Virus record (IMG/VR): IMGVR_UViG_3300050821_013652 | Location: 1-41,991 of that record | Source of the DNA: a virus | Strand: one strand, 5' to 3' | DNA: 41,991 nucleotides | Part shown: positions 1 through 41,991 of the stretch, piece by piece | Numbering within the stretch: position 1 is the first letter of the stretch | Layout: the number at the start of each line of letters is the position of its first letter | Notes under the pieces: generated by a model | Told to the model about the DNA's origin: nothing | The model's input: the letters and a program-made list of their open reading frames with translations, nothing else | Database searches by the model: none | Position numbers and translations under genes: made by a program

Positions 1-180
1 TTTGAGAGTAACTAGGTTGGGTTAGACAAAAATTGACCCTAAACTAAAAAAAATATATACGTACTAAATCATGTCTAAAGGAGACACTGAATGAAATTTT
101 TAGAAATTAATGAAGAATCAGAAAGACATTTAGTCACAGTGATAGATGCGGCTCTAAAGAGCGGTGGATTGCAGATGCAC
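1..180. repeat. Terminal direct repeat, left copy
   Basis: Bases 1-180 recur at 41812-41991 with a single difference (T at 99, G at 41910). The repeat contains the last bases of the large 3'-end tail-fibre gene (its stop codon falls at 23-25), a promoter-like element and the first 90 bases of a small ORF. The fibre frame therefore closes across the junction, so the window is the linear form of a circular or circularly permuted molecule. The sequence alone cannot tell an assembly overlap from a real terminal redundancy. Confidence 0.95.
33..61 (+). promoter_or_regulatory. Putative sigma70-type promoter
   Basis: TTGACC (33-38) is followed by an A-rich spacer and TATATA/TATACG (54-61), giving 15-17 bases of spacing depending on the -10 chosen. 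It lies just after the end of the large fibre gene and about 30 bases before the small ORF at 91, which has a good Shine-Dalgarno (AAGGAGAC). Inferred from consensus only. Confidence 0.45.
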
Positions 181-246
181 CATGTGGTGAATGCTCTTTT
201 CTCTTTTATAAAAGAAAAAGATACAAATTTATCGGTATCCGAATGA
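91..246 (+). CDS. Small hypothetical protein, 51 aa
   Basis: ATG at 91 is preceded by AAGGAGAC at good spacing. The product starts MKFLEINEESERHL and is predicted to be mostly helical. It resembles the next protein: the core xxLEI...ALKxGG...HVVNAL matches YLEI...ALKEGG...HVNQLASAL there, so the two are probably diverged tandem duplicates. Its stop overlaps the next start (ATGA). It lies between the two tail-fibre genes of the circular map, so a fibre-associated role such as chaperone or assembly factor is possible but unproven. Confidence 0.6.
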   Translation: MKFLEINEESERHLVTVIDAALKSGGLQMHHVVNALFSFIKEKDTNLSVSE

Positions 247-500
247 GTTTTAAATCATTTATATCAAACATATTCTCAGAAAAAAAAGAACAGGAAAAAA
301 AGAAAATGAAATATTTAGAAATCTTCAAAGAAATAGATGTTAAAATCCATGAGATGTGTCACGAGGCTTTGAAAGAAGGGGGAGCTTATCTACTTCCTCA
401 TGTGAATCAATTAGCTAGTGCGTTACAGCAAATATTAAATTATCAACCTCCTAATTCTCCCGCGCCTTCGGAAGTTGAAGGAAATGTAAAGGTAGATTAA
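243..500 (+). CDS. Small hypothetical protein, 85 aa
   Basis: Starts in an ATGA overlap with the upstream ORF and ends in a TAATG overlap with the fibre gene, so it is translationally coupled on both sides. Residues 1-21 form a lysine-rich N-terminal extension. From Met22 on it looks like a paralogue of the preceding 51-aa protein (MKYLEIFKEI against MKFLEINEES). An internal start at 306 is possible, but no clear ribosome site was seen there. Helical, no membrane segment. Function unknown; position suggests a small fibre-associated protein. Confidence 0.6.
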   Translation: MSFKSFISNIFSEKKEQEKKKMKYLEIFKEIDVKIHEMCHEALKEGGAYLLPHVNQLASALQQILNYQPPNSPAPSEVEGNVKVD

Positions 501-2893
501 TGACCTATCCCATTCCTAATTTTGTAAATACTGTAGCTACCGGTGGTTCCTCTACATCTTCTCTCATGACCGTATTCATGACTAGAGATCCTACGGCTTA
601 CGATATTAACTATCCGGTGACTAAAAAGTGGATAAATACAGTAAATAATAAGGAATGGGTTTTATTCAATTTCACTTCTTCTAGCGGAGTGGTATTGGCC
701 AATTGGCAATTTCTTGCATCTGTTGCTGGGGAAATTTTATTCTTGTCCGGTAACAGTGGAGGAGAAGTCGGCCCAACAGCTGGAAATATTAACATTATAG
801 GTGACGGATCAACAATTAGTATTGTTGGAAATCCTGCTACCAGTACGTTAACCGCATCGTATATCGGTCCGACCGGCGGCGTCTCGTCAGTTTCTGGGAC
901 TGCTAATAGAATTACTTCTAGTCCTACGACTGGTAATGTAGTGGTGGATATCTCTGCTTCTTATGTGGGCCAATCTTCGATCACTACTTTGGGCACAATA
1001 GGAACCGGTGTTTGGAATGGAACTACCATAGCCGTAGCCAATGGGGGAACAGGGAACACTGCTGCTGCAACTTCCGGCCATCTCCTTATAGGAGACGGAA
1101 CAATATACCAATCCGCAGCTCCTATCTCAGGAACAGGGATAGTAGTGGGTCTTGGTGCGGGCTCAATGACCGTTTCCCTTATTACGCCTGTGTCTGTTGC
1201 TAATGGGGGGACAGGGGCTATTACTTTTACTTCTCACGGAGTATTGGTAGGCAACACAGCCTCTGCTATCAGCGCAACAGCGGAGGGAGCTACAGGAACA
1301 GTTTTATCGGGGAACACGGGATCTGCTCCAACATTTCAAACTCTTTCAGCAATAGCCGTCACTAATATTGCGGGAACAACTAACCAGATTGCAGCATCCG
1401 CAGCTACAGGATCTGTAACTCTTAGCACTCCTTCAACATTCATTGCCCCAGGAACCATCGCTGCTACCACATCGGTTTCTAGTCCTTCATATCTTTTAAC
1501 GGGCTCATCATCAGGGACAATTTCTATTTTACCCCAGACAAATGCTGGTACATATAACTTTAATCTTCCGATCACAGCTGGAACCAGTGGATATATTCTT
1601 ACTTCCGGAGGAGGAGGGGGGGCTCCAATGACTTGGACGAATCCATCGGCCATTGGGGAAGTGACTAGCGTAACAGGAACTGCTAATCAAATTTTAGCAT
1701 CTCCCACCACTGGTAATGTGGTTTTATCGCTAATAGGCCCTTATACCCCTGCAACATATACCACTCACGGCGTTTTAATAGGAGAAGGAACTAGTTCTAT
1801 CACTGCACTTGGGGCTGGTAGTTCTGGACAGGTTCTCCAATCTGGGGGAGCTTCGGCCGACCCAGCCTATTCCACTGCTACCTATCCAGCGGTAGCAACA
1901 GGGACTGGAAAAATACTGATCGCAGACGGGACAAATTGGGTAGCTAGCACACCTACTTATCCTAATTCAGCAAGTTCAACTGGAACTATTCTACGAGCGA
2001 ATGGGACCAATTGGGTAGCAACTACAGCGACTTATCCTACTACTACCACTCTAAATCAACTTCTATATTCCAGTTCAGCTAGCGTCATTGGTGAAGTGAC
2101 AGCTTCTAATAATGGAGTGTTAATATCTGGAACTACAGGGATTCCTTCATGGCTTGCCGCTGGTACTACGGGACAAGTTTTGGTTGCTACTACCAGCAAT
2201 CCAGCATCGTGGGGCACCTTAAGTTCCATCGCTGTCACGAGTGTTGCAGGAACGGCTAACCAGATTGCAGCATCGGCAAGCACTGGGGCTGTAACCTTGT
2301 CACTTGTGGGGCCATATACCCCTGCGACTTATACAGCACATGGTGTTTTGATAGGCGAAGGAACCGGATCAATTGTAGCTTTGGGGGCGGCTGCTACAGG
2401 AACGGTATTAGCCGGTTCAACTGGAGCTGATCCCTCGTTTACAGCGACACCTACCGTTACTTCTATCACACTAGCTAATGGGACAGCATTAAATACCAAT
2501 ATAGATCCGACTGCTTTCACTCCTATTTTAAGTTTTGGGGGATCTTCTACTGGTATAACATACTCATTACAGCAGGGTATTTACGCGAGAATCGGAAGAA
2601 TAGTTTATATAGATATCCAGATTACCCTATCCAGCAAAGGATCGGCGACGGGATCGGCTATGTTATCTGGCCTTCCATATTCTGCATCTGCTAGTTGCGT
2701 GGCTGTATTTCCTATTGCTTGGACTAATTTAACATTGGTAACTTCAGGGCAAGCTGTTTATTTTCAAACTATTGCTGGATCAGCTGATGGATATGTGTTT
2801 ATTGGAGGATCTGGAGGAACATTGTCGGATACTAATTTTCAAAACACTAGTTCTTTAATTTTATCAGGGGTATATCATGGGCCAGTATTATAA
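500..2893 (+). CDS. Tail fibre protein, 797 aa
   Basis: Residues 1-75 form an N-terminal domain shared with the fibre at 34698-35783 (RDPTAYDINYPVTKKWIN against RAPTAQDSKYPLGKPWIY), probably the virion-attachment end. The long middle is a Gly/Ser/Thr/Ala-rich beta repeat region with recurring units (SVxGTANQIxAS, GPYTPATYTxHGVLIGEG) that are also found, sometimes almost base for base, in the fibre at 37058-41836. The C-terminal ~110 residues (YARIGRIVYIDIQITLSSKG... ATGSAMLSGLPY) look like a phage fibre tip that forms a beta-rich, probably trimeric receptor-binding head. No chaperone or peptidase motif was seen. Its 3' end overlaps the lipoprotein ORF. Confidence 0.85.
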   Translation: MTYPIPNFVNTVATGGSSTSSLMTVFMTRDPTAYDINYPVTKKWINTVNNKEWVLFNFTSSSGVVLANWQFLASVAGEILFLSGNSGGEVGPTAGNINIIGDGSTISIVGNPATSTLTASYIGPTGGVSSVSGTANRITSSPTTGNVVVDISASYVGQSSITTLGTIGTGVWNGTTIAVANGGTGNTAAATSGHLLIGDGTIYQSAAPISGTGIVVGLGAGSMTVSLITPVSVANGGTGAITFTSHGVLVGNTASAISATAEGATGTVLSGNTGSAPTFQTLSAIAVTNIAGTTNQIAASAATGSVTLSTPSTFIAPGTIAATTSVSSPSYLLTGSSSGTISILPQTNAGTYNFNLPITAGTSGYILTSGGGGGAPMTWTNPSAIGEVTSVTGTANQILASPTTGNVVLSLIGPYTPATYTTHGVLIGEGTSSITALGAGSSGQVLQSGGASADPAYSTATYPAVATGTGKILIADGTNWVASTPTYPNSASSTGTILRANGTNWVATTATYPTTTTLNQLLYSSSASVIGEVTASNNGVLISGTTGIPSWLAAGTTGQVLVATTSNPASWGTLSSIAVTSVAGTANQIAASASTGAVTLSLVGPYTPATYTAHGVLIGEGTGSIVALGAAATGTVLAGSTGADPSFTATPTVTSITLANGTALNTNIDPTAFTPILSFGGSSTGITYSLQQGIYARIGRIVYIDIQITLSSKGSATGSAMLSGLPYSASASCVAVFPIAWTNLTLVTSGQAVYFQTIAGSADGYVFIGGSGGTLSDTNFQNTSSLILSGVYHGPVL
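2107..2227 (+). repeat. 121-bp repeat shared between two fibre genes
   Basis: 2107-2227 matches 38974-39094 at about 117 of 121 positions. Both copies lie in the same reading frame inside different tail-fibre genes. A second near-identical stretch (GCTAATAGGCCCTTATACCC and flanks) occurs near 1728-1762 and 38742-38776. This indicates recent duplication or gene conversion between fibre genes. Confidence 0.85.
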
Positions 2894-3038
2894 AATGCTA
2901 TATCTTATCTTATCCCTAGTATTCATAGCCTCTTGCTCTACAAAGCCATCTAATGAGCTGGAAATGATCGGAGAGGATGTATTGAAAGCTCATCAGGGGC
3001 TAGAATTCGACATTCGCCCTCTTCCCAAAGATAAATAG
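2877..3038 (+). CDS. Small lipoprotein, possible o-spanin-like, 53 aa
   Basis: ATG at 2877 lies inside the last codons of the fibre gene. The product has a short N-terminus (MGQYYKM), a hydrophobic core (LYLILSLVFIASC) and a cysteine after Ala-Ser, a good lipobox for signal peptidase II. The mature part is about 33 residues, acidic then Lys-ending (PLPKDK). Small lipoproteins near phage structural or lysis genes are often outer-membrane spanin subunits; no inner-membrane partner was identified, so that role is inference. No strong ribosome site is visible; coupling to the fibre stop is likely. Confidence 0.6.
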   Translation: MGQYYKMLYLILSLVFIASCSTKPSNELEMIGEDVLKAHQGLEFDIRPLPKDK

Positions 3039-3098
3039 AGCTTCTGGACACAAAGTCAAAATAGGATTATCTGTAGTAAAACCCCGAAAGGAGGTCTT

Positions 3099-3191
3099 AT
3101 GGATACCGATATCCTTCTCAAAATAGGCATTGTTGTCTGTCTTGGTTATCTCATTTTCAGATTTTTCGACTACATAGGAAAAAATCTATGA
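3099..3191 (+). CDS. Mini membrane protein, 30 aa
   Basis: A strong Shine-Dalgarno (AAAGGAGG) stands seven bases before the ATG. The peptide (MDTDILLKIGIVVCLGYLIF...) is one transmembrane helix with a short basic end. Its stop overlaps the next ATG (ATGA). Good ribosome site plus coupling argue that it is translated. It might belong to a lysis cassette with the upstream lipoprotein, but nothing in the sequence proves this. Confidence 0.5.
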   Translation: MDTDILLKIGIVVCLGYLIFRFFDYIGKNL

Positions 3192-3280
3192 CCGAATTTT
3201 TTTTGCTTTGCTGTCTTACCGTTTTAGGAGAGGTTTTAGTGGAAAAAGAAAAGTCAAAAATGTGGAGCAATAAAAAATAA
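3188..3280 (+). CDS. Mini protein with hydrophobic N-terminus, 30 aa
   Basis: Begins in an ATGA overlap with the preceding mini membrane ORF. MTEFFLLCCLTVLGEVLVEK is hydrophobic with two adjacent cysteines, followed by a lysine-rich tail. It could be a short membrane peptide. Support is the coupling and the open frame only. Confidence 0.35.
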   Translation: MTEFFLLCCLTVLGEVLVEKEKSKMWSNKK

Positions 3281-3338
3281 TGTAAATTTTCCGTTGGACG
3301 GGAATTTAAGTTTTAATTATCGTTGAGTAGAAAAATGC

Positions 3339-3392
3339 CAGTGCCTCGGTTATAGCCAAGGCACTGTCGGGATTCGGTGTGCCACCCACACC
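3339..3392 (+). other. Two tandem RNA hairpins upstream of the replication gene
   Basis: Hairpin 1 (3339-3366) has an 8-bp perfect stem, CAGTGCCT/AGGCACTG. Hairpin 2 (3376-3392) has a 6-bp stem, GGTGTG/CACACC, with a 5-base loop. Neither is followed by a T-run, so they do not look like a simple terminator. They lie 115-170 bases before the probable GTG start of the initiator. They could be a leader regulating that gene, or a small RNA. Confidence 0.5.
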
Positions 3393-3507
3393 AGATACTA
3401 GAAGTAGAACGACTAGTATCTTAATGTGGATGATAATTTCTGGCAAGCAATCTTGCAAGAAAAATCGAGTGGACACTGAATTCTTACAAACCTGTAGGAG
3501 TCAATCA

Positions 3508-4614
3508 GTGTCTGAAATTCAAGAATTACCCCGAGCATTTAAAGGCGTCTGGATACCTAGAGAGATCTGGGAACACAGTGAATTAGACTTTTTCGAAAAA
3601 TGCCTCTGGGCCGAAATAGATAGTCTAGATGATCCAAAAACTGGTTGCATAGCTTCCAATCCATATCTTCAAAAGTTCTTCGGAGTCAAAGAAAGGGTTC
3701 TTCAAAGAGGCTTGTCGAAATTAAGAAAATTAAATCTCATTTCGTATGTATCTTTCGATGGAAGAAGAAGGGTTATTCGATCTCACTTCATCACCTCAGG
3801 GGTGTCAAATTTGACACCCCATGGGTGTCAAAAACGACACCCAGAGAACAAAGAGAAGAACAAAGAATATATATCCCCTATAGTCCCCAAGGGGACCCCA
3901 CAAGCTTCGCCTTCGCCTAAGAAAAAAGAAAAAGAGGAAAAGACCCAGGTAGCCCCTGAAGTTTGGTTAACTGACAAGCAACAGACGGATCTACTCACGA
4001 GACTAAAAGAAGACGCTGATAAGCTCGCTGCCTGTTACGACAAGCTCTCGTCGTGGAAGATTAGCAAGGGGAAAACCGGAGGATCCGATTACCTATCCAT
4101 CATCAAATGGGTCATTAAAGCAGTCGAGGAGGTTCAGAAAGCTCCTAAGCCAGTGGACCGGTCAGCGGCTGACAAGGAGTTCGCTCATAAGATCAAGCAG
4201 GAAAATCAAGAAAACTCTGACATCATTCTGGGACATAACTACCTGGAATTCAAGCTTGGTAGGATGGGAATTCCAGATCCTCACTTAGTCTTTGGAGACG
4301 CAGGTTTTCAAGAACAGGCTGAGAACAACTTGAGAAAGATCGTCACAAGAAACATCCAGATTGTCCCGCAAGCCCCTTTAGATGCCCCAAAAATCGATCA
4401 TTCAAAAAATCCCAATTCAATAGTCGAGCTAAAAAAACAAAGGATTTTAAGGCATAAAGAACAAGCAAAAGAGTGGGAAGGTAAAAAATGGATGGGATTT
4501 GACGTGGTCACCAACTCTGGATCTGTCTTTTTAAAGGAACCTTCCGGTATTAGAGAAGTCCGATACGATGTGTCCGATTTAGAGTGGGAGAATCGGACGG
4601 GTTGGAAAAATTAG
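3508..4614 (+). CDS. Replication initiator protein with N-terminal winged helix, 368 aa
   Basis: I choose GTG 3508 because TAGGAG lies seven bases upstream; the frame stays open back to 3379 without a better site. About residues 10-90 form a winged helix-turn-helix of the phage replication-initiator type: FKGVWIPREIW, a helix with LWAEIDSL, the turn and recognition helix (SNPYLQKFFGVKERVLQRGL SKLRKLNLI), and the wing (SYVSFDGRRRVIRS). A low-complexity Lys/Pro/Glu linker follows. The C-terminal half is helical and Lys-rich, without an ATPase motif. The palindromes at 3799-3842 lie just after the DNA-binding domain, as in lambda O-like genes whose origin is inside the gene. It probably melts the origin and loads a host helicase (inference). 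Confidence 0.7.
   Translation: MSEIQELPRAFKGVWIPREIWEHSELDFFEKCLWAEIDSLDDPKTGCIASNPYLQKFFGVKERVLQRGLSKLRKLNLISYVSFDGRRRVIRSHFITSGVSNLTPHGCQKRHPENKEKNKEYISPIVPKGTPQASPSPKKKEKEEKTQVAPEVWLTDKQQTDLLTRLKEDADKLAACYDKLSSWKISKGKTGGSDYLSIIKWVIKAVEEVQKAPKPVDRSAADKEFAHKIKQENQENSDIILGHNYLEFKLGRMGIPDPHLVFGDAGFQEQAENNLRKIVTRNIQIVPQAPLDAPKIDHSKNPNSIVELKKQRILRHKEQAKEWEGKKWMGFDVVTNSGSVFLKEPSGIREVRYDVSDLEWENRTGWKN
3799..3842. other. Iteron-like palindromes, probable replication origin
   Basis: 3799-3820 is a perfect 22-bp palindrome (GGGGTGTCAAA + TTTGACACCCC). Two bases later, 3823-3842 is a 20-bp imperfect copy (GGGTGTC-AAAAAC-GACACCC). The shared half-site is GGTGTCAAA, and the dyad centres are 23 bases apart, so they would lie on almost the same DNA face. 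They sit inside the initiator gene directly after its winged-helix domain. A purine-rich stretch (AGAGAACAAAGAGAAGAACA and on) follows. This is the arrangement of the lambda ori inside gene O. Confidence 0.65.
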
Positions 4615-4649
4615 TATTAAATTTAATTATTTAATGCTAATTGAAGCGA

Positions 4650-4898
4650 ATGGGGATATGTAGATCAGTTGTCTCTGAGCAGATATATCATCGAGGACCT
4701 CAGTATAGAAGCACCTTTAACGTATCGACTTGGGCTTTCCCTCAAGCGAAAGCTTCTAAGTGCTACGGTTGTAACACTACATTGCTGCCGCGAACCGTGA
4801 CGATTTTATGGAAAGATTGTTGCGAGTGCAAAAGATGCGGTAAATTTATGATTTTAGAAGAACAAAATATGAAAAGATTGAATTTATGGAAATTTTAA
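4650..4898 (+). CDS. Small zinc-ribbon-like protein, 82 aa
   Basis: ATG 4650 is preferred; TTG 4641 is in the same frame. The C-terminal half holds CYGC and, 20 residues on, CCECKRC, so four or more cysteines are placed as in a zinc ribbon. The N-terminal half is short and basic. Its end overlaps the next start by 13 bases, suggesting one transcript with the replication gene upstream. Function unknown; a small nucleic-acid-binding role is inferred only from the cysteine pairs. Confidence 0.5.
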   Translation: MGICRSVVSEQIYHRGPQYRSTFNVSTWAFPQAKASKCYGCNTTLLPRTVTILWKDCCECKRCGKFMILEEQNMKRLNLWKF

Positions 4899-5188
4899 AT
4901 TTTGAAGAAGCGATGCCAGGGGCATATGAACTTGCATTCTTTGATGTAGACTTTGGTAGCAAGTGGGGAATTATCTTAGGAAGATTTAAATTATGTCGTT
5001 CCAAAAATGGGCATTATTACTTCCAAAGCTCCTCTTATAAAAAAGGGGAGAAAGACGGAAAACCTAACTGGAAGCCTTACATAGAAAGTTATGGAGAGAA
5101 AGGAAAAGAGTTTACTGCGTCGGTCCTGGAGCTTCTCAAGCCGTTCATAAACAAAATTGGATCTCCCCAAGACGCTTCTTACTTCTAA
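4886..5188 (+). CDS. Small phage protein, SpoVG-like pattern, 100 aa
   Basis: ATG 4886 overlaps the end of the upstream ORF. The order of elements (ILNFEEA, AFFDVDFG...IILGRFKL, KNGHYYFQSSSYKKG, PYIESYG, FTASVLELLKPFI) resembles the small beta-rich SpoVG-like nucleic-acid-binding fold, and its length fits that family (about 95-105 aa). The likeness is by eye and weak. It ends next to the minus-strand terminator at 5187-5214, where transcription from both sides meets. It sits between the replication and recombination modules. Confidence 0.55.
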   Translation: MEILNFEEAMPGAYELAFFDVDFGSKWGIILGRFKLCRSKNGHYYFQSSSYKKGEKDGKPNWKPYIESYGEKGKEFTASVLELLKPFINKIGSPQDASYF

Positions 5189-5214
5189 AGAAAAGCCCCC
5201 CAATCAAGGAGGGC
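5187..5214 (-). terminator. Rho-independent terminator of the recombination operon
   Basis: Read on the minus strand: GCCCTCC-TTGATT-GGGGGGC followed by TTTTCTTT. The 7-bp stem is fully paired as RNA (one U.G), while the plus-strand version has a C-A mismatch and no T-run, so direction is minus. It lies about 70 bases after the stop of the exonuclease gene at 5285. Confidence 0.8.
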
Positions 5215-5284
5215 ACGTCCTGATGCGTTTAAAAACCGATTGGAGACGGCTCGCGGGCGCACCATAGTTCAAACCCCGCGACAC

Positions 5285-6139
5285 TTATGAAGCTATGATT
5301 CTCCATGTGTATGGAGATTTAGGCAACTTTTTGAATCTAGATACATCGATCGAATGGGCTTTACACGCAGCCTCATAGTCGATGGTTTCTTTGGATGCAA
5401 TTCTTTGAACCTTCACTCCATTGCATAGAAATGGGTCGTCTCCCGCAATCGCAATGCCTTCATCCCTGAGAATTTTCTTCTCTTCCTCAAGGTCTTTGAT
5501 TTTTCCGTCGATCGACCTGAATAACTCTGCCCACTCCTGAGCTTCATCATCATATCTTTCGACGAGCTCTTTTGGGGCAGCAAGTTCTCCAAAATTCACG
5601 ATCAATTCATAAAACCACTTCCCTTTGATCTTGAGTTCTCGGATCATGTCTTCGTTCCGAACGACCCATTCCTGCCTAGAACCACCAGGCCCATAGACTC
5701 CAAGTAGACCGCGTTCGTAATCCGAGACTGCCAGTTGCGCTTGTATTTGCCAGATCCACCTTTTGTAGTGGGAATGTTCCGAAGGCATATCCAATACTAT
5801 GAGAGGACATTTTACCTCAACAAGCAACCTTGCTTCTGAGTCTAAAAAGTCGAAACTTGCCATTAACCAATCGTACGGAGCGTCTCCAAGAGCTGTCGCC
5901 TTCTCTTTCTCTTTACGTTCACGGCCTATGAAATGCTCAACAGCCTCGGCTTCCATGTCCGTTCCCCTTTGCATAGCATCGGTTGTGAACTTTTCCTTCA
6001 GTCCTCGTTTATATTGCAAGAGATCGTAAATTTCTCTCTCGGAGCCTTCCATCAGAATTCCGATGTCGCTTGCCCCCACATGAGACTTTCTCAAGGTGTC
6101 CCATTCAGGGGAATTTTGTTTAATGTTCAGTATTTTCAT
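5285..6139 (-). CDS. YqaJ-type viral recombinase / exonuclease, 284 aa
   Basis: A lambda-exonuclease-like nuclease that would resect double-stranded ends for single-strand annealing. The N-terminal signature (NSPEWDTLRKSHVGASDIGILM, residues 9-30) and the nuclease core (MASFDFLDSEARLLVEVKCP, with D, E-x-K) are typical of the YqaJ family (PD-(D/E)XK fold). Length fits. A good ribosome site (AGAGGAAG) precedes the ATG. It is the third gene of a minus-strand operon with the ERF annealase and a 31-aa protein, and ends at a terminator. Exonuclease plus annealase is the classic phage recombination pair. Confidence 0.85.
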   Translation of the reverse strand: MKILNIKQNSPEWDTLRKSHVGASDIGILMEGSEREIYDLLQYKRGLKEKFTTDAMQRGTDMEAEAVEHFIGRERKEKEKATALGDAPYDWLMASFDFLDSEARLLVEVKCPLIVLDMPSEHSHYKRWIWQIQAQLAVSDYERGLLGVYGPGGSRQEWVVRNEDMIRELKIKGKWFYELIVNFGELAAPKELVERYDDEAQEWAELFRSIDGKIKDLEEEKKILRDEGIAIAGDDPFLCNGVKVQRIASKETIDYEAACKAHSIDVSRFKKLPKSPYTWRIIAS

Positions 6140-6215
6140 CTTCTTCCTCTAACTCTGGATCATAATAAGGTGGTTCATAAGGGTTTAGGTAGTCGTAATA
6201 AATTTGCCAGCTCAT
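6120..6215 (-). CDS. Tyr/Glu-rich mini protein, 31 aa
   Basis: Starts in an ATGA overlap with the stop of the ERF gene and overlaps the start of the exonuclease gene by 20 bases, so it bridges the two. The peptide (MSWQIYYDYLNPYEPPYYDP...) is acidic and has six tyrosines in its first 20 residues. The tight coupling on both sides supports translation. Function unknown; it may only couple the two recombination genes. Confidence 0.5.
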   Translation of the reverse strand: MSWQIYYDYLNPYEPPYYDPELEEEDENTEH

Positions 6216-6769
6216 ACAGCCACCCGTTTTTTAAGGTTCTGCATGATAGGAAGAAAGTTTTTAGCATCTATATCTCCGAGAGTCTTAACCTTGTATCCCT
6301 TCAATATTCTGTCCGTAAGTTCTTTGTTCTCGCCAACATATTCTTCGATTGCTCTACATTGATCAGAGTTTAGAGTTTTTTTTGCCTCCTTAGCTGAAGC
6401 ATTTCCGTCATCATCTTCATCCCCCGGAAGGGCTAATAGATTGCACGTAGCATATCGACATGCATAGGTTCTAGCTGAAGCAATTCCCTGATTAGTCTGC
6501 TTCTCTATGATCATCGGAAAGTTATTTTTCATAGATTCGCCAGACACATGAAACAGGGTAGTGACCAAAAAGTATCTTCCCTGTGGGTCCACTTCCACGC
6601 TGTGAGAAAGGGATAGCCCATTGTCTGCTAAAGGTTTTCGGCAAGCTGCATAGATCGCGTCTAGAGTCGCATACTTGTTCTTGAACATCGGATTGGTTCC
6701 CTCTTTAACAGGGGCCCGAATTTCTAATTGTGCTTTAACCAAAGCTGAGATAAGATTTTTGTTTTCCAT
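6212..6769 (-). CDS. erf: ERF-family single-strand annealing protein, 185 aa
   Basis: Would coat and anneal complementary single strands during phage recombination and genome circularisation. Family signatures are seen in order: LVKAQLEI near residue 10, NPMFKNKYATLDAIYAACRK (about 27-46), LADNGLSLSHSV, then TRTYACRYA-like (SARTYACRYATCNLLAL, about 98-114) and the acidic GDEDDDGN segment. The C-terminal ~50 residues are helical and Lys-rich. The ATG has AGGA at good spacing. It is the first gene of the minus-strand recombination operon, with a hairpin leader upstream. Confidence 0.85.
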   Translation of the reverse strand: MENKNLISALVKAQLEIRAPVKEGTNPMFKNKYATLDAIYAACRKPLADNGLSLSHSVEVDPQGRYFLVTTLFHVSGESMKNNFPMIIEKQTNQGIASARTYACRYATCNLLALPGDEDDDGNASAKEAKKTLNSDQCRAIEEYVGENKELTDRILKGYKVKTLGDIDAKNFLPIMQNLKKRVAV

Positions 6770-6787
6770 TTTTGTTTCCTAGGTTTG

Positions 6788-6809
6788 AGGGGCCTGCAAG
6801 CCCCTTTTT
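6788..6809 (+). terminator. Hairpin with T-run in the divergent region
   Basis: AGGGGC-CTGCAA-GCCCCT followed by TTTT on the plus strand. It could stop plus-strand read-through, but no plus gene lies directly upstream. On the minus strand the same hairpin falls in the 5' leader of the ERF mRNA and lacks a T-run, so it may act there as a leader structure. Confidence 0.45.
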
Positions 6810-6862
6810 ATATGCATAGCACGGGAAGTATTTATTTTCCCATTGCGATTAAGCATGCCAAC

Positions 6863-6892
6863 ATGATATCTTTAGTCATCAATTAATATCAA
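6863..6892 (-). promoter_or_regulatory. Putative promoter of the recombination operon
   Basis: On the minus strand TTGATA (6892-6887), 18 bases, TATCAT (6868-6863). Both hexamers match consensus at five of six bases. An inverted repeat GGGAA-N9-TTCCC lies just downstream at 6823-6841 and could be an operator. Prediction from consensus only. Confidence 0.4.
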
Positions 6893-6907
6893 CAGGCATC
6901 ACAAATT

Positions 6908-7102
6908 ATGACAAAAAAACCTGACCTTCAATCGCTTAAGGATTTCATAAAAAACAACCCACAGCTAAAACTAAAACTGCCCACAATCAGAGGCTGGATT
7001 AGATGCCCTCAGGACAGCGGAGCTCATACATGGGTTAGAAGAGTGGGAAGACTAATTTTCGTAGATGTAGAAAAATTCTTTGAATGGACCAGAAGGAAGT
7101 AG
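6908..7102 (+). CDS. Xis-like small DNA-binding protein, 64 aa
   Basis: A short basic protein with the layout of excisionase/MerR-like winged helices: a helix (DFIKNNPQLKLKLPTIRGWIR), then HTWVRRVGRLIFVDVEKFFEW, where a beta hairpin ends in a helix. VGRLIFVDVEKFFEW matches the usual 'wing plus D..kf..W' end of phage excisionase-like proteins. The ribosome site is weak. It opens the plus-strand cluster opposite the recombination operon and could regulate the divergent promoters. Confidence 0.55.
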   Translation: MTKKPDLQSLKDFIKNNPQLKLKLPTIRGWIRCPQDSGAHTWVRRVGRLIFVDVEKFFEWTRRK

Positions 7103-7153
7103 ATAGTAAATTATTTAAATGCTATATCTTGAGAAACAACCATCGAGATATGC

Positions 7154-7549
7154 ATGCATGAATTTGAAATATCCGGCCCTCCAATTCCTTGGAAAGCTCA
7201 TGCTGGATACGGGAAAAGATCGTTCAATCCTAGATTCGTAGAAAAACAGTATTATCAGCATGAAATAAAAAAGCAGTACTCTAACAATCTACCTCTCACA
7301 GTGGCCGTAAAATTTGATTATACTTTCTATATGCCAATACCCGCATCGGCTACTGCAAAGATGCACGAGATGATGAAAGAAGGGAAACTCAAGCACATTA
7401 AGCGCCCGGACGTAACCAATTTGGTCAAAATGTGTGAAGATTGTTTCAAACATATCGTGATCAAAGATGACAGTCAAGTTTTCGAATATTGCGCTCGTAA
7501 GTTATATGACGAGAAACCGAGAACCGTTGTGGTAATCAGCGCCGCTTAA
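7154..7549 (+). CDS. rusA: RusA-family Holliday junction resolvase, 131 aa
   Basis: Would cut four-way junctions made during phage replication and recombination. N-terminal ISGPPIPWKAHAG matches the usual substrate-binding start. The catalytic region KRPDVTNLVKMCEDC ... VIKDDSQVF holds the conserved acidic residues (D86, D96, D105). Length is normal for the family (about 120-140 aa). GAGAT lies upstream of ATG 7154. A leader hairpin with an 8-bp stem (7124-7151) partly overlaps the ribosome site and could modulate translation. Confidence 0.9.
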   Translation: MHEFEISGPPIPWKAHAGYGKRSFNPRFVEKQYYQHEIKKQYSNNLPLTVAVKFDYTFYMPIPASATAKMHEMMKEGKLKHIKRPDVTNLVKMCEDCFKHIVIKDDSQVFEYCARKLYDEKPRTVVVISAA

Positions 7550-7556
7550 GGAGAAT

Positions 7557-7739
7557 ATGACGAAAGAATCTAAGAAAGCTCAAACTAAAGTTAAAAAAGT
7601 TATGCACGAAATGAAAGAGGGAAAACTACATTCTGGTTCTAAAGAGGGACCAGTAGTGACGAATCCCAAACAGGGGATTGCGATAGCCCTCAGCGAGGCC
7701 CGTAAAAAGGGCCTCAAGGTTCCGTCCAAAAAACGTTAG
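7557..7739 (+). CDS. Lys-rich small protein, DUF6496-like, 60 aa
   Basis: AAGGAGA stands before the ATG, only eight bases after rusA. The pattern KVMHEMKEGKLHSGSKEG followed by KQGIAIALSEARKKG is characteristic of the small basic DUF6496-type proteins common in phage and bacterial genomes. About one residue in four is Lys. A terminator follows at 7773. Function unknown; possibly nucleic-acid binding. Confidence 0.7.
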   Translation: MTKESKKAQTKVKKVMHEMKEGKLHSGSKEGPVVTNPKQGIAIALSEARKKGLKVPSKKR

Positions 7740-7772
7740 TTTTTCCTCTCCGAAGTTTTCACTATCGTTTTC

Positions 7773-7798
7773 CCCATCTGAAAAGGATGGGGTTTTTA
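7773..7798 (+). terminator. Rho-independent terminator
   Basis: CCCCATC-TGAAAAG-GATGGGG with TTTTT directly after. A perfect 7-bp stem and T-run, 34 bases after the stop of the DUF6496-like gene, end the rusA transcript. Confidence 0.85.
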
Positions 7799-7800
7799 TT

Positions 7801-7828
7801 TTGCGAAAATTCCCCCCTCAGATATAAT
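7801..7828 (+). promoter_or_regulatory. Sigma70-type promoter
   Basis: TTGCGA (7801-7806), 16 bases, TATAAT (7823-7828, perfect -10). It sits directly after the terminator at 7773-7798 and 26 bases before the next gene, whose ribosome site is TAGGGGGC. Confidence 0.65.
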
Positions 7829-7853
7829 TGATGAATTAAAAATAGGGGGCAAT

Positions 7854-8048
7854 ATGCAGCAATTAGATCTTTTCGAAACAGACGTATCATCACTCGTTAT
7901 GGAAATTCTAAAACTAAAAGAAGATTTAGTTACTCTCCGCAGGGGGGCTTTTTATCAGATATCGGCCCTCAGGAAAGAACTCGTGGATCTTACGGCACAT
8001 TGCGAGGTCATGAGCGACGAATTGTTTGAAAGAGAAGAGGTTTCTTGA
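7854..8048 (+). CDS. Small coiled-coil protein, 64 aa
   Basis: ATG follows a strong G-rich ribosome site. The sequence shows heptad-like Leu spacing across VMEILKLKEDLVTLRRG and LRKELVDLTAHCEVM, so a short coiled coil is likely. First gene after the promoter at 7801-7828, and it overlaps the next ORF (TTGA). Not recognised. Confidence 0.5.
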   Translation: MQQLDLFETDVSSLVMEILKLKEDLVTLRRGAFYQISALRKELVDLTAHCEVMSDELFEREEVS

Positions 8049-8197
8049 AGAAGATTAGCAAGAAAGACCACTGCAAGAAAAAGCCCAATCGAAAAGAAGA
8101 AGGGCACTGGGAAGGAAAGCATTGGTGCGATTGTCGCACGCGGGGGTACAGAATTTGGCTAGGGGTTAAAAAATTCGGGAAAAATATTGACCAGTAA
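8045..8197 (+). CDS. Small basic Cys/His protein, 50 aa, TTG start
   Basis: TTG 8045 overlaps the upstream stop (TTGA) and has AGAGG before it. The product begins MKKISKKDHCKKKPNRKEEG and then has HWCDC, giving a Cys/His set (C10, H, C, C) that might bind zinc. Very basic. Support is coupling, ribosome site and composition shared with its neighbours. Function unknown. Confidence 0.4.
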   Translation: MKKISKKDHCKKKPNRKEEGHWEGKHWCDCRTRGYRIWLGVKKFGKNIDQ

Positions 8198-8247
8198 TTA
8201 TAAAAAACACTTTACTGCATTTTATGCCTACAAAGGAGATTAGACCG

Positions 8248-8352
8248 ATGGCCCATAAAAAAAAAGAACACGTCAAAGAAGTTAAGAAAGAAATGCATGA
8301 AGAAAAAATGCCTATGAAGAAAGAGAAGGCCAAGAAAAAGAAGAAGAAATAA
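8248..8352 (+). CDS. Extremely Lys-rich mini protein, 34 aa
   Basis: AAAGGAGATT lies before ATG 8248. Half of the residues are Lys. VKEVKKEMHEEKMPMKKEK resembles the KVKKVMHEMKEGK part of the DUF6496-like protein at 7557, so it may be a shortened relative. Might neutralise DNA or RNA charge; this is inference. Confidence 0.5.
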   Translation: MAHKKKEHVKEVKKEMHEEKMPMKKEKAKKKKKK

Positions 8353-8354
8353 TT

Positions 8355-8489
8355 ATGGACAAGAAAATCCGCAAGATCGAGAAAGAGTCCAAGAAAGTCG
8401 GAAAGGATCTCAAGTCTTTAGAAAAAGCCGATAAGAAAAGAGACAAAGTTGTTGAGATTGGTAAAAAGGCCATAAAGAAAGGGTGTTAA
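8355..8489 (+). CDS. Lys-rich mini protein, 44 aa
   Basis: ATG two bases after the preceding stop. The sequence (MDKKIRKIEKESKKVGKDLK...) is an amphipathic, Lys-rich helix ending in Gly-Cys. Its stop directly abuts the stop of the minus-strand gene at 8490. Fourth in a row of small basic proteins. Function unknown. Confidence 0.5.
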   Translation: MDKKIRKIEKESKKVGKDLKSLEKADKKRDKVVEIGKKAIKKGC

Positions 8490-8774
8490 TCAACGCCCAT
8501 TTTCGTTTTCTTCCTTCACTTTCAACATCCAAGCTTTTCGCGCATCATTCTTGAATTCCCGGATTCTGCGACGTTTTAACCATTCCTGGTCTTTTTGATG
8601 AAGTTTCCTGTATTTAGACGGATCGATCAAATACCTTTCTTCATTTAAAGCCACCCACTCCCTGGCTTCAGCTTCAGTGCAAAATGAAATGGTGTACTGA
8701 GGCGTTCCTTTTCGCCTTATTTGGACTTGCCAAAGGAAGGTATGAAGAAACTGCTTCTTATGAATCGATGCCAT
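8490..8774 (-). CDS. Orphan integrase-arm-like DNA-binding protein, 94 aa
   Basis: I choose Met at 8774 (MASIHKKQFLHTFLWQVQIR); the frame opens further to 8834. The pattern IHKK...WQVQIRRKGTPQYTISF.TEAEAREWVALNEER matches the N-terminal arm-binding domain of tyrosine recombinases (three-stranded sheet plus helix), followed by a basic helical tail (RKLHQKDQEWLKRRRIREF). There is no catalytic domain here or elsewhere in the window. It may be a captured integrase fragment used as a DNA-binding protein. Tail-to-tail with the Lys-rich gene at 8489. Confidence 0.55.
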   Translation of the reverse strand: MASIHKKQFLHTFLWQVQIRRKGTPQYTISFCTEAEAREWVALNEERYLIDPSKYRKLHQKDQEWLKRRRIREFKNDARKAWMLKVKEENENGR

Positions 8775-8887
8775 AAACCCTGGTTTTTTCTTTTCAGCGC
8801 TAGATATGCCACAAATATACAACATCTGCCACACTTATGTAAGATATAAACTTTACTTTAATATCACTACTTGATAATCGGATATCT

Positions 8888-9502
8888 ATGGTTAACAAAG
8901 CGTCCAGACAAAAAAGAGTCTCAAAATATACCGATGAGCAGGCAAAAGTCGCTCTGCATAAGACAGATGGGAATCAATCCGAAGCCGCAAAGCTTCTCGG
9001 AGTTAGCCGGGTAGCTCTCAACAAGAGAATCAATACCCGCCCCGAATTGAAACAGGTGGTGATAGATCTGATAGAAGTCCGTCTAGATAGGTACGAGAAG
9101 GCTCTAGACGACCTCAGAGATGCGAAGAATTCCACAGCCGTCATTTTTTATCTCAAGACACTCGGACGCCATCGTGGTTATGTAGAACATGCCCCGCTAG
9201 AGGAAATGAACACCGCTAAGCTCAATGCCTATAAAGAGATGTTTGCAGCAATCGGCGGAAGGCCTAGAAATGCCGTTCATGAGCTTAAGGAAAAGGCTAT
9301 TGCGGCTCTAGATCAAGAATCCGATTCTCAAGGTAGCGAATCTCGTCCCGAATCTCGTCCCGAAGCTCAACCAGCTGTCGACCTACCCCCACATCTCTCT
9401 TTAAAGCCAGCCTTAACACTTCTTGAAGCCAAATTAAATGTGCAAGCAAGTCCTGATTCGTTGCCGGCGAAAACCTTCCATCGGAACTCAAATTTTCCAT
9501 AG
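8888..9502 (+). CDS. terS: Small terminase subunit, 204 aa
   Basis: Recognises phage DNA and hands it to the large subunit. The N-terminal Fis-like helix-turn-helix (ALHKTDGNQSEAAKLLGVSR then VALNKRI, about residues 22-50) is typical of TerS DNA-binding domains. A helical oligomerisation region follows (LIEVRLDRYEKALDDLRDAK). The C-terminal ~60 residues are Pro/Ser-rich and read the antisense of the gene at 9297-9782. It is separated from TerL by two small genes. No promoter was identified. Confidence 0.7.
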   Translation: MVNKASRQKRVSKYTDEQAKVALHKTDGNQSEAAKLLGVSRVALNKRINTRPELKQVVIDLIEVRLDRYEKALDDLRDAKNSTAVIFYLKTLGRHRGYVEHAPLEEMNTAKLNAYKEMFAAIGGRPRNAVHELKEKAIAALDQESDSQGSESRPESRPEAQPAVDLPPHLSLKPALTLLEAKLNVQASPDSLPAKTFHRNSNFP

Positions 9503-9782
9503 CATCCACTTGGTGGGAAAGCGCAAGCATTAATTCCGACACGGCCAAGGCATCTTCGACCGGATCGCCCACACGCTCAGGTGCGGCCGTTGCCTTCTCA
9601 TCGGTGACGATAATCTCATTGCCCTGGTCGTCCACCATACAATAATCAGCCCCTGGCGATACCGCATACCCCTTCAAAACCTTTTGAACCTGTGTGCTCC
9701 CACATTTACACGAGCGAAAATTGTACATCTCAGGATCGACAATGGTGTCTTTACATTTCTTGCAGTAGACGTTTCCTTTCAC
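9297..9782 (-). CDS. Zinc-binding protein with DUF7695-like N-terminus, 161 aa
   Basis: The N-terminus MKGNVYCKKCKDTIVDP ... FRSCKCGSTQV has two CxxC-type pairs in the spacing of small phage zinc proteins (DUF7695-like). A middle part follows with DYCMVDDQGNEIIVTDE, then a long helical C-terminus (VGVGRQLVELRDEIRDEIRY LENRI). The helical end overlaps the 3' part of the terS gene on the other strand by 206 bases. The zinc domain lies outside the overlap and is the better supported part. Function unknown. Confidence 0.6.
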   Translation of the reverse strand: MKGNVYCKKCKDTIVDPEMYNFRSCKCGSTQVQKVLKGYAVSPGADYCMVDDQGNEIIVTDEKATAAPERVGDPVEDALAVSELMLALSHQVDAMENLSSDGRFSPATNQDLLAHLIWLQEVLRLALKRDVGVGRQLVELRDEIRDEIRYLENRILDLEPQ

Positions 9783-9841
9783 GGTTGCCTCTATTTATTA
9801 AATAATTTACATTACACAAAATGATTAAAGCAGGCAACAAA

Positions 9842-10096
9842 ATGAGTGAGTGGATTAGCGTTAAGGAGCGTTTGCCCGTACTAGGAGTGGACGAGCGGGG
9901 CGTTCGGAACCTTCCGTCCGAGGAAGTTTTGATTCATGTCCCTTCGAATGAGATCTTTGTGGTCGGCTATCTCACTATCTATGGTTGGAGGGAATGGGTC
10001 GGAACCGCCTGCGGGTGCTGCGCCTCGGTGGATGATCTAGACCTGCTAATTACACACTGGATGCCCTTACCACTACCTCCAAAGGAGCCTGAATGA
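9842..10096 (+). CDS. DUF551-family small protein, 84 aa
   Basis: Met 9842 is preferred (AGG seven bases before); 9821 is also in frame. It has the DUF551 hallmarks: SEWISVKERLP at the N-terminus, EVLIHVP, and the ending ITHWMPLPLPP. These small proteins are frequent accessory genes in phages; function unknown. Its stop overlaps the TerL start (ATGA), so it is cotranslated with packaging. Two more DUF551-like proteins occur at 19104 and 16289. Confidence 0.8.
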   Translation: MSEWISVKERLPVLGVDERGVRNLPSEEVLIHVPSNEIFVVGYLTIYGWREWVGTACGCCASVDDLDLLITHWMPLPLPPKEPE

Positions 10097-11361
10097 AAGA
10101 TGAAGTTCTAATGTCCCCCAAACAGATTCAGTTCATCCAGGAAGCCGATGCGAAGTACAACTTGGCGCACGGATCGGTGAGTTCGGGGAAAACCGTGTGC
10201 ACTCTATATGCCTTCCTGAGGTGGGTGTTTGAATGTCCAGGGGATAGTATAGCAATCTTTGGGTACTCAATGGGGTCGGTGTACAATAATGTGGTCTCTT
10301 TGCTGTATAACTCTGAGGAGCTGAGTTTATTTCGCCCTCTTTGCAACTGGTCTAGTAAAGGGGTTCTGTCGTTTGGTCTAAAGAATATAATATGTATCGG
10401 CGCAGGCGATGAGGGGGCTTTAGGAAAGATTCAGGGGATCACTCTCGATCTTTGCTACTGCGACGAGATGACGCTATATCCTGAGGTTGTGATAGACATG
10501 ATCCAAACCCGCCTGCGTCGAGACCACAGCAAACTATTTGCAGCCATGAACCCCAAGCAGCCGTCTCACAAGTGCAAACAGTGGATCGACAGGGCTGAAA
10601 GCGATCCGGACTATTACGCACTACATTTTGTGCTTGATGATAACGTATTCTTAAGTGAATCATATAAGGCTGATATGAGGAGATCTTCGAGTGGTCTCTT
10701 CTTCAAGCGAAACATTTTGGGTATTTGGTGCCTTGCTGAGGGAGCGATATATGACTTCTTCGACCCTAAACTCCATGTTGTTGTTCGCCCTCCTAGGGCT
10801 GCTGAATACTGGATTTGTGGGATTGACTACGGCACCCGGGCCCCGTTTTGCTGCCTCCTCATTGGGGTCAGTACTGGTCGCTTTGATCAGACTGGTAGAA
10901 AACTCTGGGTAGAAAAAGAATATTATTGGGATTCGGCTGTACGTGGAAGACAAAAGACTAATTCAGAGCTTGCGGCGGATGTGCAGCGATTTATTGCCGA
11001 CTATGCTGTGCGTGGGATTTACGTTGATCCCAGTTGCGCTGCCTTTAAATTGGATTTGCAACGGCTGGGCATTCACTGCATCGACGCTAATAACGACGTG
11101 GACTTTGGTATTCAGTCTGTGGCTACTGAGATGTACAAGGGAAATTTGGTTATATGCTCGGAGTGTACCAATCTTATCAAAGAAATTGAAGCATATGTAT
11201 GGGATGCTAAAAAGGCTCAGAAAGGGGAAGACGCCCCACTGAAAGGGTCTGGGATTGCCGATCATGCATGCGATGCATTAAGATATGCTATAGCGACCCA
11301 TAAGGTTCCAAAAGCGCTCGATGGGGACGGTAAAACTCTTGGCGGGTTTGGGAGGGTGTAG
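10093..11361 (+). CDS. terL: Large terminase subunit, 422 aa
   Basis: Packaging motor ATPase and headful/end-cutting nuclease. Walker A-like GSVSSGKT at residues 27-34; Walker B with catalytic Glu in DLCYCDE (about 119-125); coupling motif FAAMNP (about 149-154). The C-terminal RNase H-like nuclease shows CGIDYG (D near 245), IYVDPS and DHACDALRYAI acidic sites. Length is normal for the PBSX/Terminase_3 type. Coupled upstream to the DUF551 gene (ATGA), and its stop shares a base with the next GTG start. Confidence 0.93.
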   Translation: MKDEVLMSPKQIQFIQEADAKYNLAHGSVSSGKTVCTLYAFLRWVFECPGDSIAIFGYSMGSVYNNVVSLLYNSEELSLFRPLCNWSSKGVLSFGLKNIICIGAGDEGALGKIQGITLDLCYCDEMTLYPEVVIDMIQTRLRRDHSKLFAAMNPKQPSHKCKQWIDRAESDPDYYALHFVLDDNVFLSESYKADMRRSSSGLFFKRNILGIWCLAEGAIYDFFDPKLHVVVRPPRAAEYWICGIDYGTRAPFCCLLIGVSTGRFDQTGRKLWVEKEYYWDSAVRGRQKTNSELAADVQRFIADYAVRGIYVDPSCAAFKLDLQRLGIHCIDANNDVDFGIQSVATEMYKGNLVICSECTNLIKEIEAYVWDAKKAQKGEDAPLKGSGIADHACDALRYAIATHKVPKALDGDGKTLGGFGRV

Positions 11362-11621
11362 TGGAAGACGATGAGTGGAACAGAAAGATCACTCCAGACG
11401 ACGTGGCTTATTTAGAGGAAGCCCAAGGTGCTTTGCGTGAGTGTCTTGATGACTGGATTAGTAGGTTTGAGGACTTGGGAACGCTGACATTGAGTTTAAT
11501 GCTCGTAAGAACATCGTTAGAGGGGCTAGTGAGGGTCGAGGGTTCTTCCTCATTTCGGGATTTGGTGAACGATTTGATTTCCCTGGTGATGGACGAGCTT
11601 AATTCAGGGGAGAAGGAATGA
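11361..11621 (+). CDS. Acidic helical hypothetical protein, 86 aa
   Basis: GTG 11361 overlaps the last base of the TerL stop (TAGTG). Predicted all-helical and acidic, with LTLSLMLVRTSLEGLVRVEG as its most hydrophobic part; no membrane helix. Ends in an ATGA overlap with the next gene. Tight coupling to terL is the main support. Not recognised. Confidence 0.55.
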   Translation: MEDDEWNRKITPDDVAYLEEAQGALRECLDDWISRFEDLGTLTLSLMLVRTSLEGLVRVEGSSSFRDLVNDLISLVMDELNSGEKE

Positions 11622-11827
11622 AACTAATTCCCTGCTCGTGGGAATTGCCAAAGCCCTCCGATTATCCGATCATTCTCCTTCATTGGGATGATAGGCAGAT
11701 AGAAATAGAGTGGGATAAAAATCGGGTATGGCCGCGAAAAGAGAAAATAAAATACGACCTGTATTGGTGTCCCATGCATGATGCCTTTTACCAAAAGTAT
11801 TTTGAAAAGTATCCCGAGGAAAGATGA
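11618..11827 (+). CDS. Hypothetical protein, 69 aa
   Basis: ATGA overlaps on both sides, with GGGGAGAAGGA upstream as the ribosome site. Rich in Trp (five) and Pro; IILLHWDDRQIEIEWDKNRV could form a beta hairpin. No motif recognised. Lies in a row of three coupled small genes downstream of terL. Confidence 0.55.
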   Translation: MKLIPCSWELPKPSDYPIILLHWDDRQIEIEWDKNRVWPRKEKIKYDLYWCPMHDAFYQKYFEKYPEER

Positions 11828-12024
11828 AAATAAACGATGATGACTACGAGCCGGAGCTCGCCAGAGAATCTTTCGAAGAGTTTTGGCTGAGGCAGTTAGA
11901 GTCGGCGGGAGTAAAGAGAGGAAAGAGTCTTTTTCTGACCACAGAGGTGGCTGATAGGTTTGCGATTCAGTATCTACCTAGCGAGGTTGAGGATGGATGG
12001 GTCGAGGTTTATAGGGGTGATTAG
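11824..12024 (+). CDS. Hypothetical protein, 66 aa
   Basis: Starts in an ATGA overlap with AGGAAAG upstream. Acidic, mostly helical (ELARESFEEFWLRQLESAGV), ending DGWVEVYRGD. Last gene of the terL group. The following 86 bases up to 12110 show no gene and no clear terminator. Not recognised. Confidence 0.5.
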   Translation: MKINDDDYEPELARESFEEFWLRQLESAGVKRGKSLFLTTEVADRFAIQYLPSEVEDGWVEVYRGD

Positions 12025-12110
12025 GGTATATCAAAAGCGCCGAACATAGGCTAAATCTTAGACGCAAATCGTATTCATCTCTTTCAATGGGAAAGGAAAG
12101 TCTGATTGAC

Positions 12111-12611
12111 TCATTTTTTCTCTGATTTACTTTTGAAGTAAATAATTACTTCATTTACGGCCTTAGTATGCCCAAGTTCGGCTTCCTCAAGCGTCGAATA
12201 CCTGTCCTGATATCCTTTTAGATCCTCATCGTCTTCGATTCCAAAGATCATTGTCTCAAATATCTGGATAGGTGCGTTGAAAAAAGCGTGATTCATCCCC
12301 AACCACACCGTACTTACCCGAACTGGTTCTTTGACCAGTTCTGATTCGAAGTATTGCTCTTCTACGTGAAACTCGCACGATTCTTTGGCTACCATCCATT
12401 CAAACAAGGATATCTCTCTCCCCAGAGGATCGGCGAATCTTATATAATTCTTCCTGGTACCTGGGAGGAAACTAAAACCAAGGGCCTCCTTGGTTTTCGC
12501 CATGGAATCTCTAATCTCTGTCAGTTCTGATTTTGCGACAGATTCCGGCCAATTGTCCAGATTTCTGAGTCCCTCTATCACGGCAACTATGCATTGCATG
12601 TGTTTGTTCAT
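12111..12611 (-). CDS. Conserved phage protein of unknown function, 166 aa
   Basis: Met at 12611 gives an ATGA overlap with the upstream gene; the frame opens four codons earlier. The C-terminal half carries a pattern I recognise from many phages: TVWLGMNHAF ... IFETMIFG ... YQDRYSTLEEAELGH, where the His, Phe and Glu-Thr-Met positions recur. The N-terminal helix (NKHMQCIVAVIEGLRNLDN) looks separate. No enzymatic motif is known to me. Last of three minus-strand genes before the portal. Confidence 0.65.
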   Translation of the reverse strand: MNKHMQCIVAVIEGLRNLDNWPESVAKSELTEIRDSMAKTKEALGFSFLPGTRKNYIRFADPLGREISLFEWMVAKESCEFHVEEQYFESELVKEPVRVSTVWLGMNHAFFNAPIQIFETMIFGIEDDEDLKGYQDRYSTLEEAELGHTKAVNEVIIYFKSKSEKK

Positions 12612-12841
12612 TTTGATTCCCATCTCTCTTTGTAAAATTCCTTCGCGTTGTCAAAATCTTCGCAAAACTGGTCGTAGGGGATTTCTGATAAAAGATACCC
12701 GTTTACCAGCGCCGACCAACAGGCTCCTGCCCACAAACTTTGCTCGATTTCTGGATGATCTAGCATGGCTTGCCTAAGAATTTGAAAAGCCGTTTCTGTA
12801 TTATATTGGTCGCTTTTCTTTTCCTTACGCCTTCTTACCAT
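12608..12841 (-). CDS. Conserved small phage protein, 77 aa
   Basis: Helical, with a basic N-terminus (MVRRRKEKK) and the pattern AMLDHPEIEQSLWAGACWSALVNGY followed by YDQFCEDFDNAKEFY. This resembles small phage proteins seen next to portal genes; function unknown. The 25-base sequence upstream of its ATG is repeated exactly upstream of the next gene. Overlaps neighbours on both sides. Confidence 0.6.
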   Translation of the reverse strand: MVRRRKEKKSDQYNTETAFQILRQAMLDHPEIEQSLWAGACWSALVNGYLLSEIPYDQFCEDFDNAKEFYKERWESK

Positions 12842-13103
12842 TTAAACTAATTCCTTCATTTGATTCCCATAGAACAAGATTTCTCAATATGATCGACTTG
12901 ATTATTTCTGCAAACGTCTCGTAGTCCTGTTTTCTAACGTTCAGAGCCGTTAGTCTGGTAAGCGCGCAGCATATCGAGTTTAACACAATATCGAGGTCTT
13001 TTATATTTTTGTTGCTATACTTTTTCCTAAGCTCGCCGAATATTCTTAAGCCTTCTTCTAGGGAGATTTTATTTTCTTCTTCTGTGATATCTGGAAAGTC
13101 CAT
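12825..13103 (-). CDS. Helical small phage protein, 92 aa
   Basis: First gene of a three-gene minus-strand group divergent from the portal. Helical throughout (ISLEEGLRIFGELRKKYSN; IVLNSICCALTRLTALNVRK). Its 3' end overlaps the next gene by 17 bases. The ATG is preceded by the duplicated leader containing GAAGGA. Not recognised beyond resemblance to its partner's context. Confidence 0.55.
   Translation of the reverse strand: MDFPDITEEENKISLEEGLRIFGELRKKYSNKNIKDLDIVLNSICCALTRLTALNVRKQDYETFAEIIKSIILRNLVLWESNEGISLNGKKA
12838..12862 (-). repeat. 25-bp duplicated translation-start leader
   Basis: CCATTTAAACTAATTCCTTC ATTTG (12838-12862) is repeated exactly at 13100-13124. In both places the CAT is the start codon of a minus-strand gene and the rest is its leader, with GAAGGA ten bases before ATG. 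This points to duplication of a ribosome-binding segment, or a shared regulatory target. Confidence 0.7.
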
Positions 13104-13156
13104 TTAAACTAATTCCTTCATTTGTTATTGGGGCATTATTAACCCTTGAGGCCCCA

Positions 13157-15310
13157 TTGTCTTTCTACTATCCGCCTTGGAATAATAATTTAGAGCCCAA
13201 CCAAGGCAATGTACGCGCTTGGCTTGATAACCTTTACAGCAAATTCCAGCCTATCGAACAAGCTAGGTGGAACCAAAGTAATATCGATACGCTTTTTTAT
13301 GCGGGCGAACAGAATTTCATAAATCGATATTTTAATTTTACACCCTCGTTTAGCCATCAAAACTTTTATTTCAACTTATTGCAGCAACCAATAAACATGG
13401 TAACAGGGTATCAAAGACAGCACAGGAAGTCAATCAATTACATTGCTTCCGAGGGGGGAGATTCCCAGACCACGGATCAGTATACAAGGATTATCGATCA
13501 TGCAGCTAATGTGGGAGGAATCAATGAACAATTTTCTAAAGCTTGTGAGCTTGCCGCCATCTCCGGGCTGGTATTGGTGCAGCCCTACCTTAACTTTGTG
13601 GGAGACGATCCGGCTCAGGGGGAGCTGAAGGCAAAGATCTGGGAGTACAACAGCTTTCTCGTGGATCCATATGCGAGGGATCCTGGGTTTGCAGACGCAC
13701 AGTTTATCTGGTGCCAAGAATATATTTCAAAACATGAGGCTGAAAATCGATTCCCTGGGAAACTCGCAGCCATCACTCCAATGTCAGGAACGCCTCAAAG
13801 GTATGGGTCGTTCTACTTCTTACCTGAAAATTACAATATGGCCCGAAACGATCTCATGGTGCTGTCTTACGTGTGGTACCGCTGGAAGAGGAAGAAAAAA
13901 CGATTGTACTCTCGATCCAGGAATCAGTTTTTTGATTTCGCGGGCGGACAAGAAACCATAGACGCGATGCTCTACAATATCCCTGATATGGAAGTGGTGG
14001 AGGTGGAATGCCCTACTTGGAAATTAGCCGTGGTTCTCAACGATCAGCTAATGTTCCAGGGGGATAACCCTTTGGGGTTTGACGAGTGTCCCGTGGTTCC
14101 GGTTTACTGGAACTATGAACCACATATTAATTATCACGATTTGAGGGTGAGATCTTTAGTTAGAACTATGAGATCGAGCCAGCATTTATTTAATAGAAGG
14201 GTTATAATTAACCATGATATTAGCGAAGCTACTATTAACCAGGGCTGGAAAAGAAAGGTCGGGGCAGTTGCTAATGAGGACAATTTAAAGAAAACCGGCC
14301 AGGGTTGGGATATTATAATTAATGAGGAATACGAGATGCAGGATTGCGATAAGATCTTGCCTTCCGGGGTTCCTCAATCCGATATGGAGCTGGCTAACCA
14401 GATGCAAGCTCTTATTTTCTCCACTTCTGGTGTAGATATAGAGAATTGGTCCGGGCAGGATGATAAGCAGACTTCTTCTCTCACCGTCCTTCTGAAACAG
14501 GCTGCAAATTTAATGGTTTTGCAAAAATACTTCGATCAATGGGACTTTTCTCTAAAGCTTTTGGGAGAAAGGATGCTCTCTATCATTCAAAACAATTGGA
14601 ATGCCTCGAAAGTATCGCTTTATCTAGGAGAAGAACCGTCCCCTTACTTTTATTCTAAGATCTTTAGCAAATACCAGGTAGTAATCGCTGAGGGATTGAA
14701 TACTGCGATTCAAAGGCAGCAGGAGTTTCAACAAACGATTGAGCTCAACCAGATCTTGGGAGGGATCATTCCAGCGTCCTATATCGCCTCTGTGGCCACA
14801 TTACAGGGAAAAAATAAGCTTATGGAGGTTCTTGGACAACAAGAGCAGCAACAGGCGGCCGTTCAAGAAGAGGCTACTAACATTCAACACGCCTTTGAAG
14901 AGGCGAAACTCAAGGAATTATATGCTAAGTCTGCCAATTACCTGGCCAGTGCTCGAGAGAGGCACGGAAGAGAACAAAGTAATATCGGTCTTTTGGAAGA
15001 GCGTGTCAGCCAAATTGCGTCGAACAATAGCATTTCTACGAAAAACAAAGTGGAAGCCTTGGACAAACTCATGGACGTTATAGCCAAGCACGGAGAAATT
15101 GAAGCTAGTTTGAAAATGAATGAGATCCAGAGCCTGGATGCCCAAGAAGAAGCTGAGGGTGATCGAGCGAAAGAAGATGCTAGGAGAGACTCGCTCGCTA
15201 ATGAATTCGTGATGAAGATGCTTTCGGGCCTGCAAGCGCCTGGAAGTGATCAGTCTGGCGGCGGGGACAACATGATGCAGGGTCAACAGCCAGAGAGCGG
15301 CATGCAATGA
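13157..15310 (+). CDS. Portal protein, P22-like, 717 aa
   Basis: Forms the dodecameric DNA channel at one capsid vertex and docks the terminase and tail. Length (P22 portal 725 aa) and motifs fit the P22-type family: LDNLYSKFQPIEQARWNQSN near the N-terminus, FNLLQQPINMVTGYQRQHRK (about 75-94), IWEYNSFLVDPYARDPGF, and the long C-terminal helical barrel with Gln/Glu/Ala-rich stretches (QQEQQQAAVQEEATN; AEGDRAKEDARRDS). Start is TTG 13157 with TTGAGG seven bases before. It ends in an ATGA overlap with the next ORF. Confidence 0.9.
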   Translation: MSFYYPPWNNNLEPNQGNVRAWLDNLYSKFQPIEQARWNQSNIDTLFYAGEQNFINRYFNFTPSFSHQNFYFNLLQQPINMVTGYQRQHRKSINYIASEGGDSQTTDQYTRIIDHAANVGGINEQFSKACELAAISGLVLVQPYLNFVGDDPAQGELKAKIWEYNSFLVDPYARDPGFADAQFIWCQEYISKHEAENRFPGKLAAITPMSGTPQRYGSFYFLPENYNMARNDLMVLSYVWYRWKRKKKRLYSRSRNQFFDFAGGQETIDAMLYNIPDMEVVEVECPTWKLAVVLNDQLMFQGDNPLGFDECPVVPVYWNYEPHINYHDLRVRSLVRTMRSSQHLFNRRVIINHDISEATINQGWKRKVGAVANEDNLKKTGQGWDIIINEEYEMQDCDKILPSGVPQSDMELANQMQALIFSTSGVDIENWSGQDDKQTSSLTVLLKQAANLMVLQKYFDQWDFSLKLLGERMLSIIQNNWNASKVSLYLGEEPSPYFYSKIFSKYQVVIAEGLNTAIQRQQEFQQTIELNQILGGIIPASYIASVATLQGKNKLMEVLGQQEQQQAAVQEEATNIQHAFEEAKLKELYAKSANYLASARERHGREQSNIGLLEERVSQIASNNSISTKNKVEALDKLMDVIAKHGEIEASLKMNEIQSLDAQEEAEGDRAKEDARRDSLANEFVMKMLSGLQAPGSDQSGGGDNMMQGQQPESGMQ

Positions 15311-15504
15311 GGCCTTCAACCGAGCGTTTATTAAATCTTTGCTACAAACACTTAATTAGTGTGAGAATATGGCCTGATGATGGTACTATATCTCTGTATG
15401 TTTCTGCGGGCGTGTTTGAACATGAACAGGCCGCGATTCGGTGGATACTTAATGAATTTGAGGGCTATGAAGATGACGAAGAGCGAGACGTGGAAATTAC
15501 TTGA
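15307..15504 (+). CDS. Hypothetical protein, 65 aa
   Basis: ATGA overlap with the portal stop. Short mixed alpha/beta protein (LISVRIWPDDGTISLYVSAG) with an acidic C-terminus (EFEGYEDDEERDVEIT). The next gene starts inside it in another frame. Not recognised; coupling to the portal is the main support. Confidence 0.5.
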   Translation: MRPSTERLLNLCYKHLISVRIWPDDGTISLYVSAGVFEHEQAAIRWILNEFEGYEDDEERDVEIT

Positions 15505-15739
15505 TAAGTACTTGCCTTTTGGAATAGGGATCTGGATTCTGATGGCTTCTTTGGCGGTAGGAATATCTATTGTTTTATCGATCTCTTATTTCTACGAACA
15601 ATCACATCCTATTAAGTTCAACGGTCAACTGGTTTATGGTTTCCCGGGTCCGATCATCGACATCCATGTAGAGCGTCCTATTGAAATGCCTCCTCCTGGT
15701 GGATGTGGACCTGATGGAAATATTGGGAAACGCTGTTGA
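15467..15739 (+). CDS. Single-pass membrane protein, 90 aa
   Basis: I choose ATG 15467 (GAGGG upstream). The N-terminus is short and basic (MKMTKSETWKLLDKY), then one clear transmembrane helix (IGIWILMASLAVGISIVLSI, about residues 16-37), then an outside segment rich in Pro and Gly ending GPDGNIGKRC. Overlaps the previous ORF. One-helix topology fits an anchored accessory or lysis protein (holin or inner spanin), which I cannot prove. Confidence 0.55.
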   Translation: MKMTKSETWKLLDKYLPFGIGIWILMASLAVGISIVLSISYFYEQSHPIKFNGQLVYGFPGPIIDIHVERPIEMPPPGGCGPDGNIGKRC

Positions 15740-15804
15740 ATTAAATCCTATTAATTGTTAATTGAAAAATAACAATACAATTTGGCCTTTGGCCGAGGAT
15801 TTAT

Positions 15805-16020
15805 ATGGCAGGAAGAAGAATTGATGATCACGGATCATTTTGCGGAAAAGGTGGAAAATATCCCCTCCCTGAAGGCAATAAAATGAAAAGTTTCAAGAGT
15901 GCGGAGGGATCTGGCGCGGAGCACATGTATCCTGACACTTCTGAAGAAATTCATAGCGATCAGATGAAAGGCGACCGAGAAGCCAAGAAACAGAAGATGA
16001 AGACTGGTTATCGGTACTAA
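15805..16020 (+). CDS. Small Lys/Gly-rich phage protein, 71 aa
   Basis: Ribosome site GAGGAT upstream. Hydrophilic, likely disordered (GSFCGKGGKYPLPEGNKMKS; REAKKQKMKTGYRY). Follows a 65-base gap that holds a 7-bp hairpin (ATTGTTA/TAACAAT, 15754-15776). Not recognised; it resembles in style the protein at 16117, on the other side of the tRNA-like sequence. Confidence 0.5.
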   Translation: MAGRRIDDHGSFCGKGGKYPLPEGNKMKSFKSAEGSGAEHMYPDTSEEIHSDQMKGDREAKKQKMKTGYRY

Positions 16021-16028
16021 GAGTTTAG

Positions 16029-16098
16029 ATCCCATTAACTCAGTGGAAGAGTCCGGGCGCATTCCCGGAGGGCGTGAGTTCGATTCCCACATGGGGTC
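16029..16098 (+). tRNA. Degenerate tRNA-like sequence
   Basis: A cloverleaf can be drawn: acceptor ATCCCAT/ATGGGGT (7 bp, one U.G), U8-A9, D-stem ACTC/GAGT with loop AGTGGAA, anticodon stem CCGGG/CCCGG, variable AGGGC, T-stem GTGAG/CCCAC (one A-C mismatch) with loop TTCGATT, discriminator C. Position 26 is missing, and the anticodon loop has only six bases (CGCATT) without U33, so the anticodon is unclear (GCA or CAT). No CCA is encoded. It lies between two small genes. It may be a decayed tRNA gene, a tRNA mimic or an unusual functional tRNA. Confidence 0.5.
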
Positions 16099-16116
16099 TT
16101 TTATAACGAGGCAATT

Positions 16117-16338
16117 ATGTTCGAAAACCCAATTTCTCCAAAACCAGATCCCTCGGGAAAGAAAGTGCGACAACCCTTCAAGGGACAGCCGTCTTATGAT
16201 GGGAAAAAACAGATGTATCCGTCGGGAGATTACTATGGCACAGGTTTTAAGGCCAAGATAGGATCGATGAGAGGATCGCCTAGCCAGTCTAACATCCCTC
16301 AGAAGGCTTTTCGTCAGGCTCCGAAGTCCCTTGCGTGA
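16117..16338 (+). CDS. Small hydrophilic phage protein, 73 aa
   Basis: GAGG lies nine bases before the ATG. Pro, Lys and Gly rich, likely disordered (NPISPKPDPSGKKVRQPFKG; SGDYYGTGFKAKIG). Its last 50 bases overlap the 3' end of the minus-strand gene at 16289. Not recognised. Confidence 0.5.
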   Translation: MFENPISPKPDPSGKKVRQPFKGQPSYDGKKQMYPSGDYYGTGFKAKIGSMRGSPSQSNIPQKAFRQAPKSLA

Positions 16339-16645
16339 TGTTTTCAGGGATAGGGGGAAGTTCCATGAAGTGAGTAACCTCTGAAATTGGGTCTCCTTTT
16401 TGGTCAAAAAATCCCCACAACTTCTTATAAGATACATGACTTTCTGTGATCCCAAGCATCATTTCCTTATAAGACCAAATACCCCAATTAACCACATTGG
16501 TTTCTGGAACTACCATTCGTTCACTGGATTTCCAATGATCACGACCAAATGAGGTCTTTTTTACAACTATAGCAAAAAGTCCGCTATACTTTGGCTTGTT
16601 ACTCGGGAACTTTAGCCACTTTATTTTGTGTTTCTTCATTTTCAT
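16289..16645 (-). CDS. DUF551-like hypothetical protein, 118 aa
   Basis: Beta-rich protein with FAIVVKK, VVNWGIW, KKLWGFFDQKG and the ending EVTHFMELPPIP, which matches the THWMPLP end of DUF551 proteins; the N-terminal WISV element is not clear. A diverged relative is likely. The 5' end overlaps the upstream minus-strand gene by 47 bases; the 3' end overlaps the plus-strand gene at 16117. Function unknown. Confidence 0.5.
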   Translation of the reverse strand: MKMKKHKIKWLKFPSNKPKYSGLFAIVVKKTSFGRDHWKSSERMVVPETNVVNWGIWSYKEMMLGITESHVSYKKLWGFFDQKGDPISEVTHFMELPPIPENITQGTSEPDEKPSEGC

Positions 16646-16787
16646 CTTCTTCGAATAGTCTCTTTGCTAGTTTAAAGGCAATTTTTTTCTCATCGGTCCA
16701 ACTTAGAACGTTTTCAATAAAATCAGCCTCTTCCTTGGTTAATGTCGAGAGCAGTTCCATAAATTTAGTGATTATATCTGTGATCAT
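16599..16787 (-). CDS. Helical acidic small protein, 62 aa
   Basis: A helical protein (DIITKFMELLSTLTKEEADF; AFKLAKRLFEEDENEE) overlapping the DUF551-like gene downstream. Start ATG 16787 has no strong ribosome site. Likely cotranscribed with it. Not recognised. Confidence 0.45.
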   Translation of the reverse strand: MITDIITKFMELLSTLTKEEADFIENVLSWTDEKKIAFKLAKRLFEEDENEETQNKVAKVPE

Positions 16788-16820
16788 TAACGTAATTGGT
16801 TAATTATAATAAAAATTTCT

Positions 16821-16907
16821 ATGGCCAATAGAATAGACCCTACTCTAGGGAATGCCAGAATTACAATGATAAGGCATGTCAGATCGCGTCCGCTCATTTT
16901 ATCTTAG
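16821..16907 (+). CDS. Possible basic mini protein, 28 aa
   Basis: MANRIDPTLGNARITMIRHV followed by RSRPLILS. A TATAAT lies at 16805-16810, only ten bases before the ATG, and no ribosome site is visible, so it would be almost leaderless. It sits between two divergent/convergent minus genes and overlaps the end of the next by 14 bases. Weak support. Confidence 0.3.
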   Translation: MANRIDPTLGNARITMIRHVRSRPLILS

Positions 16908-17430
16908 AATTCCTTTTCCATTTAGCTTCCTGGCTGATTCCGGTATAAGTGGAATTAATCTCTTCATCTCTTGGATCGTCTTGATCCGGTTGCTCTAGCG
17001 ATGCTCTATCATTCTGAAATTTATCAATACAATCAACTACGATTTCGCATTGTGTCATGTTCCCTTTCTTATATTGCTCCCAAAGCTCTCTTTCAGGGAT
17101 CATCCAAATTATTTTTACTACATCCGTTCCTGGATATCCCTTGAATAACATGGAGTTTGTCTGAGCCTTTGGTTTGGTAAGCCTAGGTTGCCAAATCATT
17201 CTGTGGGTAGGCACGTCCCTGAGATCGGGGTACATGCCGCTGGTAAATAGAGAAAAACGCTCGTCGAGCCCTATTTCTCTCTTGTGAGCGAATATATAAA
17301 AAGGACGATCCCCAAAAGGACGTTGGTTGATAATGGATTGGCAATACTGTGAAATGTCGTCTTTTTGCTTTGTTAGGTGTTGTAATCTGTCGTGAGTTTC
17401 TAACCTGTTTATTTTCAAATTCTTATCCAT
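16894..17430 (-). CDS. Conserved phage protein of unknown function, 178 aa
   Basis: Contains a long block I recognise as conserved among phages: RPFYIFAHKREIGLDERFSL, then TSGMYPDLRDVPTHRMIWQP, RLTKPKAQTNSMLFKGYPGT and IPERELWEQYKKGNMTQCE. Aromatic- and Pro-rich, predicted alpha/beta; no catalytic motif known to me. Stands alone on the minus strand between the tRNA-like region and the scaffold gene. Start at ATG 17430 with a weak ribosome site. Confidence 0.65.
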   Translation of the reverse strand: MDKNLKINRLETHDRLQHLTKQKDDISQYCQSIINQRPFGDRPFYIFAHKREIGLDERFSLFTSGMYPDLRDVPTHRMIWQPRLTKPKAQTNSMLFKGYPGTDVVKIIWMIPERELWEQYKKGNMTQCEIVVDCIDKFQNDRASLEQPDQDDPRDEEINSTYTGISQEAKWKRNSKIK

Positions 17431-17514
17431 AGTTGATGTTAAATCTAAAGTTTGTTACTAACAAAATTATGAAATATTATCAACCCGCGTGTCGGCGTTA
17501 AGGCAAAGGAAAGA

Positions 17515-18192
17515 ATGACAATACCTAGTTCTGAACAGGGAAAAGATGAACAAAAAGTGGATACCACTACTGAAAATCTTGCAATTTTGCGTCGCAAGTT
17601 AGAGGGCGCTGAACGAGCTAAGGCTGCTGCGGAGGCCAAGAATGCTGCATACGAAAAAGAAATCGCAGAGGCTAGTAAGAAGAAGTTTAAGGATGTGGAT
17701 CCAGACGAAGATTCTTATGATGAGCCTTATGTAGATGAACGACGGTTAAATAAGAAATTGGAAAGGTTTGAGGAGAGATTTACTAAGAAAGTGGATGAGG
17801 TTGCGGATCACAGAGCCCGCCAAATGGTCGAACAGGAAAGAAACTCACAGTTTTTGAAGCAAAATCCTGATTTTTCTCAGATCTTATCTCCTGAAATCAT
17901 CGAAAAATTCGCTCAAAAACACCCGGAGATTGCCGAACCAATGCTAGAAATGCCTGAGGGGTTTGCTCGACAAAAGCTTTTGTATCAGAACATCAAGGCT
18001 TTGGGTATTCACAAGCCTGCTGTTGCTGCTCCTTCCATTCAGGAAACGATCGACAAAAATCGAAAAAGTCCGTTTTACCAACCCACTGGCGTTAACGCAG
18101 GCCCTTACTCTGGCGGAGGGGATTTCTCGGCAGCTGGTCAAAAGGGCGCTTATGAAAAGGTACAGGAGCTAAAAGCTAGGTTGAGACTTTAA
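17515..18192 (+). CDS. Scaffolding protein, 225 aa
   Basis: Directs capsid assembly and is later lost or degraded. The protein is highly charged and helical with a coiled-coil N-terminal half (ILRRKLEGAERAKAAAEAKN), an acidic hinge (DVDPDEDSYDEPYVDE), and further helices (LNKKLERFEERFTKKVDEVA). The C-terminus is small and basic (YEKVQELKARLRL), as in P22-like scaffolds that bind coat protein with a basic end. AAAGGAAAG precedes the ATG. Position before the MCP fits. No protease domain. Confidence 0.7.
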   Translation: MTIPSSEQGKDEQKVDTTTENLAILRRKLEGAERAKAAAEAKNAAYEKEIAEASKKKFKDVDPDEDSYDEPYVDERRLNKKLERFEERFTKKVDEVADHRARQMVEQERNSQFLKQNPDFSQILSPEIIEKFAQKHPEIAEPMLEMPEGFARQKLLYQNIKALGIHKPAVAAPSIQETIDKNRKSPFYQPTGVNAGPYSGGGDFSAAGQKGAYEKVQELKARLRL

Positions 18193-18401
18193 TGTCCTTC
18201 TTGACACTTATCATTGAAAAGATCATCGAGTAGTTTATGGATGTCTCCAAGAATGTGCCTTGGAAGACATCCATTCTTCGGATATAGATCTCCCTTTCCA
18301 TGTATGATCTTGGCTTGTTCTACTATTAATCTCATGTGATCTCTGATAATTTTCATTTCCGGCTCTATTTCGCAATCGTCTATCCAACAAAAACAGGGCA
18401 T
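18189..18401 (-). CDS. Conserved small phage protein, 70 aa
   Basis: A strong ribosome site (TAGGAGGAAT) precedes the ATG. MPCFCWIDDCEIEP, then a helix (IIRDHMRLIVEQAKIIHGKG), and DIHKLLDDLFNDKC, a pattern seen in other small phage proteins of unknown function. Its stop overlaps the scaffold stop by four bases. Last gene of a minus-strand mini-operon with the genes at 18614 and 18493. Confidence 0.6.
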   Translation of the reverse strand: MPCFCWIDDCEIEPEMKIIRDHMRLIVEQAKIIHGKGDLYPKNGCLPRHILGDIHKLLDDLFNDKCQEGH

Positions 18402-18492
18402 ATTCCTCCTAAAATACTTTAGTGAACATAATGGCCTCTGAACTGCTAAGCGTTGTATTTATATGGGCCATTTTAATTATTTCATATTTCAT

Positions 18493-18627
18493 TCAAAAAT
18501 CCTTGGTTTTATTTTCTTCTATGTGATCCCATATCTTAAACACATATATCAGAGAGCACAGGTTAGATATAACGCTGATGGTTGTTAATGTGGCAAAGCA
18601 AAAATACCAAAATTCATCGATTTCCAT
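18493..18627 (-). CDS. Single-pass mini membrane protein, 44 aa
   Basis: AGAGGAT six bases before the ATG. MEIDEFWYFCFATLTTISVI and following residues make one transmembrane helix, with a charged C-terminus (DHIEENKTKDF). The start lies inside the end of the upstream zinc-finger ORF (14-base overlap), so the two are coupled. Topology (short acidic outside, charged tail) is compatible with a holin-like or accessory membrane peptide, without proof. Confidence 0.5.
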   Translation of the reverse strand: MEIDEFWYFCFATLTTISVISNLCSLIYVFKIWDHIEENKTKDF

Positions 18628-18790
18628 CTTTATCCTCTTTGGCTTTGTTTTTTCTTCGTTTTTTGTTTAAGTAGCCCTGAAAGATGGTCTTGTATTCGTA
18701 ATAGCAGTCTTGACATAGCGTGTTTCCTCTAAATAGAGCAAGCACTCGGACTTTGGCGTTACAAAATCGACAATCTAGTCTCACGGGCAT
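18614..18790 (-). CDS. Small zinc-finger protein, 58 aa
   Basis: Two Cys pairs, CRFC and CQDC, 20 residues apart (LDCRFCNAKVRVLALFRG then NTLCQDCYYEY), form a probable zinc ribbon; the C-terminus is very basic (NKKRRKNKAKEDKDGNR). GGAAGG precedes ATG 18790. First gene of a minus-strand mini-operon. A nucleic-acid-binding role is inferred. Confidence 0.55.
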   Translation of the reverse strand: MPVRLDCRFCNAKVRVLALFRGNTLCQDCYYEYKTIFQGYLNKKRRKNKAKEDKDGNR

Positions 18791-18892
18791 AAAGATACCT
18801 TCCGTTATTTCACCTTGTCAGAAAAATAATTATTTGAGAATCTAAAAAATCAGAGTAGTGATAAGTAGAGTTATCATAACAATGGAGAAAAT

Positions 18893-19117
18893 GTGGAAGT
18901 TGAATATGGTTGTGTCGGCAATGTTCGGTTTTTAAATCCGGAAAACGTCAGGATGTGTGATGGGGAAGGTAATACCATGCTCTGTAAGTGTGGGAAACCT
19001 GCTCGTTCTGGGGCATTCGGAAAGGATGCATACGTTGTCTGGTGCGAGGACTGTGTTCCATTGAGTAAAGAACAAGTTAAATTTGTCCTAAGAGAAACGA
19101 AAAATGACCTGGTATAA
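18893..19117 (+). CDS. Small zinc-binding protein, 74 aa, GTG start
   Basis: GTG 18893 with GGAG six bases before. Two pairs, CKC(G) and CEDC, are spaced like a zinc ribbon (NTMLCKCGKPARSGAFGKDA ... WCEDCVPLSKEQVKF). A hairpin, GATAA/TTATC, lies just upstream (18860-18875). Overlaps the following DUF551-like gene by 14 bases. Function unknown. Confidence 0.55.
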   Translation: MEVEYGCVGNVRFLNPENVRMCDGEGNTMLCKCGKPARSGAFGKDAYVVWCEDCVPLSKEQVKFVLRETKNDLV

Positions 19118-19328
19118 AGTCGATAGCTGTCTACCTCCAGTAGGAAAAGACGTGTTGGTACACGTGGAGTATACCGACCCATTTCTCAATCGCGCCAGGC
19201 CCAGTTACATGGCCGTGGATCGAGTATCAAGAATATTCTTTGATTTCAGATCAAATCTATTCGGAAGCACTAGAGTCACCCATTGGTCGTCGATGCCAAA
19301 AGTATCGCAGCAGGAAAATCACTCGTAG
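19104..19328 (+). CDS. DUF551-like small protein, 74 aa
   Basis: MTWYKVDSCLPPVGKDVLVH matches the DUF551 N-terminus (W-x-x-V-x-x-x-LP, then a strand), and RVTHWSSMP matches its THWMPLP end. Starts inside the previous zinc-protein gene, so both are cotranslated. Paralogue of the protein at 9842. Confidence 0.65.
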   Translation: MTWYKVDSCLPPVGKDVLVHVEYTDPFLNRARPSYMAVDRVSRIFFDFRSNLFGSTRVTHWSSMPKVSQQENHS

Positions 19329-19595
19329 AGAAATTTTTTCCACTCTTCCCACTTGCCAATTTTTAAATTATTTGTTAATTGGAAATTTCGGTAGCTCACC
19401 GTCAATGAGCGCTCGCGTATCCCCGTTCGCAATGGGACCCGAGTTATGTATAGTTACAGCGGAATTTAGCTATAACCGTTGATAAGTAGATATAACTCAA
19501 ACATGTATTCGAAACGGCCATTTTGAATGCATTGGGCGTAATTGTCCTTTCGCCGAGGTCAAAACTAGATCGTAACGACAACCAAAGGGAAACCT
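19329..19595 (+). promoter_or_regulatory. Structured leader of the capsid gene
   Basis: A 267-base gene-free stretch before the MCP start. It holds hairpin GCTCA-CCGTCAA-TGAGC near 19394, then a longer one with CTCG...TCCC paired to GGGA...CGAG (about 19412-19443), then an imperfect TATAG/CTATA stem. A weak promoter may start at TTGCCA (about 19354) in an AT-rich stretch. AAAGGGA precedes the MCP ATG. It probably carries the late-mRNA leader; nothing more specific is seen. Confidence 0.4.
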
Positions 19596-22500
19596 ATGTC
19601 GATTACAACTTCTGGGAATTTGGGTTAACAAAAGTGGCCCAAGTAAAATCTTCTCTGATAGACTTGGAACTCGCAGCGTAAAGTCGGCGACAACAAGGGG
19701 CAAGATTATGGAAAATGAACTAAAGATGAAATTTATAGACCCGCAAGAGCCAAGCCACGAAGGGTTGCACTATAGAATGTGGGTTTCTAAAGAAGAGGTT
19801 TTAAAAGATTTTCCTAATCAGCCTGAACGTAGCAAGCGAGAAGACTTTTGTAATCATGAATGGACAGGAATTCCAACAACCGAGGAAGCTTGGTGTATGA
19901 AGTGTGGAATTGAAACCCATGAATTACAAAAGATGCGGTGCTCTGAACATTGTGGAAACACAGTGAGGGAAGTGCAATAGGCTTCCTCGCCAACTGTCCG
20001 GAAATTCCAGATAGTTGGTCACAAAAGTAACAGAAATGCCTTTAATATTACAGTCGCTTGCGCCTGCGATGCTTTACACCCCAACTCCCACAATGAACTA
20101 TATTCTGGTTTGCGACAAGGTGTCGATGCCAGTAAACGGTGGAACGACTTGCCGCTTTATGCGACCAAGAGCGCTCCAACCTCCAACCATAAATTGTGTG
20201 GTTGTAAAATCTTCTCTGATAGACTTGGAACTCGCAGCGTAAAGTCGGCGACAACAAGGGGCAAGATTATATGATGAAGTTAATTTCTATATGTCACAAG
20301 TGCATGGCGACGAAAGAAGATTGTAATACAAATTGGTTAACAGTGATGGATGATGGTTCCATACCAGTTAGATCGATTCTGCTTTGTCCTGAATGCAGAA
20401 AAAATAGAAGTTATATTGATTCGTTTTATCAGCCTGAACGTAGCAAGCGAGAAGACTTTTGTTTGACTAAATTGGCAGATCAATACATCGAAGAGTGGGA
20501 ACCTCTTCCTTTTTGCAGACATGCGGAAAGTGAAGAATTTTATATCAAAGGTGTATATGACTTTTCTGACTGGCTAAAACAAAAGATGCGGTGCTCTGAA
20601 CACGATGGAAACATCGTGAGGGATAAGTAGAGAAAGTCCCCGCCTAGATGTTTGTAGTCTAGGTCACAAAAGTAACAGAAATAGACAGTTGGGAAATAGC
20701 GGGATTGACCCTCCTGCACAGGTTCCACAGCGCGATATTATAGATGCGCAAATGGCTTTTTTCGGTTTTGTTAAATTAACTGTGCCGAAAGATAATTACT
20801 TAGTTGCAGAAAGACAGGCTGCATAATTAACGAACAAGTAATTTTACAGGATTTATTTTAATTGGTCCTGTATAAATCAGACCTAATTGACTTGGACCCC
20901 TAACCCGAAAGGTATGGAAACAAGGGCCAAGGTATTAAGAAGTTTTACAGTGTGGCAAATGGCGAACACGAGCATTGAGTTTACGAATTTCGGCGATACA
21001 GTCTTCTCGGAGGGTTTGTTCCTCCAGGGTGATCTCGCGGTTTCCTCTTCCCAAATTCAGGGGAAAGGATTCTCTGAACTTGATAATCAATTCGCAGTGC
21101 CTTTTCTTTATAATCAAATAGGGCAAAATCTGCCGACAAATATCAAGCAGTCTATGTCCGGTAACGACCCATTCATAACAGTCTCTTTTAAAGAGTTTGT
21201 CTCTGGTTTCCTTAAATGCTGCGGAACAAGTTCCTGCAAACGTTTCTTGAAGCCATTGGAAAAGGCGAATGTCTGTATTAGAAACCTTAAGGACGCATCG
21301 ATAATGGCCATTTTTATAACCATCATTGGGTTTGTTTTTAAGCTTGCAGGCATGGAAGCACCCTTCTCCATCGACAATTCCGGCAAGATAGGCCAATTTG
21401 ATAGGATCGTGAATTTTTGGAATATAAAGATTTCTGTGTTTGTGATCTTTGTTAATGAATTTTTTCATAAATTCTTCTTTCATATGTTCACTAGACAGTA
21501 TACACATGAGACGAATTTAATACCAGGCTGACAGACTAAGGCGGTCAGACACCTTAATAACAGGTGAAGCGATAGTCGGGTCTTCCGAGGAAACCGGAAG
21601 AGGTAGGCAGAAATGACCTATCCCCCAGCAATGGGAGTAACAATTCGCAAGAAGGCGTTCTCGCCTGGGTCTCTGAGAGACTTGCAGTTGCGATGCGCCA
21701 AGCTGAAGACTTGATCCTCCGCGACTACATTGTATCGGCAGCGTCCGAAATCAATGCAGGTGGTGGTGCCAACGGTAGAATTGTTGCCGTTGTAAAATCT
21801 TCTCTGATAGACTTGAAACTCGCAGCGTAAAGACGGCGACAACAAGGGGCAAGATTATGGGACGTGAAAATTACAGAGCATATAGTGAACGTGATAAAGA
21901 ATGTTTATATAAACAAGATATGCAAGAACAAATCATGGAATATAATCAGCCTGAACGTAGCAAGCGAGAAGACTTATCAGGTTGTTCCAATTGTAAAGGA
22001 TTAGAAGAGGCTTGTGAGAATTGCTTTTCGCAAGACGGGTTCTGTCCAAATTGTGGACGATCGATAAGATGCGGTGCTCTGAACACGATGGAAACATCGT
22101 GAGGGATAAGTAGAGAAAGTCCCCGCCTAGATGTTTGTAGTCTAGGTCACAAAAGTAACAGATAGGACAACCCAACTAACCTTGGGGTCTCCGATTTTAG
22201 CCTTTTGGCTGCAACTTTGGATACCAACAATGCTCAGAAGTTTCTTTCTGGCGTTGAAGGATCTTTGAAGTTCGGTACAGGTCCAGTGCGCTCGTCCTAT
22301 TTCATGCTGTCCTCTACGGAGTTACAGCCTGACTTCGACGCGCTTACAGGTGAAGGCTTTCTTTCTATATGGAATTACGGTAGAATTGTTGCCGTAAAAA
22401 AATCTTGGGTAATTGACTTGGAGTTCCTCGCCGCGTAATGTGGACGGATAATAAGGGGCAAGATTATGAAGAATTTAGGAACGATAAGAAATGTTACAAC

Positions 22501-23027
22501 ATGGCAGATGGAAGAATCGGACATTCCTAAGATTCCGATGCCCATTCGTTCTGACATCCTACATGATCAGCCTGAACGACTAAATCCTGAGACCCCCACA
22601 AGGGGATGCGATAGTCTGAACTCTATGGAGACATAGAGAGGGAGATCCGAAGAGGTTTCCCCGCCTGGATGTTTGTAGTCTAGGTCACAAAAGTAACAGA
22701 ATGCACAACACCGACGCACTCCCAACGGAGTACGGCAACGTTTTCAACATCCGTATTTTAACCAGCTCAGAAGCTCCGGTTGCACGCGGTGCATCCATGA
22801 ACGGAAGAGATGTTTATTATAATACTGTTGTTGGAAAACAAGCTATTACGCACATTAACCAGGATGGTTATTCGATGAATTTAATTTATCGAGATCCTTA
22901 TTATTCTGGAATGTTAGCGCAAAATGCTACCTTGGCTGTCAAATTTGCACAGGCTCAAGCGCTTACCCAAGACACTGCTATTCGAAATTCTCTTTCGACT
23001 CGTGGTGGAAACTTTGTAGCGGCATAA
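19596..23027 (+). CDS. Major capsid protein, six exons split by five group I introns, 328 aa
   Basis: Exons: 19596-19625, 20039-20190, 20685-20783, 21611-21776, 22166-22381, 22704-23027. Joined length is 987 bases, one open frame of 328 codons plus stop. The spliced protein reads like a P22/N4-type coat protein: MSITTSGNLG^PLILQSLAPA, LQPPT(I)^QLGNSGIDPP, NAGGGANG^DNPTNLGVSD, FGTGPVRSSYFML, LSIWNYG^HNTDALPTEYG (carets are introns). It builds the icosahedral shell. Unspliced mRNA would stop at once after codon 10 (TAA), so coat synthesis depends on splicing. Junctions 1, 2, 4 and 5 are well supported by P1, P10, terminal G and phase; junction 3 (20783/21611) is less certain (alternative 20766/21603). 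Confidence 0.88.
19626..20038 (+). mobile_element. Group I intron 1 (413 nt)
   Basis: P1: exon ATTTGGGT pairs with intron GCCCAAGT (19637-19644), with U.G at the splice site. P7: GTAGCA (19829-19834) with TGCTC (19939-19943). P8: CTTTTGTAAT with ATTACAAAAG. P9: ATTGTG-GAAA-CACAGT, a GNRA loop. A further stem CCAACT/AGTTGG precedes the end. It ends with G at 20038. The block 19643-19709 is base-identical to 20204-20270 of intron 2. Carries the 90-aa ORF at 19708. Confidence 0.85.
19708..19980 (+). CDS. Intron 1-encoded small ORF, 90 aa
   Basis: ATG follows AAGGGG at the position used in all four sister introns. The frame runs through P7, the P8 loop and P9. QPERSKRED and MRCSEH are translations of the ribozyme core, not protein homology. 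The intron-specific part in the P8 loop codes HEWTGIPTTEEAWCMKCG, with a CxxC pair. Either a real small zinc-type protein or a non-functional open frame. Confidence 0.4.
   Translation: MENELKMKFIDPQEPSHEGLHYRMWVSKEEVLKDFPNQPERSKREDFCNHEWTGIPTTEEAWCMKCGIETHELQKMRCSEHCGNTVREVQ
20039..20190 (+). other. Capsid gene exon 2
   Basis: Codes PLILQSLAPAMLYTPTPTMN through LQPPT plus two bases of the next codon. Typical coat N-terminal arm with LVCDKVSMPVNGGTTCRFMR. The frame runs on into intron 2 and stops at 20240-20242, giving a false C-terminal extension. Confidence 0.85.
20191..20684 (+). mobile_element. Group I intron 2 (494 nt)
   Basis: P1: CAACCAT pairs with GTGGTTG, 7 bp with terminal U.G. P10: 3' exon ACAGTT pairs with AATTGT directly before the guide. 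P7: GTAGCA (20440-20445) with TGCTC (20592-20596). P8: CTTTTGTTT/AAACAAAAG. P9: CACGATG-GAAA-CATCGTG. The last 100 bases (from 20585) are identical over 95 nt to intron 4. Contains a 119-aa ORF with two Cys pairs. Confidence 0.88.
20271..20630 (+). CDS. Intron 2-encoded zinc-ribbon-like ORF, 119 aa
   Basis: Starts ATGATG after AAGGGG. The part before P7 codes ISICHKCMATKED ... LLCPECRKN, two CxxC pairs in zinc-ribbon spacing. The P8-loop part codes FCRHAESEEFYIKGVYDFSD. The shared QPERSKRED and QKMRCSEH pieces are intron core. Longest of the four sister ORFs. Confidence 0.45.
   Translation: MMKLISICHKCMATKEDCNTNWLTVMDDGSIPVRSILLCPECRKNRSYIDSFYQPERSKREDFCLTKLADQYIEEWEPLPFCRHAESEEFYIKGVYDFSDWLKQKMRCSEHDGNIVRDK
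20685..20783 (+). other. Capsid gene exon 3
   Basis: Completes the Ile codon (AT+A), then QLGNSGIDPPAQVPQRDIID AQMAFFGFVKLT plus two bases. The 3' boundary is chosen because it restores VKLTVNDLSPS; ending at 20766 is the alternative. Confidence 0.65.
20784..21610 (+). mobile_element. Group I intron 3 with antisense homing endonuclease (827 nt)
   Basis: Core elements: P7 GACTA (21534-21538) with TAGTC (21573-21577); P8 CACCT-TAATAAC-AGGTG; P9 CTTCCG...CGGAAG. A 5' helix AATTACTT/AAGTAATT fits P2. It lacks the sequence blocks of the other four introns. Boundaries: with exon end CTGT^ the guide would be GCAG, and the spliced frame is best. A stronger P1 (TTTTCGGT/GCCGAAAG) would put the 5' site at 20766. 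The endonuclease gene lies on the opposite strand between the 5' helices and P7. Confidence 0.75.
20935..21507 (-). CDS. LAGLIDADG homing endonuclease in intron 3, 190 aa
   Basis: A single LAGLIDADG motif in LAYLAGIVDGEGCF (residues 38-51, with the metal-binding acidic pair D-G-E-G), then the usual beta-sheet region (GHYRCVLKVSNTDIRLFQWL; CYEWVVTGHRLLDICRQILP YLIIKKRHCELIIKF). One motif means it should act as a homodimer. It would cut intron-less coat genes and drive homing of intron 3. It lies antisense to the capsid gene. Starts at 21483 and 21468 are also possible; no clear ribosome site was found. Confidence 0.85.
   Translation of the reverse strand: MCILSSEHMKEEFMKKFINKDHKHRNLYIPKIHDPIKLAYLAGIVDGEGCFHACKLKNKPNDGYKNGHYRCVLKVSNTDIRLFQWLQETFAGTCSAAFKETRDKLFKRDCYEWVVTGHRLLDICRQILPYLIIKKRHCELIIKFRESFPLNLGRGNREITLEEQTLREDCIAEIRKLNARVRHLPHCKTS
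21611..21776 (+). other. Capsid gene exon 4
   Basis: Completes a Val codon (GT+A), then NDLSPSNGSNNSQEGVLAWV and the conserved SERLAVAMRQAEDLILRDY helix, ending GGGANG. The 3' end is fixed by the P1 helix of intron 4. Confidence 0.75.
21777..22165 (+). mobile_element. Group I intron 4 (389 nt)
   Basis: P1: AACGGT pairs with GCCGTT (6 bp, terminal U.G). P10: exon GACAA pairs with TTGTT next to the guide. P7: GTAGCA (21957-21962) with TGCTC (22075-22079). P8: CTTATC/GATAAG. P9: CACGATG-GAAA-CATCGTG. Ends at G 22165. Phase 0 joining gives GANG-DNPT, the conserved coat motif. Contains an 81-aa Cys-rich ORF. Confidence 0.9.
21857..22102 (+). CDS. Intron 4-encoded Cys-rich ORF, 81 aa
   Basis: Same start context (AAGGGGCAAGATTATG). 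The P8 loop codes GCSNCKGLEEACENCFSQDG followed by FCPNCGR: three CxxC pairs, stronger than in the sister ORFs. QPERSKRED and the last residues derive from the ribozyme core. The frame after P8 differs from introns 1 and 2, so the C-terminus diverges (RCGALNTMETS). Confidence 0.45.
   Translation: MGRENYRAYSERDKECLYKQDMQEQIMEYNQPERSKREDLSGCSNCKGLEEACENCFSQDGFCPNCGRSIRCGALNTMETS
22166..22381 (+). other. Capsid gene exon 5
   Basis: 72 codons, DNPTNLGVSDFSLLAATLDT to FLSIWNYG. Contains FGTGPVRSSYF, a hallmark of this coat family. Both boundaries fit P1/P10 pairing. Confidence 0.88.
22382..22703 (+). mobile_element. Group I intron 5 (322 nt, shortest)
   Basis: P1: TACGGT pairs with GCCGTA (the loop AGAATTGTT is identical to intron 4). 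P10: exon ACAA pairs with TTGT. P7: GACTA (22578-22582) with TAGTC (22612-22616). P8: CCCC-ACAA-GGGG region. P9: TCTATG-GAGA-CATAGA, a GNRA loop. Last stem CCTGGA/TCTAGG. Ends at G 22703. A compact core without large loop insertions but still with a 56-codon open frame. Confidence 0.9.
22466..22636 (+). CDS. Intron 5-encoded open frame, 56 aa
   Basis: Begins at the same ATG as the other three (after AAGGGGCAAGATT) and ends in P9. MKNLGTIRNVTTWQMEESDI has no Cys pair. Conserved start but no domain; may be a remnant. Confidence 0.3.
   Translation: MKNLGTIRNVTTWQMEESDIPKIPMPIRSDILHDQPERLNPETPTRGCDSLNSMET
22704..23027 (+). other. Capsid gene exon 6, C-terminal third
   Basis: HNTDALPTEYGNVFNIRILT through VARGASMNGRDVYYN, QDGYSMNLIYRDPYYSGMLA and the end STRGGNFVAA. 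An ATG at 22701 lies three bases inside intron 5 and is not expected to be the true start. Confidence 0.88.
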
Positions 23028-23037
23028 GGAGGACACA

Positions 23038-24129
23038 ATGGCTGAATATAGCAGATTGGCCTCTGGCCAAGTTACATCGACGGGTGGCAATACAGCGGTA
23101 ATCCTTCCGTTTCTCCCTACTTTCATCGAAATCTCTAACTCCACTCGGGCAGTTGCTGCGTCTGGAGTGACTAGAGCTTGGTGGGAACGGGACATGGGAC
23201 AAGGAGCTGCTTTTGTCGTTACTACTGGATCCGGACCTGCTGATGGCACTTCTTTTATTAGTGCTTCAACGGGTGGTGGTTTTAGTACATTTCAGGGTGG
23301 AATCGCCCTGCAATATGGCGCTCAAAAACAGATTATCGGCGCAACTGCCGCTAATCCCATCGTTTTTAACGTCACAGCGCACGGATATGTTGTTGGAAAT
23401 GTGGTTACATTCCAAGGACTGTTCCAGTCGGCCACAACTGGTATGCCGCAAATTGCGGGAATTCCTTTTGTGGTGAGTGCCGTGGGAGATGCTGATCACT
23501 TTTCGGTCGTATGGCCAGGATCGGGAGGCAACTACACTGCACTATCTGGATCTCCAACGGGAGCTTTTGTTAAACAGATTCTTTATCCGAATCTATATGC
23601 TCCTGGAGTATCTTTTATTGAAGCTATTACTACTGGTGCAACAACTACTGTTGTTACCACGGCTCCAAATAATTTTGTTGTAGGACAGCAAATTGCATTT
23701 AGAATTCCATCGGCTTGGGGTACTTCGCAGCTCAATTCGCTGCCAAATATTCTCATTCCAGGATCTCCTAATTACGGATTCGTGACTTCTGTCACCAACT
23801 CGACTACATTTGTATGTAATATTAATTCAACTGGTTATACAGCATTCAACACAAATCAAACTGTTGCTTCTGTTTTGGCTGGTGGTTTTAACTTTCCTCA
23901 AGTGTTGGCGGTAGGCGATGCAAATTCTGGTTCATTGCTGACAAACTTCATTGCTCCTTCTTTCTATAACGGAAGAAGTTCAAGCGCAGTTCAGTCGATC
24001 AATGGTCCGGCAATTGCTGGCGCTTATTGCAATAATACCAGTATGGGCTTCATAATTGGAGCTTCCGTTTCTGGAAGTTCTAGTGATAGTATTTTCTGGA
24101 ATGCTTACATGATGGATTATAACGCTTAG
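23038..24129 (+). CDS. Virion protein with FCCH-like beta domains, 363 aa
   Basis: AAGGAGGACACA before the ATG, ten bases after the capsid stop. Two beta-rich repeats of the E1-FCCH-like type seen in phage structural proteins: HGYVVGNVVTFQGLF ... FVVSAVGDADHFSVV and NNFVVGQQIAFRIPSAWGTS QLN ... VTNSTTFVCNINSTGYTAF. The second repeat is homologous to the protein at 24850. The C-terminus (SINGPAIAGAYCNNTSMGFI) may fold apart. Likely a head-decoration or head-associated protein by position. Confidence 0.65.
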   Translation: MAEYSRLASGQVTSTGGNTAVILPFLPTFIEISNSTRAVAASGVTRAWWERDMGQGAAFVVTTGSGPADGTSFISASTGGGFSTFQGGIALQYGAQKQIIGATAANPIVFNVTAHGYVVGNVVTFQGLFQSATTGMPQIAGIPFVVSAVGDADHFSVVWPGSGGNYTALSGSPTGAFVKQILYPNLYAPGVSFIEAITTGATTTVVTTAPNNFVVGQQIAFRIPSAWGTSQLNSLPNILIPGSPNYGFVTSVTNSTTFVCNINSTGYTAFNTNQTVASVLAGGFNFPQVLAVGDANSGSLLTNFIAPSFYNGRSSSAVQSINGPAIAGAYCNNTSMGFIIGASVSGSSSDSIFWNAYMMDYNA

Positions 24130-24136
24130 AGTAATG

Positions 24137-24214
24137 GCGAAGTGCCTAGGTTCAGCTTCGCAAGTGATGCTTAAAACGCATTGCGCAGGGTCGCTAGGGG
24201 TTAATACCTCTAGC
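24137..24214 (+). other. Hairpin cluster after the coat-associated gene
   Basis: Three stems in a row: GCGAAG/CTTCGC (24137-24161), ATGC/GCAT, and GCTAGGGGT-TAAT-ACCTCTAGC (24193-24214, 9 bp with one G.U on the plus strand). A TTTT follows only after ten more bases, so this is at best a weak plus-strand terminator. The last stem overlaps the end of the minus-strand gene at 24194. Confidence 0.4.
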
Positions 24215-24805
24215 CTCTCCCTGTTTTATCCGACTTTTCAGAAAAAAAGTGATTTTTTCTACTTCTTCTTGGGTAAATGTTCGTCCAGAACAGATTTTCA
24301 TAATATAATCACAAAAATCTACTCCATGTGAGTACATACCAACCTTGAGCCCAAGGCCTTGTAATCGTTCCTCTAACTCTCTAAGAGACTTTCGACCCGC
24401 GTTCCTATATCTTAAAAACTCGGTCGGAGACATGATAAGTATATCTCTCAAAAATAATATATCATTATTAATTAGCACATTGGTAGTTCTACAGATTAAA
24501 CGCATGTCCTCTACTTTCAATTCAGATATGTCCGTGTCGGTAATAATTTTGTTGCCTTTTCTTTGTTCATCAAATTTTTTTAAGTACAAAAAACCTTTTT
24601 TTAAAAGATTATTGATTCGGCTCCCTGTTACTCCCTGCGTGCGACCAATTTGAACGCAGTTTTTACCACGAACAAAATAATCGTTCAAAATTAGTTTTAT
24701 TCTAGGAGGAATTTTTTCATTTTTTAAGAAATCATTCCCCTGCAAAAGTTCCCTCAAATTGTCTAGGCCGTCAAAAAATTTTATAAATCCCTGTATTGTA
24801 TCCAT
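24194..24805 (-). CDS. Sigma region-4-like HTH fused to RNAP alpha-CTD, 203 aa
   Basis: Residues ~32-77 (IPPRIKLILNDYFVRGKNCV QIGRTQGVTGSRINNLLKKG) look like sigma-70 region 4, the domain that reads the -35 box. Residues ~95-157 are an alpha-subunit C-terminal domain. E. coli alpha R265, N268, G296, K298, S299 and E302 correspond without gaps to R106, N109, G137, K139, S140 and E143 (CRTTN; NAGRKSLRE). A third part (DYIMKICSGRTFTQEEVEKI) ends the protein. It probably binds promoter DNA and redirects host RNA polymerase (inference). It stands alone on the minus strand between two head genes. Confidence 0.8.
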   Translation of the reverse strand: MDTIQGFIKFFDGLDNLRELLQGNDFLKNEKIPPRIKLILNDYFVRGKNCVQIGRTQGVTGSRINNLLKKGFLYLKKFDEQRKGNKIITDTDISELKVEDMRLICRTTNVLINNDILFLRDILIMSPTEFLRYRNAGRKSLRELEERLQGLGLKVGMYSHGVDFCDYIMKICSGRTFTQEEVEKITFFLKSRIKQGEARGINP

Positions 24806-24849
24806 ACGAATTCTAGCAAATTAAAATAATTAATGTTATTTGCCGAAAT

Positions 24850-25278
24850 ATGACTACTACGTATTTCGGACCCCCACGGCCTGCATACAGCAATCCGCCG
24901 ATCAATCCTCAGTATTTCCAGCCGTCTCGGTTTGTTATCAGCGAGATAGCCCTGGGGCCAACTACGCTTGTCACAACATCAGTCAATCATAACTACGTCA
25001 TAGGACAACTCGTTCGTTTGTTCATTCAACCTACCTACGGCACCTACCAGTTGAACGAAGTCTTAGGCTACGTCATCGCTATCCCCACAGCGACTCAGAT
25101 CACTTTAAACATCAATTCAACCGGCTTTAACGCCTTCATCCCATCGCCTAGTTACGGTCCCACGCTTCCCCAAGTCGTGGCCGTCGGCGATAGCGGATCG
25201 GGCATTATCAGCCTTACAGGAAGATCGGTCCCCTCTACCGCGATTCCTGGAAGTTTCATAAACATATCACCCCTATAG
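24850..25278 (+). CDS. Small virion protein with FCCH-like domain, 142 aa
   Basis: Shares with the second repeat of the 363-aa protein the series NYVIGQLVRLFIQPTYGTYQ LNEVLGYVIA, TQITLNINSTGFNAF, LPQVVAVGDSGSG. N-terminus is Pro-rich (FGPPRPAYSNPPINPQYFQP). No Shine-Dalgarno is visible; an AT-rich stretch lies just upstream. More G+C-rich in its first 150 bases than its neighbours. Probably a second copy of the head-associated domain. Confidence 0.6.
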   Translation: MTTTYFGPPRPAYSNPPINPQYFQPSRFVISEIALGPTTLVTTSVNHNYVIGQLVRLFIQPTYGTYQLNEVLGYVIAIPTATQITLNINSTGFNAFIPSPSYGPTLPQVVAVGDSGSGIISLTGRSVPSTAIPGSFINISPL

Positions 25279-25283
25279 GAATT

Positions 25284-25892
25284 ATGGCAAGACCAAAAGT
25301 AAATAGCGCATCTGAGCAAGAGTTAGACAAGGTTCAGGAAAAGTTTGAAAGTTTCGAGAAGGAAGTCAAGTCCATGACGATGGATCGGCTTAATGAAGCT
25401 CCGGTGGAAAGTTCCGAACCGCAGACTAAAATGTCCTCTAAAGAATTCAGAGAAGCTCCAGAAATATATTTAAAGCCTACTAAAACAATTCACTCTGGTC
25501 CTGCTCCAAAGTCGGGAAAGATGACTGACATTTTCAATGAGAAGTTCAGGAAGGAGTGGGAATACGATAAGCAATATGTTCGATTCATCGCCGAGAATCA
25601 TGAAATCATCGGAGAGGCAATCCCAATGTGGACTAAACCGTATCAAGGAATTCCTGCTGAATTTTGGGAAGTTCCCGCCAACAAACCAGTGTGGGGGCCA
25701 AGACATCTGGCTGAGAAGCTAAAAAGATGCTGTTATCACAGACTGGTCATGAATGATCACAAAGTGGTTGAGCATGGAATGGGAGGAGCTATGGTAGGTG
25801 CGATTGTTGCGGATACAACTAAACATCGTTTAGATGCCCAATCGGCTCCGAAAACTCAAGTTTCATTTCATCGAAAAGTGAGTAACTTCTAA
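25284..25892 (+). CDS. Conserved virion-associated protein, 202 aa
   Basis: N-terminal half is charged and helical (SEQELDKVQEKFESFEKEVK). The second half is a folded block with EYDKQYVRFIAENHEIIGEA, MWTKPYQGIPAEFWEVP and KPVWGPRHLAEKLKRCCYHR, a pattern seen in phage structural clusters between coat and connector genes. Its stop overlaps the next start (TAATG). Function unknown. Confidence 0.55.
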   Translation: MARPKVNSASEQELDKVQEKFESFEKEVKSMTMDRLNEAPVESSEPQTKMSSKEFREAPEIYLKPTKTIHSGPAPKSGKMTDIFNEKFRKEWEYDKQYVRFIAENHEIIGEAIPMWTKPYQGIPAEFWEVPANKPVWGPRHLAEKLKRCCYHRLVMNDHKVVEHGMGGAMVGAIVADTTKHRLDAQSAPKTQVSFHRKVSNF

Positions 25893-27037
25893 TGTTTTTG
25901 CTGAGCGATATTATCACCTATGTCCGTCGAATAGTAAAAACTCCTTCAAATTCGGCGCTGAGCGATAATTTAATCATTGATTACATCAATAGATTTTGGA
26001 TCACTGACGTAGACGCTCGTGTACAACTTTTTGATCTAAAAACTAAGTATTCGTTCCAAACTACTCCGGGAATTGATCAGTACAATATGCCCTTGTACTC
26101 TGTTCAGACTCAGCCAGGAAACCAAATAATCGCCTCATTCCCAGTATATCAAGGTTTCATGACTCCGTGTTTCGTTGCGGGTATTCAAGTCCCTTTTTAT
26201 ACCGATAGAAATTCTTTTTTCAACCAGTGGCCAAACTATGTGCAGACTCTTCCTTCAGCTGGCACTGCCGATGGAGTGTCTCAGACGTATTCTCTTCCTC
26301 TTCCCTTTTTTCCGGCTTTAGCAGGCCATATAGATATAAATGGAATAATAACATCTGGTGCGACATCCGATCCTCCCGTTGTCTCAAGCTTTTTAACGAA
26401 CATTCCAACCACATCAGTCTATTCAGCGGTCTACATAACCGCAACGGGTTCCGATGGATCGAATGTTGTTATCGCCGACAGCGGGCAATTTTTATTGAGC
26501 AATGTGGGCTATGGGCTATTGATGCAGGTGGGTCAAGCTCCTTTTGGGAATCAGAGTCTGGGCACGTACAGCACTACTTCCAATACAGTGAATTATGCAA
26601 ACGGAACTATCAATGTTACTTTTCCAGTTGCCCTAGCTGCCGGAACCTCCATCAATGTCCAATCTTACTTTTATGAACAAGGCATACCACGCGCTATTCT
26701 TTATTTTAATAATTCTATCACTTTACGTCCCCCTTCCAATATTCCATACCTTGTGGAAATGGATGCATATCTTTCTCCTGCGGCTTTTCTCAACACTGGT
26801 GGTGCTATTCCTTTTGGTTATATGGCTGAGTATATCGCTCGTGGGGCTGCTCGTAAGATTCTTGCAGACACTGGTGATACTGAGCAGTTTATGTTTTATG
26901 AACCTCTTTTTAAAGAACAAGAAACATTAGTTTGGAAAAGATCTCAGAGGCAATTTACTGCGACCAGAACTGGTACAATATTTAGTGAACTACAGGGTCA
27001 AAATCAATCAGCTGGCTCAAACATAGGCGGTACGTAA
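25892..27037 (+). CDS. Head-tail connector / tail adaptor protein, 381 aa
   Basis: Starts MFLLSDIITYVRRIVKTPSN followed by LIIDYINRFWITDVDARVQL, the typical N-terminal helices of P22 gp4/lambda-like adaptor relatives (regular 'D.I..yvR..l.....l.d..I..yINe' pattern). An inserted beta-rich part follows (about 95-260), and the C-terminus returns to helices with FGYMAEYIARGAARKILADT GDTE. It would bind under the portal and close the head. Coupled to the upstream gene. Confidence 0.65.
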   Translation: MFLLSDIITYVRRIVKTPSNSALSDNLIIDYINRFWITDVDARVQLFDLKTKYSFQTTPGIDQYNMPLYSVQTQPGNQIIASFPVYQGFMTPCFVAGIQVPFYTDRNSFFNQWPNYVQTLPSAGTADGVSQTYSLPLPFFPALAGHIDINGIITSGATSDPPVVSSFLTNIPTTSVYSAVYITATGSDGSNVVIADSGQFLLSNVGYGLLMQVGQAPFGNQSLGTYSTTSNTVNYANGTINVTFPVALAAGTSINVQSYFYEQGIPRAILYFNNSITLRPPSNIPYLVEMDAYLSPAAFLNTGGAIPFGYMAEYIARGAARKILADTGDTEQFMFYEPLFKEQETLVWKRSQRQFTATRTGTIFSELQGQNQSAGSNIGGT

Positions 27038-27038
27038 T

Positions 27039-27578
27039 ATGTCATTTCCATACATTATTGGGTTGCCGAACCCTCCCGATGATCCTTCTCAAGACGTTGC
27101 AGGAATGCAGAATAATACGAATACCATAAGTAGTTGGGTGGGTGTTGACCACATCGGATTCAACAATGCGGCCGGAGGAAAACACCTTCAGGTGACTTAT
27201 CCGAATATAACCTCTCAGGTGACGCCAACAGACCCTGTTTCTATTCTCTATACCAAAAATGACGCTGCTTCGCATCCTCAGTTATTTTTCTTAAATTCTC
27301 AAAATTCCACTTTTTATGTCGCAGCTTCAAATGGGAGTACGGTTTTGATGGGAGGAATAATCCTTCAATGGGGAAGTGTAGCCGTCAATGATGGCTCGTC
27401 ATCTACTGTAATGTTTCCTATTGTCTTCCCTAGTGCCTGTTTCAATGTACAAGTCACAGCTAGAACCGGCGGTTCGACATATGCTTCCTGCAGGGTTCCC
27501 TCCACGTCTCAGGTAATTGTTACTCTGCCGGTCGGTTCAGGAAATCAGACAGTGTATTGGATGGCAATAGGAAACTAA
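27039..27578 (+). CDS. Virion protein with fibre-tip-like C-terminus, 179 aa
   Basis: C-terminal ~75 residues (GGIILQWGSVAVNDGSSSTV MFPIVFPSACFNVQVTARTG) match the common phage fibre/collar tip domain, where a strand 'iIQWG' is followed by 'FP..F....fnVq'. N-terminal part is short (MSFPYIIGLPNPPDDPSQDV). It may be a small head or tail fibre. Stop and next start overlap (TAATG). Confidence 0.65.
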   Translation: MSFPYIIGLPNPPDDPSQDVAGMQNNTNTISSWVGVDHIGFNNAAGGKHLQVTYPNITSQVTPTDPVSILYTKNDAASHPQLFFLNSQNSTFYVAASNGSTVLMGGIILQWGSVAVNDGSSSTVMFPIVFPSACFNVQVTARTGGSTYASCRVPSTSQVIVTLPVGSGNQTVYWMAIGN

Positions 27579-30403
27579 TGTCTAGTAAAATTGTTGTCGG
27601 TCCTTTCGGGAAGGGGTTTAGGGATGATGTCCCCGCTTTTTATGTAGACAACGATTCATTTCCGTCCTTGATCAATGCTTATCAGTGGAGAGCTAGGGTA
27701 AAAAGGAAAAGGGGAACCAGTACGATTTGCCGATTAGAGCGTTTTTTCAACTCTGCTATATCTTCCTATGGCTCAACCACTTCATTTAATCTTGTTGGCG
27801 GTGCGGGAAATTTACTTTCTGGATTCAATTTAGACCTTTCTGGGAATATCGTGCCCGGAACAATCCAATTCACCGATTCTACTACTAGTGCCGTTTACAC
27901 TGACGTAAATGAAGATGGTACCCTTCAAGGTTCTCCTAGCGGATCTGGAACAATTAACTATGCTTCCGGAGCAATAATAATTTCCGGAGGGGGTACAAAT
28001 ACCATCAACCTGGCTACTTTTACCTATTATGCAGATCTTCCAGTAATGGACATTGAGGATTTGAACTTAAATGCTACTCAATTTCCACAAAATTTGTCTT
28101 TTGATACAAAATATTCGTATCAAATCGTGACCGCATCTCCCTACTATTCTTATGATGTCAGTTTTTACAAAAATCCAGCCTCAGCAAGCTATCCGAGCTA
28201 CGTAGCCAAGTCCACGCCTACTCCGATCCGCTGGAATGGACAAAATTATCAACAATTTTGGTCGACAAATTACGAAAACTCCTTGTGGGCAACCAATGGA
28301 ATTACACAACCATTTACTACTACTAATATAGGCATGCAGTTCAAATTGATCACTGGAGTTAGCATAAGTACAGCGGGTCCTCCTGCCACAGTTGTGTTAA
28401 CAATTTCCGCGAGTGGACTGATCATTGGGGATTTCGTCTTCATCAACGAGGTGGTGGGGAATACAGGAATAAATCTCCAAACAGGATATGTTACGGCAGT
28501 GTCGGGTTCATCAGTCACTGTAATCTTGCCAAATGCCACGATCGGCGGATCTTACTCTTCTGGGGGAATCGCTCAATATCTAACTAGCAGCGCCGCGGCG
28601 CCTGCCAAGGATTGTCTCAGGTGGTACGACGGAGATCCAACTAACGGAAGTCAATTTTCTCCCACTCTGACCTCTGGATTTGGATGGGTAAATTTTGCCC
28701 CACCGATTTATTTTGGACCTCCGGAAGCTACAATAGAAGACCTGTCATCAGATATTTACTATTTGGTTGGTGCCAGGATCATAATTCCATATAAAGATCG
28801 TCTACTCTTTTTGGGACCAATCGTTCAGTCTTCGGGAATACATTCATCTAGCGCCCCTCATTATCTACAAGACACCATCATATTTAGCCAGAATGGAACT
28901 CCATACTACACTTCTTCATTTACTGGCAGTCCAACAGCCGGAAATACGGCATTTGTACCCATTTTGACACCTCCTAATCAAGGAGCCACGGCGAATGCTT
29001 ATTTTTCGGATGTGACCGGTTACGGGGGATATATCACAGCAGGGTTTGCCCAGGCAATGACAACTGTGGGAGCAAATCAAGATGTGTTATTGGTGGGATT
29101 TACTAATCGACAAACTAAGGTCTTGTACACTGGAAACGATCTTCTTCCTTTTGCTTTCTATATAGTAAACTCCGAATTGGGATCGACTGCTACATTCAGT
29201 TCTATTGTGATGGATCGAGGAGTAATTTCCATAGGAGATCGAGGATTCACTCTTACCGACCAACAATCTTGCTCTAGAATAGATCTTGAAATTCCTGATT
29301 ATGTATTTCAATTTGATCTTTTAAATAACGGAACTCAAAGAATTACTGCTCAAAGAGACTTTGTTAACGAATGGATTTATTTTTCCTATCCATACAATAA
29401 TGAAGAAAACGCCACTTCTCCATTTCCAAATCAAACTCTTTTCTATAATTACCGTGATGAGTCTTGGGCAGTCTTCAACGAATCTTATACGACTTATGGA
29501 CCATTTAGAAGACAGACTGGTTTTACATGGCAGACCGTCGGATCTTATTTCTCCTCTTGGAACGCATGGAATCAACCGTGGAACGCCTCTACGTCTTCTC
29601 TTCTAGAACCTGAGGTGATCGCGGGCAATCAACAAGGTTTTATTATTGCTAGAAGAGATGATACAACATCTGAAGCACCTTCATTATATATCTCTTCGAT
29701 TTCCGGCAATACTGTTACATCTCCTAATCATAACTTGAATAATGGAGATTTTGTTTATTTTCTTAATGCTTTGGGTATGAGTAATTTTAATTCTACTCCA
29801 CAGACATCTCCTCCTGTTTACATCATTTGGCAAGTGACCATATTGTCAGTTAATACATTTTTGATATCTAGTGATCCGGAGTTGCCAGAACCAATAGTTC
29901 CATTTGGAAATTATGTTGGAAATGGAACGATAACCAGATTGTATATTCCGCAAATCCAATCCAAGCAATTCCCAACAGCTTGGGAGATGGGAAGAAAAAC
30001 TCGTATAGGGACTCAACAGTATCTTTTTACAACCACACCGAATGCTCAAATTACTCTTCAATTGTTCCTCAGTCAGAATGCCTCCACCCCCTTCAATAAT
30101 CCACCATATGTTCCCGATCCTAATGCTGAGAATAATTCTTTAGTATTTTCTAACATCGTATACACATGTCAGGAAAGTACGAATCTTGGACTCACTGCGT
30201 CCAATATAAATTTACAGCAAATCGTTCCTAGTCAAGCACAAACATGGCACAGAATGAACACATCACTGATAGGTGACACTGTGCAAATTGGGATCACTCT
30301 AAGTGAAAAACAGATGTTCGACAGTACGTTAACAAACCAGGTGGCTGAAATTGAGCTCCATGGAATGATTATAGATGTCTCACCCAGTCAGATGCTCTCA
30401 TGA
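27578..30403 (+). CDS. Tail hub / DNA-stabilising tail protein, 941 aa
   Basis: I choose ATG 27578 (TAATG overlap). The N-terminus VGPFGKGFRDDVPAFYVDND SFPSLINAYQWRARVKRKRG is characteristic of the large beta-rich tail proteins that take the place of P22 gp10 or T7 gp12. The end is WHRMNTSLIGDTVQIGITLS and AEIELHGMIIDVSPSQML. The middle is beta-rich with an inserted FCCH-like repeat (ISASGLIIGDFVFINEVVGN). It probably forms the short tail tube or hub and seals packaged DNA. Overlaps the next gene by four bases. Confidence 0.65.
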   Translation: MSSKIVVGPFGKGFRDDVPAFYVDNDSFPSLINAYQWRARVKRKRGTSTICRLERFFNSAISSYGSTTSFNLVGGAGNLLSGFNLDLSGNIVPGTIQFTDSTTSAVYTDVNEDGTLQGSPSGSGTINYASGAIIISGGGTNTINLATFTYYADLPVMDIEDLNLNATQFPQNLSFDTKYSYQIVTASPYYSYDVSFYKNPASASYPSYVAKSTPTPIRWNGQNYQQFWSTNYENSLWATNGITQPFTTTNIGMQFKLITGVSISTAGPPATVVLTISASGLIIGDFVFINEVVGNTGINLQTGYVTAVSGSSVTVILPNATIGGSYSSGGIAQYLTSSAAAPAKDCLRWYDGDPTNGSQFSPTLTSGFGWVNFAPPIYFGPPEATIEDLSSDIYYLVGARIIIPYKDRLLFLGPIVQSSGIHSSSAPHYLQDTIIFSQNGTPYYTSSFTGSPTAGNTAFVPILTPPNQGATANAYFSDVTGYGGYITAGFAQAMTTVGANQDVLLVGFTNRQTKVLYTGNDLLPFAFYIVNSELGSTATFSSIVMDRGVISIGDRGFTLTDQQSCSRIDLEIPDYVFQFDLLNNGTQRITAQRDFVNEWIYFSYPYNNEENATSPFPNQTLFYNYRDESWAVFNESYTTYGPFRRQTGFTWQTVGSYFSSWNAWNQPWNASTSSLLEPEVIAGNQQGFIIARRDDTTSEAPSLYISSISGNTVTSPNHNLNNGDFVYFLNALGMSNFNSTPQTSPPVYIIWQVTILSVNTFLISSDPELPEPIVPFGNYVGNGTITRLYIPQIQSKQFPTAWEMGRKTRIGTQQYLFTTTPNAQITLQLFLSQNASTPFNNPPYVPDPNAENNSLVFSNIVYTCQESTNLGLTASNINLQQIVPSQAQTWHRMNTSLIGDTVQIGITLSEKQMFDSTLTNQVAEIELHGMIIDVSPSQMLS

Positions 30404-30873
30404 GTGGAAATGTTGTTAATGCTAGCTCTTATCTTAGGACTTCTAGGGACTTCCCGGAAGATCCTCAAGCGCTGCGAATGGAACTCAACAAATCGTATAT
30501 TGATACATCTAATGCGGTCAATAGCAGAACAATAGGACTTTTCCCCACAAATCGTCCCGCTGTGAATGGGGAGGAGTGGTTCTTGACGGCTTTTAGACAA
30601 CAGGGACAGAGACAGGTTTATCCCATATCTGTTGCGGGTGGTACGTATCCACATGGAATCGTTTTGTCGCAGATCTACGCTTTCACAAGAATCTATGGGA
30701 CAGCGACTGATGGAACAAACTGGTATCCACTTCCCTACGTGGATGCAACTAATGCGACAAGCCAGATTGAAATTTACGTAGATCCAACCAATATCCAGAT
30801 CATAGCCGGAGGGGGCTCTCCTCCTAATATTACTTCGGGGATTGTGGTTCTTGAGTGGATAAGCCAAATCTAG
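30400..30873 (+). CDS. Conserved tail-associated protein, 157 aa
   Basis: ATGA overlap with the tail hub gene. The N-terminus SSYLRTSRDFPEDPQALRME LNKSYIDTSNAVNSRTIGLF is a recurring pattern in phage structural clusters. The rest is beta-rich (GIVLSQIYAFTRIYGTATDG). Likely a virion component; exact role unknown. Ends tail-to-tail with the minus-strand gene at 30870 (4-base overlap). Confidence 0.6.
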   Translation: MSGNVVNASSYLRTSRDFPEDPQALRMELNKSYIDTSNAVNSRTIGLFPTNRPAVNGEEWFLTAFRQQGQRQVYPISVAGGTYPHGIVLSQIYAFTRIYGTATDGTNWYPLPYVDATNATSQIEIYVDPTNIQIIAGGGSPPNITSGIVVLEWISQI

Positions 30874-31259
30874 GAACACAAATCTACTTCACACTCTTCT
30901 TCAGTACAGTCTTCAAAAATTTTATCTATTAAAATCTCAGATTCTTTCCAAAAATCATCGAATTTCGTCAAATCTGATTTGTCGCGCAGAGTTTTCACTT
31001 CATTTGTCTTCCTACAAATATCCCTAAAAGCACCGGGTGAATAATAATATTCTCTATATATCATGGAATAAAGAGCTTCTTCCGCTTGTTCGATATTCTC
31101 AAAAAATCCCAGGGTTGCAAAATCATTTGAATCGTTTGACAACACTAAGTCGATTCTAAATCCAAGATGGTCATCTTTATAAGATAACCTAATTAATTTA
31201 ATCTCAGAAATATAAACTGAATTTATTAATCTCTTGTCACAAGTGTTAACCCAACCCAT
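30870..31259 (-). CDS. Hypothetical protein, 129 aa
   Basis: Met 31259 has AGGA five bases before; longer frames reach 31367 but would overlap the start of the ejection gene at 31333. Mixed alpha/beta (ISEIKLIRLSYKDDHLGFRI), acidic, with a helical end (KFDDFWKESEILIDKIFEDC) and a Cys-rich tail (CTEEECEVDLCS). Lone minus-strand gene inside the virion cluster. Not recognised. Confidence 0.55.
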   Translation of the reverse strand: MGWVNTCDKRLINSVYISEIKLIRLSYKDDHLGFRIDLVLSNDSNDFATLGFFENIEQAEEALYSMIYREYYYSPGAFRDICRKTNEVKTLRDKSDLTKFDDFWKESEILIDKIFEDCTEEECEVDLCS

Positions 31260-31332
31260 AATATCCTGTTTGGAAAGATTTCCACACATTTTAAATATTA
31301 TTTCTGTTATTGGCAATATAAAAGAGGTCCAT

Positions 31333-31881
31333 ATGTCCGCAGCTACAGGCTCAGTCTCTAAACTCAAGGGAACTGGATATAATCAAGTCACTATTCCCAA
31401 CAAAACTCCTCAGCAGATGGGGCTGTTCAATCAAGGGGCAGAAGGTCTCTCCCAGGGGTTTCCTCAGATACTTCAGCAATTAATGCAGATGGCTCAAGGC
31501 GGAGATGAAAAATCGTGGGGTCAACTGGAAGCTCCCGCAATGCGCCAATTCGGAGAACTTCAGGGAAATATTGCTTCTAGATTTTCCGGGGCAGGTACTG
31601 GAGCTAGGAGATCTAGTGGGTTCAACAATGCTCAAAGCGGCGCGGCGACCGACCTGGCTGAAAGATTACAGAGTAATAGATTAGGACTTCAGAATCAGGC
31701 GCAACAGAGCTTAATGCAGATGTACCAGAATTTGATCGGACAAGATTTGAACACAACTAGTCTGATTCCTAAGAAGAAAAAATGGTGGGAAGAGCTTATT
31801 CCGTCTTTGGCTGGGGCGGCTGGACAGGCCGCTGGGCAATTTGGTGGGATGGGTTTGAGTAAATTGGCTGGATTATTTTAG
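31333..31881 (+). CDS. Putative ejection-module protein, 182 aa
   Basis: AGAGG before ATG 31333. Gly/Gln/Ala-rich and helical, with GFNNAQSGAATDLAERLQSN RLGLQNQAQQSLMQMYQ and a Trp-Trp site then a Gly/Ala-rich end (LAGAAGQAAGQFGGMGLSKL AGLF) able to interact with membranes. First of three genes placed like the ejection proteins of P22-type phages. The assignment is by order and composition. Confidence 0.5.
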   Translation: MSAATGSVSKLKGTGYNQVTIPNKTPQQMGLFNQGAEGLSQGFPQILQQLMQMAQGGDEKSWGQLEAPAMRQFGELQGNIASRFSGAGTGARRSSGFNNAQSGAATDLAERLQSNRLGLQNQAQQSLMQMYQNLIGQDLNTTSLIPKKKKWWEELIPSLAGAAGQAAGQFGGMGLSKLAGLF

Positions 31882-31890
31882 GGAGATTTT

Positions 31891-32700
31891 ATGGCATTCG
31901 CGGGTGTACTTCCAGAAATTCCGAGTTTTGGACAGTCTTTAGGAAGAAATTTAGGTGCAGGTATTTCACAAGGAATTGGAAGTGCAGCACAATTTGCCCA
32001 ACAGATGGCTATGGATAAATACAAACAGGAACAAAAAAATAAATGGGCTCAAGACTTGATTAAGTCACATTATGGACAAAACGAGGATGCTCAGGACTTT
32101 GAAGTGGCTAAAACAAAAAATGCCCGACCAAAAATATTGGACATGCCTGATGAGGCGATTGCCGCACTATCTCTCAATAAAGAGACTGCTGCATTTGGGA
32201 ACATATTACAAAAACAAAAAGATGCAGCCAAATCTGAATACCAAACTAAAATGGGTGCACAGGACGCTTTTGAAGATATGGTCGGATTAATAGATAAAGT
32301 AGGATATTCTTTGCTTTCAGATCCCAATTATTCTCCAACTAAAAAGAGGGAAAGAGGACAATTCGAAGCATCTAAAGGGTCTTTAATTGGAATTATAAAA
32401 GATAAGGTTAACAAGGGAGTTCTTAGCAACCAGAAATTTAATTATATTAAAAATGAATTACTTCCGTCGCATAAAGATTCTCAAGAAGTAAAAATTGGAA
32501 AACTTAAAGCTGTAGCGAAAGAATTAGATTTGGATGCATCAAATTTGGATGATCTGTATCCAGACATACAGCCTGCAACCTCCGAGAAAAAACCCTCCTC
32601 CACTATGGTCAAAATGCGAGGGCCGGATGGAAGTGAACAGTTGGTTCCAAAAGCGAGAGTAAAAGATGCTATGAAAGCCGGAGCGGTGGTCATAAAATGA
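31891..32700 (+). CDS. Putative ejection-module protein, 269 aa
   Basis: AGGGAGA before the ATG. N-terminus is Gly/Ala/Phe-rich (FGQSLGRNLGAGISQGIGSA), then a long charged helical region (YKQEQKNKWAQDLIKSHYGQ). The ending KMRGPDGSEQLVPKARVKDA resembles the 'dGs...i p...v..AlakGa' end motif common in phage ejection and tail proteins. Its stop overlaps the next start (ATGA). Confidence 0.5.
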   Translation: MAFAGVLPEIPSFGQSLGRNLGAGISQGIGSAAQFAQQMAMDKYKQEQKNKWAQDLIKSHYGQNEDAQDFEVAKTKNARPKILDMPDEAIAALSLNKETAAFGNILQKQKDAAKSEYQTKMGAQDAFEDMVGLIDKVGYSLLSDPNYSPTKKRERGQFEASKGSLIGIIKDKVNKGVLSNQKFNYIKNELLPSHKDSQEVKIGKLKAVAKELDLDASNLDDLYPDIQPATSEKKPSSTMVKMRGPDGSEQLVPKARVKDAMKAGAVVIK

Positions 32701-34319
32701 CATCTAAGTTTGATTGGTCGCAATTCACCGAGGGGGGGCCTGCACAGGATGGTACTTTCGACTGGTCGCAGTTTACTGAAGATTCTTCCCCAAGTCCACA
32801 AGGTATCATTCCGGCAACGATTGAAAAATTTAAAGCTCCTCCATTCAAAAAATCTAATGTTCGTCCCATTGAGGCTTTTGGGCAGTTCAACAAAAAATTG
32901 GGCCAATCCGCCGAAGAGTATAGGGACCTTTCTATAGAACATCCGGGAAGGGCGGCTGGTTCATTGGGCGTGGGCTTTGCAAAGGCCGTTACTTTTCCGG
33001 CTCCCGCAATAGAAGCATGGCTGAGGAGTGAAGGATTGATAAATGAAGACACTCCTCCGAATTTAATTTCTGAATATCTAAATAAAGCGTCTTCATTTTT
33101 GCAAGAAAATTTATCTTCTGAAGAACAGAGGAAATTAAAAAAATTAGAAGAATTGGGGGGAACTCTACCGCTTGGAGCCATTGCTAAAAAGACGCTTCAA
33201 GGAGCAAAAAATGTGATTGGAAAAATTCCTAACTCTCCTATTGGTCCGGGAGGTTCCGGTCCTAAACCGCCTTTCAGAAAAGGCCCAGATACCTTTGAAA
33301 GTGGGCTGACAAAACCTAGGGCGGTCGAATCCAAGCATGCTGAGAAAGCAATTATATCTCCTAAAAGACAAGAAAAAATTATAGCATCTTTAGATCAAGA
33401 AGCCTCTAATTTGACAAAGAAGGCATTGGAAAAACATGTTCCTATTTCTATACAAATTGAACAGGGGTTTGATTTTAAAGATCAATTCGAAAAAGGATTT
33501 GGTGAACTGAAACAATTAGCTGAAAAATTTAATCCTCAAATCAATGTTTCTCCATTATCTAAGTTTATGAGATCATCTAGAGAACCATTTAGAGGAATAC
33601 CAGATCCTCACACAGAGGCTAAACTCATAATAAAAGAAGTTAAAAAGTTTGGTAACAACCCTCCACAGGATTTAAAAAGTTTACTTAGAACATTTCGATC
33701 AAATAATAGAAAAAGGGCCCGAATTCATGAACGAGCAAAGCTACACGGCCACTTGAAAGAATATGATGATTTCCTAGGGGCCTATAATAGTGCGATAGAA
33801 GAATCTATAGCATCGACTCTTCCGGCAGGTTCTCCGTGGTTTAGGAAGTTTAAAGAAAATAACGAGACTTTTTCAAAGTATAAAAACGCAGAAGATACGT
33901 TAAGTCAATTGGAGCCTATTCTAAGATCTGACGTAGACTCTACCTCTCTAAGAAAACTCGCGTTTGATAAGAAAAAACAAGCAAAACTTCGTTTGAAAAT
34001 GGGCAAGCAGGGCGCGGATGAAGTCATTCAAATAGGTAAAGATTTGCAATCAGCAATTGATGGGATGAAAAGAATGTCCGCTAAAGAGGTGAGCGTTCTC
34101 GACGCTGCTTTCCCTCTGGCTATAATCATTCCTGGGGCTGGTAAAGCTCTCACCTTAACCAAAGCGGCTAACTGGAGTCGAAGAGCTTACGGTTATGTTT
34201 TATCCAAACCAGCTTCAAGGAAGTATTTGGACGAAGCAATAAAGGCAGTCGCTAAAAATGATTTATCAGCTTATAAGACAGCAACTAATGAATTAAAATT
34301 AATTACCCATCAAGAATAA
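32697..34319 (+). CDS. Putative ejection/internal virion protein, 540 aa
   Basis: Begins with two copies of FDWSQFTE (residues 5-12 and 21-28), a short repeat found at the start of phage internal virion proteins. A Gly/Ala segment near 85-110 (AAGSLGVGFAKAVTFPAPAI EAW) and another near 480-500 (AFPLAIIIPGAGKALTL) are membrane-compatible; between them are long charged helices. No lytic transglycosylase or peptidase motif was seen. Probably enters the host envelope with DNA (inference). Its 3' end overlaps a minus-strand mini gene. Confidence 0.55.
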   Translation: MTSKFDWSQFTEGGPAQDGTFDWSQFTEDSSPSPQGIIPATIEKFKAPPFKKSNVRPIEAFGQFNKKLGQSAEEYRDLSIEHPGRAAGSLGVGFAKAVTFPAPAIEAWLRSEGLINEDTPPNLISEYLNKASSFLQENLSSEEQRKLKKLEELGGTLPLGAIAKKTLQGAKNVIGKIPNSPIGPGGSGPKPPFRKGPDTFESGLTKPRAVESKHAEKAIISPKRQEKIIASLDQEASNLTKKALEKHVPISIQIEQGFDFKDQFEKGFGELKQLAEKFNPQINVSPLSKFMRSSREPFRGIPDPHTEAKLIIKEVKKFGNNPPQDLKSLLRTFRSNNRKRARIHERAKLHGHLKEYDDFLGAYNSAIEESIASTLPAGSPWFRKFKENNETFSKYKNAEDTLSQLEPILRSDVDSTSLRKLAFDKKKQAKLRLKMGKQGADEVIQIGKDLQSAIDGMKRMSAKEVSVLDAAFPLAIIIPGAGKALTLTKAANWSRRAYGYVLSKPASRKYLDEAIKAVAKNDLSAYKTATNELKLITHQE

Positions 34320-34377
34320 TATCATAAAATATTCCCCATGCTATCGCTAGGATAGAAATAAAGATTGCAAATATCAT
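34303..34377 (-). CDS. Mini membrane peptide, 24 aa
   Basis: MIFAIFISILAIAWGIFYDI with a short acidic end: one membrane helix. Starts in an ATGA overlap with the upstream membrane protein, which supports translation. Too short for confident naming; could be part of a holin pair. Confidence 0.4.
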   Translation of the reverse strand: MIFAIFISILAIAWGIFYDIILDG

Positions 34378-34571
34378 TTCTCAAATCCTTCATTTACAGC
34401 CAATTCCTTTGGCATTATATCTTGCATAATTAAAACTGTTTTAATTATAGCCATGTCTTTTTCAAGGGCATTAAACTTTCCATTGATCCAAATACAACAT
34501 CCGACCAAAAGAACGGCCATTCCACTCAAAATAGTTAATGTTTCATAGTTCTTTTTGAAAATATCCATCAT
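34374..34571 (-). CDS. Small membrane protein with coiled-coil tail, 65 aa
   Basis: ATG 34571 or the next codon, with AGAGAG before it. One transmembrane helix (LTILSGMAVLLVGCCIWI, about 13-30), then a charged helix (GKFNALEKDMAIIKTVLIMQ). The layout (short N-term, one TM, helical tail) is seen in phage holins and haemolysin-XhlA-like proteins. A clear extended -10 lies upstream. Coupled to the 24-aa membrane peptide. Confidence 0.55.
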   Translation of the reverse strand: MMDIFKKNYETLTILSGMAVLLVGCCIWINGKFNALEKDMAIIKTVLIMQDIMPKELAVNEGFEK

Positions 34572-34591
34572 TTTCTCTCTGATTTCCAAAC

Positions 34592-34600
34592 ATTATACCA
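34592..34600 (-). promoter_or_regulatory. Extended -10 promoter for the membrane-protein pair
   Basis: On the minus strand TGG-TATAAT, a TGn extended -10 with perfect hexamer, about 20 bases upstream of ATG 34571. No good -35 is seen, as expected for extended -10 promoters. Confidence 0.5.
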
Positions 34601-34697
34601 CATAAGAACAATTCCCTAAATATCATACATTTTTTTATTCCCATTAAAACGATTACTTGATACTTGGAAGGGAAAAGACCACTAGGAGTTTTTCCCC

Positions 34698-35783
34698 ATG
34701 ACCTTACCTTCTGCATCCAATAACTACTCAATTGCATATGGAGCAAGCTCTAATAGTGCACAAATTCCAGTTTTTAAAAATAGAGCCCCAACGGCCCAGG
34801 ATTCTAAGTATCCTTTAGGGAAGCCCTGGATCTATCCTGCTAGTAATGCAGCTTATCTCTTGACTTCTCTGTCCGGAAATCCTGTTGTAGCCTCATGGCT
34901 TTCTTTGGGGACTGCTGGGGGAGCTTTAAACTCTCTCTCTGATGGATCTACTGTCGTTACTCCGACAGCTGGATCAATTGAAATTCTCGGAACTGCTGGT
35001 CAAATCACCTCGACGGGAACAAACAGTCCGGGCGCTATCACTCTGTCGTTACCTTCTGCCATTACTACCCCCGGATCTCTAACTACCACTTCTTCTCTAT
35101 CTGTTGGAACTACTCTAGGAGTCACTGGTCTGAGCACACTGGCGGCCTTAACTCAAGTGGGTGCTGCAAGTATTAACGCTAGTGGATCTGGAGTTACTAT
35201 CATAGGGACCGGGGGAACTGGAGCTGTTGAAATCGGCAATGCCACGGGAAATACCGCTGTCACTGGCGGAATGTCCATAGGAACCACACTGGGCGTGACA
35301 GGACTCACGACTCTCGCAGCTTTAACTCAGGTCGGAACTTCTCATATCAATATTACTGGATCTGGGGTCACCGTAATCGGTACAGGTGGTACTGGCGCAG
35401 TGCAGATCGGCAATGCCACTGGGAACACTGCTGTGACTGGAAGTTTAACGGCTTCCACCACTTTGACTGCTACTGCTGGAGCGATTACAGCAACAAATGG
35501 GAATTTGGTCCTTGGCACTACTGGAAATAAGCTAGTTATTCATGCCTCGACAGCTGCTAGTGACTCTATTGGAACATCTGTTGCCATGACTGCTGGTTCT
35601 GTGACCGTTTCTACTAGTGCTGTCACGGCCAGCTCAATCATCTTCGTATCCATAAATACAATAGGAGGGACGGCCGGTGCTGTGTCTGCACCTGTGGCTT
35701 CTATTGTTCCAGGTGTTAGTTTCGTAATTAATTCTAGTTCGGGAAGCGATACTAGTACAGTCAATTATTGGATAGTTAACTAA
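34698..35783 (+). CDS. Tail fibre protein, 361 aa
   Basis: Residues 15-75 (AYGASSNSAQIPVFKNRAPT AQDSKYPLGKPWIYPASNAA) match the N-terminal domain of the fibre at 500, so both probably attach to the same virion site. The middle has two near-identical ~60-residue repeats (SVGTTLGVTGLSTLAALTQV G... TVIGTGGTGAVQIGNATGNT AVTG). The C-terminus is a short beta segment (ASIVPGVSFVINSSSGSDTS). AGGAG lies ten bases before the ATG. First gene of the 34.7-41.8 kb fibre module. Confidence 0.75.
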   Translation: MTLPSASNNYSIAYGASSNSAQIPVFKNRAPTAQDSKYPLGKPWIYPASNAAYLLTSLSGNPVVASWLSLGTAGGALNSLSDGSTVVTPTAGSIEILGTAGQITSTGTNSPGAITLSLPSAITTPGSLTTTSSLSVGTTLGVTGLSTLAALTQVGAASINASGSGVTIIGTGGTGAVEIGNATGNTAVTGGMSIGTTLGVTGLTTLAALTQVGTSHINITGSGVTVIGTGGTGAVQIGNATGNTAVTGSLTASTTLTATAGAITATNGNLVLGTTGNKLVIHASTAASDSIGTSVAMTAGSVTVSTSAVTASSIIFVSINTIGGTAGAVSAPVASIVPGVSFVINSSSGSDTSTVNYWIVN

Positions 35784-35791
35784 GGATCATA

Positions 35792-36142
35792 ATGGCATCG
35801 AATATAGCTTTCCCAGAAGCCCTTCAGTCTTTGGCGCACGGTTCAATAACAACTGGTTATTCGATAGTAGGGGCTAAACTACCCAATCCGTTGAGGATGT
35901 TCCGATTAGTAAATGCTACAGATGGAGATGTCATCTTTAGTTTGGATGGTGTGACTGATCACTTCTTCGTCCCTGCTGGATCTTTTGTGTTATACGACGT
36001 TGCCGGAAACAGCGGACAATCTTCCAATTTTAGAATCAGGGCCAACACAGCATTTTACGTAAAATATTCCACTTCTCCCTCAAAAAGTTCTGTCTACGTT
36101 GAATCTATTTATGGGATTCCTAATCAAGGATTTGGGGACTAA
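35792..36142 (+). CDS. Small beta-rich virion protein, 116 aa
   Basis: AAGGATCATA before the ATG. Compact beta protein: MFRLVNATDGDVIFSLDGVT DHFFVPAGSFVLYDVAGNSG followed by AFYVKYSTSPSKSSVYVESI Y. The '..N.td.dv..S.DG..dh.fvpag.f.l.D' pattern is known from phage tail accessory proteins of unknown function. Sits between fibre genes. Confidence 0.6.
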   Translation: MASNIAFPEALQSLAHGSITTGYSIVGAKLPNPLRMFRLVNATDGDVIFSLDGVTDHFFVPAGSFVLYDVAGNSGQSSNFRIRANTAFYVKYSTSPSKSSVYVESIYGIPNQGFGD

Positions 36143-36144
36143 AA

Positions 36145-37050
36145 ATGGGAACTGGTGGTCAATTCGGTCAACACAGAGAGGAAGACATATCCGACAAATT
36201 GAATCGGATGGATGGAATTCTCCCCTTGTGTGTCAGAATTGATGAATTTCGTGGATTTAAGAAAGAGATCGAGGGGATTCCCTACAAGGTAGAATCATTA
36301 AAAAATGATTTGTCTGATTTGAAAAATCTAGTAGTCGAAGTAGTAATGAATAACCATGATGGTCTTACTATTCAAACGGATAGAAAGATCGAAAAACATG
36401 AGAAAGTTCATGATCTCATTAAAGAGTCTATATTTAATTTAAAAGAGAAACTAGACGTCTTTCGAAGAGATATAAACTATATCGCTCAATCTTGCGAAGA
36501 GAATGGAAAAGTTATTTCGTCTTTGCAACAAATGGTAAAAGATGGTGCGTCCGCTGAGTCCGTTAGACTTCTCTACAAAAATATCGGAGAGATAAACAAC
36601 AACCTCTCTTCTCATGGAGAATCGATCAGTTCCGTGAAGATCGAAAATCTTTCCTTGAGAAACAAAATAAACAAACTTGAAGAAATACTATCTACTCATG
36701 CTGATGAATCTAGAAAGAAATCAGAAATTCTCTCCTCTCATTCAGATAAATTAGATGATTTGAAGGAAAGTAATTTTGAATGTGTATCAAATATTTCTAG
36801 ATCATTCGATTCTTTTCAACAATCTATTTCTAAAGAGATTGATTCTAAAATATCACAAATAAAGTTTCCGCCTTCTGGTCCGTCTTCAGAGGAGATAAAA
36901 AAACTAATCTCCGCGGCCACAGAATTGGTGTCAATGGATGCAAAGATCTCTGTATCTAGAACAAACAATAATGAAATGAAGTTGAATATTTTGGAAAAGA
37001 AAATTGAACAACTAGCTCTCGCAGTAAAAAAGGTTGAGCTTACCCAGTAG
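36145..37050 (+). CDS. Long coiled-coil protein, 301 aa
   Basis: Almost entirely helical with Leu/Ile at heptad spacing from residue 35 on (YKVESLKNDLSDLKNLVVEV; IENLSLRNKINKLEEILSTH; MNEMKLNILEKKIEQLALAV). Starts MGTGGQFGQHREEDISDKLN. No globular enzyme domain. Likely a rod-like spacer or assembly chaperone for the following giant fibre. Its stop is seven bases from the next ATG. Confidence 0.6.
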   Translation: MGTGGQFGQHREEDISDKLNRMDGILPLCVRIDEFRGFKKEIEGIPYKVESLKNDLSDLKNLVVEVVMNNHDGLTIQTDRKIEKHEKVHDLIKESIFNLKEKLDVFRRDINYIAQSCEENGKVISSLQQMVKDGASAESVRLLYKNIGEINNNLSSHGESISSVKIENLSLRNKINKLEEILSTHADESRKKSEILSSHSDKLDDLKESNFECVSNISRSFDSFQQSISKEIDSKISQIKFPPSGPSSEEIKKLISAATELVSMDAKISVSRTNNNEMKLNILEKKIEQLALAVKKVELTQ

Positions 37051-37057
37051 GAACGCG

Positions 37058-40000
37058 ATGAGCCAAGCTGGTCAGCTAATTTCCATTCAAGATTTACCTC
37101 AAATCCCTACGCAGTTTACCACAGATTCTGGTATAGCTATTCCGTCTGTCAACAATTTGAATGTGTTTGGTGGTGTAGATGTCATGACTGCAGCATCTGG
37201 AGATACTATAACCATCAATGTAAATAGCTCTTCTTTAGTATCTAGTATTACTGCCACTTCACCTTTGACCGCGAATGGAGTTTCAGGTACTCCACAATTG
37301 GGCAATGTCACAATGGCCCTTACGACTCCACTAGCTACAGGTTTCGGGGGAACTGGTACAGCAACCACGTTTACACCTGGGAGTATCGTTTTCGCTGGAA
37401 CTTCCGGTATTTATAATCAAAACAATGCCGATCTATTTTGGGATAACACACATAATCGCTTAGGTCTGATTGATAACGCTCCAGGATCGACTCTTTCAGT
37501 AGTAGGTAATGGACAGATCGGATTTTCATCAGGAACAGCAGCCCCTTCAAATAGTCTGTTGGTCAGAGGAATGGTTGGTATAGGTACTTCTAGTCCCGAT
37601 CCTGGAGTATCTTCGCTTCAATTATCTAATTCTCTGACCACCACGGATGGGGGGAACGCCTACGCTGTTTTGTGGACTGGTAGTTTTACTCCATCTACAG
37701 GCGCTGGTGGGCGCCTTGTGGGCATAAGCCTATTAGGTATTTTTAGCGCTCCTTCATCCCAAACTATAAACCAAGCTATTGGTATTTATACAAATCTGGA
37801 TATGGTTGCAGGTTCTTCCGCAACTATCACCAATGGCTACGGTATATTGATAGACGGAGGCGCTGGAAGTGGCGCTGGAACCATAGGGAATGTATATGGA
37901 GGGTTTTTTTCTAACCCTAACGTGGGAACTAACAAGTGTGCTTTGTACGCAGCCAATGCAGCCATTGGATCTTACACTGCAACCACTCCGCCATCCAATG
38001 GCATGGCTGTTTCTGGCCACGTTCTCATCGGGACATCAACGGATGACACAGTACACAATTTACAAGTGACTGGGACTACGATTGTATCAACTTCGATTTC
38101 TACACCCATTTACTTATTAACCGGATCGGGAAGCGGAACTATATCGATTCTTCCACAGTCTGCTTCAGGAACATACAATTTCAATCTTCCTACAACCGCT
38201 GGAACGTCGGGATATATACTTACTTCTGCTGGAGGGGGTTCGTCTCCGATGACGTGGACCAATCCATCTTCATCCTTTGTGACATCAATCACAGGAACGG
38301 CTAATCAGATAGCGGCCTCGGCCAGTGTAGGATCTGTTACTCTTTCTTTAATAGGACCATATACGCCTTCTACTTATACATCCCACGGGGTGTTAGTCGG
38401 AGAAGGAACCAGTTCAATCGTTGCTGTATCTCCTAGCGCAACTTCTGGAATACCATTAATATCTCAAGGAAGTTCATCTGATCCAATTTACGGTACAGCT
38501 GTAGTAGCTGGAGGGGGAACGGGAGATGTATCATTCACGGCATATTCAGTAATTTGCGGAGGAACTACATCTACGGGACCTCTTCAAAACGTAATTGGTG
38601 TGGGTTCCAGTGGACAGGTGCTCACTAGTGGAGGAGCATCAACATTACCTACCTGGACTAGCTTAATTACAGGAGTGTCTTCTGTAACAGGAACAGCTAA
38701 TCAGATATTGGCCTCTCCTACTACAGGAGCTGTGATTTTATCGCTAATAGGCCCTTATACCCCTGCAACATATACCTCTCATGGTGTGCTTGTAGGGCAG
38801 GGAACTAGTTCTATAGTAGCCGTAGGCCCAACCTCTACAGCTGGGCAGATACTTCAATCAACAGGAGCCAGTTCTGATCCTTCTTTTTCTACAGCGACTT
38901 ATCCATCTACCACTACTTTAAATGATATTTTATATTCCTCATCAGCAAATGTGGTAGGGCAGATAACAGCTGCTAATAATGGAGTGTTAATATCTGGAAC
39001 TACAGGGATTCCTTCATGGCTTGCAGCTGGGACCACGGGACAAGTTTTGGTTGCTACTACCAGCAATCCAGCATCGTGGGGCACTTTAAGTTCCTTAGTG
39101 GTCACAAGCATCACCGCTACTTCCCCTATAACAGCTAGCGCATCAACTGGAGCAGTTACCATTGCTTTAACTACTCCATTAGCTGTCACTTTTGGAGGAA
39201 CTGGTACAGCAACTGCATTCACGCAAGGAAGTGTTGTTTTCGCTGGAACAAGCGGAGTCTACAATCAAAACAATGCAAATTTTTTCTGGGATAATTCAAA
39301 TAGTAGATTAGGTATAGGAACGGCTTCGCCCTCCTCACCTCTAACAGTTTTTGGAGCATCGACAGTAGCATCTGGGGAATTGGGAACTATTCAGATTGTA
39401 GGCACTGCAACTAGCGGGCCTGGCATTCCTCGTCTGATTCTAGGGATCAATTATTCTGCAAGTGCTATGACATACGGATACATTCAATCGACTGAGAATG
39501 GCATCAATAAAAGGCCTCTTCTTCTTCAGCCAGAAGGAGTTAGTGGAGTTGGAATAGGATCTACGACAATTCCTGCTAATATGCTCGATGTTTCTGGATC
39601 AGTGGCGATTGGTTCTTATGCTGGGACCGCTGGTCCTTCAAACGGCTTGATAGTGAGCGGACAAGTTGGACTCGGTGTTACAAGCATTCCTTCAAATTAC
39701 TCGCTTCAAACAAGTAGCAGTATTTTTATGGGAACTACTTATTCGAATTTTGCCACATCGGGAGGCAATTCAAATGGATATATCTATGGATGCTTTGCTA
39801 AATATGCTGATGGCATCCATATGGGTTATAATTTCTACAATGATAATAGTACCAACCACATACCCGATTCTGGCGGGGCAACTTCAAGACTATCATTTTC
39901 ATTTGGCTCTATTACCGCATATATGGGAGCAATTAATAGCGAACCAACTACTCAAGTTTTGATGGCCAATATTTCAGGAGTAGGAATTGGAAACGTAACT

Positions 40001-41836
40001 CCTATAAATATTTTAGATGTAAAAGGAGGCTCAGCATTTGGTTCTTATGCTGGATCTTCTTCCGCGCCGACTAATGGCTTGATTGTGAGTGGAAATGTTG
40101 GAATTGGAACAAGCAGTCCAACTTGTCTTTTAACAGTGACTGGTGCAGTCGAAATCAATGGAAATACTACCCTCCCAGCATCAACAGGTGGCGCTATATT
40201 CATGAACGCTGGATTTTCTTCCCCGAACCAAGGAAGACTCTACGTTGGCGACGGGACCGGCTGGATTTTTAGGATGGCAAAAAGAAATGCATCGGTTGAG
40301 ACGGATCTTTTTTACTTCACTGACGGTGGAAAACTAGGAATTGGAGATTCGGCGCCTGGAACAACACTTTCAGTCATTGGAAATGCTCAAATTGGATTTA
40401 ATTCAGGTACCACCGCTCCAACTAATGGATTGGTTGTTGGCGGAATTGTTGCCATAGGAGTATCTAATCCTGATACATCGTCAGTAGCATCGCTACAATT
40501 AGCAAATAATCTTACTACAACTAATGGGGGGTATGCTTATGGTCTTATTTGGACTGGTTCTTTCACCCCCGCAAGTGGAGCGTCTGGGCAGCTTCGCTCA
40601 ATAAGCACACAAGGAAGTTTTAACGCACCTAATTCTCAAACAATAAATCAAGCAATCGGTTATTACGCAAATTTAGGTCTTAACACAGCAACGTCTGGAA
40701 CAATCAATAGTGCTTACGGCATCCTCGTCGAGGGTGGCAGTTCCAGTGGTAGCGGAACAATCTCAAACGTCTATAGTGGTTATTTTGGTAATCCATCTAT
40801 AGGAACTAATAAATGTGCCTTATACGCAGATAATGAGTCTATAGGTTTTACTAATACTTCTCCCCCTTCCAACGGTCTGATTGTGAATGGAAAAGTTGGA
40901 ATAGGAACATCGTCTTCCATTAATTCTACATTAACTATTCAGTCCTCCGGTTCAGCTGGCAATACTGAAAATGGACTTAATGGATTGATGATTTATACAG
41001 GCACAACGATGTCTGATTACACCATTTATATGGGAGCCGATAAAACTAATGCGGTGTCATACATTCAATCGGTACATTATGCGACGAGTATAGCTCCTCT
41101 CTGTCTTAATGCAAGAGGCGGAAATGTAGGCATCGGAACTATATCTCCGGCTGCATCTTCCGTTTTGCAATTGAGTTCGACTACTCAGGGATTTCTACTT
41201 CCTTCGATGACAACTACGCAAAAGAATGCTATTTCTTCACCAGCTGCTAGCTTACAGGTATACGATTCGACTCTGGTAGAAACTGATGTACAAAATTCCA
41301 TTACTTTTGTCGCTTCAGATGTAAATGCCCAGACAGTGAATACCACTTCATCTAATGGATCTGCATGGGTTCCGTTCAACGTAGGAAACATGCAAGAAGT
41401 GGTTTTTCAAACTGGCTCATCTAATAATGCACATTGGTTTGTTTCTACAGGAAGCATTACAGCACAAGCCCCTTCAGGCAGCTATCCTTATTGGTTGCTT
41501 TATAACCCTTCAGCTACAAGTACAAGTTGGATTTCTTATCTCTCACAAAGCATTTCTGTTGGAGTTTACAAGATTGAGTATACCATCAGATTTGGCATTG
41601 ATGCTCCCATATGGAATTTTGGAGTGGCTCAAGCTGCTGGAGTGAGTGGCTATGTAACTTTGAGAACAGGTGTGGATGCTTATTTACCTACAGACCAGCC
41701 AGTTAATTTTGTAGATTACATAGTTATAACTGCTCCCGGTACATGTGATTTTAGATGGACAAGCAATGGTAAAAATGCTTCTTCGACTAACTATTTTCTA
41801 CCAGTATCTTTTTTGAGAGTAACTAGGTTGGGTTAG
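37058..41836 (+). CDS. Giant tail fibre protein, 1592 aa
   Basis: ATG 37058 with TAGGA five bases before; the frame opens at 37034. A Gly/Ser/Thr-rich, cysteine-poor beta fibre made of recurring modules: (i) GTATxFTxGSVVFAGTSGVYNQNNA then FWDNxxxRLGIG; (ii) IGSYAGTxxPSNGLIVSGxVGIGT; (iii) SVTGTANQIxAS ... SLIGPYTPATYTSHGVLVG, shared with the fibre at 500; (iv) a duplicated SLQLSNSLTTTDGGNAYAVL-type module (about 190-300 and again 1140-1260). QGFLLPSMTTTQKNAISSPA near 1380 precedes a C-terminal ~200-residue tip (YPYWLLYNPSATSTSWISYL). The stop lies inside the terminal repeat. Confidence 0.85.
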   Translation: MSQAGQLISIQDLPQIPTQFTTDSGIAIPSVNNLNVFGGVDVMTAASGDTITINVNSSSLVSSITATSPLTANGVSGTPQLGNVTMALTTPLATGFGGTGTATTFTPGSIVFAGTSGIYNQNNADLFWDNTHNRLGLIDNAPGSTLSVVGNGQIGFSSGTAAPSNSLLVRGMVGIGTSSPDPGVSSLQLSNSLTTTDGGNAYAVLWTGSFTPSTGAGGRLVGISLLGIFSAPSSQTINQAIGIYTNLDMVAGSSATITNGYGILIDGGAGSGAGTIGNVYGGFFSNPNVGTNKCALYAANAAIGSYTATTPPSNGMAVSGHVLIGTSTDDTVHNLQVTGTTIVSTSISTPIYLLTGSGSGTISILPQSASGTYNFNLPTTAGTSGYILTSAGGGSSPMTWTNPSSSFVTSITGTANQIAASASVGSVTLSLIGPYTPSTYTSHGVLVGEGTSSIVAVSPSATSGIPLISQGSSSDPIYGTAVVAGGGTGDVSFTAYSVICGGTTSTGPLQNVIGVGSSGQVLTSGGASTLPTWTSLITGVSSVTGTANQILASPTTGAVILSLIGPYTPATYTSHGVLVGQGTSSIVAVGPTSTAGQILQSTGASSDPSFSTATYPSTTTLNDILYSSSANVVGQITAANNGVLISGTTGIPSWLAAGTTGQVLVATTSNPASWGTLSSLVVTSITATSPITASASTGAVTIALTTPLAVTFGGTGTATAFTQGSVVFAGTSGVYNQNNANFFWDNSNSRLGIGTASPSSPLTVFGASTVASGELGTIQIVGTATSGPGIPRLILGINYSASAMTYGYIQSTENGINKRPLLLQPEGVSGVGIGSTTIPANMLDVSGSVAIGSYAGTAGPSNGLIVSGQVGLGVTSIPSNYSLQTSSSIFMGTTYSNFATSGGNSNGYIYGCFAKYADGIHMGYNFYNDNSTNHIPDSGGATSRLSFSFGSITAYMGAINSEPTTQVLMANISGVGIGNVTPINILDVKGGSAFGSYAGSSSAPTNGLIVSGNVGIGTSSPTCLLTVTGAVEINGNTTLPASTGGAIFMNAGFSSPNQGRLYVGDGTGWIFRMAKRNASVETDLFYFTDGGKLGIGDSAPGTTLSVIGNAQIGFNSGTTAPTNGLVVGGIVAIGVSNPDTSSVASLQLANNLTTTNGGYAYGLIWTGSFTPASGASGQLRSISTQGSFNAPNSQTINQAIGYYANLGLNTATSGTINSAYGILVEGGSSSGSGTISNVYSGYFGNPSIGTNKCALYADNESIGFTNTSPPSNGLIVNGKVGIGTSSSINSTLTIQSSGSAGNTENGLNGLMIYTGTTMSDYTIYMGADKTNAVSYIQSVHYATSIAPLCLNARGGNVGIGTISPAASSVLQLSSTTQGFLLPSMTTTQKNAISSPAASLQVYDSTLVETDVQNSITFVASDVNAQTVNTTSSNGSAWVPFNVGNMQEVVFQTGSSNNAHWFVSTGSITAQAPSGSYPYWLLYNPSATSTSWISYLSQSISVGVYKIEYTIRFGIDAPIWNFGVAQAAGVSGYVTLRTGVDAYLPTDQPVNFVDYIVITAPGTCDFRWTSNGKNASSTNYFLPVSFLRVTRLG

Positions 41837-41991
41837 ACAAAAATTGACCCTAAACTAAAAAAAATATATACGTACTAAATCATGTCTAAAGGAGACACTG
41901 AATGAAATTGTTAGAAATTAATGAAGAATCAGAAAGACATTTAGTCACAGTGATAGATGCGGCTCTAAAGAGCGGTGGATTGCAGATGCAC
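41812..41991. repeat. Terminal direct repeat, right copy
   Basis: Right-hand copy of bases 1-180, identical except G at 41910 against T at 99. The change makes the third codon of the small ORF TTG (Leu) instead of TTT (Phe). It includes the 3' end of the 1592-residue fibre gene and the first 30 codons of the ORF that is complete at 91-246. Confidence 0.95.

What the first reader, a model, noticed from the sequence alone, without database searches (positions are those of the whole stretch)
19596..23027. Capsid gene split into six exons by five group I introns
Read directly: a continuous coat protein appears only if five segments are removed. For introns 1, 2, 4 and 5 each cut is fixed by a P1 helix (exon:guide of 6-8 bp with a terminal U.G), a 3' terminal G, a P10 match in most, and restored phase (30+152+99+166+216+324 = 987 bases, 329 codons). 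Core P7/P8/P9 elements are visible in all five, and P8, P9 and the last stem covary between sisters (P8: CTTTTGTAAT/ATTACAAAAG, CTTTTGTTT/AAACAAAAG, CTTATC/GATAAG, CCCC/GGGG). A small number of phage genes with several group I introns are known (Staphylococcus phage Twort orf142 has three); five in one capsid gene, with exons down to 30 bases, is extreme.
Basis: partly seen in the sequence, partly recalled or inferred. Interest (0 to 1): 0.95.

Follow-up and report, generated by a model that had tools for sequence, protein, structure and literature searches.

The report
Capsid gene with core-less mini-introns
A phage coat-protein gene is cut into seven pieces by five self-splicing (group I) introns plus a 47-base "mini-intron" that has the splice signals but no ribozyme of its own, and the introns appear to add a self-destruct tag to coat protein made before splicing; both features recur in dozens of related phages and I found no report of either.

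Summary
More than 70 relatives carry the same coat gene uninterrupted. Aligned to them, the window gene has seven exons (972 nt, 323 aa) and six interruptions. Five are genuine group I introns: their core helices, including the P3/P7 pseudoknot, covary strongly across 37 sister introns. It hides a 39-nt micro-exon between a 47-nt insertion (20767-20813) and the true intron (20853-21647, with an antisense LAGLIDADG gene).

The 47-nt insertion is the surprise. It has a perfect P1, a P10 and a terminal G, but no catalytic core. Such mini-introns (30-93 nt, or longer with a homing-endonuclease gene inside) occur at several sites in 32 coat genes and 6 portal genes. In the coat genes each (37/37) lies 21-102 nt upstream of a full group I intron. 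Most likely they are spliced by a neighbouring intron's core.

Second surprise: reading the exon frame into these introns gives a tail ending Ala-Ala-stop, usually Leu-Ala-Ala (91/101 in frame, 0/202 in other frames). This mimics the SsrA degradation tag, presumably to destroy truncated coat protein.

Splicing, the catalyst and degradation are inferred, not shown.

The parts
19596..19625 (+). exon 1 of the major capsid gene (30 nt, aa 1-10)
   Evidence: matches N-terminus of intron-less homologs
19626..20038 (+). group I intron I1 (413 nt); P1 TTGGGT/GCCCAA; stop TAA at first codon
   Evidence: both core halves hit by profile of other phages' introns; boundaries
19708..19980 (+). open frame (90 aa) inside I1, starting in L6 and running through P7/P8; function unknown
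   Evidence: no PHROG hit and no Pfam hit above cut-off
20039..20190 (+). exon 2 (152 nt)
20191..20684 (+). group I intron I2 (494 nt); shares a 97-nt stretch identical to I4 near its 3' end
20191..20242 (+). in-frame read-through tail of I2 ending ...LIDLELAA* (SsrA-like)
20271..20630 (+). open frame (119 aa) inside I2; function unknown
   Evidence: no family hit
20685..20766 (+). exon 3 (82 nt), ends ...ATGGCTTTTTTCGGT (MAFFG)
20767..20813 (+). core-less mini-intron (47 nt)
   Evidence: boundaries against homologs; P1+P10 p=0.001 vs shuffles; no core hit
20760..20766 (+). 5' exon side of mini-intron P1 (TTTCGGT)
   Evidence: pairs with guide GCCGAAA, terminal U.G
20780..20783 (+). P10 strand of mini-intron (CTGT), pairs with 3' exon ACAG (20814-20817)
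20784..20790 (+). guide (GCCGAAA) of mini-intron P1
20767..20826 (+). in-frame read-through tail of mini-intron ...NYLVAERQAA*
20814..20852 (+). micro-exon 4 (39 nt, TGCIINEQVILQD)
   Evidence: residue-for-residue match to homologs
20853..21647 (+). group I intron I3 (795 nt), a different subfamily from I1/I2/I4/I5; P1 TACAGGAT/GTCCTGTA; tail LF* without tag
20935..21507 (-). antisense LAGLIDADG homing endonuclease gene (190 aa) inside I3
   Evidence: PF00961 E 2e-5 above curated cut-off; phrog_5046 E 3.8e-21
21648..21776 (+). exon 5 (129 nt)
21777..22165 (+). group I intron I4 (389 nt)
21777..21830 (+). in-frame read-through tail of I4 ...LIDLKLAA*
21857..22102 (+). open frame (81 aa, Cys-rich) inside I4; function unknown
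   Evidence: no family hit above cut-off
22166..22381 (+). exon 6 (216 nt)
22382..22703 (+). group I intron I5 (322 nt)
22382..22438 (+). in-frame read-through tail of I5 ...VIDLEFLAA*
22704..23027 (+). exon 7 (324 nt) with stop codon

Best explanation
The major capsid gene is a mosaic of seven exons. Five interruptions are ordinary group I introns that remove themselves. The sixth, 47-nt interruption is a mini-intron that keeps only the substrate half of a group I intron: a P1 that marks the 5' cut, a P10 that aligns the 3' exon, and the terminal G. It has no ribozyme core. It is most likely spliced by the core of a neighbouring full-length intron, probably the one 21-102 nt downstream with which it always occurs, by docking its P1/P10 helix into that core. 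Some minis at another site carry a LAGLIDADG gene in the P1 loop, so minis probably spread by homing while borrowing a neighbour's ribozyme. A second layer deals with the ribosome arriving before splicing. In introns past about codon 60, or in the mini just upstream of them, the upstream reading frame continues into the intron and ends Leu-Ala-Ala-stop or similar. This copies the SsrA tag, so truncated capsid fragments would be degraded by ClpXP-type proteases instead of poisoning capsid assembly. Shown: gene structure, cores, P1/P10/G signals, association of mini with full intron, in-frame tag. Inferred: actual splicing, which core acts, degradation.
For: Full introns: U|...G| boundaries; covariation of P3-P9 in 37 sisters, 32 of 37 pairs with two-sided changes; profile hits to both halves of all five window introns. 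Mini: 31 short and 6 long-loop cases in 32 capsid genes, plus 8 distinct ones in 6 portal genes. P1+P10 averages 12.7 bp against 2.6 in shuffles and 2.6 with exons of other sites. P1/P10 covariation is 1.069 against 0.225 shuffled and at most 0.233 slid. U...G boundaries cost 13 score units against 281 or more for any other letter pair. Guide to 3' end is about 24 nt in most. Neighbour dependence: 37/37 minis are followed by a full intron within 21-102 nt. Coat genes with a full intron at aa 95-125 have a mini in 32/35; all others 0/86, 19 of them with full introns elsewhere (p 3.5e-26). Mobility: five long-loop minis carry a 291-293-aa LAGLIDADG gene; in four the stop codon directly follows the guide. 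Tag: -AA* in 91/101 in frame, 0/202 in other frames; wobble positions and all three stop codons vary. Fulls behind a mini 3/38, at aa 40 or earlier 0/20. RT-PCR-proven introns of mycobacteriophages LittleE and BAKA also end ...ATAAA* and ...LAAAAA*.
Against: No RNA or protein data exist for these phages and the host is unknown. No pairing between the mini's spacer and the downstream core was found beyond chance, so nothing in the sequence says which core acts. Portal minis sit near the N-terminus and carry no tag, so supplying a tag cannot be the minis' only role. Three genes with a full intron at aa 95-125 lack a mini (L213, L256, L264). Ten of 101 tails do not end in AA (several of these end -VA). 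In a divergent clade many tails end in -VAIS/-EVALS-like sequence instead. T4 td, an enzyme gene, has no tag. The statistics treat introns as independent although many are related by descent.
Confidence: 0.68

Rival explanations
1. The 47-nt insertion stays in the mRNA and the ribosome hops over it (programmed translational bypassing, as in T4 gene 60 or Magnusiomyces byps).
For: Length (47 nt) is close to the 50-nt gene 60 gap; the 5' end is a hairpin; a stop codon follows in frame.
Against: Bypassing needs a landing triplet matching the take-off codon: 0 of 25 phase-0 minis match even in the first two letters, and 6 minis split a codon. P10 pairing with the 3' exon, P1 U.G and the terminal G have no role in bypassing. 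Long-loop minis of 325-987 nt are far too long.
Confidence: 0.03
2. The mini is a decayed intron in a dead gene, or an assembly error in repetitive introns.
For: Sister introns share stretches up to 97 nt identical, which can confuse assemblers.
Against: No word of 11 or more nt of the mini recurs in the window. Different minis with matching P1/P10 are found in 32 coat genes and 6 portal genes. The exons downstream are under strong constraint.
Confidence: 0.02
3. The mini is spliced with group I-type signals, but not by the neighbouring core: a distant or already excised intron core, or a protein (LAGLIDADG maturase, RNA ligase), does it.
For: Several full cores occur in most of these genes; some minis carry a LAGLIDADG gene, a family with known maturases (maturase role from general knowledge). 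No spacer-core pairing was seen.
Against: Strict adjacency to a downstream full intron in MCP (37/37; 0/86 in genes without one) and in portal genes. Most minis carry no protein gene.
Confidence: 0.22
4. The Ala-Ala-stop tails are a by-product of RNA structure (P5 extension) or aid termination; they are not degradation tags.
For: In full introns the tag lies in the P5 region, and similar GC-rich words recur.
Against: The tag is in the exon frame in 91/101 and never in the other two frames although intron phases 0, 1 and 2 all occur. Wobble bases vary and all three stops are used. Minis have no P5 yet carry it. Introns at aa 40 or earlier lack both extension and tag. Unrelated mycobacteriophage introns carry it.
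Confidence: 0.12
5. The mini's main role is to split a homing-endonuclease target in the most conserved part of the gene, giving immunity to homing; being spliceable is the price.
For: Minis sit in the most conserved stretch of the capsid protein and some still carry a LAGLIDADG gene. This concerns origin and benefit and is compatible with the best explanation.
Against: No cleavage site is known; full introns with endonuclease genes at other sites have no mini.
Confidence: 0.35

Closest known systems
LittleE capsid intron and BAKA/Optimus tail intron of Cluster J mycobacteriophages (PMC3706429)
   Same: Group I-like intron in a capsid or tail gene, U|...G| boundaries, antisense endonuclease gene in LittleE, splicing proven by RT-PCR; in-frame tails also end AAA*.
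   Different: One intron per gene; the passages read mention no mini-intron, no micro-exon and no comment on the tail.
Jug and crAss-like phages with many group I introns (PMC12363816)
   Same: Many small group I introns (about 206 nt) breaking essential phage genes; splicing supported by metatranscriptomes.
   Different: The passages read describe 2-3 fragments per terL gene and no core-less introns or tags.
Group I introns of T4 (td) and Twort
   Same: Core architecture and P1/P10 logic; an in-frame stop in the intron.
   Different: td stops at the splice site without a tag; reviews describe the stop as placed immediately after the junction (PMC3073962). Here it lies about 18 codons inside so that a tag is encoded.
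Trans-spliced (split) group I introns of organelles (e.g. PMC3873408)
   Same: A group I reaction with parts not in one continuous intron.
   Different: There the pieces re-form one complete core; here the intron has no core sequence at all (from title/abstract, and general knowledge).
Euglenoid group III introns and spliceosomal introns versus group II (general knowledge)
   Same: Short introns that keep splice-site signals and rely on catalytic RNA elsewhere.
   Different: Derived from group II chemistry; no group I counterpart known to me.
SsrA (tmRNA) tag ...ALAA and ClpXP (general knowledge)
   Same: C-terminal LAA/ALAA/YALAA ending.
   Different: Encoded by the intron in cis, not added by tmRNA to stalled ribosomes.

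Membership tests
Group I intron (the five full introns) | 5' splice site after U, U.G in P1; 3' terminal G | tested here: met
Group I intron (the five full introns) | Core helices P3-P9 with P3/P7 pseudoknot | tested here: met
   covariation in the sister family; both core halves detected in I1-I5
Group I intron (the five full introns) | Rfam Intron_gpI covariance match | tested here: inconclusive
   no hit, but the proven T4 td intron also gives none at gathering
Group I intron (the five full introns) | GTP-dependent self-splicing | not testable with these tools
   needs in vitro transcription
Group I intron (the 47-nt mini) | P1 with U.G, P10, terminal G | tested here: met
Group I intron (the 47-nt mini) | Catalytic core P3-P8 | tested here: not met
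   47 nt only; no profile hit. It works like a group I splicing substrate but is not filed as a group I intron
Translational bypass element (T4 gene 60 / byp) | Matched take-off and landing codons | tested here: not met
   0 of 25
LAGLIDADG homing endonuclease (ORF 20935-21507 minus) | LAGLIDADG profile match above curated cut-off | tested here: met
   PF00961
Major head protein phrog_1357 | Profile match and co-linear homologs | tested here: met
SsrA-type degradation tag | C-terminal (L)AA | tested here: met
SsrA-type degradation tag | Causes ClpXP-dependent proteolysis | not testable with these tools
   needs a reporter assay

The most novel reading that the evidence does not exclude
Phages have evolved a second-order intron: a 30-50-nt (or homing-endonuclease-bearing) element that carries only P1, P10 and the terminal G of a group I intron and is spliced by the ribozyme of a neighbouring intron. 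This is a group I parallel to how spliceosomal and group III introns depend on catalytic RNA outside the intron. In addition, phage introns in virion genes encode an SsrA-mimic degron so that pre-splicing translation products are destroyed.
Probability: 0.62. Interest if true: 0.97.

Novelty: new variant of a known kind. Interest (0 to 1): 0.93.

Why it matters
Natural group I introns are thought of as self-contained ribozymes. A recurrent, mobile, core-less form would show that group I splicing can become a shared service inside one transcript, the step usually invoked for the origin of spliceosomal introns from group II, and it can be tested in a tube. Intron-encoded degrons would be a new answer to an old problem: in bacteria ribosomes reach introns before splicing, and truncated capsid subunits should be toxic to assembly. 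Both features can be checked with one synthetic gene. They also explain why such capsid genes are missed or mis-annotated: micro-exons of 21-39 nt and 30-nt introns defeat standard gene callers.

Tried and rejected
Rfam search with permissive cut-offs found no group I hit. Kept as uninformative, because the T4 td control also fails at gathering.

Translational bypass was rejected for lack of codon matching. Assembly artefact and pseudogene were rejected by recurrence and constraint.

Pairing of the mini spacer with the downstream core: no signal (7.4 bp observed against 8.2 shuffled).

Tag supply as the sole reason for minis was rejected because portal minis carry no tag.

Two short 'introns' called by the aligner (L166 at aa 69; L131) were discarded: one is part of a full intron, the other lies in a different gene version. 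Some boundaries in the divergent clade (about 40% identity) are not reliable and were not used in the main counts.

Near-identity search of the intron block in isolated phages: no match. The bacterial genome collection gave only metagenome bins with conflicting taxa, so the host is not assigned. A direct attempt to fetch more mini-bearing genes with the conserved region as query returned intact matches of that region.

Full report
WHAT THE WINDOW IS. The window is a whole virus record of 41,991 bases from a tailed phage with a large terminase (10093-11361), a P22-like portal (13157-15310) and, at 19596-23027, the major capsid gene. No near relative of the intron block is in the isolated-phage collection. 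The capsid protein has distant isolates at 24-31% identity and hundreds of IMG/VR relatives.

CHECK OF THE OBSERVATION. In 72 of 80 fetched relatives the protein is one uninterrupted tblastn match. These relatives show that the intron-3 junction is wrong: they read MAFFG-TGCIINEQVILQD-QEGVLAW, and the window encodes the missing 13 residues at 20814-20852. I wrote a spliced aligner that fits a profile of intron-less relatives to DNA and allows introns in three phases. It recovers 413@aa10, 494@aa61, 47@aa88, 795@aa101, 389@aa144 and 322@aa216. Run with no boundary letters imposed, 47 of 54 genes give the same score as with U|...G|. Forcing any other letter pair costs 703-1461 units over 56 introns, against 15 for U/G.

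THE FIVE FULL INTRONS ARE GROUP I. Thirty-seven small sister introns from relatives were aligned. P3, P4, P5, P6, P7 (pseudoknotted with P3), P8, P9 and a P9.1-like stem pair in 92.8% of cells, against 67% in shuffles and 36-45% in slid controls. Covariation is 0.677 against 0.206, and 32 of 37 pairs have two-sided changes. A profile of those introns, which excludes the window, hits the 5' and 3' halves of I1-I5 and nothing else in the window. Rfam finds none of them, but it also misses the proven T4 td intron at the gathering cut-off. I1, I2, I4 and I5 are close sisters (I2 and I4 share 97 identical bases); I3 is a different subfamily with an antisense LAGLIDADG gene.

THE MINI-INTRON. The 47-nt piece between GGT and ACAGGC cannot hold a group I core. 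It has a 7-9 bp P1 (TTTCGGT/GCCGAAA, terminal U.G), immediately preceded by a P10 strand (CTGT) matching the 3' exon (ACAG), and it ends in G. It is not unique. Among 200 distinct capsid genes the aligner finds such minis at aa 88, 92, 104 and 114 in 32 genes of the close clade; these include six with 325-987-nt loops that keep the same P1/P10 near the 3' end. Portal genes have them at aa 8, 32 and 36, and one phage contig (L205) has minis in both genes. P1+P10 averages 12.7 bp, against 2.6 for shuffled minis and 2.6 for exons of other sites; 30 of 32 have p<=0.01. Pairs covary across sites and with synonymous exon changes (covariation 1.069 against 0.225 shuffled; the guide was chosen as the best match, so the paired percentage is biased upward, while the shuffle and slide controls are less so). 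U...G costs nothing in 30 of 31 minis, whereas every other letter pair costs at least 281 units. The guide-to-3'-end distance is mostly 22-26 nt, and the last bases (AA[A/T]TG) resemble those of full introns.

EVERY CAPSID MINI HAS A FULL NEIGHBOUR. In 37 of 37 the next intron downstream is full-size, 21-102 nt away. Of capsid genes with a full intron at aa 95-125, 32 of 35 have a mini; of the others 0 of 86, although 19 of those have full introns elsewhere (p 3.5e-26). The portal pairs (8+26, 32+44, 36+51) repeat the rule. Five long-loop minis at aa 104 contain a 291-293-aa LAGLIDADG gene; in four of them it ends ...NNTPS*, so the P10 strand and guide are also its last codons and the stop follows the guide, 14-15 nt from the 3' splice site. 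I therefore read minis as mobile elements, or endonuclease-less remnants of them, that keep only the substrate part of group I splicing and borrow a ribozyme.

THE TAG. Reading the upstream exon into the intron gives a striking result. Introns at aa 40 or earlier stop within a few codons (0/20 end in AA). Full introns beyond that with no mini upstream end in Ala-Ala-stop in 58/64, mostly ...LAA*. Minis do so in 33/37, with three of the four others ending -VA. Full introns directly behind a mini do so in only 3/38. In the other two frames it is 0/202 (p 1.5e-66 against in-frame 91/101). Alanine wobble bases and all three stop codons vary, so the amino acids are selected, not the bases. Early introns have a short P5 and late ones a P5 extension that holds the tag. 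Two RT-PCR-proven introns in unrelated mycobacteriophages, LittleE capsid and BAKA tail (PMC3706429), also end ...SVATAAA* and ...LSDDLAAAAA* inside the intron; those two introns share a 156-bp 5' segment and are not independent of each other. The early Tuc2009 capsid intron (aa 55) and T4 td do not. The literature describes the stop as sitting immediately after the junction to keep ribosomes out (PMC3073962; PMC3984707). These introns give that up to encode a tag. The simplest reading is an SsrA-mimic degron for truncated virion protein.

WHAT IS SHOWN AND WHAT IS INFERRED. Shown from sequence: exon-intron structure, group I cores, splice signals of the mini, its recurrence and adjacency, the in-frame tag. 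Inferred: that splicing occurs, that the neighbour's core removes the mini, that the tag leads to proteolysis. Introns related by descent were counted as independent; the effects are large and span about 20 insertion sites, but a tree-aware test is still needed. Ten literature searches found no report of core-less group I-type introns or intron-encoded degrons; most subscription papers and bioRxiv are not in that library.

VERDICT. The finding is confirmed in substance and corrected in detail. What lies behind it, neighbour-dependent mini-introns and intron-encoded degradation tags in phage virion genes, is more surprising than the original claim.

Noticed in passing
L166, L214, L215, L232, L274 (capsid aa 104): Mini-introns of 946-987 nt contain a sense LAGLIDADG gene in the P1 loop; in four of the five the stop codon directly follows the IGS and lies 14-15 nt from the 3' splice site.
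   Followed up: yes
L088-L204, divergent capsid clade (about 40% identity): Read-through tails often end in -VVAIS, -EVALS, -YGVS and the like instead of -LAA; possibly a different degradation signal for a different host.
   Followed up: partly
window 19708-19980, 20271-20630, 21857-22102: Sense open frames of 81-119 aa start in L6 and run through the intron core (NQPERSKRED...); some are Cys-rich. No family match; similar frames occur in sister introns.
   Followed up: partly
L012, L124, L132, L194, L197, L198, L205 portal genes: Portal genes carry the same intron family as mini + full pairs near the N-terminus; the window's own portal gene is intact.
   Followed up: yes
window 34698-35783: C-terminal K1 capsule-lyase domain (PF24146), likely a tailspike against capsulated hosts.
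   Followed up: no
L111 and L256, capsid aa 90: Introns of about 1.26 kb with a 306-aa sense LAGLIDADG gene near the 5' end and the usual group I 3' tail.
   Followed up: partly
JF937101 (LittleE) 8846-8874; JF937090 (BAKA) 28186-28218: In-frame tails of two experimentally proven mycobacteriophage introns end in AAA*, apparently not remarked on.
   Followed up: partly
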